Shown here in pieces: positions 1 through 64,000 of a stretch of DNA of 64,000 nucleotides (positions are counted from its first letter, which is position 1; every line of letters begins with the position of its first letter). The position numbers and the translations under genes are program-made. The notes under the pieces are model-generated. The model was given only the letters and a program-made list of their open reading frames with translations. It made no database searches and was not told the DNA's origin. Source of the stretch: Butyrivibrio fibrisolvens (GTDB lineage Bacteria; Bacillota; Clostridia; Lachnospirales; Lachnospiraceae). The stretch lies in NCBI RefSeq assembly GCF_023206215.1, contig NZ_CP065800.1:2232001-2296000 (forward strand), written 5' to 3'.

Positions 1-1377
1 AAACAGTTCATAAACGCAATGGACGTAGCCAGAAAAGCAAGAACGATAGGCTTTGCAGCAGGAGTGATAGTAAGCGGTATAATTCTTATCTTTTCTTTTT
101 CTGTATCAGAGAAGCTTTTTGGATCCAGGATCGGTTTCCTTGCTTTTATCGCAACTTCGGTAGCCATTATATTTATAAGCTGTCAGGGAGCTATAAGGGG
201 CATGCTTGAGGGATTTGGAGAAAATCTCTTATCTCTTATCTCTGATCTTATATTTGCGATTTCTTTTATGGTATTAACACCTACCTTTGCAAGCTTTTCT
301 TATAGGTACGGTCTTAAAGCCAATGCGCTTCTTGAAAGAAATGATCTGGCATCCGGTTATGGAGCATGCGGAGCGCTTGCCGGAGGATGCGCAGCTTCTC
401 TTATCACGCTTATATATCTTCTTATCATCTGGAAGATTAAAAGCGGCAAGATGGATGATATCGTAAGATCCGGTGAGCCAAGATATCTTGGAATCGGGCC
501 TTCCTATGGAAGAAATATAGTAGCATATTCGATTGTATTTGCTTTTCCATTTGCGCTCGATATCATAGATGAAGCTATGTATGTGGGATCTTTGAAGCAT
601 ACGACAGCTCAGTGGGGCACCTGGTTTGGCGGAGTACTGCCTGTTATAGTGATAGCTGTATGCATTGTTACAATTACCCAGCTTCGAAAGGTATATGAGC
701 TTTGTTCTATGGTGGTTCATTCTGATAAACATGGAGCCCTTGATACACTTTCAGAGTTCTCCAGATATTTAGTGATCATCCTGTTCCCTGTTTCTATGTT
801 CATGGCAGTTTTGTCAGATACTATACAAAGGGCTGTGTATGTGACACCGTCTGACTCTGCCGTAGCTATGATGGGACATGCATCACTTATGGTATTCGCC
901 ACGCCTGTTGGTATCCTTATGAGTACCATACTCTTAAGACTTCGTAAGGTCAGAGCTCTGATCCTTAACATAATAGTAGCAGTGATAGCGCATGCGGGTA
1001 CATTTGCTATTATGACCTATGTTATGAACAAAGAGATGACAGCTGTATCCTATGCAGATTTTGTAATGTTCCTTGTGATGGGAGGCATGGGCTTTTGGGA
1101 GATCATGCGAATGCTTCATTACAGGCATAGCTGGATCTCAAACTTTGTAGTTCCGCTAATCTGCAGTGCTGTAGCGGCTCTTATAGTTTTCTTTCTCAAT
1201 ATGATTCTTATAAATGTAATAGGAGAGATCCTTACGATACTGGTAGGATGTCTTGCGGGAGGATTCCTGTACCTACTCTTCCTGCTGATCCTTAGAGGTA
1301 TATACGAGTACGAAGTTGAGAGGATTCCGGGCGGCGGATTTGTTCTAGTAATAGCCAGAGGTTTTCACTTTATATGA
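1..1377 (+). CDS. Polysaccharide/lipid flippase-like membrane protein (5'-truncated by window edge)
   Basis: The reading frame is open to base 1, so the true start lies outside the window; 458 residues are visible. The protein is almost entirely hydrophobic, with about ten membrane segments and short charged loops, and ends in a long hydrophobic hairpin near residues 380-440. Size and layout fit the MVF superfamily (MurJ/SpoVB/Wzx-like flippases of about 500-550 residues), which move lipid-linked glycans across the cytoplasmic membrane. I see no motif that separates SpoVB from other flippases. The stop overlaps the next start as ATGA, which implies translational coupling with the FAD oxidoreductase downstream. 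The specific substrate is unknown. Confidence 0.65.
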   Translation, partial: KQFINAMDVARKARTIGFAAGVIVSGIILIFSFSVSEKLFGSRIGFLAFIATSVAIIFISCQGAIRGMLEGFGENLLSLISDLIFAISFMVLTPTFASFSYRYGLKANALLERNDLASGYGACGALAGGCAASLITLIYLLIIWKIKSGKMDDIVRSGEPRYLGIGPSYGRNIVAYSIVFAFPFALDIIDEAMYVGSLKHTTAQWGTWFGGVLPVIVIAVCIVTITQLRKVYELCSMVVHSDKHGALDTLSEFSRYLVIILFPVSMFMAVLSDTIQRAVYVTPSDSAVAMMGHASLMVFATPVGILMSTILLRLRKVRALILNIIVAVIAHAGTFAIMTYVMNKEMTAVSYADFVMFLVMGGMGFWEIMRMLHYRHSWISNFVVPLICSAVAALIVFFLNMILINVIGEILTILVGCLAGGFLYLLFLLILRGIYEYEVERIPGGGFVLVIARGFHFI

Positions 1378-2594
1378 TAACAATACTTATAGCAGGAGCA
1401 GGGGCGTCGGGTATGTGTGCTGCGATCACAGCAGCAAGACAAGGCGCCCATGTTATCCTTTTGGAAAAAAATGATATAGCAGGCAAGAAGATCTCCATGA
1501 CTGGCAATGGGCGCTGTAATATAACCAATGAAGCCATGAGTGCTTCATGCTATAATCTTAGTGCACAGGGCAAAATGGAGGGATGGCTTCAAAGATTCGG
1601 AGTAGCGAAGACTTTGGAATTCATGAAGTCTCTGGGAGTTGTGATTCAAAGCGAAGAAGGATATATATATCCTATATCCGGCCAGGCAGTCACAGTCCAG
1701 AATGCAATGATAGATGAGGTAGTAAGACTTGGCGTCGAATATATAACCGGTCAGCAGCTTAAAAAGATAACGCCTGTTGATGATGGAGGCTTTGAAGTTA
1801 AGACAACAGGTGGCTTATATAAAGCTGACAAAGTTATAATAGCAACAGGAGGCTTGTCAGGCCCAAAATCAACCATGTCTACAGGTGATAGTTATTATAT
1901 AGCGAAGAGCCTTGGAATGAATGTTACGAAGACATATCCGGCTCTTGTGGCGCTTTTGTCTGATGACAAAGACCTGCCGTCCAAGTACGGAGTCAGAATG
2001 ATGGCCGGTATTAGAATTAAAGAAATCGAAGACTTGTATGAATACGGCGAAGTGCAGATTACATCCAAAGGAATATCAGGAATCCCTGTCCTTCAGCTAA
2101 GTGGGCGCGTGGCACAGTACATGGCTGATAACAAGGGGACTGTTACTGCGTTTTTGGATTTCTTCCCGACATATTCTGACGATGATTTTGCCAATATGAA
2201 AAAAGATATCATAGAAGTATCAAGAGGTAAGACATATATCCAGGTACTTGATGGAATCAGTAATCATCTTATAGGCCTTATGATACTGTCAAGACTAGGC
2301 ATAAAAGAAGATACCGTTATAGATGCTAATAGCATAGACGATCTTGAAAGAGTTATTGATAACTATAGAAATGTTAGAATAAATATAGTCGCTACTTCTG
2401 ACTATGTATCATCTCAGGTTACTAAAGGCGGAGTTGATCTTAATGATCTGACAGATGATCTTGAATCAGTTCATACACCCGGAGTGTATGTTGTCGGCGA
2501 ACTTGCAGATGTTGACGGAAGATGCGGAGGGTATAATCTTCAGTGGGCATTTACAAGCGGGTATATCGCAGGGATGGCTGCTGCGGGCCGATAG
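1374..2594 (+). CDS. NAD(P)/FAD-dependent oxidoreductase, HI0933/BaiN-like family
   Basis: A 406-residue flavoprotein. The N-terminus carries a Rossmann dinucleotide-binding motif (IAGAGASGMCAA, residues 4-15), followed by the family signature GKKISMTGNGRCNITN (about residues 37-52). A second FAD-contact segment, IIATGGLSGPK, lies near residue 160. The C-terminus ends with the typical GVYVVGELADVDGRCGGYN block and a YIAGMAAA helix that closes the FAD site. Length matches the HI0933 family. Members are flavoenzymes of mostly unknown substrate; BaiN reduces bile-acid intermediates in some gut clostridia, but nothing here indicates that substrate. It overlaps the upstream flippase by 4 bp and lies 54 bp before another FAD protein. 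Confidence 0.85.
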   Translation: MITILIAGAGASGMCAAITAARQGAHVILLEKNDIAGKKISMTGNGRCNITNEAMSASCYNLSAQGKMEGWLQRFGVAKTLEFMKSLGVVIQSEEGYIYPISGQAVTVQNAMIDEVVRLGVEYITGQQLKKITPVDDGGFEVKTTGGLYKADKVIIATGGLSGPKSTMSTGDSYYIAKSLGMNVTKTYPALVALLSDDKDLPSKYGVRMMAGIRIKEIEDLYEYGEVQITSKGISGIPVLQLSGRVAQYMADNKGTVTAFLDFFPTYSDDDFANMKKDIIEVSRGKTYIQVLDGISNHLIGLMILSRLGIKEDTVIDANSIDDLERVIDNYRNVRINIVATSDYVSSQVTKGGVDLNDLTDDLESVHTPGVYVVGELADVDGRCGGYNLQWAFTSGYIAGMAAAGR

Positions 2595-2648
2595 TAAATC
2601 ACTATCTTATAAGCATATATACAAGAATACAGTAATTTAAGGAAATAT

Positions 2649-4316
2649 ATGATCAGAATCAGTAATATTAAAGTTAAAAACGGCTCAGAAGCATCGCAAT
2701 ATACAAATGGTGTCATGGAACCAGAGGCTCTTTCAAGGAGCCTTATTCCGGTTGCAGCCAAAGCGCTGAAGATAGATGCTAAAGCTATAGCAGATCTGAG
2801 CGTATTCAGGCACTCGATTGATGCTCGTAAGAAGCCTGACATATTTGATATATATACAATTGATATATCACTTAACATAAATGAGAAAAAGGCACTTCAA
2901 AAAGCCCGTAATAAAAACGCACAGCTTTTTGAACCCATTGTTTATAAACTTCCTGAACTTGGGACTAATAAGATGACTAAGCCTCCTGTTGTAGTTGGCG
3001 CAGGTCCTTGCGGTCTTTTTGCAGCGTATGAACTGGCATGTCTTGGCTTTAAACCTATACTTATAGAAAGGGGAAGAGCAGTAGAAGACAGGCAGAAGGA
3101 CGTTGAGAACTTCTGGAAGACAGGAGTCCTTGATACGACATCCAATGTCCAGTTTGGTGAAGGCGGCGCGGGAGCATTCTCAGACGGCAAGCTCAATACC
3201 ATGGTCCGTGACAAAGACGGAATAGGAAGGCGTGCACTTAAGATATTCATAGATCATGGCGCTCCAAAAGAGATATATTATGAAGCAAAGCCCCATATAG
3301 GCACGGATAAGCTGGTTGATGTAGTTAAGAACATAAGAGAAGACATTAAAAGTATGGGCGGACAGGTTTTATTCGAAACCAAAATGTCCGGTCTTATTAT
3401 GACAGATGCACATGTGACAGGCGTGAAAGTCACTGATAGAGCAGGAAATGAATCTGTGATCGAGACAGATACTGTTGTCATGGCTATAGGCCATAGCGCA
3501 AGAGATACCTTTGAAGTTCTAAATAGTGAAGGTGTATATATGGAGCCTAAGGCATTTGCAGTAGGCCTTCGCGTAGAACATCCTCAAAAGAATATCAACA
3601 GATCTCAGTACGGAGTATATGAAAGTCCCACACTTCCTGCTTCTCCTTATAAAGTTGTACATAATACTTCCAAGGGTAGGGGCGTATATTCTTTTTGCAT
3701 GTGTCCGGGAGGACATGTAGTCAATGCTTCATCTGAAGAGGGATACCTGTGCGTTAACGGAATGAGCTACTATGCCCGTGATTCCAAAAATGCCAATAGT
3801 GCGATCATAGTAACCGTTAAGCCTGAAGACTTTGGAGGGGAAGGACCTCTATGCGGAGTGAAGTTCCAAAGAGAGCTTGAGAAGAGAGCCTTTGAACTTG
3901 GAAAGGGCAAAGTTCCGGTAGAATACCTTGTTGACTATAGAAAAAAAGGAACAGTAAAAGGTAATACTGATGAAAGAAAAGACTGGAACACTCCATGCAT
4001 AAAGGGCGACTACGTATTTGCAAGTGTTCATGACCTTCTTCCTGATGATTTTAAAGAGGCTATAGATGAGGGTATGAGCGCTTTTGGCAGGATGATAGAA
4101 GGATTTGATGCTGATGATACTCTTATGGAAGGCGTTGAGAGCAGGACATCATCTCCTGTAAGAATCACAAGAGGAGAGGATCTTCAGGCTATTAATACTA
4201 AAGGCTTATATCCTTGCGGAGAAGGTGCAGGATATGCAGGCGGTATCATGTCAGCAGCTATGGATGGTATGAAAGTTGCTGCAAAGATCTGCTCAGAGCG
4301 ATGTCCTGGTATGTAA
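2649..4316 (+). CDS. FAD-dependent dehydrogenase-like protein (COG2509 type)
   Basis: A 555-residue protein. The first ~110 residues form a small alpha/beta domain (VRISNIK-like start, IDISLNINEKKAL) typical of this family. A Rossmann FAD motif follows (VVVGAGPCGLFAAYELA, about residues 114-130), then the characteristic SNVQFGEGGAGAFSDGKLNT block, and a C-terminal GLYPCGEGAGYAGGIMSAAMDGM FAD-closing motif. These features define the widespread but biochemically uncharacterised COG2509 flavoproteins. The start has an AAGGAA ribosome binding site 5 nt upstream. It is probably cotranscribed with the preceding oxidoreductase. Substrate unknown. Confidence 0.85.
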   Translation: MIRISNIKVKNGSEASQYTNGVMEPEALSRSLIPVAAKALKIDAKAIADLSVFRHSIDARKKPDIFDIYTIDISLNINEKKALQKARNKNAQLFEPIVYKLPELGTNKMTKPPVVVGAGPCGLFAAYELACLGFKPILIERGRAVEDRQKDVENFWKTGVLDTTSNVQFGEGGAGAFSDGKLNTMVRDKDGIGRRALKIFIDHGAPKEIYYEAKPHIGTDKLVDVVKNIREDIKSMGGQVLFETKMSGLIMTDAHVTGVKVTDRAGNESVIETDTVVMAIGHSARDTFEVLNSEGVYMEPKAFAVGLRVEHPQKNINRSQYGVYESPTLPASPYKVVHNTSKGRGVYSFCMCPGGHVVNASSEEGYLCVNGMSYYARDSKNANSAIIVTVKPEDFGGEGPLCGVKFQRELEKRAFELGKGKVPVEYLVDYRKKGTVKGNTDERKDWNTPCIKGDYVFASVHDLLPDDFKEAIDEGMSAFGRMIEGFDADDTLMEGVESRTSSPVRITRGEDLQAINTKGLYPCGEGAGYAGGIMSAAMDGMKVAAKICSERCPGM

Positions 4317-4449
4317 CATGGCAGGATATACAATGGACATTGTGCATGAGGATGTATTGCATATAGCCATTTGTATAGATCTGATGATATAAGTAATAGT
4401 TCTATGTTTTATGAACGAATCATCACACTAGAGATTTGGAGTAGTTGTT

Positions 4450-5115
4450 TTGGACAAGCAGGATTATAGAAAAGCGGCTCTTGCAAGAAGAGATGCTATA
4501 CCCGAGATAGACAGAGAGCGTTACAGCCGGATGATAATAGACAAGCTCCTTGAATCTAAAGAGCTAAACGACGCAGATAGCGTATTGGTATATTGTTCGT
4601 ATCTTTCAGAAGTAGATACGCATACTCTTATAGAAAGATTACTATATAAAGGCAAGAGAGTATATTGCCCTAAGGTGACGGACCCTAAAAATGGAATTAT
4701 GGAATTCTATGAAGTAAGAGGCATGAAAGACCTGACAGAAGGCTATCACGGAATTCCTGAGCCTGTAACTACGGATAGATATGTGACTGGGGAGGCTATG
4801 CATGATTTGGACTTAAATCATGCAGATGATATACATGAGCCCCCTTATCATGAAGATACTAATCATACAGATATGCTGCATACAGATACTCTTATGATTC
4901 TTCCGGGTGTTGCTTTTGATAGAGACTGCAACAGGATCGGCTACAGGGGCGGCTTTTACGACCGCTATATTCCAAGGATTCCCGGAGCATATCTTATAGC
5001 CTTGGCTTTTGAGGAGCAGATATCAGAAGATATTTTCCCGATGGAAAGTCATGATATAAAGCCTGATGCGATATATACTCAGGCTAGGATAATAGGGCAT
5101 GAATTCATAAAATGA
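4450..5115 (+). CDS. 5-formyltetrahydrofolate cyclo-ligase with a His/Asp-rich insertion
   Basis: Converts 5-formyl-THF to 5,10-methenyl-THF with ATP in one-carbon metabolism. The C-terminal signature LPGVAFDRDCNRIGYRGGFYDRY (about residues 151-173) is intact, and the N-terminal KAALARRDAIPEIDRERYS helix matches the family. The start is TTG, chosen because GGAG lies 8 nt upstream (4438-4441). The oddity is a low-complexity stretch of about 30 residues rich in His and Asp (about residues 116-147, including NHADDIHEPP and HEDTNHTDMLH) just before the conserved core. Most homologues are about 180-195 residues; this one has 221. The insert looks like a surface loop and could bind metal, but that is a guess. 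A remnant of the R1 palindrome begins at the stop codon. Confidence 0.88.
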   Translation: MDKQDYRKAALARRDAIPEIDRERYSRMIIDKLLESKELNDADSVLVYCSYLSEVDTHTLIERLLYKGKRVYCPKVTDPKNGIMEFYEVRGMKDLTEGYHGIPEPVTTDRYVTGEAMHDLDLNHADDIHEPPYHEDTNHTDMLHTDTLMILPGVAFDRDCNRIGYRGGFYDRYIPRIPGAYLIALAFEEQISEDIFPMESHDIKPDAIYTQARIIGHEFIK

Positions 5116-5193
5116 TTAACAGTGTGTCAATGATTTATATACAGCCTCCCCTGTAAAGGCTGGTCCGTCCAAGTGGAAGGCTGTAGTTAGACA
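5113..5193 (+). repeat. R1 palindrome remnant (one arm only)
   Basis: This interval aligns by eye with the right arm of the full R1 palindrome at 30942-31222. It has gattaac, then a tcaatgatttatata block, then gcct-cccc, a gtaaaggctggtccgtccaagtgg stretch broken by one internal deletion of about 15 bp, and the outer flank ggctgtagttagac. The partner arm and the loop are absent, so it cannot form the long hairpin. It lies between the 5-FCL stop codon and the aldolase start, oriented like the full copy with its outer end toward the downstream + strand gene. Confidence 0.65.
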
Positions 5194-5225
5194 AATATTA
5201 AGATTTTGGAAAGCAGGAATTATAA

Positions 5226-6293
5226 ATGGATCCACGACAGGAAATTATTAATATTGGAAAACAGCTTCATGATCAGGGACTTCTTGTAAGAACCTGGGGG
5301 AATATATCATGCAGACTTGATAAAGACCGTATACTTATAACTCCAAGCGGTATACAGTATGAAGACCTTACACCTGAGATGATCGCGGAAGTCAATCTTG
5401 GAGATCTCTCATGGGAAGGCAAATGCAAACCTTCAAGCGAGCTTCTGGTACATGTTGCCTGTTATAATGCACGAAGCGATATCAGATTTATAATCCATAC
5501 CCATCAGGTTTTTGCTACTGTGGCAGGATCTCTTGGTGTTAAGGAGATCCGGGCTATGGTTGACGGCGATGACGTAAGGATACCATGCGCTCCATATGCA
5601 CTCCCCGGAACCAGAAAGCTTGCAGATAACGTTAAGAAGACTATCCAGAAATATAAATCAGATAATGGAATAGTCATGTCCAATCACGGAACTATCTGCA
5701 TGGGCACGATAAGCGATGAAGCTCTGGAATGTGCAATGGAGATGGAGGAAGCTTCAAAGCTCTTTTTGCACGGGTATTGCCATATGGATATTGAAAGCGA
5801 GTTTATTGAAGGCTTCAGCTCACATATCAATAGCGGCAGCATCATATATGATAAGCCGGATACTCCTTACAGGATCAAGCGGATGCATGAAGAGATATAC
5901 GCCAAAAGACCTGATGTGAGATATATAGTTCACAACAAGTCACAGGCTTGCAAGATCGTATCAAGGCGTGCCACACATATGAAGCCTCTGCTTGATGATT
6001 TCGCCCAGCTTGTAGGTACAAGTGTAAGGATACCGATCAATCATCATGGACATGATGGAAATCGTATTATCGTCAAGAAGAATGTCAACGCTGTTTTTTC
6101 ACTGGATGATGGAGCTTTTTGTCTGGGACAGACAAAGGATGATGCATATGCTACGGCACTAGTACTGGACAAGGCTTGTATAGCGCAGATAGCGGCATCC
6201 AGATATGGAAGCGCCAATTTCCTTTCCTACAGAGATTGCCTTAAAATGAACAGACATTATAGAAACTCCTATTCCAAGCTGGCAAAAAGGTGA
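5226..6293 (+). CDS. Tandem class II aldolase/adducin-family protein
   Basis: A 355-residue protein made of two class II aldolase (FucA/AraD-like) domains. Domain 1 (about residues 1-195) has the NISCRL phosphate-binding start, the zinc motif HTHQVFATV near residue 95 and SNHGTICMG near residue 155. Domain 2 (about residues 215-345) repeats the fold (RYIVHNKSQACKIVS, then NAVFSLDDGAFCLG), but the HxH zinc motif has become HNK, so it is probably not catalytic. The usual substrate class is sugar phosphates such as fuculose-1-phosphate; the exact one cannot be read. The lactonase gene follows 70 bp downstream with its own candidate promoter. Confidence 0.8.
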   Translation: MDPRQEIINIGKQLHDQGLLVRTWGNISCRLDKDRILITPSGIQYEDLTPEMIAEVNLGDLSWEGKCKPSSELLVHVACYNARSDIRFIIHTHQVFATVAGSLGVKEIRAMVDGDDVRIPCAPYALPGTRKLADNVKKTIQKYKSDNGIVMSNHGTICMGTISDEALECAMEMEEASKLFLHGYCHMDIESEFIEGFSSHINSGSIIYDKPDTPYRIKRMHEEIYAKRPDVRYIVHNKSQACKIVSRRATHMKPLLDDFAQLVGTSVRIPINHHGHDGNRIIVKKNVNAVFSLDDGAFCLGQTKDDAYATALVLDKACIAQIAASRYGSANFLSYRDCLKMNRHYRNSYSKLAKR

Positions 6294-6323
6294 TTGTTGA
6301 GGCACATCTAACTGTGTTAAAAT
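6294..6323 (+). promoter_or_regulatory. Candidate sigma-A promoter for the lactonase gene
   Basis: TTGTTG (6294-6299), an 18-nt spacer and TAAAAT (6318-6323). The -10 box is 5/6 to consensus and the -35 is weak. An in-frame ATG at 6322 overlaps this -10, which supports the later start at 6364. Confidence 0.4.
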
Positions 6324-6363
6324 GTTCTTAGATTTTATATCCATGTCTATGGAGGACTTCAAT

Positions 6364-7509
6364 ATGACAGAAACTATTACAAATGAAGTAGTGGCTGATG
6401 CTGCTTCAGTAGAATCAACAAGCAAGGCTCCCGAAAAAGAAGCTGTTAAAGAAGACAAATACGTAGCTTATGTATCAAGCTATACAAATGGAACCGGTGA
6501 CAAGTTCGGTATTCGTGTCTATGATGTAGATGTCAAGAACGGCCGTATGACTGAGAAGAGTAAGATCAAGATCACTAATTCTTCGTATGTTACTGAATCC
6601 AAGAATAAAAAGCACCTTTATTCTATCACTGACTTTGGTGTAGAAGCTTATGATATAGGGAAAGATGGATCACTTAGTCTTATCAATGAAGCTTCTATCA
6701 ATGGAATGAGAGGTTGTTACCTTTCTACAGATTATGAAGACAAGTTCCTTTTCTGTGCAGGATACCATGATGGTAAGATCACAGTACTGCGTCTTAACGA
6801 AGATGGAAGTATCGGTGAGATAACAGAAGAGATCTATCAGAAGGGCCTTGGCTCTGCAGCAGGACGTAACCATCGTCCACATGTACAGTGCGTACGTATG
6901 ACCAAGGACAACAAGTTCCTGTGTGCATGTGATCTTGGAATGGACAGGATCAATGTTTATAAATTAAATCATGTGACAGGTCGTCTTGAGAATGCCGACG
7001 TGATCCACTGTGATCAGGAGTCAGCTCCAAGACATATCAAGTTCTCAGAAAATGGTGAGTTCATCTACGTTCTTACAGAGCAGAAGAATTCAATCGATGT
7101 ATATCATTACAAAGTAGATGATCATGATATACCTGATTTTGAAAGAATCCAGTCTATGTCAACTATAGACGATCCTGATGCACAGGGTATCGCAAGCAGT
7201 GCTCTTATGTTCTCGCTTGATTATAACTACCTTGTATCTTCTAACCTTGGAGAGAACTTTGTAGATATCTACAGAGCAGACAAGAGAACAGGTAAGCTCA
7301 AGAAGATCCTGGGTCTTCCTATCTCAGGAGAGTATCCTAAGGATGCAGCACTCTTCCCTGATAACAAGCACCTTGTATCTCTTAACCATGAGTCCAATAC
7401 AATGACTTTCTTTAATGTCAACATGGCACAGGGAACCATTGTAATGAACGGACCAGAAGTCGTAGTTGATCAGCCTAACTGCATCGTATTCCATAAATTA
7501 GAGGATTGA
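6364..7509 (+). CDS. Lactonase-family beta-propeller protein (6-phosphogluconolactonase-like)
   Basis: A 381-residue protein of the lactonase/YbhE family, which forms a seven-bladed propeller and hydrolyses sugar lactones such as 6-phosphogluconolactone. After a charged tail of about 30 residues, the domain begins at YVAYVSSYTNGTGDKFGIRVYDVD. Blade repeats are recognisable as GIRVYDV, NRHPHVQCVRMTKDNKFLC-like, PRHIKFSENGEFIYVLTE and DAALFPDNKHLVSLN. The start at 6364 is chosen over an in-frame ATG at 6322 because GGAGGA (6351-6356) lies 7 nt upstream and the earlier ATG falls in a candidate -10 box. Codons look moderately optimised (frequent CGT). The 3' end lies 7 bp from the end of the convergent FIST-GGDEF gene with no terminator between. 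Confidence 0.85.
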   Translation: MTETITNEVVADAASVESTSKAPEKEAVKEDKYVAYVSSYTNGTGDKFGIRVYDVDVKNGRMTEKSKIKITNSSYVTESKNKKHLYSITDFGVEAYDIGKDGSLSLINEASINGMRGCYLSTDYEDKFLFCAGYHDGKITVLRLNEDGSIGEITEEIYQKGLGSAAGRNHRPHVQCVRMTKDNKFLCACDLGMDRINVYKLNHVTGRLENADVIHCDQESAPRHIKFSENGEFIYVLTEQKNSIDVYHYKVDDHDIPDFERIQSMSTIDDPDAQGIASSALMFSLDYNYLVSSNLGENFVDIYRADKRTGKLKKILGLPISGEYPKDAALFPDNKHLVSLNHESNTMTFFNVNMAQGTIVMNGPEVVVDQPNCIVFHKLED

Positions 7510-7516
7510 TGAATTT

Positions 7517-9285
7517 CTATGTACGGAATGTAATTTTGTTTCTTCCGGATTCTTTGGCTTCATATAATGCATCGTCAACTTTTTTAAAGATATCTTTATG
7601 ACTGGTCTCGGTGTCACTTATAACAGTGACTCCGAGACTTATTGTTACTTTCGGAACAGGCGAAAAGTCTGATGTTTCTACCTTTTGCCTTATAGTCTCA
7701 GCGATAGATATGGCTTCTTCTTTGTTAATATTGTCTATTATGCAGACGAATTCTTCGCCTCCCCATCTACAGAAAACAGCTCTTTCAGGCAATACGGAAT
7801 TGACATAGGCAACAAGTTTTTTTAGAACAATATCGCCTGCTTCATGTCCGTAGGTATCATTGATATGCTTGAAGTGATCGATGTCTATAAGAAAGAGTCC
7901 TGCAGATATAGGACCATTATTTTTTCAAATATTTCATTGTAATAGTAGTTAAAAGATGCTCTGTTGTAGATTCCTGTAAGTTCGTCGTGGTTTGCGGAAT
8001 GATATAACTGCAGAACATTCTCTCTAAGGTCATCAGTAGTCTTCTCAAGAAGGTTGATCATCCTCTCCATAAGAGGGAGCAATTCTTCGTTTTGGATAAG
8101 ATCTTCGTCTACATAAGGCTCTATATAAGAAAGAGTAGCGTCTCCCTCTCTAAAGCCAATAGCTATAAGGGATCCATTCAACAGACCTGCCCCTTTGTCA
8201 CTAAAGAGGAATTCTCCGTAGCCACCTGTGAAAGCGCTGTTTGAGCATACATTTTTATAATATAGGAATTCTCTGTCTGCAAGCAGGTCTCCCATAAAAT
8301 TCCTTCTGGTAACACAGGAATATATAAGGATTGCCTGTGGATTAAAGCTGATAAGGTCATTGGCATTTTGCAGGGATTCAGAAAGAAGGTATTTCTTTCT
8401 GGCATAAGCAAAACTGGCTTTGGTTCCTTCCGGGATGGGCATAGTATACTTTATAGCGCCATCCGAGCAATACAGGGCAACTCTTCCTACAAGTTCATCA
8501 TTCTGCAAAAAAAGAATAGGAAATGCAGCTGTATTATCATAGAAAAATCTATTCTCAGATACTCCAAGATATTCCTTGTATACATCTATTGCAGGCTTAT
8601 CATCGATCTCTTGTACCAGGCCATCATTTGAGCTTTTTGTGATAACAAATTCCTTGCCAAGAGGGCGCCAGCCAAGACTCTTTTTGGCTTCTATATGCAG
8701 ATCGTCCCCACAGAAGGCAACTGCTACGATCCCTTTGTTATATATTTCTTTATCAAAATAAACCATGGATCTGTCGTTGGTAATGTCCCTGGTACCGGCC
8801 ATAGCGCCAAAGATGGGGACATCAGGGTATTCTTCTAGGATGGTTCTGGCAAAATCCTCAGAAAAAAGTGTGATGTCAGACGACATGAGCAGGATGCCTT
8901 TAATATCTTTTCGTTTATTGAGAAGATTAAGATAGTCCTGCCCGCATTCAAGGGGAGTCTGTATGTGGCAATCGTATCCCTTGGCAACAACAGTGCTGTT
9001 TTCAAAGAGAAGTAAAGAGCAAACGCCCTTGCCGTTATAATCGATAGTGACATCATGCATGCCATCAACTATAGCCCTTTGAGAAGTCATCCCGTATATG
9101 ATCATATCCGGAAACCACTTTGAGGCTTTTTCATATCCATATCTGATGATTTCTTCTGTGCCGGAAGACTCTATAACCTGAAGCACAGAAGTGATATGCG
9201 GATTTCTATGGATCTTGTCGCTGATCTGCCTGGCTACATCTTCTAAAGAAATGTCATCATTTATCACATAAGTATATTGCTTCAT
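7517..9285 (-). pseudogene. FIST sensor - GGDEF diguanylate cyclase, broken by a one-base frameshift
   Basis: Read on the minus strand, residues 1-440 carry FIST_N and FIST_C sensor domains (ITSVLQVIESSG, GILLMSSDITLFSEDFA, IPIFGAM-like, SFNPQAILIYSC), followed by a linker and the start of a GGDEF domain (HSANHDELTGIYNRASFNYYY). The frame then stops at 7885. In a second frame the GGDEF domain continues without a gap (NNGPISAGLFLIDIDHFKHI, then CRWGGEEF, then ALYEAKESGRNKI) to 7517. Adding one A to the A6 run (plus-strand T6 at 7920-7925) joins the frames exactly. The GGEEF active motif is intact, and no RxxD inhibitory site is seen. The intact protein would be about 589 residues and would make cyclic di-GMP in response to a small ligand. 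Sequencing error, true loss and slippage cannot be told apart here. Confidence 0.85.
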
Positions 9286-9424
9286 ACGGCTATGATCCTT
9301 TCAAATTATGGATGCCCGAATTTATTGATAAAAAAGTGTGTTGTCATGAATGAGCCTATAAAACGATACGCCATTATGTTTATCGGACTTAAGTAGTTGA
9401 TATTTAAGTTTTAATTAATGATAG

Positions 9425-9464
9425 AAAAAAACTCCTGCCCTATTTATAAAATGAGGACAGGAGG
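9425..9464 (-). terminator. Rho-independent terminator of aroC
   Basis: On the minus strand, CTCCTGTCCTC pairs across an AT loop with GGGCAGGAG, followed by seven T. It lies about 20 bp downstream of the aroC stop. Confidence 0.8.
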
Positions 9465-9483
9465 TCTTGGTTTAAAAGTATTA

Positions 9484-10590
9484 TTATGCGCGGCTATTAT
9501 AGAAGTCTGTGATATAGCTTGCCCTTGCTGACATATTGGATATCATGGCATCAAGGAGTGTGACTGCGGCCATGCATTCTACTACGACAACAGCTCTTGG
9601 TACAACTACAGGATCGTGTCGGCCGCCTATGACTATATCTATAGGGCTTCCGTCCTGTTTTACTGTAGACTGCTCTTTGGAGATGGAAGGGGTGGGTTTT
9701 ACATGACAGCGAAGGATTATGTCAGATCCTGAACTGATGCCGCCCATGATACCACCTGAGTGGTTAGTGGCAGTTATTATCTTGCCGTCTTTATATGTGA
9801 ATCCGTCATTGTCTTCAGAACCTTTGTAAGTAGATACCATAACGCCATCACCGACTTCGACAGCTTTAACAGCACCGATTGACATCAAAGCCTTGGCCAT
9901 GGAAGCATCAAGCTTATCAAAAACAGGCTCGCCTATTCCTGCAGGCACGCCTTCTATGCGGCATTCTATAACTCCGCCTACAGAGTCCAGTTCATTTCTG
10001 CATTCCTGAATATAATCAAAAGCCTTGGCAGCAGCGTCTGCATCAGGCATACATACAGGATTTTCTTTGATAACAGATGCATCGAACCTATTCGGATCGA
10101 TGCTTACAGGACCTATGGATTTGGTGTATGCGGTGATAGTAATGCCCATCTGGCCAAGGAGTTTAGCGCACAGTGCACCTGCAGCTACGCGGCCTATTGT
10201 CTCTCTTCCTGATGAACGACCACCGCCCCTGTAATCTCTAAATCCGTACTTGGCATCAAAACCGTAATCGGCATGTCCCGGTCTATAGTAGGATGCTATC
10301 TGGCTGTAGTCTCCGGATTTCTGAGATGTATTTCTTACAAGAAGGGAGATGGGAGTGCCTGTTGTCTTACTTTCGAATACTCCTGATAAGATCTCAACCT
10401 TGTCATCCTCTTTGCGAGGTGTTGTGACAGATGATGTTCCGGGCTTCCTCCTGTCCAGATACTTCTGTATATCAGATTCTGACAGCTCCATCCCTGCCGG
10501 GAATCCATCAATAACAACGCCAAGAGCAGCCCCGTGCGACTCCCCCCAGGTTGTAATTTTAAGATGATTACCAAATGTTGATCCAGACAT
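9484..10590 (-). CDS. aroC: Chorismate synthase
   Basis: Catalyses the last step of the shikimate pathway (EPSP to chorismate, needing reduced FMN). The protein starts [20 protein letters not shown], the classic AroC signature 1. Signature 2 is seen as [18 protein letters not shown], and signature 3 as [13 protein letters not shown]. It is 368 residues, normal for the family. An upstream in-frame ATG at 10701 exists but would place the N-terminus inside the R1 palindrome. I prefer 10590 because of the AAGGGGG ribosome binding site about 6 nt upstream and homologue alignment. The leader runs directly into palindrome R1-A, whose near edge is 38 bp upstream of the start. Confidence 0.95.
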
Positions 10591-10627
10591 GAATAGCCCC
10601 CTTTGCATATATAAATATGTCGTGCCC

Positions 10628-10921
10628 GGTCGGTGTAGTATCTTCAAAGGCTTTGCAAGTGGGATGTAACTTGCGGCGGACAGAATATAAATCATTACCA
10701 CGCTGCTAATTGTTTTATTAATTCATGGCATGATATCTGGAGCTTTTTATTCTGGGGTCCAAACTCGCTTCGCTCAGACATATGGACCCCTGGCAGAATA
10801 AAAATCTCCATCTATCACGCTCATGAATTATATAAAACAATTAAAAGCGTGGTAATGATTTATATTCTGTCCGCCGCAAGTCACATCCCCTTGCAAAGCC
10901 TTTGAAGATACTACACCGACC
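10628..10921 (-). repeat. R1-A: giant near-perfect palindrome (294 bp)
   Basis: The left arm (10628-10760) and right arm (10784-10921) are complementary over about 130 bp around a 23-nt loop containing actcgcttcgctcagac. The outer ~85 bp differ at only a few positions. Reading the minus strand (toward aroC) the loop is gtctgagcgaagcgagttt. The core shows asymmetries shared by every copy: one arm has catggc and attctggggtcc, the other has catgagc and an extra 4 nt before ggggtcc. There is no T-tract, so it is not a simple terminator, and no plausible gene lies inside. Bases 10922-11072, between this copy and R1-B, hold nothing recognisable. Confidence 0.95.
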
Positions 10922-11072
10922 AAGTGTAAAGTAGTAGTTATAAAACACAGAAAACTTAATTTATTATACATTATTACTGCATAAATTCAACACTTTAAAG
11001 TCAGAGAATAAGGCACTGGCACATAGAAATGCATCCATAAGCAATTACATACGCAGCGTATATTCCTGGCTT

Positions 11073-11366
11073 GGGCGGCATGGTATCCTCGAAGGTTGGC
11101 GGGAGTGGGTAGACGATGGGTGAGCAGAATATAAATCATTGTCACGCTTTTTAATTGGTTTATAAAATTCATGAGTATGATAGATGGAGCTTTTTATTCT
11201 GCATGGGGTCCACATGTCTGAGCGAAGCGAGTTTGGACCCCAGAATAAAAAGGGACAGATATCATGCCATGAATTTATAAACCAATTAACAGCGTGACAA
11301 AGATCTATATTCTGCCCGCCCATCGTCTACCCACTTCTGCTAACCTTCGAGGATACCATGCCGCCC
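11073..11366 (+). repeat. R1-B: giant near-perfect palindrome (294 bp), inverted relative to R1-A
   Basis: Complementary arms flank a loop read on the + strand as acatgtctgagcgaagcgagttt, the reverse of R1-A. The outer arms (gggcggcatggtatcctcgaagg and the matching right end) do not resemble R1-A's outer arms, yet pair with each other. The middle block (cagaatataaatcattgtcacgc) and the core are shared with the other copies. It lies about 100 bp upstream of the promoter of the + strand peptidase gene, so R1-A and R1-B together fill the aroC/peptidase divergent intergenic region. Confidence 0.95.
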
Positions 11367-11466
11367 CCTCTACAACCTAAGCGTGAAAGCGATAGGTATA
11401 AAAACTATTCTTTTGGTATATTTTATAATTACGGGCATGAAAATTGAAGCTTTTTTGTAAAAAGTG

Positions 11467-11494
11467 TTCAAAAGTTCTCAAAATGTAGTATAAT
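11467..11494 (+). promoter_or_regulatory. Candidate promoter for the VanY-type peptidase gene
   Basis: TTCAAA (11467-11472), a 16-nt spacer and a perfect TATAAT (11489-11494). The transcript would begin near 11501, exactly at an upstream in-frame ATG. Confidence 0.6.
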
Positions 11495-11542
11495 ACCATT
11501 ATGATATACCGAAAATACAGGGGGAGCCAGAGCTTAGGTGCA

Positions 11543-12682
11543 ATGAATAACAAAAATGTTTCATTTGAGCCGACGTTTCGGGAGAAAGCTGTTCGGCGAA
11601 TAGGGAAGTTCGTAAAAAAGAATAGGAAGTTCTATTTCTTCGGTGTGATCGCTGTCGCAGTAGTTGTGTTTGTGACGGCACTTGGTAGTGCTCTATATGA
11701 TAATAGAAAACGTCTTCTTAGTATTGCTTGTGTTCTTTTATTCTTCGTATCATCGAGTAGTTTTTCGTATCCCGTTTTACCAATGGATGTAAGTTTTGTA
11801 TCAGATAGTATTCGCAGTGAGGATGTTGCCGGTACGACTTATGTTTCAGCTGAAGTAGATGCTAAAGATGTTGCAGATATTGAGACAATTTCTATCGATG
11901 ATCAGACGGTTCCTACAGGCAGTAGTTATACTAAAGAAGACGCAGATAAAGATCCTGTATATGATGGCAATGGAGAACTCTTGGGAGAAGTCCTCGAAAG
12001 CGATCAGATCAGCATCTCGGAGATACTTAATGCAGAAGATGAAACAGGTAGTAAGGATATAGAGCAGGAAGATAATGACGATTCTGTGGCAGGAAACACA
12101 CAGTTTTCTGCAGATTACTGGAATCTTATGCTTGTTAATAAGCAGCATCCGATTCCTGATAATTATACTTTTGCCACTGCGCAGATATCCAGCGGTGGCA
12201 AGCTATGCGATGAGAGAATATTATCGCCTCTTAGACAGATGGTGGCAGCAGCTGCGTCAGACGGAGTGTCACTTGTAGTATGTTCACCGTATAGATCCAA
12301 CAATCGTCAGGAGATGCTCTTTGCAAGGAAGGTTGATTACTATTTAGAGCAAGGCTATGACTATATGCAGTCATATACACTTGCTTCTCAGGCAGTAACT
12401 ATTCCGGGATCTTCAGAACATGAGATAGGGCTTGCTCTTGATATCATCACTGACGGATACAGCTCATTGGATGAAGGATTTGGTGATACGCCTGCCGGTA
12501 AGTGGCTTGCGCAAAACTCGTACAAGTACGGCTTTGTAGTTCGCTATCTTAAGGGCAAAGAAGAGATTACAGGTATTGAATATGAACCCTGGCATATAAG
12601 ATATGTTGGAGTTTCGGCTGCAACTGTAATGTATGAAGAGGGCATCTGCCTTGAAGAGTTCTGGGACGAGTATCTGTACTGA
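11543..12682 (+). CDS. D-alanyl-D-alanine carboxypeptidase, VanY/M15B family, membrane-anchored
   Basis: About 379 residues. A cytoplasmic basic stretch is followed by a membrane segment (FFGVIAVAVVVFVTALGSAL) and a second hydrophobic run near residues 63-75, then an acidic linker of about 100 residues and the peptidase domain. Zinc ligands of the M15 family are visible in SSEHEIGLALDI (His and Asp) and EPWHIRYVG (His), with the CSPYRSNNRQ substrate loop. It trims D-Ala from peptidoglycan precursors outside the membrane. Start choice is uncertain: an ATG at 11501 coincides with the predicted transcription start, while 11543 has only a weak AGG 4 nt upstream; I use 11543. The gene ends in a strong terminator. 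Confidence 0.85.
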   Translation: MNNKNVSFEPTFREKAVRRIGKFVKKNRKFYFFGVIAVAVVVFVTALGSALYDNRKRLLSIACVLLFFVSSSSFSYPVLPMDVSFVSDSIRSEDVAGTTYVSAEVDAKDVADIETISIDDQTVPTGSSYTKEDADKDPVYDGNGELLGEVLESDQISISEILNAEDETGSKDIEQEDNDDSVAGNTQFSADYWNLMLVNKQHPIPDNYTFATAQISSGGKLCDERILSPLRQMVAAAASDGVSLVVCSPYRSNNRQEMLFARKVDYYLEQGYDYMQSYTLASQAVTIPGSSEHEIGLALDIITDGYSSLDEGFGDTPAGKWLAQNSYKYGFVVRYLKGKEEITGIEYEPWHIRYVGVSAATVMYEEGICLEEFWDEYLY

Positions 12683-12720
12683 TATATTTACTTGTCCAAT
12701 AAAATGTAATGGTATATTAT

Positions 12721-12755
12721 GTATAGGGGCATGTGCGACATGTCCCTATATTTTT
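12721..12755 (+). terminator. Rho-independent terminator of the VanY-type gene
   Basis: TATAGGGGCATGT and ACATGTCCCTATA form a stem with a 3-nt loop, followed by a run of T. Confidence 0.85.
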
Positions 12756-12900
12756 GAGTATAAGGATCTGAACTGAATTATATAAAATCCATAATGCATA
12801 AATTCCTTTAATTCATATTCAAGAATTTATAGGATTTATATTGTACAAGATCATGTGTGATCCTTATATTTTCTCAGATTATGTTATGAAAAGAGGTACT

Positions 12901-14082
12901 ATGTACAAGTTATTAAAAACAGAAGGCCGTGCTAAAAGAGGCGAATTTCAGACTGTTCATGGAACTATCCAGACACCTGTATTCATGAACGTAGCAACAG
13001 TTGCAGCCATCAAGGGCGCTGTTTCTACAGAAGATCTTGAAGGTATTAAGAATCAGGTTGTTTTATGTAATACATATCATCTTCACCTTCGCCCTGGCGA
13101 TGACAATGTATATCGTATGGGCGGTCTTCACAAGTTTATGTCATGCAATAAGCCTATCCTTACTGATTCAGGCGGATTTCAGGTATTTTCACTTGCTAAG
13201 ACAAGGCGTATCAAAGAGGAAGGCGTATACTTCCATTCTCATATAGATGGTCACAAGCTTTTCATGGGACCAGAAGAGAGTATGAGGATCCAGTCTCATC
13301 TTGGAAGTACTATTGCCATGGCTTTTGATGAGTGCCCATCTGCAAGAGCTGATCATGAATATGTTCAGATGTCTGTAGACAGGACCACAAGATGGCTTGA
13401 GCGCTGTAAGAAGGAGATGGACAGACTTAATTCACTTCCTGATACAGTGAACCCTCACCAGATGCTATTTGGTATCAATCAGGGCGCGATATTTGATGAT
13501 ATCAGAATAGAACATGCCAAGCGCATCAGAGAGATGGATCTTGACGGTTATGCAGTTGGAGGCCTTGCAGTAGGTGAGACTCATGAAGAGATGTATCATG
13601 TCCTTGAGCAGGTAGTTCCTTATCTTCCTCAGGACAAGCCTACATACCTTATGGGTGTTGGTACACCTGCCAATATTCTTGAAGGCGTAGAAAGAGGTAT
13701 AGACTTCTTTGACTGTGTATATCCTAGTAGAAATGGCCGTCATGGTCATGTATATACCAAGAAGGGTAAGCTCAATCTCCTTAATGCCAGATTTGAGCTT
13801 GATTCTCATCCTATTGAAGAGGGATGTCAGTGCCCTGCATGTAAGCGCTATTCAAGAGGTTATATCCGTCATCTGTTAAAAGCCGGAGAGATGCTTGGTA
13901 TGAGACTTTGTGTCCTTCATAACCTGTATTTCTACAACAATATGATGGAAGAGATAAGAGATGCTCTTGATAATGGAAATTTTGCTGCTTATAAGAAGAA
14001 GACCCTTGACGGATTCAGAGAATATGAAGAGCTCTCTACAGCTCCCGGAGGCGACATAGCCAAGAACTGGCGTAAAGGCTGA
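12901..14082 (+). CDS. tgt: Queuine tRNA-ribosyltransferase (tRNA-guanine transglycosylase)
   Basis: Exchanges guanine 34 for preQ1 in tRNAs with GUN anticodons during queuosine synthesis. Seen: the active-site block LTDSGGFQVFSL (catalytic Asp), a second Asp in GIDFFDCVYPSRNGRHG, and the zinc site CQCPACKRYSRGYIRHL followed by LHNLYFYN. The frame extends back to a TTG at 12841, but homologues begin MYKLLKTEGRAKRGEF, and AAGAGG lies 4 nt before the ATG at 12901, so 393 residues are annotated. Bases 12780-12842 upstream can fold into an AT-rich imperfect inverted repeat (tataaaatcc with ggatttata, and ataaattc with gaatttat). I saw no preQ1 riboswitch consensus there. yajC follows, as in many bacteria. 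Confidence 0.95.
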   Translation: MYKLLKTEGRAKRGEFQTVHGTIQTPVFMNVATVAAIKGAVSTEDLEGIKNQVVLCNTYHLHLRPGDDNVYRMGGLHKFMSCNKPILTDSGGFQVFSLAKTRRIKEEGVYFHSHIDGHKLFMGPEESMRIQSHLGSTIAMAFDECPSARADHEYVQMSVDRTTRWLERCKKEMDRLNSLPDTVNPHQMLFGINQGAIFDDIRIEHAKRIREMDLDGYAVGGLAVGETHEEMYHVLEQVVPYLPQDKPTYLMGVGTPANILEGVERGIDFFDCVYPSRNGRHGHVYTKKGKLNLLNARFELDSHPIEEGCQCPACKRYSRGYIRHLLKAGEMLGMRLCVLHNLYFYNNMMEEIRDALDNGNFAAYKKKTLDGFREYEELSTAPGGDIAKNWRKG

Positions 14083-14160
14083 TGGAAGTGCTGATACATT
14101 CAGAATGTTTTTCAGTAAAATATGCCGATTATTGACAAGAATTTTTTATGAAAAACGCAC

Positions 14161-14189
14161 TTGTAAGTAAACTTTATATTGTGTATCAT
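14161..14189 (+). promoter_or_regulatory. Candidate promoter for yajC
   Basis: TTGTAA (14161-14166), a 17-nt spacer and TATCAT (14184-14189). It would allow yajC expression independent of tgt. A small hairpin (agctttttcgaaagct) follows in the leader. Confidence 0.5.
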
Positions 14190-14251
14190 TTAAAGGTAGC
14201 TTTTTCGAAAGCTTTTTAAAAGAATTAAAGAGGATTCCGGAGGACAATTAA

Positions 14252-14620
14252 ATGTATTCAGATTTATTTAAAATGGCTGCTACTGCTGCAGATGCTACAC
14301 CTGTAGGCATGAGCTATTATCTGATCATTCTGGTTGTGATGTTCGCATTCATGTATTTCATTATGATCAGACCACAGCGTAAGCAGGAAAAAGAGAAGGC
14401 AGCTATGATGGCAGCACTTGCAGTTGGCGATAGCGTTCGTACAACAGGCGGTTTCATCGGAACTGTAATCGATATTCATGACAACATGGTTATCATCGAG
14501 TTCGGTAACAACAAGAACTGCCGTATCCCTATGGTTAAGGAAGCAATCGTAGAGATCGAGAAGCCTGAAGATGCTGTTAAGCCTGTAGAGACCAAGGCTG
14601 ACAAGAAGAAAAAGGATTGA
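14252..14620 (+). CDS. yajC: Preprotein translocase subunit YajC
   Basis: A small accessory subunit of the SecDF-YajC membrane complex. At 122 residues it has one membrane helix (YYLIILVVMFAFMYFIMI, about residues 22-39), the hallmark RPQRKQEKEK directly after it, a compact domain (ALAVGDSVRTTGGFIGTV) and a lysine-rich end (KADKKKKD). The GGAGG ribosome binding site is well placed. The arrangement tgt-yajC is conserved widely. The gene is followed by a terminator. Confidence 0.93.
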   Translation: MYSDLFKMAATAADATPVGMSYYLIILVVMFAFMYFIMIRPQRKQEKEKAAMMAALAVGDSVRTTGGFIGTVIDIHDNMVIIEFGNNKNCRIPMVKEAIVEIEKPEDAVKPVETKADKKKKD

Positions 14621-14625
14621 TTTTT

Positions 14626-14669
14626 AAAGGATGGTAAGAAAGTTGCGGCTTTCCTGTCATCCTTTTTTT
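14626..14669 (+). terminator. Rho-independent terminator of yajC
   Basis: An AAAGGATG...CATCCTTT stem with an internal AAGAAAG/CTTTCCT pairing and a following T run. Confidence 0.8.
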
Positions 14670-14834
14670 ATAATGTCTCAGCCAGAAAACCCATGGTCTT
14701 TAGACCGTGGGATGAATGGCGTCAGTTTTAGAGTGTGTATTATATTTTACTGTAAACATGTATTTTTAGTAAAAATATGATATAATATACATACAGGAAA
14801 TTCCATTTCTGAGTCTACGAAAGGAGAAATTTGT

Positions 14835-16085
14835 ATGTATCTTACTGTTAAACAGCAGGTAAAGCATCTGTCGAAAGGCGATTACAAAACCTTAAAAGAA
14901 CTGTGCCATTCAGCTAAAAATCTTGCAAATGAAGCCATCTATAATGTTAGGCAGTATTACTTTACTGAAGGTAAATTCCTGAAGTATGAGAAGAATTATA
15001 CACTTCTTAAAAGTAGTCCTAATTACAAGGCATTAAATTCTAATATGGCACAGCAGATCCTTAAAGAAGTAGATGGCAGCTTCAAATCATTCTTTAGCTT
15101 AATTAAACTTGCAAAACAGGGTAAGTATGCCTTTAAGGATTGCAAACTGCCACATTATCTTCCAAAAGACGGACATACCACACTTGTTATAGGTTTTGTA
15201 AGACTTAATGGGAGTAAGTTAATACTTCCGTTTTCAAACAGCTTTAAGAAAACCCACAAGCCGGTTGAAATCACAATCCCGCCAATCCTAGTTGACAAAA
15301 AGGTTAAAGAGATACGTATCATACCAAAAGCTCACGCTAGGTTCTTTGAAATCCAATACACTTACGAAGCTGAGTGTGTTCAAAGAAATCTTAACAAAAA
15401 CAATGCACTGGCTCTCGATTTTGGTATAAATAATCTTGTAACTGCAGTGTCAAGCAATGGCAGATCATTCATTATTGACGGAAGAAGACTTAAATCCATA
15501 AATCAGTGGTTTAATAAAGAGAATACCCGCCTGCAGTCCATTAAGGACAAGCAACATTTTGGCAAAAAGACTACAAATCGTCAGAAAGCCATTGCTCGTG
15601 ATCGTAACAATAAAGTAAATGACTATATGAGCAAAGCCGCACGTAAGATAGTAGATTATTGTATTGCTAACGATATCGGAACCCTTGTAGCCGGATATAA
15701 TGTTACGTTTCAGAGGAATTCTCATATCGGCAAACAGAATAATCAGAATTTTGTTAATATCCCTTATGGCTTATTAAGAGATAAACTGTCATACCTTTGT
15801 GAACTTAATGGCATTATCTATGTTGAACAGGAGGAAAGCTATACATCAAAGGCCTCATTTTGGGATAAAGACAATATTCCTGTTTACAATAATGATAATC
15901 CAAAAGAGTATCAGTTCAGTGGTAGTAGGATACATCGTGGAATGTATAAAACTGCCAATGGCTTTAATTTTAATGCCGATGTTAACGGAGCATTAAATAT
16001 AATGCGTAAAAGTAGCGTTGTGGATCTTAGCATCCTATACGGTAGAGGCGATGTGGACACGCCTGTAAGAATAAGGATTGCCTGA
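14835..16085 (+). CDS. TnpB-family RNA-guided nuclease-like protein, variant RuvC site, no zinc ribbon
   Basis: 416 residues. The RuvC-I aspartate is in ALALDFGINN (D195) and the RuvC-III aspartate in NADVNGALNIM (D382). Where most TnpB proteins have a glutamate-bearing RuvC-II strand, this one reads IGTLVAGYN (281-289) with no acidic residue. The region between residues 340 and 380, which usually holds a CxxC...CxxC zinc ribbon, contains no cysteine. A glutamate cluster at 331-334 (EQEESYTSK) is a possible substitute catalytic residue. TnpB proteins cut DNA guided by an RNA from the element's right end; whether this variant cuts is unknown. The start has AAGGAG 8 nt upstream. Confidence 0.85.
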   Translation: MYLTVKQQVKHLSKGDYKTLKELCHSAKNLANEAIYNVRQYYFTEGKFLKYEKNYTLLKSSPNYKALNSNMAQQILKEVDGSFKSFFSLIKLAKQGKYAFKDCKLPHYLPKDGHTTLVIGFVRLNGSKLILPFSNSFKKTHKPVEITIPPILVDKKVKEIRIIPKAHARFFEIQYTYEAECVQRNLNKNNALALDFGINNLVTAVSSNGRSFIIDGRRLKSINQWFNKENTRLQSIKDKQHFGKKTTNRQKAIARDRNNKVNDYMSKAARKIVDYCIANDIGTLVAGYNVTFQRNSHIGKQNNQNFVNIPYGLLRDKLSYLCELNGIIYVEQEESYTSKASFWDKDNIPVYNNDNPKEYQFSGSRIHRGMYKTANGFNFNADVNGALNIMRKSSVVDLSILYGRGDVDTPVRIRIA

Positions 16086-16167
16086 CCTGTCAGGTGGAAA
16101 CTTAAATATCAAACTTCTTAAATAGAGCCGTCAGGCTCTTAGAAGCCCATTACCTTTAGGTGATGGG
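15960..16167 (+). ncRNA. Probable omega-RNA (reRNA) region of the TnpB element
   Basis: By analogy with known TnpB systems, the guide RNA is read from the 3' end of tnpB through the right end. Structures seen are a CCTGA/TCAGG hairpin at 16081-16094 over the stop codon, AGAGCC/GGCTCT at 16124-16139, and the terminal TTTA-loop hairpin at 16146-16167. The 5' boundary is a guess. Confidence 0.4.
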
Positions 16168-16345
16168 TAGTTCACATCAGAAACAGATGGTATGTGATAC
16201 AATTTAATAGGTGATTTTTAATCGTGTTTATAGGTGTGATATTAATATCGTATTGTTCGATACATTAATTTTGCACCTTGTACTTTGAATTTTTTTAAGC
16301 TAAGATGATACTTAACTTTTGCGAAAGCGGAAAGGGGAGATAACA

Positions 16346-17440
16346 TTGAAGCTGAACATTACAAGCATTCCCGGCGATGGGATAGGGCCGGAAATTGTTG
16401 CTGAGGCAAAAAAAGTTCTTGAGAGCGTAGCCAAAGTATATGGACACGAGATTATTTTTACAGACGTACTTATGGGAGGATGTTCTATTGATAAGTACGG
16501 GGTTCCGCTTACCCAGGAGACCATTGATATAGCCAAATCTTCCGATGCGGTTCTTATGGGTTCTATAGGCGGCAATACATCTACATCACCATGGTATAAA
16601 CTTCCACCGGAGAAGAGGCCTGAAGCCGGACTTCTTGGTATTCGCAAGGCACTTTCACTTTTTGCAAACTTAAGACCTGCATATCTGTATCCTGAACTTA
16701 AGGAGGCATGTCCTCTTAAGACTCAGATAAGCGAGAAGGGCTTTGATCTTATGATCATGCGTGAGCTTACAGGCGGTCTTTATTTTGGAGAGAGGAAGAC
16801 TGAGGAGATTGACGGTCAGGAAGTTGCCACAGATACTCTTGTTTATTCAGAAAAAGAAATTGAACGAATTGCTATCAGGGCATTTGATGTTGCAAGAAAG
16901 AGAAGGAAGAAAGTAACTTGTGTCGATAAGGCCAATGTACTTGATTCTTCAAGACTTTGGAGAAAGGTAGTTACCAAAGTTTCAAAGGATTATCCTGATG
17001 TAGAACTTTCATTTATGCTGGTTGACAACTGCGCTATGCAGCTGGTTAAGGATCCTGCTCAGTTCGATGTGGTACTTACAGAGAACATGTTCGGAGATAT
17101 CCTTTCAGACGAAGCTAGTATGATAACAGGTTCTATCGGAATGCTTCCTTCAGCGTCACTTAATGAGACGAGTTTCGGACTTTATGAGCCGAGCGGCGGA
17201 TCTGCACCTGATATTGCGGGAAAGGATATAGCTAATCCGATAGCTACGATCCTGTCAGCGGCTATGATGCTGCGTTATACCTTCAGTCTTGATAAGGAAG
17301 CTGACGCTATAGAAAATGCAGTTAAAGTAATCCTTAAAAAAGGGTATAGGACAGGAGATATTAAGGATGCACAGACTCCTGAAGATATGATCTGTTCATG
17401 TTCAGGTATGGGAAGCCTTATTGCAAGTGAGATAAAGTAG
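16346..17440 (+). CDS. leuB: 3-isopropylmalate dehydrogenase
   Basis: NAD-dependent oxidative decarboxylation of 3-isopropylmalate in leucine synthesis. It begins [20 protein letters not shown] and contains [19 protein letters not shown], the substrate loop [19 protein letters not shown], the metal-binding [15 protein letters not shown] and the NAD-binding [24 protein letters not shown] start at 16346 is chosen over a TTG at 16319 because GGGGAG (16334-16339) lies 6 nt upstream; this gives 364 residues, normal for LeuB. It heads a run of branched-chain amino acid genes. No T-box leader motif is seen upstream. Confidence 0.95.
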
Positions 17441-17464
17441 TAGCGGGTTTAGTGATATTACGGG

Positions 17465-19060
17465 ATGATTAAAAAGGAAAAGAAATCTGATAAGGGGCTG
17501 GTGATCTTCAAGATCCATTACAGACCGCCTCGCCTTCATATTTCAGAAGATCCTCAGGATATGGCAGTAGTACTTGCGGTACTTGCCATGACTTTGTACT
17601 ACATTTGGAGAATGTTCTATATAACTCCTTCGTATGAGGAGCTTCACGATTATTTTTATTTTATCAGTAAAGGACCTTTATTTACGCTTAGCAACTGGTC
17701 GGCAGAAGGTAACCACATAGGATATAACTTCCTGGCATCACTTCTAAATATGTTCGGGATACCTAAGTATATGGTCATGAGAGGAATATCCTGCATTGCA
17801 GCTTCTTCCAATCTTATCCTTTTGTACAGACTTTCAAAAAGGTATTTTACACATTGGATCCCATTTGCGACTATTGTGACTTACAGTGGTTTTGAACTGG
17901 TCAATATCCTGAATATTCAGGGAAGAGGGTATACACTTTCGGTAACATTATTCCTATTATCGATATATATGCTTGGAAGGCTTTCACTTACGGAGAACTT
18001 TAGCAATATCCAGTATTATTTCCTTGTGATCACATTTGTTGCAGCTTTGCTGGTATGCCTTTGGAACATTAACTGGATCATTCCTATGTGTTTTGCGGTT
18101 CTGTTGTATCTTCTTATCAACGGGCTCAGAACCAGGAAGGTAAGCGGAAAAGTTGAGAACAATATTTACTTTTCACAGTTTTTTAATATCCTTAGCTGTG
18201 AGATAGCAGCTTTTATCATTGCCGGTATTTTTTATACAATTAATATACTTGGAAGCGGAGCGTATATCCTATCTTCAGATAAAGAGTTTGAAGGACTGTC
18301 AAGAGCCGGAATAATATCCAAAGATCCTGTCAGAGCCTTCATAGAGGGACTTAAGCTTGTCAGAGAGTCATTTGGAATGATAACACCGGAAGGTAATACA
18401 TATCTTGTAAGGTGGTATCACTTTATATTCGATTTTTCTAAAAGTTTTGCACCGGGATTTGAGCATGCACTTATGGTCATGTGCTTCGTATCCATATTTG
18501 TAATGATCACCGGTTGCGTCCTGTATTTTGAGGAGAGCAGAACCTGCATCAGACTTATAATCCTGGGACAGCTATTCTGGATGCCTCTTATACTTGTCTT
18601 TTTTAAGAGAGTTCCATCCTATGAATCATATATGTTCATGGGTGTTATCATGGCTATTGCTGTCAGCGTTGTGATGGGCAATCTGATACTGACACTGCAG
18701 AGATTTGACCTAAAGCATATATTCTATGCTCTGCCTATAGCTATATCTGTTGTATACTTCTTCATTGGAGTGTTTGGCGATACCTTTTTTGCCCCATATG
18801 ACAGAGAGATAGATGAGACATATCAGGCTCTTATCATGGTAGATCCTTCGGAATATAAGCATCCGGCAGTTACAGGTATGGTGCAGGAATACATAATGGA
18901 ATTTTTGTATGACGTAGAAGCTTCGGACAGGATAGAGGATGCGGATTATCTTATGATCAAAAAAGAAATGTACGAAGACGAAGACTTTGCAAACAAAGAT
19001 TATATCAAAAGAATGCACAGATCTTACGAAAACGGCAGTTACATAATATTAACTAATTAA
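17465..19060 (+). CDS. Multi-spanning membrane protein, GT39/PMT-like glycosyltransferase fold (unassigned)
   Basis: 531 residues with about ten membrane segments. The first loop after helix 1 ([19 protein letters not shown], then [18 protein letters not shown]) resembles the acidic first periplasmic loop of GT-C enzymes such as the GT39/ArnT families, where an acidic residue is catalytic. The last ~100 residues form a soluble tail rich in Glu/Asp and Tyr ([21 protein letters not shown]). It lies 24 bp after leuB and 16 bp before ilvD, so it is cotranscribed with amino acid biosynthesis genes although nothing suggests a role in that pathway. The ribosome binding site is weak. I cannot name the substrate. 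Confidence 0.6.
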
Positions 19061-19076
19061 AACAGGAGAAAAGACT

Positions 19077-20750
19077 ATGAACAGTGACAGAGTTTTAAGA
19101 GGACTGCAGCAGGCACCTCACAGAAGTTTGTTTAATGCACTTGGTTTTACAGAAGAAGAGAAAAGAAAGCCTCTTATCGGAATTGTGAGCTCTCAAAGTG
19201 ATATCATTCCGGGTCATATGGAACTGCAGAGAATCGCTGAAGCTGTCAAGCTCGGCGTAGCTGAAGCCGGCGGAATGCCTGTAGTAGTTCCTGCTATCGC
19301 AGTGTGCGACGGAATTGCGATGGGACATATCGGAATGAAGTATTCTCTTGTTACAAGAGATCTTATAGCAGACTCTACAGAGTGTCTGTGCAAGGCTCAT
19401 GGCTTCGATGCCATGGTCATGATACCTAACTGTGATAAGAATGTACCGGGACTACTGATGGCTGCGGCACGTTGCAATATACCTACTATATTCGTTTCAG
19501 GCGGACCTATGCTTGCAGGACATGTTGATGGTCGTAAGAGATCTCTTTCATCTATGTTCGAAGCTGTTGGCGAGGTTACTGCCGGCAAGATCAGTGATGA
19601 TAAGCTTCTTGAGTACGAAGAGAAGGTATGCCCTACTTGCGGAAGCTGCTCTGGTATGTACACAGCCAATTCAATGAACTGCCTGACAGAAGCTATCGGT
19701 ATGGGTCTTAGAGGCAATGGTACGATCCCGGCAGTATACTCTGCAAGAATCCGTCTTGCCAAGAAGGCTGGCTACAAGATCATGGAACTCTTGGAAAAGG
19801 ATATAAAGCCAAGAGATATCATGACCAAAGAAGCCTTTGAGAATGCTCTTGCCATGGATATGGCACTTGGCTGCTCTACTAATACAATGCTTCATATCCC
19901 TGCTATCGCTCATGAAGCAGGTGTTGATATCAATATGGAATATGCCAACGAGATCTCTGACAGAACACCTAATCTGTGCCACCTCGCACCTGCAGGTCCT
20001 ACATATATGGAAGACCTTAACGAGGCAGGCGGTGTATATGCTGTAATGAAGGAACTTACCAAGAAGAATCTCATCCATACAGATCTTCTTACATGTACAG
20101 GCAAGACTGTAGGAGAGAACCTTGAAGGCGTTGAGAATCTCAATCCTGAGGTTATAAGACCTATTGATAATCCATATCTTCCAAACGGCGGTATTGCAGT
20201 ACTTAAGGGTAATCTTGCACCTGATACAGGTATTGTAAAGAGGTCTGCAGTAGCTCCCGAAATGATGGTTCATGAAGGTCCTGCGAGAGTATTCGACTGT
20301 GAAGAAGATGCTATTGCAGCTATCCTTGGCGGCAAGATCGTAGACGGAGACGTAGTTGTTATAAGATATGAAGGACCTAAGGGCGGACCTGGTATGAGAG
20401 AGATGCTCAATCCTACATCTGCAATTGCCGGTATGGGACTTGGATCTACAGTTGCCCTTATTACAGATGGCAGATTCTCAGGAGCAAGCAGAGGAGCTTC
20501 TATAGGACATGTATCTCCGGAAGCTGCAGTAGGCGGACCTATAGCTCTGGTACAGGAAGGCGATATCATCTCAATCGATATCAATAACAATTCTCTTAAC
20601 ATGAAAGTATCTGATGAAGAGCTTGCTAAGAGAAAGGCAGCATGGAAGCCAAGACAGCCTAAGATCACAGATGGCTATCTTGCCCGCTATCAGAAGCTCG
20701 TTACAAGCGGTAATACAGGCGCTATCCTTAAAGTTCCGGATGTTGAATAG
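19077..20750 (+). CDS. ilvD: Dihydroxy-acid dehydratase
   Basis: The Fe-S dehydratase that makes 2-keto acids in valine, isoleucine and leucine synthesis. At 557 residues it has normal family length. Seen: [13 protein letters not shown] near the start, the signature [18 protein letters not shown], the cluster-binding [19 protein letters not shown], and the C-terminal [26 protein letters not shown] lies ahead of the ATG. It follows the membrane protein by 16 bp. A long hairpin separates it from ilvB. Confidence 0.96.
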
Positions 20751-20751
20751 G

Positions 20752-20789
20752 GCACATAGAAGTCCATCCATGGACTTCTAAGAATGTGC
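20752..20789 (+). other. Stem-loop between ilvD and ilvB
   Basis: GCACAT and AGAAGTCCA pair with TGGACTTCT and ATGTGC around a tcca loop. No adjacent T-tract follows, so it may be an RNA-processing or stability hairpin rather than a terminator. A T7 run occurs only 30 bp later. Confidence 0.6.
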
Positions 20790-20871
20790 TTAATACATCC
20801 TGTATAGGGCGCATAAAGTTTTTTTACGTTTATATCACAGAATTAATACTTGTTATAAGGAGTACAGTACA

Positions 20872-22545
20872 ATGGTCTTAAATGGTGCAGAAATCGTTCT
20901 TAAATGTCTTAAGGAGCAGGGGGTAGATACTGTATTTGGATACCCGGGCGGAACGATTCTTAATATTTATGACGAATTATATAAGCATTCGGATGAGTTT
21001 TGCCATATCCTTACAAGCCATGAGCAGGGTGCTGCTCATGCAGCTGACGGATATGCAAGATCCACCGGCAAGGTTGGAGTCTGCATGGCTACATCAGGCC
21101 CCGGATCTACCAATCTGGTAACAGGAATAGCAACAGCATATATGGATAGCGTACCGATGGTTGCTATCACCTGCAATGTTAATCTTCCCGCACTTGGTAA
21201 GGATTCCTTCCAGGAGGTTGACATCAACGGTATCACAATGCCTATTACCAAGCACGGATTCATCGTCAAGGATGTTAAGAAGCTTGCTGATACATTAAGA
21301 AGAGCATTTGAGATTGCAAGATCAGGCCGTCCAGGACCTGTAGTAGTTGACATTACGAAGGATGTTACTGCTGCCAAATGTGATTATACACCGGCTCAGA
21401 TCTCTGAACCCAAGACTAAGAAGGAATATTCCAAGGAAGACATAGAGAAAGTCGCTGCAATGATAGCTAAATCCAAACGTCCATTTATCTATGTCGGCGG
21501 CGGAGCAATCATATCAGGCGCTCATGAGGAAGTCAGAGAGCTTGCAAAGAGGATTCAGGCTCCTGTATGCGATACTCTTATGGGTAAAGGTGCCTTCGAT
21601 GGTACAGATGAGCTCTATACTGGAATGATCGGTATGCATGGAACCAAGACTTCAAACTATGGTGTCAGCAAGTGTGACCTTCTGCTGACCTGCGGTGCCA
21701 GATTCTCAGACAGAGTAATAGGCAATCCTAAGGCATTTGCCAAGGGTGCTAAGATCGTACAGTTCGATATAGATGCTGCTGAGATCAATAAGAATATCAA
21801 GACAGATGCTTCTATAGTTGGTGATCTTAAAGAGATCCTTACTGATCTTCTTGAAGTTTTGAAACCGGGCAAGCATGACGAGTGGCTCTCCGAGATCAAG
21901 GAGATGGAAGAGGAGTTCCCGCTTTCTTATGACAAGAGTAAGCTTACATGTCCTTATATCATGGAAGAGCTTGATAAGATAACCAAGGGTGGTGCTATCA
22001 TCACAACAGATGTAGGTCAACATCAGATGTGGGCTGCCCAGTACTATAAGTACAAAAATCCAAGAACTTTCCTTTCAAGTGGCGGTCTTGGAACTATGGG
22101 ATATGGTCTTGGCGCAGTAATAGGTGCCAAGATGGGCAATCCTGACAAGATCTGTGTCAATATTGCAGGTGACGGATGCTTTAGAATGAACATGAACGAG
22201 CTTGCAACTGCCAGCAGATACAATATTCCTATCATCGAGATCATCATTGATAATGAGGTTCTTGGTATGGTACGTCAGTGGCAGAATCTGTTCTATGGTC
22301 AGCGTTATTCTCAAACTGTTCTTACTGACAAGGTTGACTACTGCAAGGTTGCTGAGGGTCTTGGATGCAAGGCTATCCGTGTGACCAAGAAGTCTGAGGT
22401 TGCAGCTGCGCTTAAGGAAGCTATAAATGCTGGTGGTCCTGTCGTTATCGATGCGGTTATCGAGAAAGATGATAAGGTATATCCGATGGTACCTGCAGGC
22501 AAGCCGCTTACGGAAGTATTCGATGCTAGCGATATAGAAGAGTAA
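20872..22545 (+). CDS. ilvB: Acetolactate synthase, large (catalytic) subunit
   Basis: A ThDP-dependent enzyme that joins two pyruvates, or pyruvate and 2-ketobutyrate. At 557 residues it has the glutamate motif VDTVFGYPGGTILNIYDEL, the central FAD/ThDP domain (MGKGAFDGTDELYTGMIGMHG), and the ThDP-Mg motif NIAGDGCFRMNMNELATASRYNIP. The C-terminus DAVIEKDDKVYPMVPAGK is typical. AAGGAG lies 9 nt before the start. No regulatory ilvN gene is adjacent, so the small subunit must be elsewhere. Two terminators follow. Confidence 0.95.
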   Translation: MVLNGAEIVLKCLKEQGVDTVFGYPGGTILNIYDELYKHSDEFCHILTSHEQGAAHAADGYARSTGKVGVCMATSGPGSTNLVTGIATAYMDSVPMVAITCNVNLPALGKDSFQEVDINGITMPITKHGFIVKDVKKLADTLRRAFEIARSGRPGPVVVDITKDVTAAKCDYTPAQISEPKTKKEYSKEDIEKVAAMIAKSKRPFIYVGGGAIISGAHEEVRELAKRIQAPVCDTLMGKGAFDGTDELYTGMIGMHGTKTSNYGVSKCDLLLTCGARFSDRVIGNPKAFAKGAKIVQFDIDAAEINKNIKTDASIVGDLKEILTDLLEVLKPGKHDEWLSEIKEMEEEFPLSYDKSKLTCPYIMEELDKITKGGAIITTDVGQHQMWAAQYYKYKNPRTFLSSGGLGTMGYGLGAVIGAKMGNPDKICVNIAGDGCFRMNMNELATASRYNIPIIEIIIDNEVLGMVRQWQNLFYGQRYSQTVLTDKVDYCKVAEGLGCKAIRVTKKSEVAAALKEAINAGGPVVIDAVIEKDDKVYPMVPAGKPLTEVFDASDIEE

Positions 22546-22547
22546 AT

Positions 22548-22578
22548 AAAACTTCCCGCTTGTAAGCGGGAAGTTTTT
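22548..22578 (+). terminator. Rho-independent terminator of ilvB
   Basis: AAACTTCCCGCTT pairs with AAGCGGGAAGTTT across a 2-nt loop; a T run follows. A very stable stem directly after the stop codon. Confidence 0.9.
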
Positions 22579-22587
22579 AGTGGGATG

Positions 22588-22621
22588 AAGCCTTGGCAAG
22601 TTGATTGCCGGGGCTTTTTTT
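22588..22621 (+). terminator. Second terminator after ilvB
   Basis: AAGCCTTGGCAA and TTGCCGGGGCTT form a stem with a 5-nt loop, followed by T7. It backs up the previous one and isolates the carbohydrate locus. Confidence 0.8.
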
Positions 22622-22644
22622 ATGGGTGAAAGTAAAATGGAGCA

Positions 22645-22748
22645 ATCTGAAAATATGTCGTATTCTTCTTATGTATATATCTTTATGGCAATAATAGAGA
22701 TGAATATAATGAGTGTAAAATGTATCATTATCTGAAAATATGTAGTAT
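22645..22748 (+). promoter_or_regulatory. Two 19-bp direct repeats in the GH43 upstream region
   Basis: atctgaaaatatgtcgtat (22645-22663) and atctgaaaatatgtagtat (22730-22748) differ at one base. A TATAAT at 22705-22710 lies between them. This spacing suits paired operators for a regulator such as an AraC protein of the same locus, but no binding site is known to me for comparison. Confidence 0.45.
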
Positions 22749-22773
22749 CTATTTTATAAAGAGGAAGGTCTAT

Positions 22774-24594
22774 ATGAGCAGAGTATATTGTAATCCGCTT
22801 AATTTGCCGTATAAATACAGCTTTCAAAAGCCCAACATGCCTGGGCTTGGAGATGATAAGCTTTCGGTATACAGGGAGGCGGCGGATCCTACGCTGGAAT
22901 ATTTTAAGGGGAGGTATTATCTTTTTCCGTCTATGACTGCGGGTTTTTATGTTAGCAGCAATATGCTTGACTGGGAATATCATGAGCTTGATGCTCCTAT
23001 TCCTGTTTTTGACTATGCTCCTGATGTTAGGGCGGTGGGAGATTATCTGTATTTCTGCGCATCGAAAAGGAACGAGGTATGTAACTTCTATAGGTCCAAA
23101 GATCCTGTTAATGAAGGTTTTGAAGAGATTGAAGGGAGCTTTCCTTTCTGGGATCCGGATTTGTTTCTGGATGATGATGGGAGGATGTACCTGTATTGGG
23201 GGTGTTCTAATATTACGCCTATATGGGGAGTTGAACTTGATCCAAGGACTATGAAGCCTGTCTGTGACAAGAAGGTTATGTTCGAAATGGACAATAAGTC
23301 AAGGGGCTATGAGCGTATTGGTATGGATCATGTGAGTCCTAAGGCTGGGATGGATTTTGAGAAGGCTGCGGAAGCTATTTTTCAGGATCTTATGAAGATG
23401 CCTATGGAACTTAGGCAGAAGGAAGGGCTTACTACTGAGGATGCTGTGAGGAAGCTGGCACGAGGCTTTGCAGGAGATGATCCATATATTGAGGGAGCTT
23501 ATATGACCAAGCATGATGGGAAGTATTATCTTCAGTATGCTTTTCCGCAGACTCAGACCAATGTATATGGAGATGGTGTTTTAGTAGGGGATAATCCGCT
23601 TGGACCTTTTGAATTTGCACGCAATAATCCGTTTAGTTATAAGCCGGGAGGTTTTATTAATGGCGCAGGTCATGGATCTACTATAGCTGATGAAGATGGC
23701 AGGTACTGGCATGCGGCGTCGATGTCCATTTCTGTTAATAATGATATGGAGAGAAGACTTGGTTTGTGGAAGGCAGGCTTTGACGCAGATGGCGAGCTTT
23801 ACTGCGATCAATTTTATGGAGACTGGCCGTCTGATATGGACAAGGAAGCTTTTGAAGAGCCCGAATATATGCTTCTTTCATATGGCAAAAAAGCTTTTGT
23901 TTCTTCAGGTGTTGGAGCAGATAAGCTTACAAATGAGGATGTAAAAAACTGGTGGAAGGCGGATTCCAAAACGGGCGAGTGGGCTGTGATAGATCTTGGA
24001 GAAGCGATGGATGTTAACTGCATTCAGATAAACTTTGCAGATGACGGGATTAAGGCTAAGATTCCGGAAGGCGCACAGTGTCTTGTTGCACATGAGATCA
24101 GATACATAGACAGGGAAAAGCGCCGCACAAGGTGGATACTTGAAGGGTCTTTGGACGGCGGAGATTTTTTTGTAATAGAAGATAAATCAAAGGCAGATAC
24201 TAATCTGTGCAATGATTTTGTATATAGACCGGAAGGTATAAAGGCAAGGTTCATAAGGCTCACTGTAATAGAGGTGCCTTTTGATCAGAATATCTGTGTG
24301 TCCGGTATCAGGGTATTTGGAAAGGGCAATGGCCGGATGCCAGCCAAAGCTGCCGGTGTTAAGGCTGTGATGAAGACTGACATAGATATGCAGGTGTCCT
24401 GGAGCAAAGATAACGCTGCAGGCCACAATATTGTATGGGGCTATGCACCGACAAAGCTCTATCACAGTTATCTGGTACTTGGGAGGAATTCCCAGAATAT
24501 AGGGGCCATCGTAAAGGATTCTCCTATTTATGTACGAGTTGATAGTTTTAACGAAACAGGTATCACACATGGTGATGTGATTAAGATAAGATGA
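22774..24594 (+). CDS. Glycoside hydrolase family 43 protein with C-terminal F5/8-type domain
   Basis: 606 residues. The five-bladed GH43 propeller shows the three expected carboxylates: Asp in ADPTLEYFKGRYYLFPS, Asp in FWDPDLFLDDDGRMYLYWG, and Glu in YIEGAYMTKHDGKYYLQYA. A beta-sandwich follows from about residue 390 (WWKADSKTGEWAVIDLGEAM), resembling F5/8-type/CBM32 domains, and the last ~80 residues look like a fibronectin-type fold. GH43 enzymes are mostly beta-xylosidases and alpha-L-arabinofuranosidases. No signal peptide is seen, so it should act on imported oligosaccharides. The start at 22774 has AGAGGAAGG 5 nt upstream; the in-frame ATG at 22720 does not. Confidence 0.88.
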   Translation: MSRVYCNPLNLPYKYSFQKPNMPGLGDDKLSVYREAADPTLEYFKGRYYLFPSMTAGFYVSSNMLDWEYHELDAPIPVFDYAPDVRAVGDYLYFCASKRNEVCNFYRSKDPVNEGFEEIEGSFPFWDPDLFLDDDGRMYLYWGCSNITPIWGVELDPRTMKPVCDKKVMFEMDNKSRGYERIGMDHVSPKAGMDFEKAAEAIFQDLMKMPMELRQKEGLTTEDAVRKLARGFAGDDPYIEGAYMTKHDGKYYLQYAFPQTQTNVYGDGVLVGDNPLGPFEFARNNPFSYKPGGFINGAGHGSTIADEDGRYWHAASMSISVNNDMERRLGLWKAGFDADGELYCDQFYGDWPSDMDKEAFEEPEYMLLSYGKKAFVSSGVGADKLTNEDVKNWWKADSKTGEWAVIDLGEAMDVNCIQINFADDGIKAKIPEGAQCLVAHEIRYIDREKRRTRWILEGSLDGGDFFVIEDKSKADTNLCNDFVYRPEGIKARFIRLTVIEVPFDQNICVSGIRVFGKGNGRMPAKAAGVKAVMKTDIDMQVSWSKDNAAGHNIVWGYAPTKLYHSYLVLGRNSQNIGAIVKDSPIYVRVDSFNETGITHGDVIKIR

Positions 24595-24624
24595 CCAAAA
24601 TAGGTGGTAAGAAAGAGGACATAT

Positions 24625-27348
24625 ATGAAGATCAGGAAATGGAATGATAACTGGAAATTCTGGAGCGGCGGAGATTCTTTTGCCTTAGTATGGGGGATAC
24701 CGGAAAACGCTGTAGATGTAACGCTTCCACACGATGCAATGGCGCTTGAGACGCCGTATGAGGACTGCCCTAACGGGACTAATACCGGATATGCTAAGGG
24801 CGCGCTCTATACATATGTAAAAAGATTCTACGTTCCATCATCTGCGTATGCAGGCAAAGATGTAATAGTCAGATTTGAAGGAATATATGAAAAGTCGTCT
24901 ATCTATGTGAATGAGCAGCTTGTGGGAAGCTGTAACTACGGATATAGCGTAGTAGATGTTAATATTACGGGAGCTTTAAGGCTGGATGCGGAAAATGAGA
25001 TAAGAGTGATTGTTAGAAATGGGGCTATGCCAAACTCCAGATGGTACAGCGGCGGCGGAATATACAAAGATGTATATATGCTAATAGGAGAAAAGGCTCA
25101 TATTGCTCCTTATGGCGTTCGTATAAATACGCTTACTCTTGATGATGACAGTGCAGAGATCCTTGTGAAAACAAGAATTGATAATAAAGATAATTCCAGG
25201 CTTACGGCTAGTCTTGAGACAAGGATTATAGATCCTTCAGGAAAAGAAGCCGCTTCTGTCAAAGTGCCTGCGCACTTGATGCCTCTTGAAAGTAGAGAGA
25301 TCATGCAGAGAATCACTGTTACTGATCCAAGCCCATGGTCTGAAGATACTCCGGATCTATATAAATGCGTATCGGTGATTACTTCAGATGACTTTTGTGC
25401 TACAGAAAAAGATATAATAATGGATTCTAGCGAAGAGTCATTCGGAATAAGGACTATGTCTTTGGACAAAGTACACGGCCTTAGAGTTAATGGCAAGACT
25501 GTAAAGCTCAGAGGTGCCTGCGTCCACCATGACAGCGGGCTTATTGGAGCTGCAACCTATGACAGTGTGATGTACAGGCAGGTTCGCAAGATGAAAGAAG
25601 CGGGATTCAATGCTCTTAGAATAGCTCATAACCCTGCTGCGCCTGCGCTTCTTAGAGCCTGTGACAAGCTGGGCGTATATGTTATGGACGAGTTTGTAGA
25701 TATGTGGACTCGTAACAAAACAGACTATGACTACAGTATGAGCTTTGAGACTGATTGGAAGAAGGACCTTAAGTCCATGATCATGAAGGACTATAATCAT
25801 CCGTCTGTGATCATGTATTCAATTGGTAATGAGATACCTGAGATAGGTACGGATATAGGTACCCGTATCGGAATAGAGATGAATGCATATGTCAAAGAAC
25901 TTGATGATAGCAGGTATACAACAGCCGGTATCAACGGCGTATTCGCTGCAGGAGACAAAGTTGGCGAGATAATGCAGGATATAATGAGCGCTGCATGTGA
26001 TAAAAAGGAGCAAAAATCTGCAAAAGATGTAGAAGGAATAGAAGCTGAAGCAGAAGTTGAAATAGAAGCTGAAACAGAAGCTAAAAGAGATGTTGAAATA
26101 GAGAATGAATCAGGGACACAAGAAAATACTGATAGCAAAGCAGATGGAAATGCAGATAATAATGCAGATGGCAATGCTGATGGTAATGTCAATGACTTCA
26201 TGACAGTTATGGATGCTCACATGGATGAGATCGTCAATCACAAGGCTGTATCCCAAAGACTTGATAACGCCTGCACTTTCCTTGATATAGCAGGGTACAA
26301 CTACATGACTGCAAGATATGAAAAAGATTATGTAAACAATCCCGACAGGATAATAGTAGGATCAGAGACTTATCCGCCGCAGATAGCAAGGAACTGGGCT
26401 GAAATAGAAAAGTACAGTACAGTGATAGGCGACTTCACCTGGACAGGCTGGGATTATATTGGAGAAGCCGGAATAGGTATACCTGCCTATAAGTTTGGCG
26501 AGGGAGGCTTTGGCGCTTCATATCCATGCAGATTATCATATGTCGGAGATTTTGATATCACAGGCTTTAGAAGACCCGTTTCTTATTATAGGCAGATAGT
26601 CTTCGGGCTTAGAAAAGCGCCTTATATAGCAGTGCAGGATCCTCATCATTACGGTGAAAAAGTCATAACAACGCCATGGGTCATGAGCGATGCCATATCA
26701 TCATGGACATGGGATATACCTAGAGGAAGCGGCGTTATAGTAGAAGTATACTCGGCCGGAGATGAAGCTGAGCTTATTCTTAACGGCAAGAGCCTTGGCA
26801 GAAAAGCTTCAGGCAAAAAGGAAGGATACAGAACACTTTTTGATATAACTTATGAAGAAGGTGAACTGGAAGCTGTCTCATACGAAAACGGCAAAGAGAT
26901 AGGCAGAGTGTCTCTGGTAACCGCAGGAGAGTTTTCTAAGATTGAAGTGGTCAGGGAACAAAATGACTATAAGGAAAGCTGTAATAATGCTATAGGCAAT
27001 GGCTCTATAAATATCAAAACCATTGATAAAGCTATGGAGAAAGAAGCGTCATGTGACAATTCTGATTCATATGAAAATATGGAAATAGTATATCTGAATA
27101 TATCCCTTTGCGACGACGAAGGCAATGTCAACACAGAGTCAGACACAGATATCCATGTCAGCTTGTCAGACAATCTGGAGCTAATGGGCTTTGGCTCAGC
27201 AGATCCAAGAGATGTCACAAATTATAAGACTTCAGACACAAGAACCTTTAACGGCAGATGTCAGCTGATAGTACGCCGCCTGGATAATAATAAGGGAATT
27301 GTAACCCTGAAAACGGACGAACTAGTAACAGAGTACGAGATAATATAA
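24625..27348 (+). CDS. Glycoside hydrolase family 2 (beta-galactosidase-like) with acidic low-complexity insertion
   Basis: 907 residues. The order is sugar-binding jelly roll (NWKFWSGG; VTLPHDAM), Ig-like domain, TIM barrel, then C-terminal Ig-like domains. The acid/base Glu is in MYSIGNEIPE and the nucleophile Glu in IIVGSETYP. Between them, about residues 458-523 (26001-26195) form a repetitive acidic stretch (EAEAEVEIEAETEA, then NADNNADGNADGN) that normal GH2 barrels lack. No signal peptide, so cytoplasmic. The start at 24625 has AGAGGA 5 nt upstream; an upstream GTG at 24604 is less likely. It lies 30 bp after GH43 and is surely cotranscribed. The substrate could be a beta-galactoside or another beta-linked sugar. 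Confidence 0.9.
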   Translation: MKIRKWNDNWKFWSGGDSFALVWGIPENAVDVTLPHDAMALETPYEDCPNGTNTGYAKGALYTYVKRFYVPSSAYAGKDVIVRFEGIYEKSSIYVNEQLVGSCNYGYSVVDVNITGALRLDAENEIRVIVRNGAMPNSRWYSGGGIYKDVYMLIGEKAHIAPYGVRINTLTLDDDSAEILVKTRIDNKDNSRLTASLETRIIDPSGKEAASVKVPAHLMPLESREIMQRITVTDPSPWSEDTPDLYKCVSVITSDDFCATEKDIIMDSSEESFGIRTMSLDKVHGLRVNGKTVKLRGACVHHDSGLIGAATYDSVMYRQVRKMKEAGFNALRIAHNPAAPALLRACDKLGVYVMDEFVDMWTRNKTDYDYSMSFETDWKKDLKSMIMKDYNHPSVIMYSIGNEIPEIGTDIGTRIGIEMNAYVKELDDSRYTTAGINGVFAAGDKVGEIMQDIMSAACDKKEQKSAKDVEGIEAEAEVEIEAETEAKRDVEIENESGTQENTDSKADGNADNNADGNADGNVNDFMTVMDAHMDEIVNHKAVSQRLDNACTFLDIAGYNYMTARYEKDYVNNPDRIIVGSETYPPQIARNWAEIEKYSTVIGDFTWTGWDYIGEAGIGIPAYKFGEGGFGASYPCRLSYVGDFDITGFRRPVSYYRQIVFGLRKAPYIAVQDPHHYGEKVITTPWVMSDAISSWTWDIPRGSGVIVEVYSAGDEAELILNGKSLGRKASGKKEGYRTLFDITYEEGELEAVSYENGKEIGRVSLVTAGEFSKIEVVREQNDYKESCNNAIGNGSINIKTIDKAMEKEASCDNSDSYENMEIVYLNISLCDDEGNVNTESDTDIHVSLSDNLELMGFGSADPRDVTNYKTSDTRTFNGRCQLIVRRLDNNKGIVTLKTDELVTEYEII

Positions 27349-27355
27349 TTTATAT

Positions 27356-27404
27356 GGGCTAGCCATTGCAGGCTCGGCTGCAATGGCTGGCCCGCTTCAT
27401 TTTT
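27356..27404 (+). terminator. Strong hairpin/terminator after the GH2 gene
   Basis: GGGCTAGCCATTGCAG pairs almost fully with CTGCAATGGCTGGCCC, followed a few bases later by a short T run. Confidence 0.7.
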
Positions 27405-27499
27405 AACCTCATGTCGCGAGTGAAACGAGTGACTAATGGTTCAAATTGGTGGAGCTCGCGACACCAATTTGGGTTTGAAAGTGGAATACTTTCAAACTT
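27402..27499 (+). repeat. R2-a: structured intergenic repeat (98 bp)
   Basis: Matches 57196-57293 in inverted orientation over 98 bp with few differences. It contains gagtgaaacgagtgac, a 10-bp stem (caaattggtg/caccaatttg) around a gagctcgcga loop, and a second stem (gtttgaaagt/actttcaaac). Differences between copies keep the stems paired. The rest of the gap up to 27634 shows only an AAACGTTT palindrome at 27626-27633 overlapping the next ribosome binding site. Confidence 0.85.
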
Positions 27500-27633
27500 A
27501 CTCATTCTTGCTCATCGTAAAAAATGTCGGATTTGGACAATTATATTACATGGATTCGATGTTTTGATAACTATAAAATGTAATCACATTAAACACACGG
27601 GGTATACAGGGTACAAAAAAGGAGAAAACGTTT

Positions 27634-29031
27634 ATGGAGGTTACAATGTCTAAAGATCAGGGAGCACAAAGTGCTAAGAAAGAAGAACATGTAAGCAAAG
27701 CCTTTTCATGGTTCCATGCAACATCAGTCAATGGCGGTGCGATGGTCATTGCGGCAGTTATTTCGAGTTATTTTTCCCAGTATATGACAGATCATATGGG
27801 GCTGGCAGCAGGAGCGGCTTCACTTATCATGTTCATAGCAACGCTTTGGGATGCTATCAATGACCCGATCATGGGAGTACTTGCAGACAGGACGCATACC
27901 AAACTTGGAAGATACAAACCTTATTTTATCTTTGCACCAATTCTTTTAACACTGTTCTCAGTACTTATCTGGGTCAATCCCGGATTCTCTGCAACAGGTA
28001 AGTTTATATGGGTGCTTGTGACATACATAGGATACGGCATGACAGTTACTATGTATACAATGCCTCAGATGGCTATCCTTCCGGCAGCTGTTAAGAGCAA
28101 CCAGAAGAGAAATATGATCATCACAATGGGCGCCGGTACCTGCGCAGCAGCATTTACAATCGGTAATACATTCACACCACAGCTCACAGGATTTTTTACA
28201 AATCTTGGATTTAGTAACGGATACATACCGCTTATGATCGTATGCGGCATCCTCTCAGCTGTTTCATTCTGGGGACTTTTTGCAACATCCAAGGAGAGAT
28301 ACCTCCAGCCTGTTAATCAGGGCGAGACTCTTAAGAACCTTAAACTTGTGCTTAAGCATGTAGAGCTTTTCCCTAACATCATCGCATGGATCATGGCTTC
28401 AATGGGATATGGACTTATGTTCTCAACTTCAGTTTATTACATGATGTATTACTACATGAGACCAGACCTTATCTCAGTATACATGGGCGTTATCTCTATC
28501 GGAGCACTTGTATCAATGGTTGTCCTGATGCCTATTTTCCTTAAGGTATTTAAGACTGGTCAGAGAGCACTTATGGTATCTCAGATCTTATCTATGATCT
28601 GCTATATCATTCTTTTCTTCTTTGGTAAAACAAACTTCACATTCCTATGCGTTCTTACATTCATCTCAGCATGCACATCATCAATGCAGAATGCGCTTGT
28701 AAATGTACTTGTAAATGACGCGATCGACTATATTCAGCTCAAAGAGGGCATCTCTGCCAACGGCGTTATCTCTTCAATAAAGGGATTTGCCCAGAAGTGC
28801 GGCAATACATTTACTAACTCCGGAGTGCTTCTGGTACTGTCACTTTCAGGATATGTAGCCAATGCAATAGGTCAGGAGCCTGAGTCAACATTGTTTGCAC
28901 TTAACTTCCTGAAGTTCGGCGCACCATGTCTTACAGGTATCATCCTGATCCTGAGCGTTATGTTCAATCCTGTGCACAAATATGCCAAGGAGATCGAAGA
29001 TATGAAGAGCAAGATGGAAGATGTGGCCTGA
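27634..29031 (+). CDS. GPH-family (MFS) sugar:cation symporter
   Basis: 465 residues with about 12 membrane segments. Typical glycoside-pentoside-hexuronide symporter features are seen: the early loop DAINDPIMGVLADRTHTKLGRYKPY with the conserved Asp-Pro and RTxxGRYRP-like motif, and a late segment NDAIDYIQLKEGISANGVISS. These carriers import oligosaccharides or glycosides with a cation. Its position after GH43 and GH2 makes it the likely importer for their substrate. Two starts are possible: 27634 (AAGGAG 8-9 nt upstream) or 27646 (GGAGG 5 nt upstream). A terminator follows. Confidence 0.9.
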   Translation: MEVTMSKDQGAQSAKKEEHVSKAFSWFHATSVNGGAMVIAAVISSYFSQYMTDHMGLAAGAASLIMFIATLWDAINDPIMGVLADRTHTKLGRYKPYFIFAPILLTLFSVLIWVNPGFSATGKFIWVLVTYIGYGMTVTMYTMPQMAILPAAVKSNQKRNMIITMGAGTCAAAFTIGNTFTPQLTGFFTNLGFSNGYIPLMIVCGILSAVSFWGLFATSKERYLQPVNQGETLKNLKLVLKHVELFPNIIAWIMASMGYGLMFSTSVYYMMYYYMRPDLISVYMGVISIGALVSMVVLMPIFLKVFKTGQRALMVSQILSMICYIILFFFGKTNFTFLCVLTFISACTSSMQNALVNVLVNDAIDYIQLKEGISANGVISSIKGFAQKCGNTFTNSGVLLVLSLSGYVANAIGQEPESTLFALNFLKFGAPCLTGIILILSVMFNPVHKYAKEIEDMKSKMEDVA

Positions 29032-29131
29032 ACTTAGTTAAGAGATCTGTGCCTTGTTCAGAGGCTTAAGATATGTTCAGGATATCATATGATGTCAAAA
29101 GAAACTTGTGATAACTATCTCGTATTATAGT

Positions 29132-29175
29132 AAAAAAAGAGGCATACTCACATCAAGGAATATGCCTCTTTTTTT
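29132..29175. terminator. Bidirectional terminator between symporter and AraC genes
   Basis: AAAAAAAGAGGCATA and TATGCCTCTTTTTTT form a stem with T runs on both strands, between two convergent genes. Bases 29176-29259 show nothing else. Confidence 0.85.
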
Positions 29176-29259
29176 AGTGCATCCGACAGCGATTATCTAT
29201 GATAAGCTAGTCGATATTAGTGTACTGACTCATAAAATCCTGACAATGATTATCAGGGA

Positions 29260-30402
29260 TCAAAGCGAGGGCCGCCTTGGCTGTTCTTCTTTTTGGAATG
29301 GTTTGAACTGTTCTTCCTGCGAGTGCTTCTTGCGGTATTCTAAAGGCGATTCCTTGTAGATCCCGCGGAATACTCTTGAGAAGTGATCTGCCGAATTGTA
29401 GCCGACCTGATCTGCAATCTGGCTGACTTTCATATTGGTATTAACAAGAAGGTTGATCGCATCATTTATTCGCAGCTCCTTGATAAGATCTGTGAAGCTT
29501 CTGCCGGTGTTGTGCTTTATCAAAGTGCTAAGATGAGGCTCGCTGTAGTGGAAGAACTCGGCGAGGGACGAAAGCGTCAGAGTCTGATAATTGTGCTGTA
29601 TATACTGAAGTATGAGCGAGAAGTCAGTACCCATCTGGTAATTATAGAACTGTATAGTACTGCTGTAGTTTCTCAGAAGCTCTGAAAAAATAAGGTTGAC
29701 CCAGTTGATACAACAGCTGTTACTATATGTATCGCCTTCGTGGCACTCTAAGAGGGCATTACGCATATAGCTCTTAAGCTTTTTATTTTCCCTGGTAAAA
29801 AATAAAAGGTAGTTCTCATGAGAATCATCCTGCAGGATGGTTCTGAAAAAGTGCCCCAAAAGGTCTTTATTGGACAGTAGTGAAAAGAAGTTGGCGTTAA
29901 AAGTGCTCTTCCTGATCATAAGTGTATAGACCGTTGACTCATCATCAATAGTGATATCGTGCAAAGAGCCGGGAGCTATCACGCATATCTCGCCGCTTTT
30001 TAAAATCAGATCTTCTCCGTTGAAATGGAAGTTGCAGCTGCCTTCTACAACATAATTGATCTCAAAATAGTTGTGACGATGGGGATCACGTCTTGTATAT
30101 CTTGGATGGCGTATTATGAACACATCACGGCTCTTGGGGATGATGGATCCCTCTTCAACAGTGCTTGTCGCGCTCTCCATAGGTGTAACTGTCAGTATCA
30201 GAGAGTCTATGACTTTGTTGAACTCTTCGGTTGTTGACTCGCTGTTCCAGTAGGGCATTACAAGCTCAGGGCGCTCATCAAGGAGCATACCGTTAACTTC
30301 AAGATAATTGATCATCTCAATAAACTGAACCTTATTGCCGGACTGATTATAATACCTTCTCATGTGGTTTTGAAACTCACCATAACTAATATACTTATTC
30401 AT
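29260..30402 (-). CDS. AraC-family transcriptional regulator
   Basis: 380 residues. An N-terminal region of about 95 residues has no assigned fold. A cupin sugar-sensing domain follows (RHPRYTRRDPHRHNYFEINYV, about residues 96-170), then a long linker, and the C-terminal double helix-turn-helix (LSSLAEFFHYSEPHLSTLIK and VSQIADQVGYNSADHFSRVFRG). It probably activates the GH43-GH2-symporter genes or the GH3 gene in response to a sugar. AGAGG lies 5 nt before the start. Palindrome R1-C begins only 30 bp upstream of the start codon, so its transcript must include or skirt that hairpin. Confidence 0.9.
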   Translation of the reverse strand: MNKYISYGEFQNHMRRYYNQSGNKVQFIEMINYLEVNGMLLDERPELVMPYWNSESTTEEFNKVIDSLILTVTPMESATSTVEEGSIIPKSRDVFIIRHPRYTRRDPHRHNYFEINYVVEGSCNFHFNGEDLILKSGEICVIAPGSLHDITIDDESTVYTLMIRKSTFNANFFSLLSNKDLLGHFFRTILQDDSHENYLLFFTRENKKLKSYMRNALLECHEGDTYSNSCCINWVNLIFSELLRNYSSTIQFYNYQMGTDFSLILQYIQHNYQTLTLSSLAEFFHYSEPHLSTLIKHNTGRSFTDLIKELRINDAINLLVNTNMKVSQIADQVGYNSADHFSRVFRGIYKESPLEYRKKHSQEEQFKPFQKEEQPRRPSL

Positions 30403-30431
30403 CTCAACCTCTTAGACTTTCCGCTTGGCCT

Positions 30432-30685
30432 GAGCAGTATCGCCAAAGGATTTGCAGGGACGGGCAGTATATAGATCATTGACATGCTGTTAATCGTTTT
30501 ATACTTCATGGCACGATATCTGGATCTTTTCATTCTGGGGTCCAAACTCGCTACGCTCAGACATGTGGACCCCGGGCAGAATGAAAATCTCCATCTATCA
30601 TGCTCATGAAGTTAATAAAACGATTAAAAGCATGCCAATGATCTATATACTGCCCGTCCCTGCAAATCCTTTGTCGATACTGCTC
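30432..30685 (-). repeat. R1-C: giant near-perfect palindrome (about 254 bp)
   Basis: The arms (starting gagcagtatcg at left and ending cgatactgctc at right) pair around the loop aaactcgctacgctcagac. On the minus strand, toward the AraC gene, the loop reads gtctgagcgtagcgagttt. The middle block cagtatatagatcattgacatgct and the core with the catggc/catgagc and 4-nt bulge asymmetries are shared with R1-A, B and D; the outer arms are private. Bases 30686-30941, between R1-C and R1-D, are AT-rich with no gene seen. Confidence 0.95.
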
Positions 30686-30941
30686 TGGCTAAATGTGAAG
30701 TTTAGTTTATCTTAAATATTCAACCTTAAAATAACTTCAAACAATGTAAACTATTGCAAATCAAAGTTAAAAAATCCCTTATCTAATACACCTTATGACA
30801 AAGCAAAAGGAAAAAGTGCGTGCTATCAGATATTTATACAATAAACAACCCTAAAAATCAATCTTAAAAAATGTCGGATTATGCTTAAGATTCCCTATGT
30901 AGTTACACCCTCTTTTTACATAAAATCTATAAATAACTACC

Positions 30942-31222
30942 CCCACTTGTCCGGACCGGCATCCTCAAAAGTCTTTACTGGGGCAGGCAGTATATAAATC
31001 ATTGCCACGCTTTTTAATCGTTTTGTAGAATTCATGAGCGTGATAGCTGGAGGTTTTTATTCTGCCCGGGGTCCACATGTCTGAGCGAAGCGAGTTTGGA
31101 CCCCAGAATAAAAAGCTTCAGATATCATGCCATGAAGTCTAAAAACGATTAAAGCGTGGCAATGATTTATATACTGCCTGCCCCAGTAAAGACTTTTGAG
31201 GATGCCGGTCCGGACAAGTGGG
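30942..31222 (+). repeat. R1-D: giant near-perfect palindrome (281 bp), inverted relative to R1-C
   Basis: The outermost ~70 bp of the two arms (from cccacttgtccggaccgg inward) are identical as complements, and the loop reads gtctgagcgaagcgagttt on the + strand, toward the GH3 gene 76 bp downstream. With R1-C it fills the AraC/GH3 divergent region, as R1-A/B fill the aroC/peptidase region. Outside the right arm is the flank caagtgggcaactatagtc, similar to the flank of the remnant at 5113-5193. Confidence 0.95.
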
Positions 31223-31297
31223 CAACTATAGTCGGCAAACAAACCAACATCCCCTAATACAACGTGTGTTTAATGAATCGAATTTTTAAGGAGCGAC

Positions 31298-32986
31298 ATG
31301 ATTGATTTTAAGGCAAACCCGTTTTTTCTTGACGATGAGAAGATAAGATGGGTTGAAGAGACATATGACAACATGACCCTTGATGAGAAGATCGGACAGC
31401 TCTTTTGCCCGATAATCTTCACCAAGGACAAGCAAGAACTGGAAAACTTCATAGACAAGTACCATATCGGCGGAATGCTCTATAGAGAAGGCCCCGGACA
31501 AGAGATAAGAGATGCCCACAAGATATTGCAGGAGGCGAGCAAGATCCCGCTTCTTACGGCTTCGAATCTTGAATACGGCGGCAATGGATCAGCTGTAGAA
31601 GGTACATATTACGGAAGGCAGATGCTGGTTGCAGCTACTAATGATACGGACAGTGCCTACAGGCTTGGCAAGATTTCCTGCAAGGAAGGAGCAGCAGTTG
31701 GAGTTAACTGGGCTTTTGCACCAGTAGTTGATATCGACAGGAACTATCACAATCCGATCATGAATGTCAGGACTTTTGGAGATGATGTTCAAAGGGTTAT
31801 CGATATGGGAACTGCTTATATAAAGGCGGCAAAAGAGGAAGGCGTTGCAACAGCGGTCAAGCACTTCCCGGGAGACGGAATAGATGAAAGGGATCAGCAC
31901 CTTCTTACAAGTGTCAATTCTCTGTCTGTATCCAAGTGGGACGAAAGCTACGGCAGGATCTACGAGGCTATGATAGAAGCCGGGACTCTTAGCATCATGG
32001 CAGGTCACATAGCACTTCCCTCATATGAAGACTTCTATGAGGGCAAAGAGGTTGATAAAGTGATTCCTGCAACACTGTCTCCAAATCTTCTCAAGAAGCT
32101 TCTTAGAGACAAGCTTGGATTTAACGGCCTCATAACTACTGATGCTACACCTATGGTTGGCTTTTGCTGTGCCTGTGACAGAGAGACTGCCGTTCCTATG
32201 ACTATAGAAAGCGGCTGTGACGTATTTCTTTTTAATAGAAATATAGATGAAGACTATGAATACATGCATAGGGGCTATGAAAAAGGTATATTGTCGGATG
32301 CAAGACTCGAAGAAGCAGTCAAGAGGATACTGGCAACCAAGGCTGCCCTTGGACTTAACACTAAGAAGAAAAAAGGCACTCTTGTACCTGACGAGGATGC
32401 TCTTAAAGTCCTTAACTGCAAAGAACATGACAGCTGGGCAAGAGAATGTGCGGATAAGGGTGTAACACTTGTTAAGGATACTCAGAATCTTCTTCCTATA
32501 AGCCCTGTTAAGCACAAGAGGATCCTTCTTCAGATCCTTGGTGAGTATGAGTCCAATGACAGGGTTCAGAGCTTTTTTGTAGATAAGCTCACTAAGGAAG
32601 GCTTCGATGTGACAGTTTATGTCAAAGAAGGCTTTGAAGTAATGGTCGATTCTGTAGCTAAGCTCAAAGAAAGGTATGACCTTGTGATGTACGTGGCTAA
32701 CATCGAGACAGCGTCCAACCATACTGTAGCCAGGATCAACTGGCATACAATGTTCGGACTTGGAACCAACATGCCCTGGATGGTGTATGAGATGCCTGTC
32801 ATGTTCATAAGTGTTGGCAATCCTTATCACCTTCTGGATGCGCCTATGGTCAAGACATTCATAAACGGATATTGCAATTCTGAGTATGTTATGTCGGCTG
32901 TCATAGACAAGATCATGGGAAGGTCACCTTTTAAGGGCGTGTCACCTATAGATCCTTTCTGCGGAAGGCAGGATCTAAGATTTTAA
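31298..32986 (+). CDS. Glycoside hydrolase family 3 protein
   Basis: 562 residues. The GH3 barrel contains MTLDEKIGQLF at the start, the loop KHFPGDGIDERDQH (the acid/base His/Asp arrangement resembles NagZ-type GH3 enzymes), MAGHIALP, and the nucleophile Asp in GLITTDATPMVGF. A C-terminal alpha/beta sandwich follows from about residue 370 (GVTLVKDTQNLLPISP). The loop form favours a beta-N-acetylhexosaminidase or a related beta-glycosidase. No signal peptide, so cytoplasmic. AAGGAG lies 5 nt before the start. The next gene is a sugar phosphomutase-like HAD. Confidence 0.85.
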   Translation: MIDFKANPFFLDDEKIRWVEETYDNMTLDEKIGQLFCPIIFTKDKQELENFIDKYHIGGMLYREGPGQEIRDAHKILQEASKIPLLTASNLEYGGNGSAVEGTYYGRQMLVAATNDTDSAYRLGKISCKEGAAVGVNWAFAPVVDIDRNYHNPIMNVRTFGDDVQRVIDMGTAYIKAAKEEGVATAVKHFPGDGIDERDQHLLTSVNSLSVSKWDESYGRIYEAMIEAGTLSIMAGHIALPSYEDFYEGKEVDKVIPATLSPNLLKKLLRDKLGFNGLITTDATPMVGFCCACDRETAVPMTIESGCDVFLFNRNIDEDYEYMHRGYEKGILSDARLEEAVKRILATKAALGLNTKKKKGTLVPDEDALKVLNCKEHDSWARECADKGVTLVKDTQNLLPISPVKHKRILLQILGEYESNDRVQSFFVDKLTKEGFDVTVYVKEGFEVMVDSVAKLKERYDLVMYVANIETASNHTVARINWHTMFGLGTNMPWMVYEMPVMFISVGNPYHLLDAPMVKTFINGYCNSEYVMSAVIDKIMGRSPFKGVSPIDPFCGRQDLRF

Positions 32987-32987
32987 G

Positions 32988-33140
32988 GTGTAAAAGAACT
33001 TAAAGAACAGAAGAATTTAAAACACAAAAGAATTTAAAGAACAGAAGAATTTAAAGTATAGAAAAATTTGAAACACAAAAGAATTTAAAGTACAAAAGAA
33101 TTTAAGATACAAAAGAATCCAAAGCATAAACGATTTGGAT
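32988..33140 (+). repeat. Nine tandem 17-bp repeats between the GH3 and pgmB-like genes
   Basis: Units of exactly 17 bp run from 32988 to 33140, with consensus near acacaaaagaatttaaa. Units 3 and 6 are identical, units 2 and 4 are identical, and unit 9 is degenerate. The array fills the whole intergenic space up to the next ribosome binding site (AGGAG at 33143-33147). The period is not a multiple of three and no long frame spans it. Confidence 0.95.
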
Positions 33141-33156
33141 ATAGGAGTAGTATATT

Positions 33157-33789
33157 TTGAAAGCTTTTATTTTTGACCTAGACGGCGTGATCGTCTTTAC
33201 AGATAAGTTCCATTATCAGGCATGGAAGAAGATGGCTGACAGGATGGATATATATTTTGACGAGACTATTAATAACAGACTTCGCGGAGTAAGCCGCATG
33301 GATTCTCTTGAGATCATACTTGAGAATTATAAAGGCCATAAACTTGGACAGAGGGAAAAAGACCTACTTGCGGCTGAAAAAAATGATAACTATAGAAAAC
33401 TTCTTGAGACCATGACACCTGATGATGTAAGCACAGACGTAAGGAATACTCTCAAAGAGTTAAGGCATAGGGGATATAAGCTTGCCATAGGATCATCAAG
33501 TAAGAATACCAAATTCATACTTGAAAGAGTAGGACTTATGGACGCATTTGATGCAATCTCTGACGGCACCAATATCACAAAGTCAAAACCTGATCCGGAG
33601 GTCTTCTTAAAGGCTGCCGAGTATATCGGTGAAAGCCCCAAAGACTGCTACGTAGTTGAGGATGCATATTCAGGAATCGATGCTGCAGAAGCTGGTGGCA
33701 TGACATCTGTAGGCATCGGCGATGCAGCAGGCTATGACAAGACAGACATCAAGATTCAAAAGTTTTCTGATATCCTGAGCCTTTCCTGA
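33157..33789 (+). CDS. HAD-family beta-phosphoglucomutase-like protein
   Basis: 210 residues. Motif I FIFDLDGVIVFTDKFHY, with both catalytic aspartates, closely matches beta-phosphoglucomutase. Also seen: GVSRMDSLEIIL in the cap domain, AIGSSSKNTKFILE, the lysine motif KSKPDPEVFLKAAEYIG and VVEDAYSGIDAAEAGGM. The family interconverts beta-glucose-1-phosphate and glucose-6-phosphate, usually after a glycoside phosphorylase. No phosphorylase is present nearby, so another sugar phosphate is possible. The start is TTG with AGGAG 9 nt upstream. Its 3' end overlaps the convergent AraC gene by 41 bp. Confidence 0.85.
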   Translation: MKAFIFDLDGVIVFTDKFHYQAWKKMADRMDIYFDETINNRLRGVSRMDSLEIILENYKGHKLGQREKDLLAAEKNDNYRKLLETMTPDDVSTDVRNTLKELRHRGYKLAIGSSSKNTKFILERVGLMDAFDAISDGTNITKSKPDPEVFLKAAEYIGESPKDCYVVEDAYSGIDAAEAGGMTSVGIGDAAGYDKTDIKIQKFSDILSLS

Positions 33790-34675
33790 ACTGATTGGGA
33801 GTAATGCCTTCTCTTTGCCTGAAGCAGTAGCAGAAGGCACTCTCATCCTCAAATCCGCAGGCATAGGCAATCTCTGATATTGTCATGCTTGTATTAAGAA
33901 GATTATATTTGGCAGCTAAGATGCGTGTTGATATGAGAAACTGGTGCGGACTTACACCGGTTTCTTTTTTGAATTTTCTGGCAAAATAGTATGGAGAAAA
34001 ACCCGCAATCTCTGCCATCTGATCAAGAGATATATCTTTTGAAAAGTTATCTGAAAGATACGCAGTGACTTTCTTGATGCCATCCTGAACGGAAGTAACC
34101 GTATGATCATGAAAAGACATCAGTTCAAGAAGGATGTTGTTTATTATAAGACTCATGGATGCTTCGCTTACTAACTCATGCTTTTCAAAAGAATCATACA
34201 GCTTTAATAGCTCTCTGCGTATCATGCTGCAATTTGGCATAGAAATGATAGCTGAGCCTGGGACAGATATAGCACTTGATGAATCACTTACCAATATTCT
34301 ATCTTCGAGCTCTTCATTAGCCCTTCCCATGAGCAAGTATTCAAAATAACTTCCTGCCATAGCGCCGTCAAAATGCATCCACAATGCCTTGCATCCGGAA
34401 CCGCTCTTATAAGCATGAGGCTTATAACAGTCTATGATAACTACATCTCCTTTTCTAGCAGTCTGGTACCTTTCCTCGAGCAATATTTCCATAGAGCCGC
34501 TTTCTATAAGAATAATAAGATAGCTGTCGTAACGGCTTCTTGTAAGGGTATATGAAGGCATATATTCAAAACGCCCTATTACAGTAGGATACAGGAATAA
34601 TTTGCGCGCCAAGGCTGTCGGAGTATACAAAAAGTATTGAGAATCCTTCGTGATATTTTGTTCTGTAGAATACAT
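33749..34675 (-). CDS. AraC-family transcriptional regulator (second in the locus)
   Basis: 308 residues. An N-terminal cupin-like sensor (GSMEILLEERYQTARKGDVVIIDCYKPHAYKSG, then LWMHFDG) is followed by the AraC helix-turn-helix pair (SLDQMAEIAGFSPYYFARKFKKETG and TISEIAYACGFEDESAFCYCF). It is divergent from the DUF5107-TPR gene and likely regulates it. AAAGGAG lies 7 nt before the start. The final codons overlap the end of the phosphomutase-like gene. Confidence 0.9.
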   Translation of the reverse strand: MYSTEQNITKDSQYFLYTPTALARKLFLYPTVIGRFEYMPSYTLTRSRYDSYLIILIESGSMEILLEERYQTARKGDVVIIDCYKPHAYKSGSGCKALWMHFDGAMAGSYFEYLLMGRANEELEDRILVSDSSSAISVPGSAIISMPNCSMIRRELLKLYDSFEKHELVSEASMSLIINNILLELMSFHDHTVTSVQDGIKKVTAYLSDNFSKDISLDQMAEIAGFSPYYFARKFKKETGVSPHQFLISTRILAAKYNLLNTSMTISEIAYACGFEDESAFCYCFRQREGITPNQFRKGSGYQKTFES

Positions 34676-34710
34676 CGAAGCTCTCCTTTTATATAGAGCA
34701 ATTTTTTTAC

Positions 34711-34760
34711 ATTATAAGGCAATATTCTTAATTGTTAAATATCTATATGGTAAGTATGAT
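34711..34760. promoter_or_regulatory. Divergent candidate promoters, AraC (-) and DUF5107-TPR (+)
   Basis: Plus strand: TTGTTA (34732-34737), a 17-nt spacer and TATGAT (34755-34760). Minus strand: a perfect TATAAT (plus-strand attata, 34711-34716) preceded by a weak TTTAAC at 17 nt. The two overlap, so the regulator could control both. Confidence 0.5.
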
Positions 34761-34811
34761 TTATTAAGAACTTAAACTTAACCGCATGTCGCGACTAAAA
34801 AAGGAGGCATC

Positions 34812-37800
34812 ATGGATACAGTAAATATTTGGGAAGAGAAGGTTGAGATTCCAACGTATGACATTGGAGAGCCTGACATCAATCCAATGTTTCTTGAAAA
34901 GAGAGTGTATCAGGGCAGCAGCGGCAAGATCTATCCCTATCCTGCAACATCTGAGATCAAAAGAGAAAAGAAAAATAAGATCTGGAACGTTGTTTTCCTT
35001 GAAAATAAATATCTTAAAGTCATGGTCATGCCGCAGCTTGGCGGCAGAATCCAAAGAGCCTATGACAAGACCAATGGCTATGACTTCGTATATTACAATC
35101 ATGTGATAAAGCCTGCGCTTGTGGGACTTACAGGCCCCTGGATATCAGGCGGCATAGAGTTCAACTGGCCTCAGCATCACAGACCCACAACATATATGAA
35201 GGTCGAGCACAAGATAAGGGACAACGCTGACGGCTCTAAATCGCTTCTTCTTGGAGATGTAGACAGGATGTATGGCACAAGGGTCATTACAGCTATAACA
35301 CTATATCCTGACAAGGCATATATTGAGATTGAAGGCCAGCTCTATAACAGAACGCCACTTCCGCAGACTTTCCTGTGGTGGGCCAACCCTGCTGTGTCTG
35401 TCAATGACAACACCCAGTCAGTGTTCCCGCCTGATGTACACTCTGTCTATGACCATGGCAAAAGAGCTGTATCAAGATTCCCAATTGCTACCGGCGTATA
35501 TTATAAGCATGATTACAGCCAGGGCGTTGATATCTCAAGATATAAGAATATACCTGTGCCGACTTCCTATATGGCAGAGCGTTCTGATTTTGACTTTGTA
35601 GGCGGCTATGATTATGGCAGGGAGGCAGGACTTTTGCATGTAGCTGATCATCACATATCTCCCGGCAAGAAGCAGTGGACATGGGGGTGCGGAGACTTTG
35701 GCAAGGCCTGGGACAGGAACCTTACTGATGCAGACGGCCCTTATATAGAACTGATGACAGGTGTATACTGTGACAACCAGCCTGATTTTGCCTGGCTTAT
35801 GCCCTATGAGGAGAAGAAGTTCAGGCAGTACTTCATACCATACAAGAAAGCGGGATATATCAAGAATGCAAGTATAGATGCGGCAGTTAATCTGGAAGTA
35901 TCTGATGATAATATAGAAGCTATCGTCTATGCAAGCAGTGAACTTGAAGATGCAAGAGTTATTATTACCAATAATAATAAAATCATACTGGATGAAAAGA
36001 CCTCAATATCTCCTGAAAATGTATATACCAAAAATATACCTGCTAAAAATGCTGACAGATATAAGGTTAAGATAACTGTCTATAATGAAGGCAAAGAACT
36101 TGTCTCTTATCAGGAGAAAGACTATGGGATACCTAAACTGGCCGAGCCTGCAAGACCTGCCAAAAAGCCTGAGGATATCATGACTAATGAGGAATTGTAC
36201 CTTACGGGAAGACATATCGAGCAGTACCGTCATGCGACCTGGCTTCCTGATGGATACTATCTTGAGGGACTTAAAAGGGATGAAGGAGATATACGTATCA
36301 ACAATGCATATGGACTTCTTTTATTAAGAAGAGGTGAATTTGCCAAGTCTGAGAAGCACTTCAGGAAGGCAATTGACAGACTGACTTTATTAAATCCCAA
36401 TCCTTATGATAGCGAAGCATATTACAACCTCGGTCTGTCACTCTTTTACCAAGGAAAAGAGAATGAAGCTTACGATGCCTTCTATAAGGCAACCTGGACC
36501 AGTGCCCAGCAGGAGATGGCTTATTACTATCTTGCAGTCATTGATTGCAGAAGAGGTGAGTACGACAGGGCGCTTGACCTGATCGAAAAAGGGCTTGTTA
36601 AGAATGCTCATAATATAAAGGCAAGAGGCCTTAAAGCTACGCTTCTTAGTATACTAAATAGAAATAAAGAATCTATTGAGTATATAGATGAAAACCTTAA
36701 GGTTGATGCCTTTGACTTTGTTTCCAGATTCCTGAAGATGGCGACTGAGCTTCGGGAAGCGGCGGCAGCAGATGAGAATGTTTTAGAAACAGATAAGAAG
36801 GAGAAGTGCAAGAATTATAAAGAAGAGCATGTAGAAGAATATATAAAAGATCATAAAGAAGAATATAAAGAAGTAGTCACAGGGGATATAGAGAACTTCC
36901 TCCAGACAGCCCGAGATTTTGCCGAATATGGTCTTTATGAATATGCCGCAAGGGTCCTTTCATTATGCAAGCAGGATAGCCCTTTGAAGCACTATTACAG
37001 AGCATACTATCTTGATAAACTTGCCGGACATGATGAGGCACATAAGGAACTGCTCCTTGCGCAGGAAGCATCCTTCAAATACTGCTTCCCTAACAAACTT
37101 GAAGATATCCTGGTATTGGAAAGGTGTATAGAACTGTATCCTCAAGGCTCAAAAGCTTACTATTATCTGGGATGCCTGTATTATGACAAGCTTGGATATA
37201 ACAAAGCAGTGGATCTGTGGGAGAAGTCAGGAAATCTTGATGACAGCTTCCCAACGCTCTATAGGAACCTGTCTATAGCTTATTACAACAAAAAAGGCGA
37301 CAAGGATAAGGCCAGAGAGTGCATGGAGAGAGCTTTTGAACTTAATAAGAGCGATGCAAGAGTTTTCTTAGAGCTTGATCAGTTATATCAAAGACTTGGA
37401 GTAGACGCTGCAAAGCGCCTCGAGCTATTTGAAGATAATATATCTCTTATAGAAAAAAGAGACGATTTATATACCGAGTATGTGACCCTTCTTAATATGT
37501 GCAGGCAGTATGAAAAGGCCTACGACATGATAATGCGGCATGATTTCCAGACCTGGGAAGGCGCCGAAGGCAAGATAACAACCCAGTACAAATTATCACT
37601 ATATATGATGGCAAGAGGTAAGTTGCGTGATGATAAGCCGGAAGAAGCTGCAAGCCTTATTAACAAGGCACTCTCATATCCTGACAACCTTGGCGAAGGA
37701 AGACTCGAAGGAACCAAAGACAATAATCTATATTACCTTCTTGGAAAATGTTATAAAGCTATGGGTGAGATTGAGAAAGCTGCCGAATGCTTTAGAAAAG

Positions 37801-38177
37801 CTACACTTGGCGAAAGCGAGCCTGCCGGCATGATGTACTACTATGACCAGCCGGCAGATATGATACTCTATCAGGGACTTGCTTATGGAGAACTTGATGA
37901 CATTGGCAATGCTAATACCAGATTCTATAAACTCCTTGATTACGGTGAACATCACGAGGGCGATAAGTTCGTAATGGATTACTTCGCAGTATCAATGCCG
38001 GATATGTCTGTGTTTGATGCAGATATGGATCTAAAGAACAAAGTCCATTGTTACTACCTCATGGGCCTTGGCAACATGGGTCTTGGACACATTCCGGAAG
38101 CTGCAAAATGGTTTAATAAAGCTCTGCAACTTGACGTAAACCATCAGCTTGCATCCTTGTATCTTGAGATGTGCTAA
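34812..38177 (+). CDS. DUF5107 domain protein with C-terminal TPR repeats
   Basis: 1121 residues. Residues 1-350 form the DUF5107 domain (VEIPTYDIGEPDINPMFLE start; VMVMPQLGGRIQRAYDK; GGIEFNWPQHHRP; WTWGCGDFGKAWD), a supersandwich resembling the aldose epimerase/carbohydrate-binding fold. From about residue 460 onward there are many tetratricopeptide repeats (YYNLGLSLFYQGKENEAYDAFYKA; YYYLGCLYYDKLGYNKAVDLWEKSG; KAAECFRKAT). A charged Lys/Glu stretch interrupts them near residues 655-690. Such proteins accompany bacterial glycan-use loci; their biochemical role is not established. No signal peptide. The AAAGGAGG ribosome binding site is ideal. Confidence 0.85.
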   Translation: MDTVNIWEEKVEIPTYDIGEPDINPMFLEKRVYQGSSGKIYPYPATSEIKREKKNKIWNVVFLENKYLKVMVMPQLGGRIQRAYDKTNGYDFVYYNHVIKPALVGLTGPWISGGIEFNWPQHHRPTTYMKVEHKIRDNADGSKSLLLGDVDRMYGTRVITAITLYPDKAYIEIEGQLYNRTPLPQTFLWWANPAVSVNDNTQSVFPPDVHSVYDHGKRAVSRFPIATGVYYKHDYSQGVDISRYKNIPVPTSYMAERSDFDFVGGYDYGREAGLLHVADHHISPGKKQWTWGCGDFGKAWDRNLTDADGPYIELMTGVYCDNQPDFAWLMPYEEKKFRQYFIPYKKAGYIKNASIDAAVNLEVSDDNIEAIVYASSELEDARVIITNNNKIILDEKTSISPENVYTKNIPAKNADRYKVKITVYNEGKELVSYQEKDYGIPKLAEPARPAKKPEDIMTNEELYLTGRHIEQYRHATWLPDGYYLEGLKRDEGDIRINNAYGLLLLRRGEFAKSEKHFRKAIDRLTLLNPNPYDSEAYYNLGLSLFYQGKENEAYDAFYKATWTSAQQEMAYYYLAVIDCRRGEYDRALDLIEKGLVKNAHNIKARGLKATLLSILNRNKESIEYIDENLKVDAFDFVSRFLKMATELREAAAADENVLETDKKEKCKNYKEEHVEEYIKDHKEEYKEVVTGDIENFLQTARDFAEYGLYEYAARVLSLCKQDSPLKHYYRAYYLDKLAGHDEAHKELLLAQEASFKYCFPNKLEDILVLERCIELYPQGSKAYYYLGCLYYDKLGYNKAVDLWEKSGNLDDSFPTLYRNLSIAYYNKKGDKDKARECMERAFELNKSDARVFLELDQLYQRLGVDAAKRLELFEDNISLIEKRDDLYTEYVTLLNMCRQYEKAYDMIMRHDFQTWEGAEGKITTQYKLSLYMMARGKLRDDKPEEAASLINKALSYPDNLGEGRLEGTKDNNLYYLLGKCYKAMGEIEKAAECFRKATLGESEPAGMMYYYDQPADMILYQGLAYGELDDIGNANTRFYKLLDYGEHHEGDKFVMDYFAVSMPDMSVFDADMDLKNKVHCYYLMGLGNMGLGHIPEAAKWFNKALQLDVNHQLASLYLEMC

Positions 38178-38317
38178 GTGATAGAGCTGCAGCATTTTAC
38201 ATATGGCTTTCTCGGTTAGTAAAGATTTTGAGCTGAGATGAAAACGGCATAACTAAATATCGGTAAATAATCGAAAAATAGATAATAAAAACTTTTTAAT
38301 TGTGGTATCATGAGTAT

Positions 38318-39817
38318 ATGAAAACTATAATTAAATGGTCAAGTGGTATTTTAATAGGGATCGTGATAGTGGCTGCAGCCGTTTATATGGCTCTGGCAGT
38401 CTATTATCACGACCGTTTTGTTTTTGGGACATGGGCTCAGGGACATTATATTACAGGCCTGTCTGTTAGTAAGGCAGCAGAGCTTCTAAACAACGAGTAT
38501 GAACCCTGTGACATCACGGTTACAGATTTAGAGGGTCAGGAGTACATAGTCAGAGCTTCTGATGTTAATATTAAAGCAGATTATACCAAGTCCCTGCAGG
38601 CGGCTTTTGACAATCAGAATGTGATCAGCTGGATCTATCATCTTGTTAATGGCAAGGAGCTTACTATGGCCGCTGATATAACATATGACAAAGAGAAGCT
38701 CCGGAACATAGTATCCTCCTGGTCTATGTTCGATCTTAAAGAAGAGGACAGAACTATAGAAATAGTAAACATAGTTGATGAAGGTTATCAGCTTATTGAT
38801 ACTACAGGAGACGTACCTGTATATGACGAGATACTCAAGCAGGTCGAAATAGCATTAAGAAGCGGAAGCAGCAATCTTGATCTTGGCTTGCTGGATTCAT
38901 GTTACAAAGAGCTTGAGCTTACTGATGAAATGAAGTCTGTCAGGAAGACTTTTGAAAAGATAAGTAAGATCCAGGATATAGGAATAGTATATAAATTTGG
39001 AGATGATGAAATAGAGCTTAGCGGATCTTTTATGAGCAGTGCCATAGTTACAGAAGATATGGCGCCGGATCTAAAGTCTCAAAAGCCCAAGAAGAATCAG
39101 CCGGGGAGTGGCAACTTTATTGTTGGCGGCAAGGAAACATCTTTTCCCAAAGAATATTATATAGAGAATGGATTTGCAGTAGATAATGCGGGCAACATCA
39201 TCGTAAGCGAATCTGCGCTATATGAAGGTGTGCAGGAACTATGCGGTCAGTATAGTACTGTGGGCGGCAGCAGGTCTTTTTACACCAGTAGAGGTAAGAC
39301 TATAACAATTGACGGCGGAACTTATGGCAATAAGATAGATAGTAATAATGAGTTTGAATATCTGATAAGTTCTATCATAAAAGGGATCAAAGAGACTCAC
39401 GAACCTACCTATAAACAGGTGGCTGCAAGTAAAGGCTCTGATGATATAGGCAATACCTATGTGGAGATCAGTATAGAGGATCAGCATCTGTATTATTATA
39501 AAGATGGGATCCTGATGCTTAGCTGCGATATTGTTACAGGCAATGTGGCAAGAGGAAGAGATACTCCCACAGGTGTATTCTATGTATATGGCAAGGCTAG
39601 AAACAGATATCTAAGAGGCAGAGGCTATGTGTCTTTTGTCAAATTCTGGATGCCTGTTTACAAGGGCGTTGGAATGCACGATGCGTCCTGGCGGGATGAG
39701 TTCGGAGGAGATATATACCAAAACGAAGGTTCTCATGGCTGCATCAATCTTCCTACAGATAAGGCAGAAGAACTTTATGGTTATGTCGAAATAGGTACTC
39801 CGGTTGTGATATACTGA
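38318..39817 (+). CDS. L,D-transpeptidase (YkuD) with tandem N-terminal domains
   Basis: 499 residues. An N-terminal membrane anchor (SGILIGIVIVAAAVYMALAVYY) is followed by two peptidoglycan-binding-like domains (GLSVSKAAELLNNEYE; VVSEI-type second module) and a C-terminal YkuD domain with the catalytic SHGCINLP cysteine motif preceded by GVGMHDASWRDEFGGDIYQNEG. It makes 3-3 peptidoglycan cross-links or attaches proteins outside the membrane. A TTG at 38300 is in frame, but the ATG at 38318 gives a standard short cytoplasmic head; no good ribosome binding site is seen for either. Confidence 0.9.
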   Translation: MKTIIKWSSGILIGIVIVAAAVYMALAVYYHDRFVFGTWAQGHYITGLSVSKAAELLNNEYEPCDITVTDLEGQEYIVRASDVNIKADYTKSLQAAFDNQNVISWIYHLVNGKELTMAADITYDKEKLRNIVSSWSMFDLKEEDRTIEIVNIVDEGYQLIDTTGDVPVYDEILKQVEIALRSGSSNLDLGLLDSCYKELELTDEMKSVRKTFEKISKIQDIGIVYKFGDDEIELSGSFMSSAIVTEDMAPDLKSQKPKKNQPGSGNFIVGGKETSFPKEYYIENGFAVDNAGNIIVSESALYEGVQELCGQYSTVGGSRSFYTSRGKTITIDGGTYGNKIDSNNEFEYLISSIIKGIKETHEPTYKQVAASKGSDDIGNTYVEISIEDQHLYYYKDGILMLSCDIVTGNVARGRDTPTGVFYVYGKARNRYLRGRGYVSFVKFWMPVYKGVGMHDASWRDEFGGDIYQNEGSHGCINLPTDKAEELYGYVEIGTPVVIY

Positions 39818-39968
39818 TCATTACATTAATGATTCTTGTTTTTTTCGATGTAAGTGTGCAAGTTATGTGATAATATATTACTGAATCTTTAAAGCGTTCT
39901 GTATTATTTATGTTCTTTAGTTTTTTCAGCACCACAATAAAAAAGAAGTTGAAACGGAGGAAAACCAC

Positions 39969-42572
39969 GTGAACAACAGACTTTATAAGTTGATGAATTG
40001 GCCGGAAATTGAGGAGATAATTTATTCGGACGGACACGATCCGCATCGTATTCTTGGAGCACATAAGGTTGGGAATTCTGTTCTGATTCAGACATTTCGT
40101 CCTGATTATGCAGAGGTCAAAGTAGTATCATCTGATGGCAAGACTTACAAGATGGATCTTGAGGATGATGCGGGATTCTATGCAGCTTTGCTGCCATACA
40201 AGGCAGGATTCTCCTATCATTACGTATTGGTAGATCAGACCGGTAAGGAGACTGTATCTCATGATCCATATGTGTATGAGCCTCTTATAACAAGGGAGGA
40301 TTGTATCAAGTTTTCAAGCGGTATGCATGATACGATCTATGACAAGCTTGGTGCTCATATGATGAAAAGAGATGGAGTAGAGGGTGTAAACTTTGCAGTG
40401 TGGGCGCCCGATGCTGCCAGAGTATCGGTAATAGGAGACTTTAATAACTGGGATGGCCGTATACATCAGATGAGGAGAGTAGATGAGAGCGGTATCTATG
40501 AACTTTTTATTCCTGATGTAACTGAAGGTCATGAGTATCAGTTTGAGTGTAAGACAAGAGGCGGAGAGATATTCCTTCGTCCCGATCCGTATGCTACAAG
40601 AACCAAAGATTATAAAGCTGAGGTGTCTGTAGTTGCTGCGGCTCCTTCATATAAGTGGGATGACAAGGCATGGATGACTCAGAGGAAGACTTATGACAAA
40701 ACAGGCAGCGCCCTTTCTATAGTAGAGCTATCTCTTGACGGATTTGCACAGACTGCATTTGAAGATAATGAAGATGTTACATATGCAGCTTTGGCAGCTC
40801 GTGTGATCCATTATGTTAAGGCCAATGGTTTTAATGCTATAGAGCTTCTTCCTGTATGTGAGCATGATGAAATTCACAAATTCGATGTTAACAGTTTCTA
40901 TGCGATAAAAGGTGAGTACGGAACAGCAGAGGATTTCATGGGATTTATAGATGCCTGCCACAAGGAAGGTATACGTGTTATCCTTGACTGGACAGCTACT
41001 TATTTTCCCAAAAGAGATTATGGACTGTCCTACTTCGATGGCCATGCTCTCTACGAGTATGAGGATCCCGGCAAGGGAACCCAGCCTGGAACTCATCGTC
41101 TGATATTCGACTACGGACGCAAGCAGGTAACCAATTTCCTGTATGCTAATGCTTTATACTTATTAAAAGAATTCCATATTGATGGTTTACGTATCACAGA
41201 TATATCAAAAGTATTGTATCTGGATTATGACAGAAAGCCCGGCGAGTGGACTCCTAATATCTACGGCGGATATGAGAACCTTGAAGCTGTAGAGTTTATG
41301 AGAGAACTCACACAAAAGGTCAATCAGCTGGATCAGGGAATCCTTCTTATCACCAAGGAGACAGCATGCTGGCCGCATCTTACAGATACTGTTGAAGAGG
41401 GCGGACTGGGATTTGACTACAAGTGGAACAATGGATGGTCACATGACTGTCTTGAGTATATGAAGTATGATCCTATCTTCAGGGGTCAGCATCACAATGA
41501 GCTTACATTCTCTATGATGTATTCATATACAGAGAAGTTCATACTGGCTCTGTCACATGAAGATGTCGGCGGATATCCTTTCCTTAAAGAGATGATGCCT
41601 GGTGATGATGACCAGAAGGAGTCCAATGTCAGACTGATACTTGCTTATATGATGGTTCATCCCGGCAAGAAGATGCTCTATCATGGCAGAAATGCTGTAT
41701 CTATGGAGCGCGGCCTTCAGATGGAGAACTTCATATACAAGCTCAATATGATGTATTTCGATCATCCGGCACTTTATGAGCTTGATGATGTGACTGATGG
41801 CTTTGAATGGATCAACTCGATGGCAGCAGATCTGTGCATGCTTGCTTTTGTCAGAAAGAGCAGCAAGGACGAGGAAGAGCTTCTTGTAGTCATGAACATG
41901 GCTGGTGTTGAGAGAGAGTTCAGAGTAGGCGTCAACCACGATGGACGCTATGAAGAAATTCTTAATACAGATGCCAAGGATTTTGGCGGAAGCGGCGTAG
42001 TCAATGACAGGAAGATCGAGGCTGAGCTTATAGAAGCTGATGGCCGCAAGTATAGCGTGCCTGTTAAGCTTGCACCTCTTTCACTTGCAGTATTTTCTTA
42101 CATTCCTTATACAGATAAGGAGAAGAAGATCCGTAAGATCAGAGAAGAGGCTCATGAGAAGAAGATAGCAGAGCAGGAGAAGAGCCGCTCACTTCTTCTT
42201 AGTAAGCATGAGAAGGAAGAGGCAAGGATGCTTGCTGAGCTTAAGGCCAAATACGAGAAGGAACTTGCCCAGCAGCAGAAGGCAATAGAAGAAAAGTATG
42301 ACAAGATCGAAGAGGAAAGGATCTTTGCTATAGTATCTGATGCTGCTATAGAGAAGCTCGCTGAGACAGGTACCAATGAAGATGGCTCCAATAAGGGAAC
42401 TTCTGATAAGAAGGCTCCAAAGAAAGCTGTTAAGAAGGTAACTAAGAAGAGCACTATCACCAAGTTCCCTGAAGGAAAAGATGTAAAGAAGCCTGCAGCA
42501 AAGAAGAGCACTTCCAAGAAGACATCATCTTCAAAGGGTAGCAAGAAGAAAGACACAGGTGATAAAAACTGA
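39969..42572 (+). CDS. GlgB-like GH13 protein with substituted catalytic residues and Lys-rich tail (probable pseudoenzyme)
   Basis: 867 residues. The order is GlgB N1 module (DGHDPHRILGAH, residues 21-32), CBM48 (NFAVWAPDAARVSVIGDFNNWDG, about 141-163), GH13 barrel (about 250-600), C-terminal sheet to about 715, coiled coil (about 715-795), and a Lys/Ala/Ser-rich tail (about 808-867). Compared with E. coli GlgB, the nucleophile Asp405 position is Thr410 (GLRITDIS), the acid/base Glu458 position is Lys463 (LITKETACWP), Asp526 is Glu531 (LSHEDVGG), and the barrel His340 is Tyr345. Surrounding sequence is well conserved, so alignment is secure. It probably binds glycogen without branching it. 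The start is GTG with GGAGG 9 nt upstream. Confidence 0.85.
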   Translation: MNNRLYKLMNWPEIEEIIYSDGHDPHRILGAHKVGNSVLIQTFRPDYAEVKVVSSDGKTYKMDLEDDAGFYAALLPYKAGFSYHYVLVDQTGKETVSHDPYVYEPLITREDCIKFSSGMHDTIYDKLGAHMMKRDGVEGVNFAVWAPDAARVSVIGDFNNWDGRIHQMRRVDESGIYELFIPDVTEGHEYQFECKTRGGEIFLRPDPYATRTKDYKAEVSVVAAAPSYKWDDKAWMTQRKTYDKTGSALSIVELSLDGFAQTAFEDNEDVTYAALAARVIHYVKANGFNAIELLPVCEHDEIHKFDVNSFYAIKGEYGTAEDFMGFIDACHKEGIRVILDWTATYFPKRDYGLSYFDGHALYEYEDPGKGTQPGTHRLIFDYGRKQVTNFLYANALYLLKEFHIDGLRITDISKVLYLDYDRKPGEWTPNIYGGYENLEAVEFMRELTQKVNQLDQGILLITKETACWPHLTDTVEEGGLGFDYKWNNGWSHDCLEYMKYDPIFRGQHHNELTFSMMYSYTEKFILALSHEDVGGYPFLKEMMPGDDDQKESNVRLILAYMMVHPGKKMLYHGRNAVSMERGLQMENFIYKLNMMYFDHPALYELDDVTDGFEWINSMAADLCMLAFVRKSSKDEEELLVVMNMAGVEREFRVGVNHDGRYEEILNTDAKDFGGSGVVNDRKIEAELIEADGRKYSVPVKLAPLSLAVFSYIPYTDKEKKIRKIREEAHEKKIAEQEKSRSLLLSKHEKEEARMLAELKAKYEKELAQQQKAIEEKYDKIEEERIFAIVSDAAIEKLAETGTNEDGSNKGTSDKKAPKKAVKKVTKKSTITKFPEGKDVKKPAAKKSTSKKTSSSKGSKKKDTGDKN

Positions 42573-42626
42573 ATAGGTCTATTTGAAATAATGAAATAAT
42601 AAATAACGAGATGATAATAGATCGGT

Positions 42627-42655
42627 TTGTATCACAAATAGGTACGTGATATAAT
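42627..42655 (+). promoter_or_regulatory. Candidate promoter for the MscS gene
   Basis: TTGTAT (42627-42632), a 17-nt spacer and a perfect TATAAT (42650-42655), leaving a leader of about 100 nt. Confidence 0.55.
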
Positions 42656-42762
42656 CAAAGCTCTATACATCGAATCTAATAGATATAGTTATATGCAGAT
42701 AGAGTGATCAGAAGTAAATAGCTCGAATAGTTTTTAACGGAAGTAAAAGGAATTAGTTTTAT

Positions 42763-43785
42763 ATGCTTTACAATTTTTTGATAAACACTTTCGCAGGAGC
42801 TGCACTTTCAGGTAGTGCAGCTTCTGCTGCGACTGTAAATTCAGATGCGGCAGCGAATTCAGCTGCTACTGCTTCAACAGCTCTGCAGGAGACCATAGAT
42901 GTACTTCCTTCTACAGAAGCAGCGGCTGAGACACTTACCAAGATCTCCGGAACAGAGGTTGATCCTTCGGCTTTGGAGAAATTCATGACTGAGCTTCCTG
43001 ATAAGGCACTTAACTTTGGAATTAAAGTTCTTATAGCACTGGTATTCCTTCTTATATGCTGGAAGTTGTCTAACCTGATAGTCAAGGCAATCCGTAAGTC
43101 TATGGAGAAGGCAAGGTCGGATGAGAGCATCATCCACTTTGTATGTAAGTTCATCGAAGTGGGACTTAAGTTCCTGAGCATAGTCCTTGTGGCAGCTTCA
43201 CTTGGATTTAATTCTGCAAGTATAGTTGCTCTTCTTGGTTCTGCCGGTGTTGCTATAGGTCTTGCTGTTCAGGGTACACTTTCCAATCTTGCAGGTGGTG
43301 TGATGATACTGCTTGTAAAGCCCTTCAAGCTTGGAGACTATATCATAGAAGATTCACATGGGCATGAAGGAACTGTTAAGGAGATATCCCTCTTTACAAC
43401 CAAACTTATAACACCTGATAACAGAGTGATCGTGATTCCTAACGGCGATCTGTCCAATACATCACTTACCAACTCGACAGGCAATAAAGTAAGGCTCCTT
43501 CAGGTATTCGTAGGAGTTCCTTACAGTGAGAGTACTAATAAGGTTAGAAGCGTACTTGAAGGCGCTATGAATTCAAGCAAGTACGCACTCAAGGACCGCG
43601 AGATGCTGGTTGTAGTCAATGACTTCAAGGATAGCTATATTGAGATGCAGCTTAGATGCTGGGTTAAGTCTTATGAATTCCTTGCATCCAAGTGGGATCT
43701 CAATGAGAGAGTCAAGAATGCACTTGATGAAGCCGGAATTGAGATTCCATTTAATCAGGTTGATGTGCATATGAAGCAGGGCTGA
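42763..43785 (+). CDS. Small-conductance mechanosensitive channel (MscS family)
   Basis: 340 residues. An Ala/Ser/Thr-rich N-terminal stretch (about residues 10-55) is unusual and may be extracytoplasmic. Membrane helices follow (VLIALVFLLICWKLSNLIV, then FLSIVLVAASLGF), and the pore helix TM3 is recognisable as GSAGVAIGLAVQGTLSNLAGGVMILLVKPFKLGDYI. The beta domain (GTVKEISLFTTKLITPDNRVIVIPNGDLSN) and alpha/beta C-terminal domain end at DEAGIEIPFNQVDVHM. It releases solutes on hypo-osmotic shock. Length is normal for bacterial MscS. Confidence 0.93.
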   Translation: MLYNFLINTFAGAALSGSAASAATVNSDAAANSAATASTALQETIDVLPSTEAAAETLTKISGTEVDPSALEKFMTELPDKALNFGIKVLIALVFLLICWKLSNLIVKAIRKSMEKARSDESIIHFVCKFIEVGLKFLSIVLVAASLGFNSASIVALLGSAGVAIGLAVQGTLSNLAGGVMILLVKPFKLGDYIIEDSHGHEGTVKEISLFTTKLITPDNRVIVIPNGDLSNTSLTNSTGNKVRLLQVFVGVPYSESTNKVRSVLEGAMNSSKYALKDREMLVVVNDFKDSYIEMQLRCWVKSYEFLASKWDLNERVKNALDEAGIEIPFNQVDVHMKQG

Positions 43786-43863
43786 GTATATCGTAGTTTG
43801 TTGAATTTAAGTACGATTGCAAAAAGTTTGCAAAAAAGCTCATGCATTAAGTACAATCTAGGC

Positions 43864-43892
43864 TTGAAAAAGGGGATTGTTGCTAGTATAAT
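43864..43892 (+). promoter_or_regulatory. Promoter of tRNA-Thr
   Basis: TTGAAA (43864-43869), exactly 17 nt, then TATAAT (43887-43892). Near-consensus, as expected for a stable RNA gene. Confidence 0.8.
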
Positions 43893-43938
43893 GAACTTTG
43901 TCGGTGCGCAAATAAAGGCGCATCGACATATATAAGAT

Positions 43939-44011
43939 GCTGGAATGGCGCAGTTGGTAGCGCAACTGATTCGTAATCAGTAGGTCGAGGGTTCGAGTCC
44001 CTTTTCCAGCT
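43939..44011 (+). tRNA. tRNA-Thr (anticodon CGT)
   Basis: 73 nt. The acceptor arm GCTGGAA pairs with TTCCAGC. The D arm is GCGC/GCGC, the anticodon arm ACTGA/TCAGT holds the loop TTCGTAA with anticodon CGT, and the T arm contains GGGTTCGAGTCCC. The discriminator is T; CCA is not encoded. It reads ACG codons. Confidence 0.95.
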
Positions 44012-44015
44012 CGGG

Positions 44016-44052
44016 TGCCGGGTACATCTTTATGATGTAACCGGCATTTTTT
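44016..44052 (+). terminator. Terminator of tRNA-Thr
   Basis: TGCCGG(G)TACATC pairs with GATGTA(A)CCGGCA around a short loop, followed by T6. Confidence 0.88.
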
Positions 44053-44109
44053 GGAATGAGTATTTGGTAATTACTCGTTTGTGTATTTGTTTTTTGGAGG
44101 GAGAGGAAA

Positions 44110-44595
44110 ATGTTTAAAATTGACAAAACACACAAAATGATAGTCAGGATAGTTGCTATAGTTCTGGCTATTGCAGCAACAGTCCTTATTATGAAGGATG
44201 GCATGGGAGAGAGTTTAGAGGGGATGCTTGAAAAAGCCCAGGCAGGAGGCCTTACGGAGAAGCTTTTGACAGGAATTAGCGTTCCGATGATCGCGGTTAT
44301 TGTCTATAGTGTCTTTTTTGTTACGGTTGTTGTTGGCGGAGTTGGCTTTTGCCTTCGCACCGGCAGAGCATACGTTATGGGAGAGACTGTCCTTGTAGAA
44401 GAGCAGGGTATTATCAAAAGACTGGTTACTGCACTGATTTTTATGTTTGTCTTTGCTGCGGCATTTGGGCTATTGGCAGAGATCAACAATACAGTGGCTG
44501 TAGTCTTGGCTGCGATTATTGTTATTGATGCGATAGTCGAGCATGTCTTGCTTATTAGATTTATCGTATTAGGAATTAAGGAGAAGTTTGCCTGA
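44110..44595 (+). CDS. Hypothetical four-helix membrane protein
   Basis: 161 residues, not recognised. Hydrophobic segments at about residues 11-28, 57-80, 97-122 and 127-150 suggest four membrane helices; a short amphipathic loop (MGESLEGMLEKAQAGGLTEKL) follows the first. The ribosome binding site (GGAGGGAGAGG) is strong. The 3' end overlaps the end of the convergent gene by 20 bp. Confidence 0.7.
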   Translation: MFKIDKTHKMIVRIVAIVLAIAATVLIMKDGMGESLEGMLEKAQAGGLTEKLLTGISVPMIAVIVYSVFFVTVVVGGVGFCLRTGRAYVMGETVLVEEQGIIKRLVTALIFMFVFAAAFGLLAEINNTVAVVLAAIIVIDAIVEHVLLIRFIVLGIKEKFA

Positions 44596-45559
44596 AAACG
44601 ACCCAGTTATGTGACCAGGGTACCGGAAGACCGAATAGGGTTATTACTTGGCCGGCTGCGTTTTGGTACCAGGAATAGTTCCAGCCGGCGCCCATGTCCA
44701 TGTACAGAGCGTTGGTGACACCAAGTCTTTGGAGTTCTTCCATAAACTGGGTGAAGTGCATCATATTGACAGAATCGATTATGCACAGATTACCATTAAG
44801 TTCAGCCAGAGTTCTATAGCATCTTGCTCGTGGCCTGTCGAAGTTCATGACAACTTCGTGATCTTTGATAAGGCCAAATTGCATGAAGCCATTGCCGCCT
44901 GCATCGGCGGCTTTTTTTATTGCGCCTTCCGGATCATTGAATTCAAAAGAAAACTCGCCATCTGCAAATGTAAAAGCAGCAAAAGCATCTTTATTATAGG
45001 GACTTGTATAGTAGGCTCCGTTTACAGCATGGTCCCCTTCAACATTCTCCTGACTAAAGTCAAGACTTACCGTATGCTGAAAGGCAGCCCCGCTGCACCA
45101 TGTGATGGAATCATCAGACTTGGAAGGACGATCTTTGCATACAAGTTCTACATTGGAATATTCAGGGAAGAAGATATAGACCTTGCCTGTGTTGTATATT
45201 GTTGTCTCATTCCCTGGGATGATCTTATCGACAGGCATGCTGGAAGCATCTATACTTTCAGGAATATTAATATGATATTGGGATATAAGCCCCATAAATA
45301 TAAAAGCGAATGATGGAATTACAAGAATAGATGACAGGTAAAAAAAGCGGTATATAGCTTTAAAGGGCTTGAACGAAAGTTTTTCTGGTCCCCACAGATA
45401 TATTATAAGGGTGATGACCTGAACAAGAGCAAGTGAAAAGTAGACCATAAATAAAAGGTTAAGCCACATCTGTGCTACAAAAAAGCAGGTAAAGGCGCAT
45501 AGAGATAAAAGCGCCATTGTCATAAGCCAGATCCCGGATATACGTTTACGCAGAGTCAT
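44576..45559 (-). CDS. Membrane-anchored phosphodiester glycosidase-like (NAGPA domain) protein
   Basis: 327 residues. Three N-terminal hydrophobic segments (about residues 10-30, 34-55 and 70-92) anchor an outward-facing domain. That domain has AVNGAYYTSPYNKD, NFDRPRARCYRTLAELNG, and RLGVTNALYMDMGAGWNYSWYQN, in the order and spacing of NAGPA-type phosphodiester glycosidases, though the usual DGGGS motif appears as DMGAG. Assignment is by pattern only. The start codon overlaps the stop of the upstream membrane gene, so the two are translationally coupled. Confidence 0.55.
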   Translation of the reverse strand: MTLRKRISGIWLMTMALLSLCAFTCFFVAQMWLNLLFMVYFSLALVQVITLIIYLWGPEKLSFKPFKAIYRFFYLSSILVIPSFAFIFMGLISQYHINIPESIDASSMPVDKIIPGNETTIYNTGKVYIFFPEYSNVELVCKDRPSKSDDSITWCSGAAFQHTVSLDFSQENVEGDHAVNGAYYTSPYNKDAFAAFTFADGEFSFEFNDPEGAIKKAADAGGNGFMQFGLIKDHEVVMNFDRPRARCYRTLAELNGNLCIIDSVNMMHFTQFMEELQRLGVTNALYMDMGAGWNYSWYQNAAGQVITLFGLPVPWSHNWVVFRQTSP

Positions 45560-46218
45560 TAGCGGTTTTTCCTTTCACGTTTTTCTTTTAGAAGTTCATG
45601 ATGCAGGAGCTTAAATGAATCAAACTGCGATTCTATGCAGATCAGCATGAATAGTATAGACATGTCAGATATATACAAAAGTGCATTGGCCCACAAAATC
45701 AAAGCAGAAAAGCCCAGCATGCTGTTGGTTACTATGAGGATGATGTAAATAATAATTTTAAAAATGATAGCCATTCGGTTGAATATAACATTCTCCGGAT
45801 TACCATGAAGTGCATAATTGATTAGAAAATGATTGATAGTGATTATAATAGTCATGAGAAAAGACATACCGGCGGCTGCCAGATACAGGCTTCCCTGAAC
45901 ACCAACAACCAGGTATACGTCAAAATCCTGCTCACTCCAAAGCTTCCCCAGAACAAGATAAGCTTCCTGATACATAAAGCAAAAGAGAACGCCGCCCATA
46001 AGCCCTTTGGCAACGTCCCAGTTGTAATGACGGAACGCAAAGAACATGGCAATGGTCGTTACGAGCTTTATCGTAATCTCAAATATAGTCAGATAACTTC
46101 CGCCCTGAAGACATAACAAAGCAAAAGAAGCTATGCTTGTAAGTACAGCTAACAAGCATGCGACCGCCATCATATTTTCATTTAAGAAGATGGATTCAGA
46201 ACTTTTTCCTTTTATCAT
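45559..46218 (-). CDS. Hypothetical multi-spanning membrane protein
   Basis: 219 residues, not recognised. About six hydrophobic segments, ending in a charged tail (HHELLKEKRERKNR). The start at 46218 is chosen because GAGG lies 5 nt upstream; the longer frame from 46272 has no ribosome binding site. It overlaps the next gene by one base at 45559. The pair may form a small membrane complex, but no function is evident. Confidence 0.65.
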   Translation of the reverse strand: MIKGKSSESIFLNENMMAVACLLAVLTSIASFALLCLQGGSYLTIFEITIKLVTTIAMFFAFRHYNWDVAKGLMGGVLFCFMYQEAYLVLGKLWSEQDFDVYLVVGVQGSLYLAAAGMSFLMTIIITINHFLINYALHGNPENVIFNRMAIIFKIIIYIILIVTNSMLGFSALILWANALLYISDMSILFMLICIESQFDSFKLLHHELLKEKRERKNR

Positions 46219-46385
46219 TGCTGCCTCGTATGGTTTTGGATTTTGAAAAAACGATAATTGTATACCTAACATATTTTATCAAAAGTATATAAAGGATAAT
46301 AGTCATAATAGGGACAATTCAGTTTGACCCTGCTATTATTTTATTATACTTAATAATATAATGGCTTTATAAGATAAAATGAATA

Positions 46386-46408
46386 TTGCACGAATAAAAA
46401 TGCATAAT
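46386..46408 (+). promoter_or_regulatory. ARG-box-like operator upstream of argH
   Basis: The stretch cacgaataaaaatgcata closely matches the Bacillus ArgR/AhrC box, whose known core is GAATAAAAATGCA. It lies about 95-115 bp before the argH start, in the divergent intergenic region. A weak TTGCAT-17-TAAAGT pair lies downstream at 46435-46463. Suggests repression by an arginine repressor. Confidence 0.55.
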
Positions 46409-46502
46409 ACATTCAGAAATATACATTTTAGAACTTGCATTGCTATAGTTAATGTGGTAAAGTAGCATTCATAACATGTATAAATATACAGGAGGAATTC
46501 AT

Positions 46503-47888
46503 ATGGCACAACTTTGGGGTGGCCGTTTTCAAGGTAAAACAGACCAGCTTGCCTGGGATTTTAATGCATCTATATCTTTTGATAAAAGGCTCTTGGAGGC
46601 AGATGTACGAGGCTCCAGAGCTCATGTAACAATGCTTGCCAAACAGGGAATCATCACAGATGAAGATAAAGAGGCTATCTTCAAGGGGCTTGACTCTATC
46701 ATGGCAGATGTTGAGAGCGGTAAGCTTTCTATAACTACTGAATATGAAGATGTACACAGCTTTATAGAAGCTAATCTCATAGACAGGATAGGCGATGCCG
46801 GCAAGAAGATGCATACAGGGCGTAGCCGTAACGACCAGGTTGCGCTTGATATGAGACTTTATACAAGAGATAAGGTTAAAGAGACGCAGGAACTTATTAT
46901 CGATATGCTCAAAACTCTTCTTGATCTTCAAAAAGAGCATATTGATACCTACATGCCAGGCTTTACACACCTTCAGAAGGCGCAGCCTCTTACACTTGCC
47001 CATCATCTTGGTGCGTATTTTGAGATGTTCAAGCGTGATGCCCTCCGTATGAAGGATATCTATAAGAGAATGAATTATTGTCCTTTAGGATCAGGCGCTC
47101 TTGCAGGTACTACTTATGATCTGGACAGAGAGTATACAGCAAAGCTCCTTGACTTTGATGGCCCTACTCTTAACAGTATGGACTCTGTAGCAGACAGAGA
47201 TTATCTTCTTGAGTATATGTCTGCGCTTGCTATCATGCAGATGCACCTTTCAAGATTCTCAGAGGAAGTTATCATCTGGAACTCTAATGAGTATCAGTTC
47301 GTGACTATAGATGATGCCTACTCTACAGGCAGCAGTATCATGCCTCAAAAGAAGAACCCTGATATAGCTGAGCTTGTACGCGGTAAGACAGGCAGGATCT
47401 ACGGAGATCTCATGAGTCTTCTTACTACCATGAAGGGTATACCTCTTGCATACAACAAGGATATGCAGGAAGACAAAGAGGTAGCATTTGATGCGATGGA
47501 CAATGCCTTAAACTGCCTGATTCTTTTTACAGATATGCTTAGAACCCTTAAGTTCAACAAAGAGGTCATGCAAAAGAGTGCGATGAACGGATTTACAAAT
47601 GCAACTGATGCAGCAGATTATCTGGTTGTTAAGGGTGTTCCTTTCAGGGATGCACATTCTGTTATAGGTAGGATCGTACTTCACTGTATAGATAAGGGAT
47701 GTGCTATTGATGATCTTGATATAGATACGCTTAAGTCTTTTGATGAACATTTCGATAATGATATATACGAAGCAATATCTCTTAAGACCTGTGTTGAAAA
47801 GAGACTTACCATCGGAGCTCCCGGTATAAGTGCTATGGAGAAAGTCATTGCAGTCAATGAGAAGTTCATTGAAGACTATAAGATTTGA
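46503..47888 (+). CDS. argH: Argininosuccinate lyase
   Basis: Splits argininosuccinate into arginine and fumarate, the last step of arginine synthesis. 461 residues, normal for the family. Seen: the start AQLWGGRFQGKTDQLAWDFNASI, the active-site HTGRSRNDQVALDMRL, GFTHLQKAQPLTLAHH, and the fumarase/lyase signature GSSIMPQKKNPD. The start at 46503 has GGAGG 7 nt upstream, while an in-frame ATG at 46476 does not. argG is not adjacent. The upstream ARG-box-like site fits arginine-dependent control. Confidence 0.96.
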   Translation: MAQLWGGRFQGKTDQLAWDFNASISFDKRLLEADVRGSRAHVTMLAKQGIITDEDKEAIFKGLDSIMADVESGKLSITTEYEDVHSFIEANLIDRIGDAGKKMHTGRSRNDQVALDMRLYTRDKVKETQELIIDMLKTLLDLQKEHIDTYMPGFTHLQKAQPLTLAHHLGAYFEMFKRDALRMKDIYKRMNYCPLGSGALAGTTYDLDREYTAKLLDFDGPTLNSMDSVADRDYLLEYMSALAIMQMHLSRFSEEVIIWNSNEYQFVTIDDAYSTGSSIMPQKKNPDIAELVRGKTGRIYGDLMSLLTTMKGIPLAYNKDMQEDKEVAFDAMDNALNCLILFTDMLRTLKFNKEVMQKSAMNGFTNATDAADYLVVKGVPFRDAHSVIGRIVLHCIDKGCAIDDLDIDTLKSFDEHFDNDIYEAISLKTCVEKRLTIGAPGISAMEKVIAVNEKFIEDYKI

Positions 47889-47905
47889 AATAAGTTTGTG
47901 GCTAA

Positions 47906-47961
47906 AAATATATAAGAGAAATATATACAAGAAAAATATATACAAGAACTATATGTAAGAA
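47906..47961 (+). repeat. Short AT-rich tandem repeat after argH
   Basis: Two exact copies of aaatatatacaagaa (47919-47933, 47934-47948) are flanked by degenerate copies on each side. It lies just after the argH stop; no terminator is seen there. Confidence 0.8.
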
Positions 47962-48029
47962 CACTGTTTTTATGCAAAGATATATAAAAGTTTTTGACTA
48001 TATGGTAAAAAATGTATATTTTATCTCTT

Positions 48030-48057
48030 TTCACAGAGAAAAAAATAAGATTATAAT
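48030..48057 (+). promoter_or_regulatory. Candidate promoter for asd
   Basis: TTCACA (48030-48035), a 16-nt spacer and TATAAT (48052-48057). It predicts a leader of about 55 nt. Confidence 0.65.
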
Positions 48058-48119
48058 AAACAGCAAATTAACGCGCTAAAGTACGGGACGCGTAAAAGCA
48101 TTGGAAGAGGAGCATTATT

Positions 48120-49205
48120 ATGAGTGAAAAGTTGAAAGTGGCAGTCCTTGGTGCAACAGGTATGGTAGGTCAGAGATTCATCTCTATTCTTTCAGATCAT
48201 CCATGGTTTGAAGTTACTACAGTTGCAGCCAGCCCCAGAAGTGCAGGTAAGACTTATGAAGAGAGCGTCGGAGACAGATGGAAGATGGATGATCCGATGC
48301 CGGAAGCAGTTAAGAATCTTGTAATTAAGGATGTAACAGACGTTAAGGGCGTTGCATCTGATGTTGATTTCGTTCTGTCAGCTGTTAACATGAGCAAGGA
48401 TGAGATCAAGGCTATAGAAGAGGAGTATGCTAAAACTGAGACTCCTGTTATCTCTAACAATTCAGCTCACCGCTGGACACCTGATGTTCCTATGATCGTA
48501 CCTGAGATCAACCCTCAGCACAGCGATGTCATCGAATATCAGAAAAAGCGTCTTGGTACTACAAGAGGCTTCATCGCAGTTAAGCCCAACTGTTCTATCC
48601 AGAGCTATACACCTGCTCTTGCTGCATGGAAAGAGTATGGCCCTTATGAAGTTGTAGCTACAACATACCAGGCTATCTCAGGTGCAGGTAAGAACTTCAA
48701 AGAGTGGCCTGAAATGGTTGGCAACATCATTCCATTCATCTCAGGAGAAGAAGAGAAGTCAGAGCTTGAGCCTCTTAGAATCTTCGGTCATATCGAAAAT
48801 GGTGTGATAGTTCCTGCTGAGAGCCCTGTTATCACAACACAGTGCATCCGTGTTCCTGTTCTTTATGGTCACACAGCAGCTGCTTTTGTAAGATTCAAGA
48901 AGGAAGCTACTAAGGAAGAACTTATTGAGAAGCTTGTTTCATTTACAGGTAAGCCTCAGGAACTTGGCCTTCCATCTGCTCCTAAGCAGTTCATCCAGTA
49001 CCTTGAAGATGACAATCGTCCTCAGGTTGCGCTTGATGTTAATTATGAAGGCGGTATGGGTGTGTCTATCGGAAGACTTCGTAAGGACAGCGTATATGAC
49101 TGGAAGTTCGTAGGTCTTTCACATAACACTCTCAGAGGAGCAGCAGGCGGCGCTGTAGAGTGCGCTGAGCTTATGAAGGCTCTTGGATATATTCAGGCCA
49201 AGTAA
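48120..49205 (+). CDS. asd: Aspartate-semialdehyde dehydrogenase (archaeal/fungal-type)
   Basis: Reduces aspartyl phosphate to aspartate semialdehyde, the branch point to lysine, threonine and methionine. 361 residues. The NADP motif VAVLGATGMVGQRF is at the start, the catalytic cysteine in IAVKPNCSIQSYTPAL, and the basic substrate residues near VPVLYGHTAAAFVRF. The sequence (long DHPWFEVTTVAASPRSAG start, KPNCS in place of NPNCST) is of the type common in archaea, fungi and some clostridia rather than the E. coli type. A good promoter lies upstream. Confidence 0.93.
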   Translation: MSEKLKVAVLGATGMVGQRFISILSDHPWFEVTTVAASPRSAGKTYEESVGDRWKMDDPMPEAVKNLVIKDVTDVKGVASDVDFVLSAVNMSKDEIKAIEEEYAKTETPVISNNSAHRWTPDVPMIVPEINPQHSDVIEYQKKRLGTTRGFIAVKPNCSIQSYTPALAAWKEYGPYEVVATTYQAISGAGKNFKEWPEMVGNIIPFISGEEEKSELEPLRIFGHIENGVIVPAESPVITTQCIRVPVLYGHTAAAFVRFKKEATKEELIEKLVSFTGKPQELGLPSAPKQFIQYLEDDNRPQVALDVNYEGGMGVSIGRLRKDSVYDWKFVGLSHNTLRGAAGGAVECAELMKALGYIQAK

Positions 49206-49431
49206 TTGAAAGAGTTTCTATCGCGGGATTTTGCGGCTGATTGTAGTCTGAAAGCCTCTGATATAGATAAAAGAAGAATTCTTAATTTATTATAAAAACT
49301 ATTATAGAATTCTACTGAGATTTGTTTTATAATAAGCGTTGGTGTTGACACTTTCCTGATGCCTTGGGATGAGGGGGCGACTAGGGATAGATGACTTCAC
49401 TGACGCTTATTCTATTGGGAGGAATCTTATA

Positions 49432-50832
49432 ATGATTACTTTACAGATCCTAATTGCAGCCTTGGTTGCAGAATTGCCTTTTTCAGGTAATACTTTCAGT
49501 GTTTGGGATATAGCCCTTATCGGACTTATTACCATAATAGGCAGATTGTTATGTACTAAACTTCTCAAGGTTCATGGCCTTGCGAATGCAATTTCTTTTA
49601 ACCTTTCACTTATCACAGCATCAGTGCCGATGATCCATTATATCTGGTGGCATGCAGCTAATGGAGCAGAGTATTCTACAGCTTCTAACGTATGGATGCT
49701 GATCCTGTGCGGTATCATCTGGCTCCTTTTCTGGAGACTTATCAATCCTTGGTACTATACTAAGGTTGACGGTTCATATGTTGCTATGAACTTTATTCCA
49801 TATTTTGAGAACAGCGTAGTTCTTCGCGCTGTATGCGGAGTTATCCAGCTCCTTCCTATGACAATATTTGTAGCTTTCGTATGGTATGGATTTGCAGGAC
49901 ACTTCAGCCCTAAGGCTATTGCAGGTCTTGTACTTGCCAATGTTGTATGGGTAGCTGCATTCCTTTATCTTGTAGCAAGAGATTACAAGAAGCACCCTGA
50001 AGCTGTGATCGAGACAGTTAAGGATCCATATTCAGATCACGTTGAGAACGAGACAGAGTCCCGTTTTGAAGTTAAGCTTTCTGCTAAGAACTACAGACTC
50101 TTTACAATCTGTAAGGTAGTAGTACTCTATGCAGCATTCTGCCTTGACGGTCTGTACTATGACAGAATTCATAATGACCTGAATGAGGCATTCTCACATA
50201 CAGTAGGTATCCCGTTCCTTATCTCTGTACTTGCTGTACTTGCAGCTTATCTCTTACAGGAGAGACTTAGCCTTCGTCTTATTGTTAACAAGAACCGCTT
50301 TGGTATCCACAAGATCTTCAGCTTTGGTGAAGTTGTAGATGAGAAGGATATGGTTGACTACGAGATATCAGGCAAGAATGCAAACTCTATTGCACTTACA
50401 TATTTCAATGACAACAATAACAAAATGATCCGTTTCGATGGCGCATATGACAATGTATCTACGCTCAAGAACTACATCGTAGAAGAGACAGCTATCGAGA
50501 GATATACACCTAAGACTCCTGCTCAGAAGAAAGAAGAGCTTGAAGCTCGCAGAGCACAGAAGGCAGCTCAGAGAGAAGAAAAGAAGAGAACAGCTCCTGA
50601 AAGAAAGGAAGCTAAGAAAGCCAAGAAGCTTGCTGAAAAGGAAAAGAAATCAGCAGAAAGAGAGCTTTCCAAAGAAAGAAATAAGATTGAAAAAGAGGCA
50701 AGACAAAAGCACGAAGAAAGAGAAAAACTTGCTAAGAAGAGAAAAGCTGAAAGAGATAAAAAACGTGCAGAAGAAGCAGCTTCTAAGAAAAAAGATGTCG
50801 AAGAAGAGACTAAGGCTAAGAAAAATGCCTGA
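49432..50832 (+). CDS. Membrane protein with PH-like domain and long charged tail (unknown)
   Basis: 466 residues, not recognised as a named family. About six membrane segments in the first 180 residues are followed by two more near 225-290. A compact domain (LRLIVNKNRFGIHKIFSFGEVV... MVDYEIS) resembles bacterial PH-like folds. The last ~110 residues form a highly charged Lys/Glu/Arg/Ala helix (EELEARRAQKAAQREEKKR onward), probably a coiled coil in the cytoplasm. The start at 49432 has GGGAGGA 8 nt upstream and is preferred over the ATG at 49369. A terminator follows. It is adjacent to topB but with its own terminator between. Confidence 0.65.
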   Translation: MITLQILIAALVAELPFSGNTFSVWDIALIGLITIIGRLLCTKLLKVHGLANAISFNLSLITASVPMIHYIWWHAANGAEYSTASNVWMLILCGIIWLLFWRLINPWYYTKVDGSYVAMNFIPYFENSVVLRAVCGVIQLLPMTIFVAFVWYGFAGHFSPKAIAGLVLANVVWVAAFLYLVARDYKKHPEAVIETVKDPYSDHVENETESRFEVKLSAKNYRLFTICKVVVLYAAFCLDGLYYDRIHNDLNEAFSHTVGIPFLISVLAVLAAYLLQERLSLRLIVNKNRFGIHKIFSFGEVVDEKDMVDYEISGKNANSIALTYFNDNNNKMIRFDGAYDNVSTLKNYIVEETAIERYTPKTPAQKKEELEARRAQKAAQREEKKRTAPERKEAKKAKKLAEKEKKSAERELSKERNKIEKEARQKHEEREKLAKKRKAERDKKRAEEAASKKKDVEEETKAKKNA

Positions 50833-50858
50833 TAAGGGATTTGCCTAACCTGCAATGT

Positions 50859-50890
50859 AAAGGTCATGCCCGGCGGCATGACCTTTTTTA
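50859..50890 (+). terminator. Rho-independent terminator before topB
   Basis: AAAGGTCATGCC and GGCATGACCTTT pair around a short loop, followed by a T run; a strong canonical terminator. Confidence 0.9.
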
Positions 50891-50920
50891 AACGAAAAAA
50901 CCGCTTTTTTAGGAGGTCTA

Positions 50921-53074
50921 ATGTCAAAAAGCGTTTATATAGCGGAGAAACCAAGTGTAGCTCAGGCTTTTGGAGCTGCTCTTGAGCACGCTGATAACGA
51001 AAAATACAGAAAAGCAGACGGATACTGGGAATCAGACAATTCTATCATAACCTGGTGCGTAGGACATCTTGTCACAATGAGTTATCCGGAAGTCTATGAT
51101 GAGAAGTACAAGAAGTGGCAGATGGATACACTTCCTTTCATTCCGGAAGAATTCAAATACGAAGTTATACCAAGCGTACGCAAGCAGTTCAATATTGTAA
51201 GCGGCATACTTAACCGTGCTGATGTTGATACTATATACATCTGCACTGACTCGGGACGAGAGGGTGAGTATATATACAGACTTGTTGACCGCCAGGCCGG
51301 TGTAAAGGATAAGACCAGGAAGCGTGTCTGGATCGACTCTCAGACAGAAGAGGAGATCATCAGAGGTATCAGAGAAGCCAAGGATGACTCAGCATATGAT
51401 AATCTTGGATCGGCAGCTTATCTTCGCGCCAAGGAAGATTATCTTATGGGTATCAACTTCTCAAGAGCTCTGACACTTAGATATGGCTATAATATCAAGA
51501 CATATCTGGGCGCTGATAAGGGAGTTGTATCTGTAGGACGAGTTATGACCTGTGTTCTGGGCATAGTTGTTGACAGAGAGCGTGAGATCAGGAACTTCGT
51601 CAAGACATCTTTCTATAAAGTCAATGCTGCCCTTGCTATAGGTGACAGGAATCCGGATGCTGAGTGGAAAGTTCAGCCTGAGAGTAAGTATGATCAGTCC
51701 CCGGCTCTTTATTCTGAAAAGGGCTTTAAGAAAAAAGAAGATGCTGATGCTCTCATAGAACTGTGCAAACAATCTGCCGATCCTCTTGAACTTACTGTAG
51801 CAAAAGCTGAGAAAAAGAAAGAAACCAAGAATGCACCGCTTCTTTATAACCTTGCGGAACTTCAGAATGACTGTTCCAGATTCTTCAAGATCAATCCTGA
51901 TGAGACACTTGCTGTAGCTCAGGAACTATATGAGAAGAAGCTTACAACTTATCCAAGAACAGATGCCAGAGTATTATCATCTGCTATCTGTAAGGTAATA
52001 GATAAGAATATATCAGGTCTTACCAATTATCCTCAGGCAGGTGTGTATGCTAAGTCGATCCTGCAGCACGAGTCATATAAAGGTATAGCCAAGACCAGGT
52101 ACTGCGATGATAAGGCGATAACCGATCACTATGCTATCATACCTACAGGCCAGGGCTTATCTGCACTTTCCGGATGCTCTGCTACTACACAAAAGGTATA
52201 CGAGATCATTGTAAGAAGATTCCTTGCTATATTCTTCCCGGCTGCTCAGTATCAGAAGGTTGCGCTTGATCTTGAACTTCAGCTCAGTCAGTCCAAGGAA
52301 TTGCCCGGAGGTGAGAGCGTTCCATACAAAGAGCACTTCTACAGTAACTTCAAGGTTCTATCTTCAAAGGGCTATCTTCATGTGATGGATTATTCTTTCT
52401 TTAAGAAAAAAGAAAAAGACAGTGAGGGTGAAAACAGTGCTGAAAATGAAGAGCAGATGACGGATGAAGCTTTCTTTGAAGAACTTCAGAAGATCAGAAA
52501 GGGAAGTAAGATCCCTGTATCCGGAATGTCTGTAAAGGAAGGTGAGACAGCTCCGCCTAAGCGCTATAATTCAGGAACCATGATCCTTACAATGGAGAAT
52601 GCAGGACAGTTTATAGAAGATGAAGAATTAAGATCCCAGATCAAGGGAAGCGGAATCGGAACATCAGCAACACGTGCCGGTATCCTTACCAAGCTTTTTG
52701 CCATCAAGTATCTGAATCTTAACAAGAAGACGCAGATCATAACACCTACGCAGCTGGGCGAGATGGTATATGAGACAGTAGCTATATCAATGAAGCCTAT
52801 GCTCAATCCTGCACTTACCGCGTCCTGGGAGAAAGGACTTACAGGAGTTGCAGAAGGTGCTATTTCTGAAAAAGAATACATGGACAAGCTGGACGACTTC
52901 GTATCAAGAAGAACCAATCAGGTCAAAGAGAACAATTACAAGAACCAGCTGATGCAAAGGTTCAGGACGATAGATCAGTACTATCCTGAAGCTAAGAAGT
53001 CATCGGGTTCGAAAGCATCAGGTGCTAAAGGATCTGGTGATAAAGCTAAGACATCATCTGGGAAAAACAGTTGA
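50921..53074 (+). CDS. topB: DNA topoisomerase III (type IA)
   Basis: 717 residues. The Toprim domain begins VYIAEKPSVAQAFGAAL and has the acidic motif CTDSGREGEYIYRLVDRQ. The type IA strand-passage domain carries the active-site tyrosine in LTTYPRTDARVLS. The domains AISVGRVMTCVLG-like (GVVSVGRVMTCVLGIVVD) and GIGTSATRAGILTKL are typical of TopB. A flexible Ser/Lys/Gly-rich tail of about 25 residues ends the protein. It relaxes negative supercoils and decatenates DNA. It could also be plasmid- or ICE-derived, as TopB often is, but no conjugation genes are nearby. AGGAGG precedes the start. Confidence 0.93.
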   Translation: MSKSVYIAEKPSVAQAFGAALEHADNEKYRKADGYWESDNSIITWCVGHLVTMSYPEVYDEKYKKWQMDTLPFIPEEFKYEVIPSVRKQFNIVSGILNRADVDTIYICTDSGREGEYIYRLVDRQAGVKDKTRKRVWIDSQTEEEIIRGIREAKDDSAYDNLGSAAYLRAKEDYLMGINFSRALTLRYGYNIKTYLGADKGVVSVGRVMTCVLGIVVDREREIRNFVKTSFYKVNAALAIGDRNPDAEWKVQPESKYDQSPALYSEKGFKKKEDADALIELCKQSADPLELTVAKAEKKKETKNAPLLYNLAELQNDCSRFFKINPDETLAVAQELYEKKLTTYPRTDARVLSSAICKVIDKNISGLTNYPQAGVYAKSILQHESYKGIAKTRYCDDKAITDHYAIIPTGQGLSALSGCSATTQKVYEIIVRRFLAIFFPAAQYQKVALDLELQLSQSKELPGGESVPYKEHFYSNFKVLSSKGYLHVMDYSFFKKKEKDSEGENSAENEEQMTDEAFFEELQKIRKGSKIPVSGMSVKEGETAPPKRYNSGTMILTMENAGQFIEDEELRSQIKGSGIGTSATRAGILTKLFAIKYLNLNKKTQIITPTQLGEMVYETVAISMKPMLNPALTASWEKGLTGVAEGAISEKEYMDKLDDFVSRRTNQVKENNYKNQLMQRFRTIDQYYPEAKKSSGSKASGAKGSGDKAKTSSGKNS

Positions 53075-53191
53075 AATGGTTCTAAAAAAGCAATAACATT
53101 AAACAGCAATAAAAAATTAGAAAAGGCATTGAATACTTAATATTGAATATAAAATAATAAATTTGTTTTTATCAATGCAGGAGGAACTATT

Positions 53192-53869
53192 ATGTTAGAA
53201 GCATATACTATTAAAAATATGTACGATTTAAATGAAACTATAGCAGCAGATCTTTTTGAGGGAGCTACATATCCTTGGGAAGTTCTCTCTAAGATCAAGG
53301 ACTTCATAGCTGAGCTTGGTCCAAAGCTTCCTAAGGACAAGTTCGAGCAAAGAGGAGAGCATGTATGGGTAGCTAAGAGTGCTACAGTATTTGACTCAGC
53401 ATATCTTGGAGACTATTGTATCATCGATGAAGATGCTGAAGTCCGCCAGTGCGCTTTCATTAGAGGTAATGCTATCGTGGGCAAGGGAGCTGTAGTAGGC
53501 AACTCTACTGAGCTTAAGAACGTAGTCCTTTTTAACAAGGTTCAGGTTCCTCATTACAACTATGTTGGAGACTCTGTCCTTGGAAACTACGCACATATGG
53601 GCGCAGGTTCTATCACATCCAATGTTAAGAGTGACAAGAAGCTTGTTGTAGTCAAGGATACAGCATCTGATGATAAGTGCGAGACAGGTCTTAAGAAGTT
53701 TGGTGCTATGCTAGGCGATCATGTAGAAGTTGGCTGTAACAGCGTACTTAACCCAGGTACCTGCATCGGAAGATGGTCCAATATCTATCCTACAAGCTGC
53801 GTGCGTGGATGCATTCCGGATCATCATATCTACAAGAATCAGGACAACATCGTGCCCAAGCATGACTAA
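53192..53869 (+). CDS. Left-handed beta-helix (hexapeptide repeat) protein, nucleotidyl/acyltransferase-like
   Basis: 225 residues. An alpha-helical N-terminus (TIAADLFEGATYPWEVLSKIKDFIAELG) is followed by hexapeptide repeats from about residue 58 (VWVAKSATVFDSAYLGDYCIIDEDAEVRQCAFIRGNAIVG...) to about 205, ending CIPDHHIYKNQDNIVPKH. The layout matches the C-terminal half of GlmU-like bifunctional enzymes without the nucleotidyltransferase half, so it may be an acyl- or acetyltransferase acting on a sugar nucleotide. No catalytic assignment is possible. GGAGGA precedes the start. Confidence 0.75.
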   Translation: MLEAYTIKNMYDLNETIAADLFEGATYPWEVLSKIKDFIAELGPKLPKDKFEQRGEHVWVAKSATVFDSAYLGDYCIIDEDAEVRQCAFIRGNAIVGKGAVVGNSTELKNVVLFNKVQVPHYNYVGDSVLGNYAHMGAGSITSNVKSDKKLVVVKDTASDDKCETGLKKFGAMLGDHVEVGCNSVLNPGTCIGRWSNIYPTSCVRGCIPDHHIYKNQDNIVPKHD

Positions 53870-53998
53870 TACTATCTGCCTTGGTGACGATATGAGATAT
53901 TAGGCAGTATTTATGCATAGCTTATATTTGTAATGTATAAAAAGCTGTTAAAAAAATATCATTCCCCATTGAAATTAAAGAGATTATATGCAAAAATA

Positions 53999-54033
53999 GG
54001 ATTGGTGCTTGGCAGACACCAATCTATTTTTTT
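53999..54033 (+). terminator. Terminator-like hairpin upstream of the NifU-like gene
   Basis: GATTGGTG and CACCAATC pair around a 9-nt loop and are followed by a long T run. It is 130 bp after the beta-helix gene and 50 bp before the next start, so it may act as terminator or as a leader attenuator. Confidence 0.75.
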
Positions 54034-54084
54034 ATTCGGTAGTAAGTAATGAAAGTTACTTTACAATACGAAAGGAGATTTTAC

Positions 54085-54777
54085 ATGATTTACTCAACAG
54101 AGGTAAAAAACATGTGCCCTGTAACTCAAGGGGTACACCATGGCGCAGCTCCCATTCCGGAAGAGGCTAAGTGGGTTAAGTCAAAAGAAATAAAGGACAT
54201 CTCAGGCTATACACATGGTATCGGCTGGTGTGCTCCTCAGCAGGGCTGCTGTAAGCTTTCCCTTAACGTTAAGGAAGGTATCATTCAGGAGGCACTTGTA
54301 GAGACTATCGGATGTTCAGGTATGACACATTCTGCAGCTATGGCTTCAGAAATTCTTCCTGGCCTTACAGTTCTTGAAGCTCTTAACACAGACCTTGTTT
54401 GTGATGCTATTAATACAGCTATGAGAGAGCTCTTCCTTCAGATCGTTTATGGTAGATCACAGTCTGCATTCTCTGAAGACGGACTTCAGATCGGTGCAGG
54501 TCTTGAAGACCTTGGTAAGGGTAACCGTTCAATGGTTGGTACAACATACGGTACTCTTGAGAAGGGACCTCGTTACCTTGAGCTCACAGATGGTTACATT
54601 ACAGATATCGCTCTTGATGAGAACGATGAGATCATCGGATACAAGTATGTTAACTTTGGTAAGATGATGGACTTCATCAAAGCTGGTGATGATGCCAACA
54701 CAGCTCTTGAGAAGGCTAAAGGACAGTATGGACGTGTTGCTGATGCAGTTCGTTGCATTGATCCTAGACACGAGTAA
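54085..54777 (+). CDS. Iron-sulfur cluster assembly scaffold-like protein (IscU/NifU-like)
   Basis: 230 residues. It contains a cysteine-rich segment (GIGWCAPQQGCCKLSL), VETIGCSGMTHSAAMA, and a late cysteine (AVRCIDPRHE). Such proteins are annotated as IscU/NifU-like scaffolds and are regularly found next to a GGGtGRT gene, as here (24 bp apart). The partners of the pair and its real cargo are unknown. Codon use is strongly biased to GGT, CGT and CTT, suggesting high expression. The start at 54085 has AAGGAG 7 nt upstream; an ATG at 54049 is less likely. Confidence 0.8.
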   Translation: MIYSTEVKNMCPVTQGVHHGAAPIPEEAKWVKSKEIKDISGYTHGIGWCAPQQGCCKLSLNVKEGIIQEALVETIGCSGMTHSAAMASEILPGLTVLEALNTDLVCDAINTAMRELFLQIVYGRSQSAFSEDGLQIGAGLEDLGKGNRSMVGTTYGTLEKGPRYLELTDGYITDIALDENDEIIGYKYVNFGKMMDFIKAGDDANTALEKAKGQYGRVADAVRCIDPRHE

Positions 54778-54801
54778 TTATAGGTAAGGAGGAATATAAT
54801 A

Positions 54802-55821
54802 ATGGCTTTATTTGAATCATATGAAAGAAGAGAGCCCCAGATCCTGGCTTGCCTTAAGGAGTATGGAATCTCTTCAATAGAAGAATGTAGAGATATTTGC
54901 ATGAATGCTGGTATCGATGTTTACAAGCTCATCGAAGGCATTCAGCCAATTTGTTTTGAGAACGCTAAGTGGGCTTACACAGTAGGTGCTGCTATCGCTA
55001 TCAAGAAGAACTGCCGTAAGGCTGCTGATGCTGCTGCAGCAATCGGTATCGGTCTTCAGGCTTTCTGTATCCCTGGATCAGTTGCTGATCGTCGTAAGGT
55101 AGGTCTTGGCCATGGTAACCTTGGTAAGATGCTCCTTGAAGAGGACACAGAGTGCTTCGCATTCCTTGCTGGTCACGAGTCATTCGCAGCAGCTGAGGGT
55201 GCTATCGGTATCGCTGAGAAGGCTAACAAGGTTCGTAAAAAGCCTCTTCGCGTTATCCTTAACGGTCTTGGAAAAGACGCTGCACAGATCATTTCTCGTA
55301 TCAACGGTTTCACATATGTAGAGACTGAGTACGATTACTACACAGGTGAGGTTAAGGAAGTATTCAGAAAGTGCTACTCTAAGGATGCTAACTCTCCTCG
55401 TGCAAAGGTTAACTGCTACGGCGCTAACGACGTACAGGAAGGCGTTGCTATCATGTGGAAGGAGAACGTTGACGTATCTATCACAGGTAACTCAACTAAC
55501 CCTACAAGATTCCAGCACCCAGTTGCAGGTACATACAAGAAAGAGCGTATTGAAGCTGGTAAGAAGTACTTCTCAGTTGCTTCAGGTGGTGGTACAGGTC
55601 GTACACTTCACCCAGATAACATGGCTGCAGGTCCTGCTTCCTATGGTATGACAGATACTATGGGTCGTATGCACTCAGACGCTCAGTTCGCAGGTTCATC
55701 TTCAGTTCCTGCTCACGTTGAGATGATGGGTCTTATCGGCGCTGGTAACAACCCTATGGTTGGTATGACTGTTTCTACAGCTGTATCTATCGAAGAGGCT
55801 GCAAAGGCTGGTAAGTTCTAA
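54802..55821 (+). CDS. GGGtGRT family protein (conserved, function unknown)
   Basis: 339 residues containing the namesake motif VASGGGTGRTLHPDNMAAGP (about residues 261-280). Other strongly conserved-looking parts are AFCIPGSVADRRKVGLGHGNLGKMLLEEDTECFAFLAGHESFAAAEGA and VEMMGLIGAGNNPMVGMTVSTAVSIEEAAKAGKF. It forms an operon with the NifU-like gene upstream and ends at a strong terminator. Arginine is encoded mostly by CGT and glycine by GGT, unlike most of the window, which points to a very highly expressed protein. The presence of several Cys and the partner gene suggest a metal- or Fe-S-related role, but this is inference. Confidence 0.85.
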   Translation: MALFESYERREPQILACLKEYGISSIEECRDICMNAGIDVYKLIEGIQPICFENAKWAYTVGAAIAIKKNCRKAADAAAAIGIGLQAFCIPGSVADRRKVGLGHGNLGKMLLEEDTECFAFLAGHESFAAAEGAIGIAEKANKVRKKPLRVILNGLGKDAAQIISRINGFTYVETEYDYYTGEVKEVFRKCYSKDANSPRAKVNCYGANDVQEGVAIMWKENVDVSITGNSTNPTRFQHPVAGTYKKERIEAGKKYFSVASGGGTGRTLHPDNMAAGPASYGMTDTMGRMHSDAQFAGSSSVPAHVEMMGLIGAGNNPMVGMTVSTAVSIEEAAKAGKF

Positions 55822-55849
55822 TTATCAAACATAAGTGTAAGTAATGAAG

Positions 55850-55884
55850 GCCGTCACACTGTTTTGGTGTGGCGGCTTTTTTTG
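55850..55884 (+). terminator. Rho-independent terminator of the NifU-like/GGGtGRT operon
   Basis: GCCGTCACAC pairs with GTGTGGCGGC (one wobble) around a short loop, then T7. Confidence 0.9.
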
Positions 55885-56113
55885 CTAAATAACCAGGCTT
55901 TAAACATTTCAAAATGCAATTTACGGTTTGATGTGCATTTCGTCGTATCAAAGATGCATTCTGTCGTATCTGGTAATTAAGAAATTTGATTTACTTGTAT
56001 AATAATTATGGCTTTGTTGCGACTGGGGAAAACTAAAAGACTCAGAGGACATAGATAAGTATTACTGTTGCAGTAAATGGTTTATTATTATATTTGTTTG
56101 GAGGAGATACGCA

Positions 56114-57136
56114 TTGACTTATCAGGTAAGAGAATCAGCTGGATTTAAGATTTTTGATATTGTAGGAATGATGATCATCGGAGGCTTTTCTATTGGAGGA
56201 TACGGTTTTATTTTAAAATACCTAGTATTGGAATCAGCTATGGAATATGCGATATTTACAGGAATCAGCATCGCCTTTTTGGCGTTTATTGCATATTGTT
56301 TGTATCAATCTCTTTCCGATAAGAGAGTGGCAGTGACTGTTAATGAAAGGGATAGGTATTTTATCATCCAAAGGACTTTAGGAGCGCCTGAAACAGTATA
56401 TGCCAATGAGATTACTGCCTGGTATGCCGATGTAATAACATATTTATCAAAAGGCGGTTTTAAGACCACCGATTGTATTACCATCAGGTATGGAGGTAGG
56501 AAGGTCAAAATCCCATATTATTTTGATAATTATGCAAGAATGGTCAATTCCCTTAAAAGGCTTGCAGGAAATCAGGCTCAGGGAGCACCAATAGATGAGA
56601 GCAAACTAAGTCCTGACAGTGCTATAGATTGTCTTGTAAAACAGCTCGATCCTGCAAAAACTTATGATTTTAACATAACTTATGTAACTGACTGTGCTTT
56701 TATAGGATTCAGACCTGATCATCATAAGGCTACAGCCTTGTTATACAGGCAGAATGGCAGAACTCTTCAGGAGTCATTCTTTACTTATCTTTGTTCACGT
56801 TTCGACGAGTGGGATGAAGATCTGGCAAGACAGCTAAGAGAGGTGAATTTTAATATCCGTCCTGTAAATGGTGGCTTTCCTGAGATGATCAGCTATGAGT
56901 CGCCAAAGGCAAGAAAGAAAAAAAGAGATGTTCAGGAACATGCTGAGGGGCTGTATTATTACCTTTTACAAAATCTTGGAGAGCCGGTTGGAATGTATGA
57001 AAATGCTGAACCCTTAAGTCAATATGCCGGAAAGATTTTGGGAGAGGAACTCTTATATGACGAAGTTGAGCATTTGTATTTTGTAGTATTTGATCAGTAT
57101 ATCCTTTGTATAGTTATGGCTGTTGACAACGATTGA
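56114..57136 (+). CDS. Hypothetical protein with two N-terminal membrane helices
   Basis: 340 residues, not recognised. Two hydrophobic segments (about residues 13-35 and 43-63) form a hairpin anchor. A beta-rich part follows (VTVNERDRYFIIQRTLGAPETVYANEITAWYADV), resembling bacterial PH-type domains. The C-terminal ~190 residues are soluble with no clear family. The start is TTG with GGAGGAG 7-8 nt upstream. It stands alone: a terminator lies 230 bp upstream, and R2-type repeat material follows. Confidence 0.65.
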   Translation: MTYQVRESAGFKIFDIVGMMIIGGFSIGGYGFILKYLVLESAMEYAIFTGISIAFLAFIAYCLYQSLSDKRVAVTVNERDRYFIIQRTLGAPETVYANEITAWYADVITYLSKGGFKTTDCITIRYGGRKVKIPYYFDNYARMVNSLKRLAGNQAQGAPIDESKLSPDSAIDCLVKQLDPAKTYDFNITYVTDCAFIGFRPDHHKATALLYRQNGRTLQESFFTYLCSRFDEWDEDLARQLREVNFNIRPVNGGFPEMISYESPKARKKKRDVQEHAEGLYYYLLQNLGEPVGMYENAEPLSQYAGKILGEELLYDEVEHLYFVVFDQYILCIVMAVDND

Positions 57137-57150
57137 ACTGTTTTTTTAGG

Positions 57151-57293
57151 AACTCAAACTTTTCACTTGGACGTTTGAGTTAGGAAGAAAAGTGCAAGTT
57201 TGAAAGTGTTCCACTTTCAAACCCAAATTGATGACGCGAGCTCCATCAATTTGAACCATTAGTCACTCGTTTCACTCGCAACATGAGGTTAAT
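57151..57293 (-). repeat. R2-b plus R1-like end fragment
   Basis: 57196-57293 is an inverted copy of R2-a (27402-27499). Compared with R2-a, the stem caaattggtg/caccaatttg has become caaattgatg/catcaatttg, a paired change. Next to it, 57151-57181 (aactcaaacttttcacttgg with a closing gtttgagtt) resembles the outer end of palindrome R1-E, so the region may be a composite of both repeat types. Bases 57294-57552 hold no gene I can support. Confidence 0.7.
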
Positions 57294-57552
57294 TATGACA
57301 TAATTGAAAATCCTACAGGAAGAAGCTGATTTCATGAAAACTTAATGCATATTTGTATACACAAAAACATACATAAATATTGCATTTACCTATATACATT
57401 AAAAACAATGTAGGTGTAGAATAAATCTGGCATTTGACCGATATAGATATGAGAACATGTTATATATTGTAGCAATTAGTATTATTAATGCTGGTATACA
57501 TGGCATTTATTATCCGGTCAGCCAAGATTATCATTTAAGAGGTATACATACT

Positions 57553-58443
57553 ATGTTGCGTAAAAAATTAGCATCAAGAGAAGTTCTTCAGTTTAAGCGT
57601 AGTGATATATGGAGGATAATTCTATGTATCTGCGCCGGAATACTTATGTCAGTCAACCTTCGTACATTCGTTTATACAGGAGATCTTCTTCCGGGAGGTT
57701 TTGCAGGACTTACACTCCTTCTACAGGCTATCTTCCATAAGTTCCTTGGAATAACAGTTCCATACGGCGTTATTTATTTCCTCATGAACTCAGTACCGAT
57801 AGTGATAGCTTTTAAATTTATAGGCAAGAAGTTCACTCTCTATTCATGTATTACAATACTTTTAGTGACGTTCTTAACTGATATAATACCTGTCTATGCC
57901 ATAACCTATGATGTGCTTCTTATCAGTATCTTTGGAGGACTCATCAACGGATTTGCAATCACCTTGTGTCTTAAGGCTGATGCGACAACAGGTGGAACAG
58001 ATTTTATAGCTATAGCGATATCTGAAAGATTCGGTATTGATTCTTTTAACTATATTCTGTTCTTTAATGCAATAATCCTTACAATAGATGGTTATATCTT
58101 TGGATGGGACAAAGCGCTGTATTCGATCATCTTCCAGTTCTCATCTACACAGGTAATACATATCTTATACAAAAGGTATAAGAAGAATACGCTCCTTATC
58201 GTCACCCAGAAGCCCAAAGAGATCGCTGATATGATCTATGAGCTTACAGGCCACGGTGCTACAGATATTGAAGCTTACGGATCCTATCAGAATGCGGACA
58301 GGACGATAGTCTATTCGGTTGTATCAAGTGACGAGCTTAGAACAGTAGTGTCAGAGATACTTGACATAGATCCCGATGCTTTCCTTAATGTTATTAAGAC
58401 AGAACAGCTTAGCGGTAAGTTCCATCTTCATCCTAATGATTAA
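57553..58443 (+). CDS. YitT family membrane protein
   Basis: 296 residues. Five or six membrane segments (IILCICAGILMSVNLRTFV; LLPGGFAGLTLLLQAIFHK with the GG-F-G family motif; IPVYAITYDVLLISIFGGLINGFAITLCLKADATTGGTDFIAIAIS) are followed by the C-terminal DUF2179 domain (LLIVTQKPKEIADMIYELTGHGATDIEAYGSY). The family is widespread in Firmicutes; its transport role is not settled. The start at 57553 (AGAGG 10 nt upstream) matches homologue length; the frame extends to 57457 without support. Confidence 0.88.
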   Translation: MLRKKLASREVLQFKRSDIWRIILCICAGILMSVNLRTFVYTGDLLPGGFAGLTLLLQAIFHKFLGITVPYGVIYFLMNSVPIVIAFKFIGKKFTLYSCITILLVTFLTDIIPVYAITYDVLLISIFGGLINGFAITLCLKADATTGGTDFIAIAISERFGIDSFNYILFFNAIILTIDGYIFGWDKALYSIIFQFSSTQVIHILYKRYKKNTLLIVTQKPKEIADMIYELTGHGATDIEAYGSYQNADRTIVYSVVSSDELRTVVSEILDIDPDAFLNVIKTEQLSGKFHLHPND

Positions 58444-58487
58444 AAAAACACCACACTCCCAATCATCACGGGAATGTGGTGTTTTTT
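58442..58487. terminator. Bidirectional terminator between yitT-like gene and mntP
   Basis: AAAAAACACCACACTCCC pairs with GGGAATGTGGTGTTTTTT; T runs on both strands serve the two convergent genes. Confidence 0.9.
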
Positions 58488-58488
58488 A

Positions 58489-59094
58489 TCAAATAAATGA
58501 TTTTATGAATATTTCCAATCCGATTGCAATAAGTATTCCGCCTCCAAGGAAGTTGGCATATTTGTGGAGCTTGCATCCGAAGATCTTTCCAAGCTTTACA
58601 CCTATCATGCAGATTATGAAGGTTACAACTGCTATGACAAGTGAACTTGCAAATGCTCTTATAGTGCTATAGTTTGCTATTGCAAATCCAACAGAGAGAG
58701 CATCTATAGAGGTTGCGATTCCCTGGATTATCAGTGTCTTAGTGCTTATTTTCTTTTCCCCTTTTGCAATGGCTTCTTCCTTTTGCTCTTTGGCATTATC
58801 TTCGCCTTTGATTCCATCTACTATCATCTGGATTCCGATGTATAGAAGGAGTAGAAGAGCAATCCACGGGATGAATTTCTGGAATGATACGAAGGCTTCC
58901 TGGATTGTGTGTACACACAGCCATCCGATCATTGGCATTGCGAACTGGAAGAAGGCATATATGCCGGCCATCTTGGCATGCCTTGAACTTGACATGCATG
59001 GCTCTTTAAGCCCGTTTGCAATGCTCACAGAAAAAGCGTCCATAGCAAGACCGATGCCAAGGCCTATACTAAGGATTAAGAATTCGATTATCAT
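58489..59094 (-). CDS. mntP: Manganese efflux pump MntP
   Basis: 201 residues with six membrane helices. Family motifs: GLGIGLAMDAFSVSIANGL near the start, and SIDALSVGFAIA in the second repeat; both acidic membrane residues are present. It exports Mn2+. The start at 59094 is supported by AGG 8 nt upstream and homologue alignment; the frame extends to 59154 without support. The leader carries a yybP-ykoY Mn2+ riboswitch and terminator, which independently confirms the substrate. Confidence 0.93.
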   Translation of the reverse strand: MIIEFLILSIGLGIGLAMDAFSVSIANGLKEPCMSSSRHAKMAGIYAFFQFAMPMIGWLCVHTIQEAFVSFQKFIPWIALLLLLYIGIQMIVDGIKGEDNAKEQKEEAIAKGEKKISTKTLIIQGIATSIDALSVGFAIANYSTIRAFASSLVIAVVTFIICMIGVKLGKIFGCKLHKYANFLGGGILIAIGLEIFIKSFI

Positions 59095-59229
59095 AGTCTG
59101 TACCTGCCTGTTATTTGATTTTTGATGTTGGAACATATAAATGCGTTCATACATATCTGATAGTGATGATACATCTACATGTCCTTATTACATTGCTGCA
59201 ATGTGTGCTGATGTAACTTTGATGCACAT

Positions 59230-59375
59230 AAAAAACGAGACACATGTAAAACCCCCATAGTTTATATGAAAGTTTTACATGAGTCTCGCAATTTAAAATA
59301 AGCCAGGTTCTTGCCAAAACCAGTATGTTGACTTATTACGTATCAAAATCACGCTTGCTACTCCCTCATGGAGCA
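59230..59375 (-). promoter_or_regulatory. yybP-ykoY manganese riboswitch with terminator, controlling mntP
   Basis: On the minus strand, the aptamer (59375 to about 59291) contains the hallmark agggagtagc, then aagtcaacatactgg, and ggcaagaacctggc, matching the conserved loops of the yybP-ykoY class. Directly after it, 59289-59230 forms a terminator: GCGAGACTCATGTAAAAC pairs with GTTTTACATGTGTCTCG, followed by T6. Mn2+ binding should favour the antiterminated state and turn on the efflux pump. Confidence 0.88.
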
Positions 59376-59380
59376 AATAA

Positions 59381-59415
59381 AAACAAGACTTAAATTTTCA
59401 TCTAAGTCTTGTTTA
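59381..59415 (-). terminator. Terminator of trxA
   Basis: On the minus strand, AACAAGACTTA pairs with TAAGTCTTGTT around a 10-nt loop, followed by a T-rich stretch. Confidence 0.75.
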
Positions 59416-59443
59416 CTTTAACATAGTTATTAGGTTATGACAA
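59415..59443 (-). promoter_or_regulatory. Candidate promoter for the mntP riboswitch transcript
   Basis: Minus strand TTGTCA (59443-59438), a 17-nt spacer and TAAAGT (59420-59415). If used, the trxA terminator hairpin would lie in the 5' leader, so read-through from trxA is an alternative. Confidence 0.35.
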
Positions 59444-59459
59444 GTGTTATTTCGATAGA

Positions 59460-59771
59460 TTACTTGCCGATCATCTTGAGGAGCTCTGACTTTGGTTTAG
59501 CACCAACACTCTTGTCTACGATGTCGCCACCTTTGAAGAATCCGATTGTAGGGATAGACATTACGCCGTACTTAGCAGCAAGATCCTGCTCATCATCAAC
59601 ATTGATCTTACCAACCTTGATATCGTCGTTCTCTTCTGCAATCTGATCTACAACAGGAGCCATCATCTTGCAAGGTCCGCACCAGTCTGCGTAGAAGTCT
59701 ACAAGAACAGGCTTGTCAGAATTAAGTACTTCTGCTTCGAAGTTATCAGATGTAAGCTGTATTATTGCCAT
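59460..59771 (-). CDS. trxA: Thioredoxin
   Basis: 103 residues. The active site is WCGPCK in VDFYADWCGPCKMMAPVVDQ, the cis-Pro loop is GVMSIPTIGFFKGG, and VGKINVDDEQDLAAKYG matches standard thioredoxins. It reduces protein disulfides in the cytoplasm. AAGGAG lies 8 nt before the start. Followed by its own terminator. Confidence 0.96.
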   Translation of the reverse strand: MAIIQLTSDNFEAEVLNSDKPVLVDFYADWCGPCKMMAPVVDQIAEENDDIKVGKINVDDEQDLAAKYGVMSIPTIGFFKGGDIVDKSVGAKPKSELLKMIGK

Positions 59772-60189
59772 AAAAATTCTCCTTTTTGAATAGAAAAAAT
59801 AATATTATTGGTTTCACACAATCATATTATAAACTGAAAAAAACGGAAAAAAGATACAGCAAAATTAAATTTTACACAATTTTAATAACTCTCTTGATGA
59901 AAAATAGCAATATTTAATAAAGTACTGTGTTATAATGCTAGCGTGATATAATTAGTATATTACATATCTTGGATTTGTGATTTGGGGTTTGAAAATGAAA
60001 CATTTTTCAAACGTTTAGCGTAAGAGCTAAAAATTCATCATGCTGTCTATTATTATCCTGTAACGCCATGAATATCATAGTAAGACTATTGTACTTACTA
60101 TTATGCCATGCACTTATTTCATTTTAGATGAACAAGACTTCTCAAAAGGTCAAGAAGAGTGGTAAGTGAAGTTATATGTAAGGAGGGCT
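59772..60189. other. Intergenic region between trxA and cls, with an R2 remnant
   Basis: 418 bp of AT-rich DNA. 59981-60012 (tttggggtttgaaaatgaaa onward, ending ttttcaaac) resembles the second hairpin of R2 with its stem still paired. Several TATAAT-like boxes occur near 59931 and 59947 without good -35 boxes. A 13-codon frame at 60128-60169 ends across the cls region; I do not call it a gene. Confidence 0.5.
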
Positions 60190-61890
60190 ATGTATAAAGA
60201 TAAGGAAAAAGAACCAATAATAAAGAATCAAGATAATCTAAATAATAAAAATGATACCAATAATAAAAGCGATATAAATAATAAAAACAAGGCTCATAAA
60301 AAGTCACTGGATGAGTCTTTAAAGGTAAAGATCAATCCCAAAGGAAAGGCAAACAGAAACGCCCAGAACAGTGTGAACAGAATAGCCGCAATTGCTATTT
60401 TTACCCTGCTTCAGATTGTGGTACTGGGACTTATGCTGTATGAATTTAGTAATTACAGTATCTATTTTCAGATTGGATTTGGCGTTCTCTCGATCATAAT
60501 CGTTCTGACTATATACGGGAGACATACCAATTCTGCCAACAAGATGCCCTGGATGATATTCATAATGTTCGTTCCTGTGTTTGGCATACTTCTGTATCTT
60601 CTTATGGGGCGACCAGGCGTAACAGCTAAGGCCAGAAAGCGTTTTGAAGAGATTGACTCCAAGATCCTTCCTTATCTCAAGCCTAGAAGGAGTATTCTTA
60701 ATTCTCTTGAAATAAGTGATCCTAATATAGCTTCAAGAGTCAAATATGTGGAAGACTATGGTCACTTCCCGGTATATAAGAATACTGACTTAGTCTATTT
60801 TGATGATGCGAGGAAGGGAATTGAAGATCAGGTAAGAGAACTGGAGAAGGCCAGAAGCTTTATCTTTATGGAGTATTATGCGATTCAGGATACAGACACC
60901 TTTGAGCCGATCAAGGAAGTCTTGGCAAGAAAAGCTGCTGAGGGTCTTGAAGTTCGCGTTATCTATGATGATATAGGAAGCGGAGGCTTTATTAATAGCG
61001 GATTTATAAAGAGGATGGAAGATCTTGGCATCAAGTGCCGAGTGTTCAATCATGTAAGTCCTTTTTTCCAGGTCATTATGAACAATCGTGATCACAGGAA
61101 GATAACCGTCATAGATGGAAGAGTTGGATATACTGGCGGATATAATATTGCAGATCTTTATACACATAGGATCGAACCGCATGGATTCTGGAAGGACACA
61201 GGTGTCAGACTCACAGGAGACGGGGTGGTGACGCTTACAGCTCTTTTCCTTGAGATGTGGAATGCAGTTAAGGCCAACGATATTGATGACAATGATCTTT
61301 CAATCTTTTTTCCAAGGGTGTCTTACACAGCTATGGAGAAGGATTGCTTCGTGCAGCCTTTTGCAGATACGCCGCTGGATGAGGAGCTTCTTGGAGAGAA
61401 TGTCTACATGGGGATGCTCCAAACTGCAAGGAAGTATTGCTGGTTTGTGACCCCGTACCTTGTCATAACTGATGAGCTGTGCCGCGAATTCGAGATTGCG
61501 GTTAAGAGGGGCGTTGATGTCAGGATCATAACCCCAGGCATTCCTGATAAAAAAGTTGTATACGCGATCACAAGGTCTTATTACAATGAGCTTGCAAGAA
61601 ATGGTGTCAGGATCTTCGAATACACGCCGGGATTCTGTCATGCCAAGATGTGCATAGCTGATGGACAGTGCGCGACTGTCGGGACGCTTAATCTTGACTT
61701 TAGATCCTTGTATCTGCACTTTGAAGATGGCGTATATCTATACAATTGTAAAGCTATAAAAGATATAGAAGAGGACTTTAAGGAGATGTTTAAAGTCAGC
61801 ACCGAAGTTACAGACAAGTATCATTCGCACAGAAGTGTGCCGCTTCGTATAAGTCAGTGTGCGCTGAGGATCGTCGCACCGCTTGTGTGA
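60190..61890 (+). CDS. cls: Cardiolipin synthase (phospholipase D family)
   Basis: 566 residues. An Asn/Lys-rich N-terminal stretch (about residues 10-40, with repeats of NNKND and INNKN) is unusual. Two membrane helices follow (IAAIAIFTLLQIVVLGLML; YFQIGFGVLSIIIVLTIYG), then MPWMIFIMFVPVFGILLYLLMG. The two PLD motifs are NRDHRKITVIDGRVGYTGG and FCHAKMCIADGQCATVGTLNLD. It condenses two phosphatidylglycerols to cardiolipin. The ATG at 60190 has AGGAGG only 3 nt upstream; a GTG at 60166 is an alternative start. Confidence 0.92.
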   Translation: MYKDKEKEPIIKNQDNLNNKNDTNNKSDINNKNKAHKKSLDESLKVKINPKGKANRNAQNSVNRIAAIAIFTLLQIVVLGLMLYEFSNYSIYFQIGFGVLSIIIVLTIYGRHTNSANKMPWMIFIMFVPVFGILLYLLMGRPGVTAKARKRFEEIDSKILPYLKPRRSILNSLEISDPNIASRVKYVEDYGHFPVYKNTDLVYFDDARKGIEDQVRELEKARSFIFMEYYAIQDTDTFEPIKEVLARKAAEGLEVRVIYDDIGSGGFINSGFIKRMEDLGIKCRVFNHVSPFFQVIMNNRDHRKITVIDGRVGYTGGYNIADLYTHRIEPHGFWKDTGVRLTGDGVVTLTALFLEMWNAVKANDIDDNDLSIFFPRVSYTAMEKDCFVQPFADTPLDEELLGENVYMGMLQTARKYCWFVTPYLVITDELCREFEIAVKRGVDVRIITPGIPDKKVVYAITRSYYNELARNGVRIFEYTPGFCHAKMCIADGQCATVGTLNLDFRSLYLHFEDGVYLYNCKAIKDIEEDFKEMFKVSTEVTDKYHSHRSVPLRISQCALRIVAPLV

Positions 61891-61927
61891 TAATGGAAAA
61901 TACAGGCTTAGGTAGGGAAAGATAGTT

Positions 61928-63298
61928 TTGGCAAAAAAGTTAAGTGAAGACAAAAGAAATATAGTTTTAAACGGTAATATATATCAGGCTGTGCTGATGC
62001 TGGCAGTGCCTGTAATGATCAATAGTTTTATTCAGTCTCTTTATAATCTGACAGATACATACTGGCTGGGAGTTCTGGGAACAGAGTACCAGTCTGCGAT
62101 CACGCTTGTATCGCCTTTTCAGTCTATATTACAGAATTTTGGATCCGGTATCACCGTGGCAGGTTCTATACTTATAGCTCAGTACCTTGGTGCGCACAAT
62201 GACAGGGAAGCTTCGAATATGGCGGATCATGTCTGCATCTCGACACTTATTTTCTCTGTAATATGCGCGATATTATGTTTTATCATATCTCCGCCTCTTG
62301 TGGGGTGGCTTGGTGCTACAGGACTTCAGTATGACTATTCACTTATTTATATCAGGATCGTCATTCTGGATATGCCTCTTTTGTACATGATCAATATCTA
62401 TTCGTCGGTGCATCAGGCCCAGGGCGATTCTGTGCGCCCTATGCTTTTGAATCTCATAGGAGCGGTGGTCAATCTTATAATGGATCCGCTTCTTATGGTA
62501 GTACTTCATTTTGGAATAGCAGGAGCAGCTTTTGCCACATTGTTTGCAAAGCTTCCGGGAGCACTTATAGCTCTATATACTCTTACAAGAGAAGGTCAGG
62601 TCATAACTCTTCATTTCAAGGGATTTAGATTCCAAAAAGAAAAGCTCCTTAGCATAGTAAGAATAGGTCTTCCTACAGCGATAGGCCACAGTACTATGCA
62701 GTTTGGCTTCCTTCTTATGAGTAGAAGTGTACAGGCTTATGGCATGATCGCAACGACGGCTTATGGTATAGGCAATAAGATCAACTCCATCATAACTCTT
62801 CCTAATAACGGAATAGGCTCAGCTATCAGTACCATAGTAGGTCTCAATATAGGAGCAGGTGACAAAAAGAGGGCTGACAGAGGCTTTAGGATAGCTCTTA
62901 AGATGGCTTTTGTATATCTGCTTATTGCAGGACTTATCCTGTCAAGACGCCCTATAGCTGAGTTTATGGTCAGAACTCTTACATCAGATGATCAGGTTGT
63001 AGCTCTTGCTACAGACTTTTTGTGTCTGATGGCTTTCTGGTGTTTTACCAATGCTTTTTATAATGTGACTATGGGACTTTTCCAGGGAAGTGGTCATACT
63101 CTTGTGACTATGATAGTAGATGCATCAAGGTTGTGGATATTTAGATTTGCAACACTTTTCATCTGTCAACATGTGTTTGACATGGGCGTTGAGTCTGTAT
63201 GGTACTCTGTAGTTGTATCCAATGCAAGCTCGGCAGTTATCCTCTTTGTCCTATATCTGACAGGACTTTGGAAAAAAGACGTTATCAAGGCCAAATAA
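61928..63298 (+). CDS. MATE family efflux transporter
   Basis: 456 residues with 12 membrane helices in two halves. Typical MATE elements: LAVPVMINSFIQSLYNLTDTYWLG at the start, LVSPFQSILQNFGSGITVAGSILIAQYLGA, and in the second half IGLPTAIGHSTMQFGFLLMSR, then GIGSAISTIVGLNIGAGDKKRA. It exports drugs or metabolites by Na+ or H+ exchange; the substrate is unknown. The start is TTG with AGGGA about 10 nt upstream, 37 bp after cls, so cotranscription with cls is likely. Confidence 0.92.
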   Translation: MAKKLSEDKRNIVLNGNIYQAVLMLAVPVMINSFIQSLYNLTDTYWLGVLGTEYQSAITLVSPFQSILQNFGSGITVAGSILIAQYLGAHNDREASNMADHVCISTLIFSVICAILCFIISPPLVGWLGATGLQYDYSLIYIRIVILDMPLLYMINIYSSVHQAQGDSVRPMLLNLIGAVVNLIMDPLLMVVLHFGIAGAAFATLFAKLPGALIALYTLTREGQVITLHFKGFRFQKEKLLSIVRIGLPTAIGHSTMQFGFLLMSRSVQAYGMIATTAYGIGNKINSIITLPNNGIGSAISTIVGLNIGAGDKKRADRGFRIALKMAFVYLLIAGLILSRRPIAEFMVRTLTSDDQVVALATDFLCLMAFWCFTNAFYNVTMGLFQGSGHTLVTMIVDASRLWIFRFATLFICQHVFDMGVESVWYSVVVSNASSAVILFVLYLTGLWKKDVIKAK

Positions 63299-63334
63299 AC
63301 TGATATAATGATATAAAGCGTAAAAATAAATGAC

Positions 63335-63632
63335 TCAAACTTCGCACTTGCCAAACATACGCCACCCTCTGAGGCAGAGCCAATGCAGCCCGTTTATAAT
63401 ACATTTTCGTATCTTGAATGTGTTATAATTCAGGGCAAGATATCTGGATCTTTATATTCTAGGGTCCAAACTCGCTTCGCTCAGACAGGTGGACCCTAAG
63501 AAGAATATAAAGATCCAGATATCTTGCTCCTGAATTTAATAACACCTTCAAAAGATACGAAAATGTATTATAAACGGGCTGCATTGTCTCTGCCTCAGAG
63601 GGTGGTGTATGTTTGGCAAGTGCGAAGTTTGA
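63335..63632 (-). repeat. R1-E: giant near-perfect palindrome (298 bp) with divergent arms
   Basis: The arms run from tcaaacttcgcacttgcc at left to ggcaagtgcgaagtttga at right, around the loop aaactcgcttcgctcagac. The core (gatatctggatctttatattct, agggtcc) keeps the same asymmetries as the other copies: an extra A (caggagc against cagggc) and an extra 4 nt before agggtcc. The rest of both arms is unrelated to R1-A to D but self-complementary. It lies downstream of the MATE gene. Bases 63633-63864 show no gene; there are short aagatctcgaaaaa direct repeats near 63670. Confidence 0.95.
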
Positions 63633-63864
63633 ATAAATGAAATAAAAGGTAAAATAATTTCGAAGAAGATCTCGAAAAAAGATCTCGAAAAAAAGATGTG
63701 ACGTGTGCTTCTAATGATCCGTCTTATAGTTTAGAAGGGCAAAAAGCCGGAATAACATATTCGCAGTTTGCTGACGTTTTAATGATCTGTTATGAATGCG
63801 TCAGTAGTGCAGGCGATGAAACAAAAAAGTACAATTCCCCAACATGGGGGTGAGGAGGATTATT

Positions 63865-64000
63865 ATGAGGAAAATAAGAACAGGTTTTTTAGGAGCACTA
63901 ATTTTATCTTTTTCTATGATTCTATCAGGATGTGGAGGTACATCAGACAGCTCGTCCTATAATGCAAAGTCCGCAGGGGGCGATGCCAACTATGCGATGG
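63865..64000 (+). CDS. Lipoprotein (3'-truncated by window edge)
   Basis: Only the first 45 codons are visible. A basic start (MRKIRTG), a hydrophobic stretch (FLGALILSFSMIL) and the lipobox LSGC, followed by a Gly/Ser-rich linker (GGTSDSSS), mark an exported, lipid-anchored protein. GAGGAGG lies about 7 nt upstream. A ccccaaca-tgggg hairpin sits just before the ribosome binding site. The mature domain is outside the window; DUF4349-type lipoproteins begin similarly, but that is only a suggestion. Confidence 0.85.
   Translation, partial: MRKIRTGFLGALILSFSMILSGCGGTSDSSSYNAKSAGGDANYAM

Follow-up and report, generated by a model that had tools for sequence, protein, structure and literature searches.

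Introduction

Bacterial MITEs such as Correia/NEMIS, RUP and Nezha are short, multi-copy, intergenic elements with terminal inverted repeats and target duplication and with no conserved gene. ERIC and YPAL are large intergenic palindromes present in many copies. REPs are about 20–40 nt long and have a GTAG-type foot, and RAYT is a Y1 transposase longer than that of IS200. Owing to hairpin nucleases, long palindromes are considered unstable in bacteria, and d(GCGNAGC) forms a very stable, nuclease-resistant GNA minihairpin.

Here we describe R1, a family of palindromes found in a 64,000-nt stretch of Butyrivibrio fibrisolvens DNA (the window). R1 is like the MITEs in its short, multi-copy, intergenic form, its inverted ends, its target duplication and its lack of a conserved gene, but it is palindromic over the whole 300 bp, its arms change in concert and its core holds a polar loop that is shared across phyla. 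With ERIC and YPAL it shares the form of large, intergenic, multi-copy palindromes; its arms are longer, and it differs further in its direct duplications and cross-phylum loop. Hairpins, inverted pairs and an ssDNA hairpin as a possible substrate are common to R1 and REP/REPIN-RAYT, whereas R1 measures 281–298 bp, has direct duplications, and is found in a genome (G000, the window's own) with Y1 frames of only 137–157 aa and no RAYT-sized protein. The complement of the R1 loop contains the GNA minihairpin motif GCGNAGC with a free N, but at 20 nt the shared loop exceeds the minihairpin in length, and a DNA model predicts no minihairpin. On sequence comparison, R1 appears MITE-like, and its new features would be the palindromic whole and the widely shared tip module. 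The reading that we consider reasonably probable is that R1 is a MITE-like, non-autonomous, near-perfect palindrome with a cross-phylum loop module, in which a single-stranded form is selected and the arms change in concert.

Results

R1 copies in the window form long hairpins

The two palindromes that were first noticed, A and B, are real: each is 294 bp long, and they lie 151 bp apart in inverted orientation. Three further copies bring the window total to five, with lengths of 281–298 bp. The features are as follows.

10628..10921, + strand: palindrome A, terminal repeats decayed
10761..10780, + strand: conserved loop of A, AAACTCGCTTCGCTCAGACA
10922..11072, no strand: AT-rich 151-bp spacer between A and B, unlike the spacers of other pairs
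10963..10990, − strand: sigma70-like site TTGAAT-N16-TATAAT, directed through A to the chorismate synthase gene (consensus match only)
11073..11366, − strand: palindrome B, terminal repeats decayed
11215..11234, − strand: conserved loop of B, AAACTCGCTTCGCTCAGACA
30413..30704, + strand: palindrome C
30544..30563, + strand: loop of C, variant GCTACGC
30942..31222, − strand: palindrome D
31078..31097, − strand: loop of D
55879..55884, no strand: element-free site at which a second genome (G061) has 282 bp extra
63325..63333, no strand: left target-site duplication of E, AATAAATGA
63335..63632, + strand: palindrome E, terminal repeats intact
63468..63487, + strand: loop of E
63632..63640, no strand: right target-site duplication of E, AATAAATGA

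As RNA, A is predicted to form 128 pairs (128 Watson-Crick, 0 GU) and B also 128 (122 + 6). As ssDNA, A folds at −131.3 kcal/mol (z −23.8) and B at −118.6 kcal/mol (z −20.3), and none of 100 shuffles of either folded as well. A chance origin of the palindromes was ruled out by these shuffles and by reversed-pattern controls. The terminal repeats are decayed in A and B and retained in other copies. E is probably young, as its identity to other copies reaches 97%.

The A–B pair is flanked by genes for chorismate synthase (−) and a VanY-type carboxypeptidase (+). The C–D pair has an AraC regulator gene (−) on one side and a GH3 enzyme gene (+) on the other, and E comes after a MatE transporter gene. 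E is also matched in plasmid pNP243 of B. fibrisolvens D1, with no annotated feature under the match. A and B had been described as having outer arms unrelated in sequence; the five-copy alignment shows instead that these arms are diverged homologues with a common GTATC-TC-AAGG block, and over 172 nt the two palindromes are 89% complementary.

R1 is abundant in two near-complete genomes

We searched G000 with a covariance model of the core, which matched 149 of 150 scored sequences from 2679 candidates. These matches map to 111 separate places; two of these are a single place that the overlapping ends of contig C1 duplicate, so that about 110 copies remain; the figure is a lower bound, as only part of the candidates was scored. 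A loop-plus-stem pattern with up to three mismatches found 57 copies in the same genome and none in its reversed control. The exact loop occurs 87 times in G000 and 82 times in the second near-complete genome, G061. The initial observation was to be abandoned if the core, with arms that diverge yet still pair, were absent from every other genome; G061, with its 82 exact loops, shows that it is not. The 46 of its copies kept for analysis sit on large hairpins, as selected by a filter that retained only folds below −95 kcal/mol.

The remaining 77 of the 79 genus genomes hold 12 exact loops in sum, 2 in G034 and 10 in G102, and 75 of the 79 have none. Another genome, G013, has a partial copy with no loop, on a contig that extends 5.5 kb past the match. 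Across the phylum the exact loop was found in 11 of 398 genomes, and its reversed control in none. This distribution, with the rich genomes being the two-contig G000 and the three-contig G061, is what an assembly artefact might produce. The palindromes are, however, carried by both near-complete assemblies and by the RefSeq plasmid of B. fibrisolvens D1 (a strain that may be identical with that of G061), the two genomes have three sites in common, and G102, although 80% complete, still has 10 loops, of which the one examined is a −139 kcal hairpin well inside its contig. Because the near-complete assemblies agree and share three sites, an artefact is hardly credible.

Absence from fragmented genus assemblies may be loss in assembly. 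The assemblies G001–G024 comprise 20 to 380 contigs each. Another fragmented genome of the phylum, G290, has 36 loops; all six loops fetched among the ten listed are no more than 70 bp from a contig end, four of the six having been picked for nearness to a contig start. Both G034 loops are also close to a contig end, at about 95 and 140 bp. B. hungatei is reported to have the lowest inverted-repeat number (PMC10434271). A partial literature search for the loop motif, judged by title among the matches listed, found no paper on the topic.

Three side observations concern these counts. The first and last ~11 kb of contig C1 of G000 repeat each other (L337 and L338 are 99.87% identical over 3.9 kb), so the circular contigs are untrimmed and end-proximal counts are doubled. 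On the second contig, the stretches compared at C2:16350–16950 and C2:322900–323500 (L318, L321) look identical. When the loop pattern was reversed as a control, it matched 4 times in the genus, each time in G061; the loop is near its own mirror image, and a mirror variant may thus exist.

Terminal repeats and target duplications indicate mobility

The terminal repeats, CTCAAACTTC[C/G]CACTTG, were found at 228 places in the search, compared with 9 for the reversed control. Both terminal motifs were present in 36 copies, one of which had no left flank, and the other 35 were scored for direct repeats. Direct repeats of at least 7 bp flanked 15 of these 35 copies, whereas a control that paired the flanks of different copies averaged 1.0 and never exceeded 4; at the canonical offsets the count was 12 copies, with a control mean of 0.7 and a maximum of 2. 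The repeats are AT-rich and 7–10 bp long, and E, for example, has AATAAATGA on both sides. No direct repeat of this length was seen in the other 20 copies, which counts against the mobile reading. None of the copies was centred in an open reading frame, either in G000 (0/66) or in G061 (0/46), giving 0/112 in total with an ORF caller that drops frames lying mostly within a palindrome. Terminal inverted repeats, target-site duplication and a high, dispersed, intergenic copy number are features by which MITEs are recognised, and R1 has these three.

At the element-free site of the window (55879–55884), the 282 bp extra in G061 form a loop-bearing palindrome of another subfamily (L255) that has no CTCAAAC ends; the difference reflects either an insertion in G061 or a deletion in the window genome. 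Short forms of ~48, 79 and 181 bp, seen among the loci listed of 40, have the same ends and no core. They look like internal deletions, not outer shells, and the idea that the arms generally arose by nesting of palindromes was rejected.

A MITE would derive from an autonomous element with matching ends, and we looked for such a mover among the insertion sequences. No IS with R1 ends was found among the IS256 (0 present), IS1634, IS1182 and IS200-type copies, or among the first ~100 of the 228 terminal-repeat places. IS256 was rejected as a candidate with 0 matches to the family. IS1634-family elements lie in or beside palindromes, yet they have their own ends, and IS1182 copies have other ends too. 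RAYT and IS200 were rejected as well: the Y1 proteins are IS200-sized (3 matches in G000, with open frames of 137–157 aa). No gene recurred beside the loops except those for ABC ATPases and small spurious frames.

Several loci showed further rearrangements. IS1634-family elements lie within or adjoining the palindromes at L337 (G000:C1, about 1407–5267) and L336, with long direct duplications (~205 bp at L337); IS1634 may thus use palindromes as targets. At L078 (G000:C1:3367100–3370200) the palindrome extends into the flank with 92% matching over the 64 nt compared, and by a second measure it ranks highest of 111 copies, as if an element had inserted into the middle of an existing palindrome. 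The left arms of L043 and L089 are broken by the same insert, which starts with TTACATCCTGTAACA and is ~55 nt long in L043; it is possibly a second small element.

The two arms of a copy change together

That symmetry itself is maintained had been proposed from the divergent but complementary arms of A and B, and on balance this holds in the larger set. The closest relative of an arm was the opposite arm of its own copy in 46 of 65 cases in G000 and 26 of 46 in G061. Median arm identity was 92.5% within copies and 77.4% between copies in G000, and 89.1% and 72.2%, respectively, in G061, where the between-copy values were taken from 600 random pairs per genome. The core alignment (66 sequences, 65 of them distinct, with 35 pairs) contained 115 cells with two-sided changes compared with 22 in shuffles, and none of 500 shuffles reached this value; the number of pair types was less extreme (12/500). 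Transversions accounted for 51 of the 115 cells.

The three sites common to G000 and G061, whose flanks are 84–98% identical, allowed the same arms to be compared between genomes. Clear paired replacement was seen at two of them. The core arms of L082/L242 are 68 and 71% identical between genomes and 92.5 and 92.7% within each copy, and the outer arms of L096/L243 are 74 and 68% identical between genomes and 91 and 95% within copies. At the third site, L044/L240, the outer arms have changed (85 and 79% between genomes, 91 and 82% within copies), and those of the second genome match each other at only 82%. Two comparisons count against concerted change: the outer arms of L082/L242 are 90.5% identical between genomes and 80 and 78% within copies, and the cores of L044/L240 are 94–96% identical between genomes and 85–88% within copies. 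On balance, symmetry appears to be kept through copying from arm to arm or through conversion from other copies.

R1 copies are oriented relative to genes and to each other

The 5' side of the loop strand lies nearer a gene in 52 of 63 G000 copies and 32 of 45 G061 copies. Where the distances on the two sides differ by more than 100 bp, the bias is 36/38 and 19/24, respectively. It holds in G000 whatever the direction of the gene, and the opposite side of the loop is higher in A+T. Among loop loci from the wider genome collection, the 5' side was nearer a gene in 37 of 52, after 29 of 81 had been dropped for a predicted ORF spanning the locus. The outer ends are symmetric, so in Butyrivibrio the polarity would have to come from the core.

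Neighbouring G000 copies within 1.2 kb of each other are head-to-head in 12 of 12 cases, so the arrangement is not due to chance in this genome, and the same was seen in 3 of 3 pairs among the places listed for G129 and G349. The rule does not extend to the collection, whose 12 close pairs comprise 4 head-to-head, 3 tail-to-tail (two of them from genomes titled Luteimonas) and 5 tandem pairs, and no close pair was present among the 50 places listed for G061. The spacers were rejected as part of the unit: in the 11 of 12 close pairs compared they are unrelated apart from terminal repeats. Some pair spacers hold ordinary genes, one of which presumably encodes dephospho-CoA kinase. By eye, no chromosome-wide strand bias of the copies was evident.

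The tip loop caps stems of other sequence in distant bacteria

The 20-nt loop, AAACTCGCTNCGCTCARACA, also caps paired stems of other sequence across many phyla. An exact-loop scan with one genome per species found at least 117 stretches, compared with about 7 expected by chance in the whole collection (our own arithmetic). The titles among 80 listed stretches name Bacteroidota, Proteobacteria, Bacillota, Nitrospirota, Fusobacteriota and others, and six exact loops lie in virus contigs. Removal of duplicates from 131 collection loci left 109 non-redundant loops. As the exact loop was the query, its conservation is given by construction, and the tests are the closing stems, the bulge, the recurrence of the motif and the mispairs. 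A closing stem of at least 6 consecutive pairs was found at 75 of the 109 loops; when flanks were swapped, such stems numbered 3.9 on average and 9 at most over 200 rounds. At 22 of the loops the closing stem has fewer than 4 pairs. The flanks contain 97 distinct 7-mers in the 109 loops, and 35 of 52 scored loci have a one-sided bulge, an excess of 3–5 nt located 3' of the loop past the first stem. In two virus contigs, L111 and L113, the loop motif has no closing stem and lies with a common gene block, one protein of which looks Zot-like to us.

The loop common to distant bacteria suggests a shared system that reads it. R1 could also be a plain MITE, whose passive loop became common by descent and horizontal spread and whose symmetry is a by-product of quasi-palindrome correction. 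Such an element would have the terminal repeats and direct duplications, the patchy spread over 11 of 398 phylum genomes and the core-less short forms with the same ends, but it sits poorly with stems that differ by lineage (the 97 flanking 7-mers of 109 loops) while the bulge and the same-strand motif persist, and with an orientation bias despite symmetric ends; we think it unlikely.

On the loop complement, the N of GCGNAGC is T, G, A or C in 53, 31, 20 and 5 of the 109 collection loops, respectively, and the position varies freely too in the 52 recurring motifs, a count that includes overlapping matches. A free N in the loop and in the recurring motif fits a GNA triloop and, together with the loss of arms in the 48-bp forms, would be expected if R1 were a DNA-structure element that does not transpose, in which palindromes at gene borders survive hairpin nucleases only with a GNA minihairpin cap. 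The DNA energy model leaves the loop open and places no minihairpin in it, the searched loop is longer than a minihairpin, and the terminal repeats and direct duplications indicate transposition; we consider a capped element of this non-transposing kind a quite improbable account of R1.

Mispairs point to the folded complement of the loop strand

In an inverted repeat, one-strandedness is possible only at unpaired places. Around 106 collection loops, the loop strand carries 52 occurrences of the motif CGCTNCG and the opposite strand 3, compared with 12 and 10 in distant windows; these counts include overlapping matches, and one match is the loop of an adjacent copy. Isolated mispairs read on the loop strand were A.C rather than G.T in a ratio of 49:8 in the inner arms and 94:43 in the outer arms of G000, and 25:6 in the inner arms of G061. 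The outer arms of G061 show an opposite, non-significant trend (33:50), which counts against a single-strand reading. In 118 other elements, taken from the collection scans and further loci and including some from virus contigs or the same genus, the ratio was 101:40; counted by element after 22 poorly paired ones had been dropped, it was 39:13 of 96. Collection genomes without those titled Lachnospiraceae gave 77:36, or 35:13 per element with 47 ties, and the elements titled as non-Lachnospiraceae that also passed the pairing threshold gave 53:27, or 23:10 per element (p 0.035).

An A.C on one strand is a G.T or G.U on the other, and the tolerated form would thus be the folded complement strand, 5'-TGTYTGAGCGNAGCGAGTTT-3'. 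What is read is probably this folded single strand complementary to the loop strand, either as RNA or as ssDNA.

If the folded strand is RNA, R1 might be a regulator transcribed in leaders or 3' ends and acting as an RNase III target, terminator or attenuator, with its pairing kept by selection on the RNA. The tolerance of G.U-type mispairs on one strand only, the intergenic position of the copies and the sigma70-like site upstream of A, directed towards the chorismate synthase gene, agree with this. Against it, the neighbouring genes of G000 copies lie in all orientations (17/17/15/14), promoter-like sites showed no family-wide excess on the proposed transcribed strand, and the 51 transversions among the 115 two-sided cells have no G.U intermediate. 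Searches of the window and 16 further loci at the Rfam gathering threshold returned nothing except tRNA and 5S; the best sub-threshold match to A was snR82, with 24.8 of 60 bits. A regulatory RNA is therefore, in our judgement, a rather improbable identity for R1.

Discussion

We favour the reading of R1 as a mobile, non-autonomous palindrome with a loop module. A full-length R1 would be ~290–300 bp and palindromic from end to end. Its mobility is seen in the repeats, the direct duplications and the copy number, and the enzyme would be a putative transposase that cuts at the CTCAAACTTC[C/G]CACTTG repeats and duplicates ~8 bp of AT-rich target. The tip loop with its 3' bulge of 3–5 nt is a module common to palindromes with other arms in distant bacteria. 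The core that holds the loop would give the element its polarity, and the sharing and polarity that we observed are consistent with a factor that reads the loop. The mispairs suggest that selection acts on a hairpin of the strand complementary to the loop, 5'-TGTYTGAGCGNAGCGAGTTT-3', as RNA or ssDNA. Within a copy the arms change together, presumably because one is copied onto the other or both are converted from other copies.

A wider reading, which we put forward only tentatively, is that R1 belongs to a cross-phylum class of mobile palindromes, set by the tip module TGTYTGAGCGNAGCGAGTTT, the bulge on a fixed side and the AGCGNAGCG repeats on the same strand, and that a widespread factor recognises the folded single-stranded module. 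Such a factor could move, orient or protect the palindromes while the arms turn over freely. If this class is real, breaks and losses in fragmented assemblies would help to explain why it has escaped notice.

Despite the expected instability of long palindromes, one genome retains about 110 of them and a relative has 82 loops. The paired rewriting of arms at orthologous sites makes conversion from arm to arm or from copy to copy measurable in natural genomes, and the constant loop on differing stems in distant phyla gives a starting point for identifying the factor that would read it.
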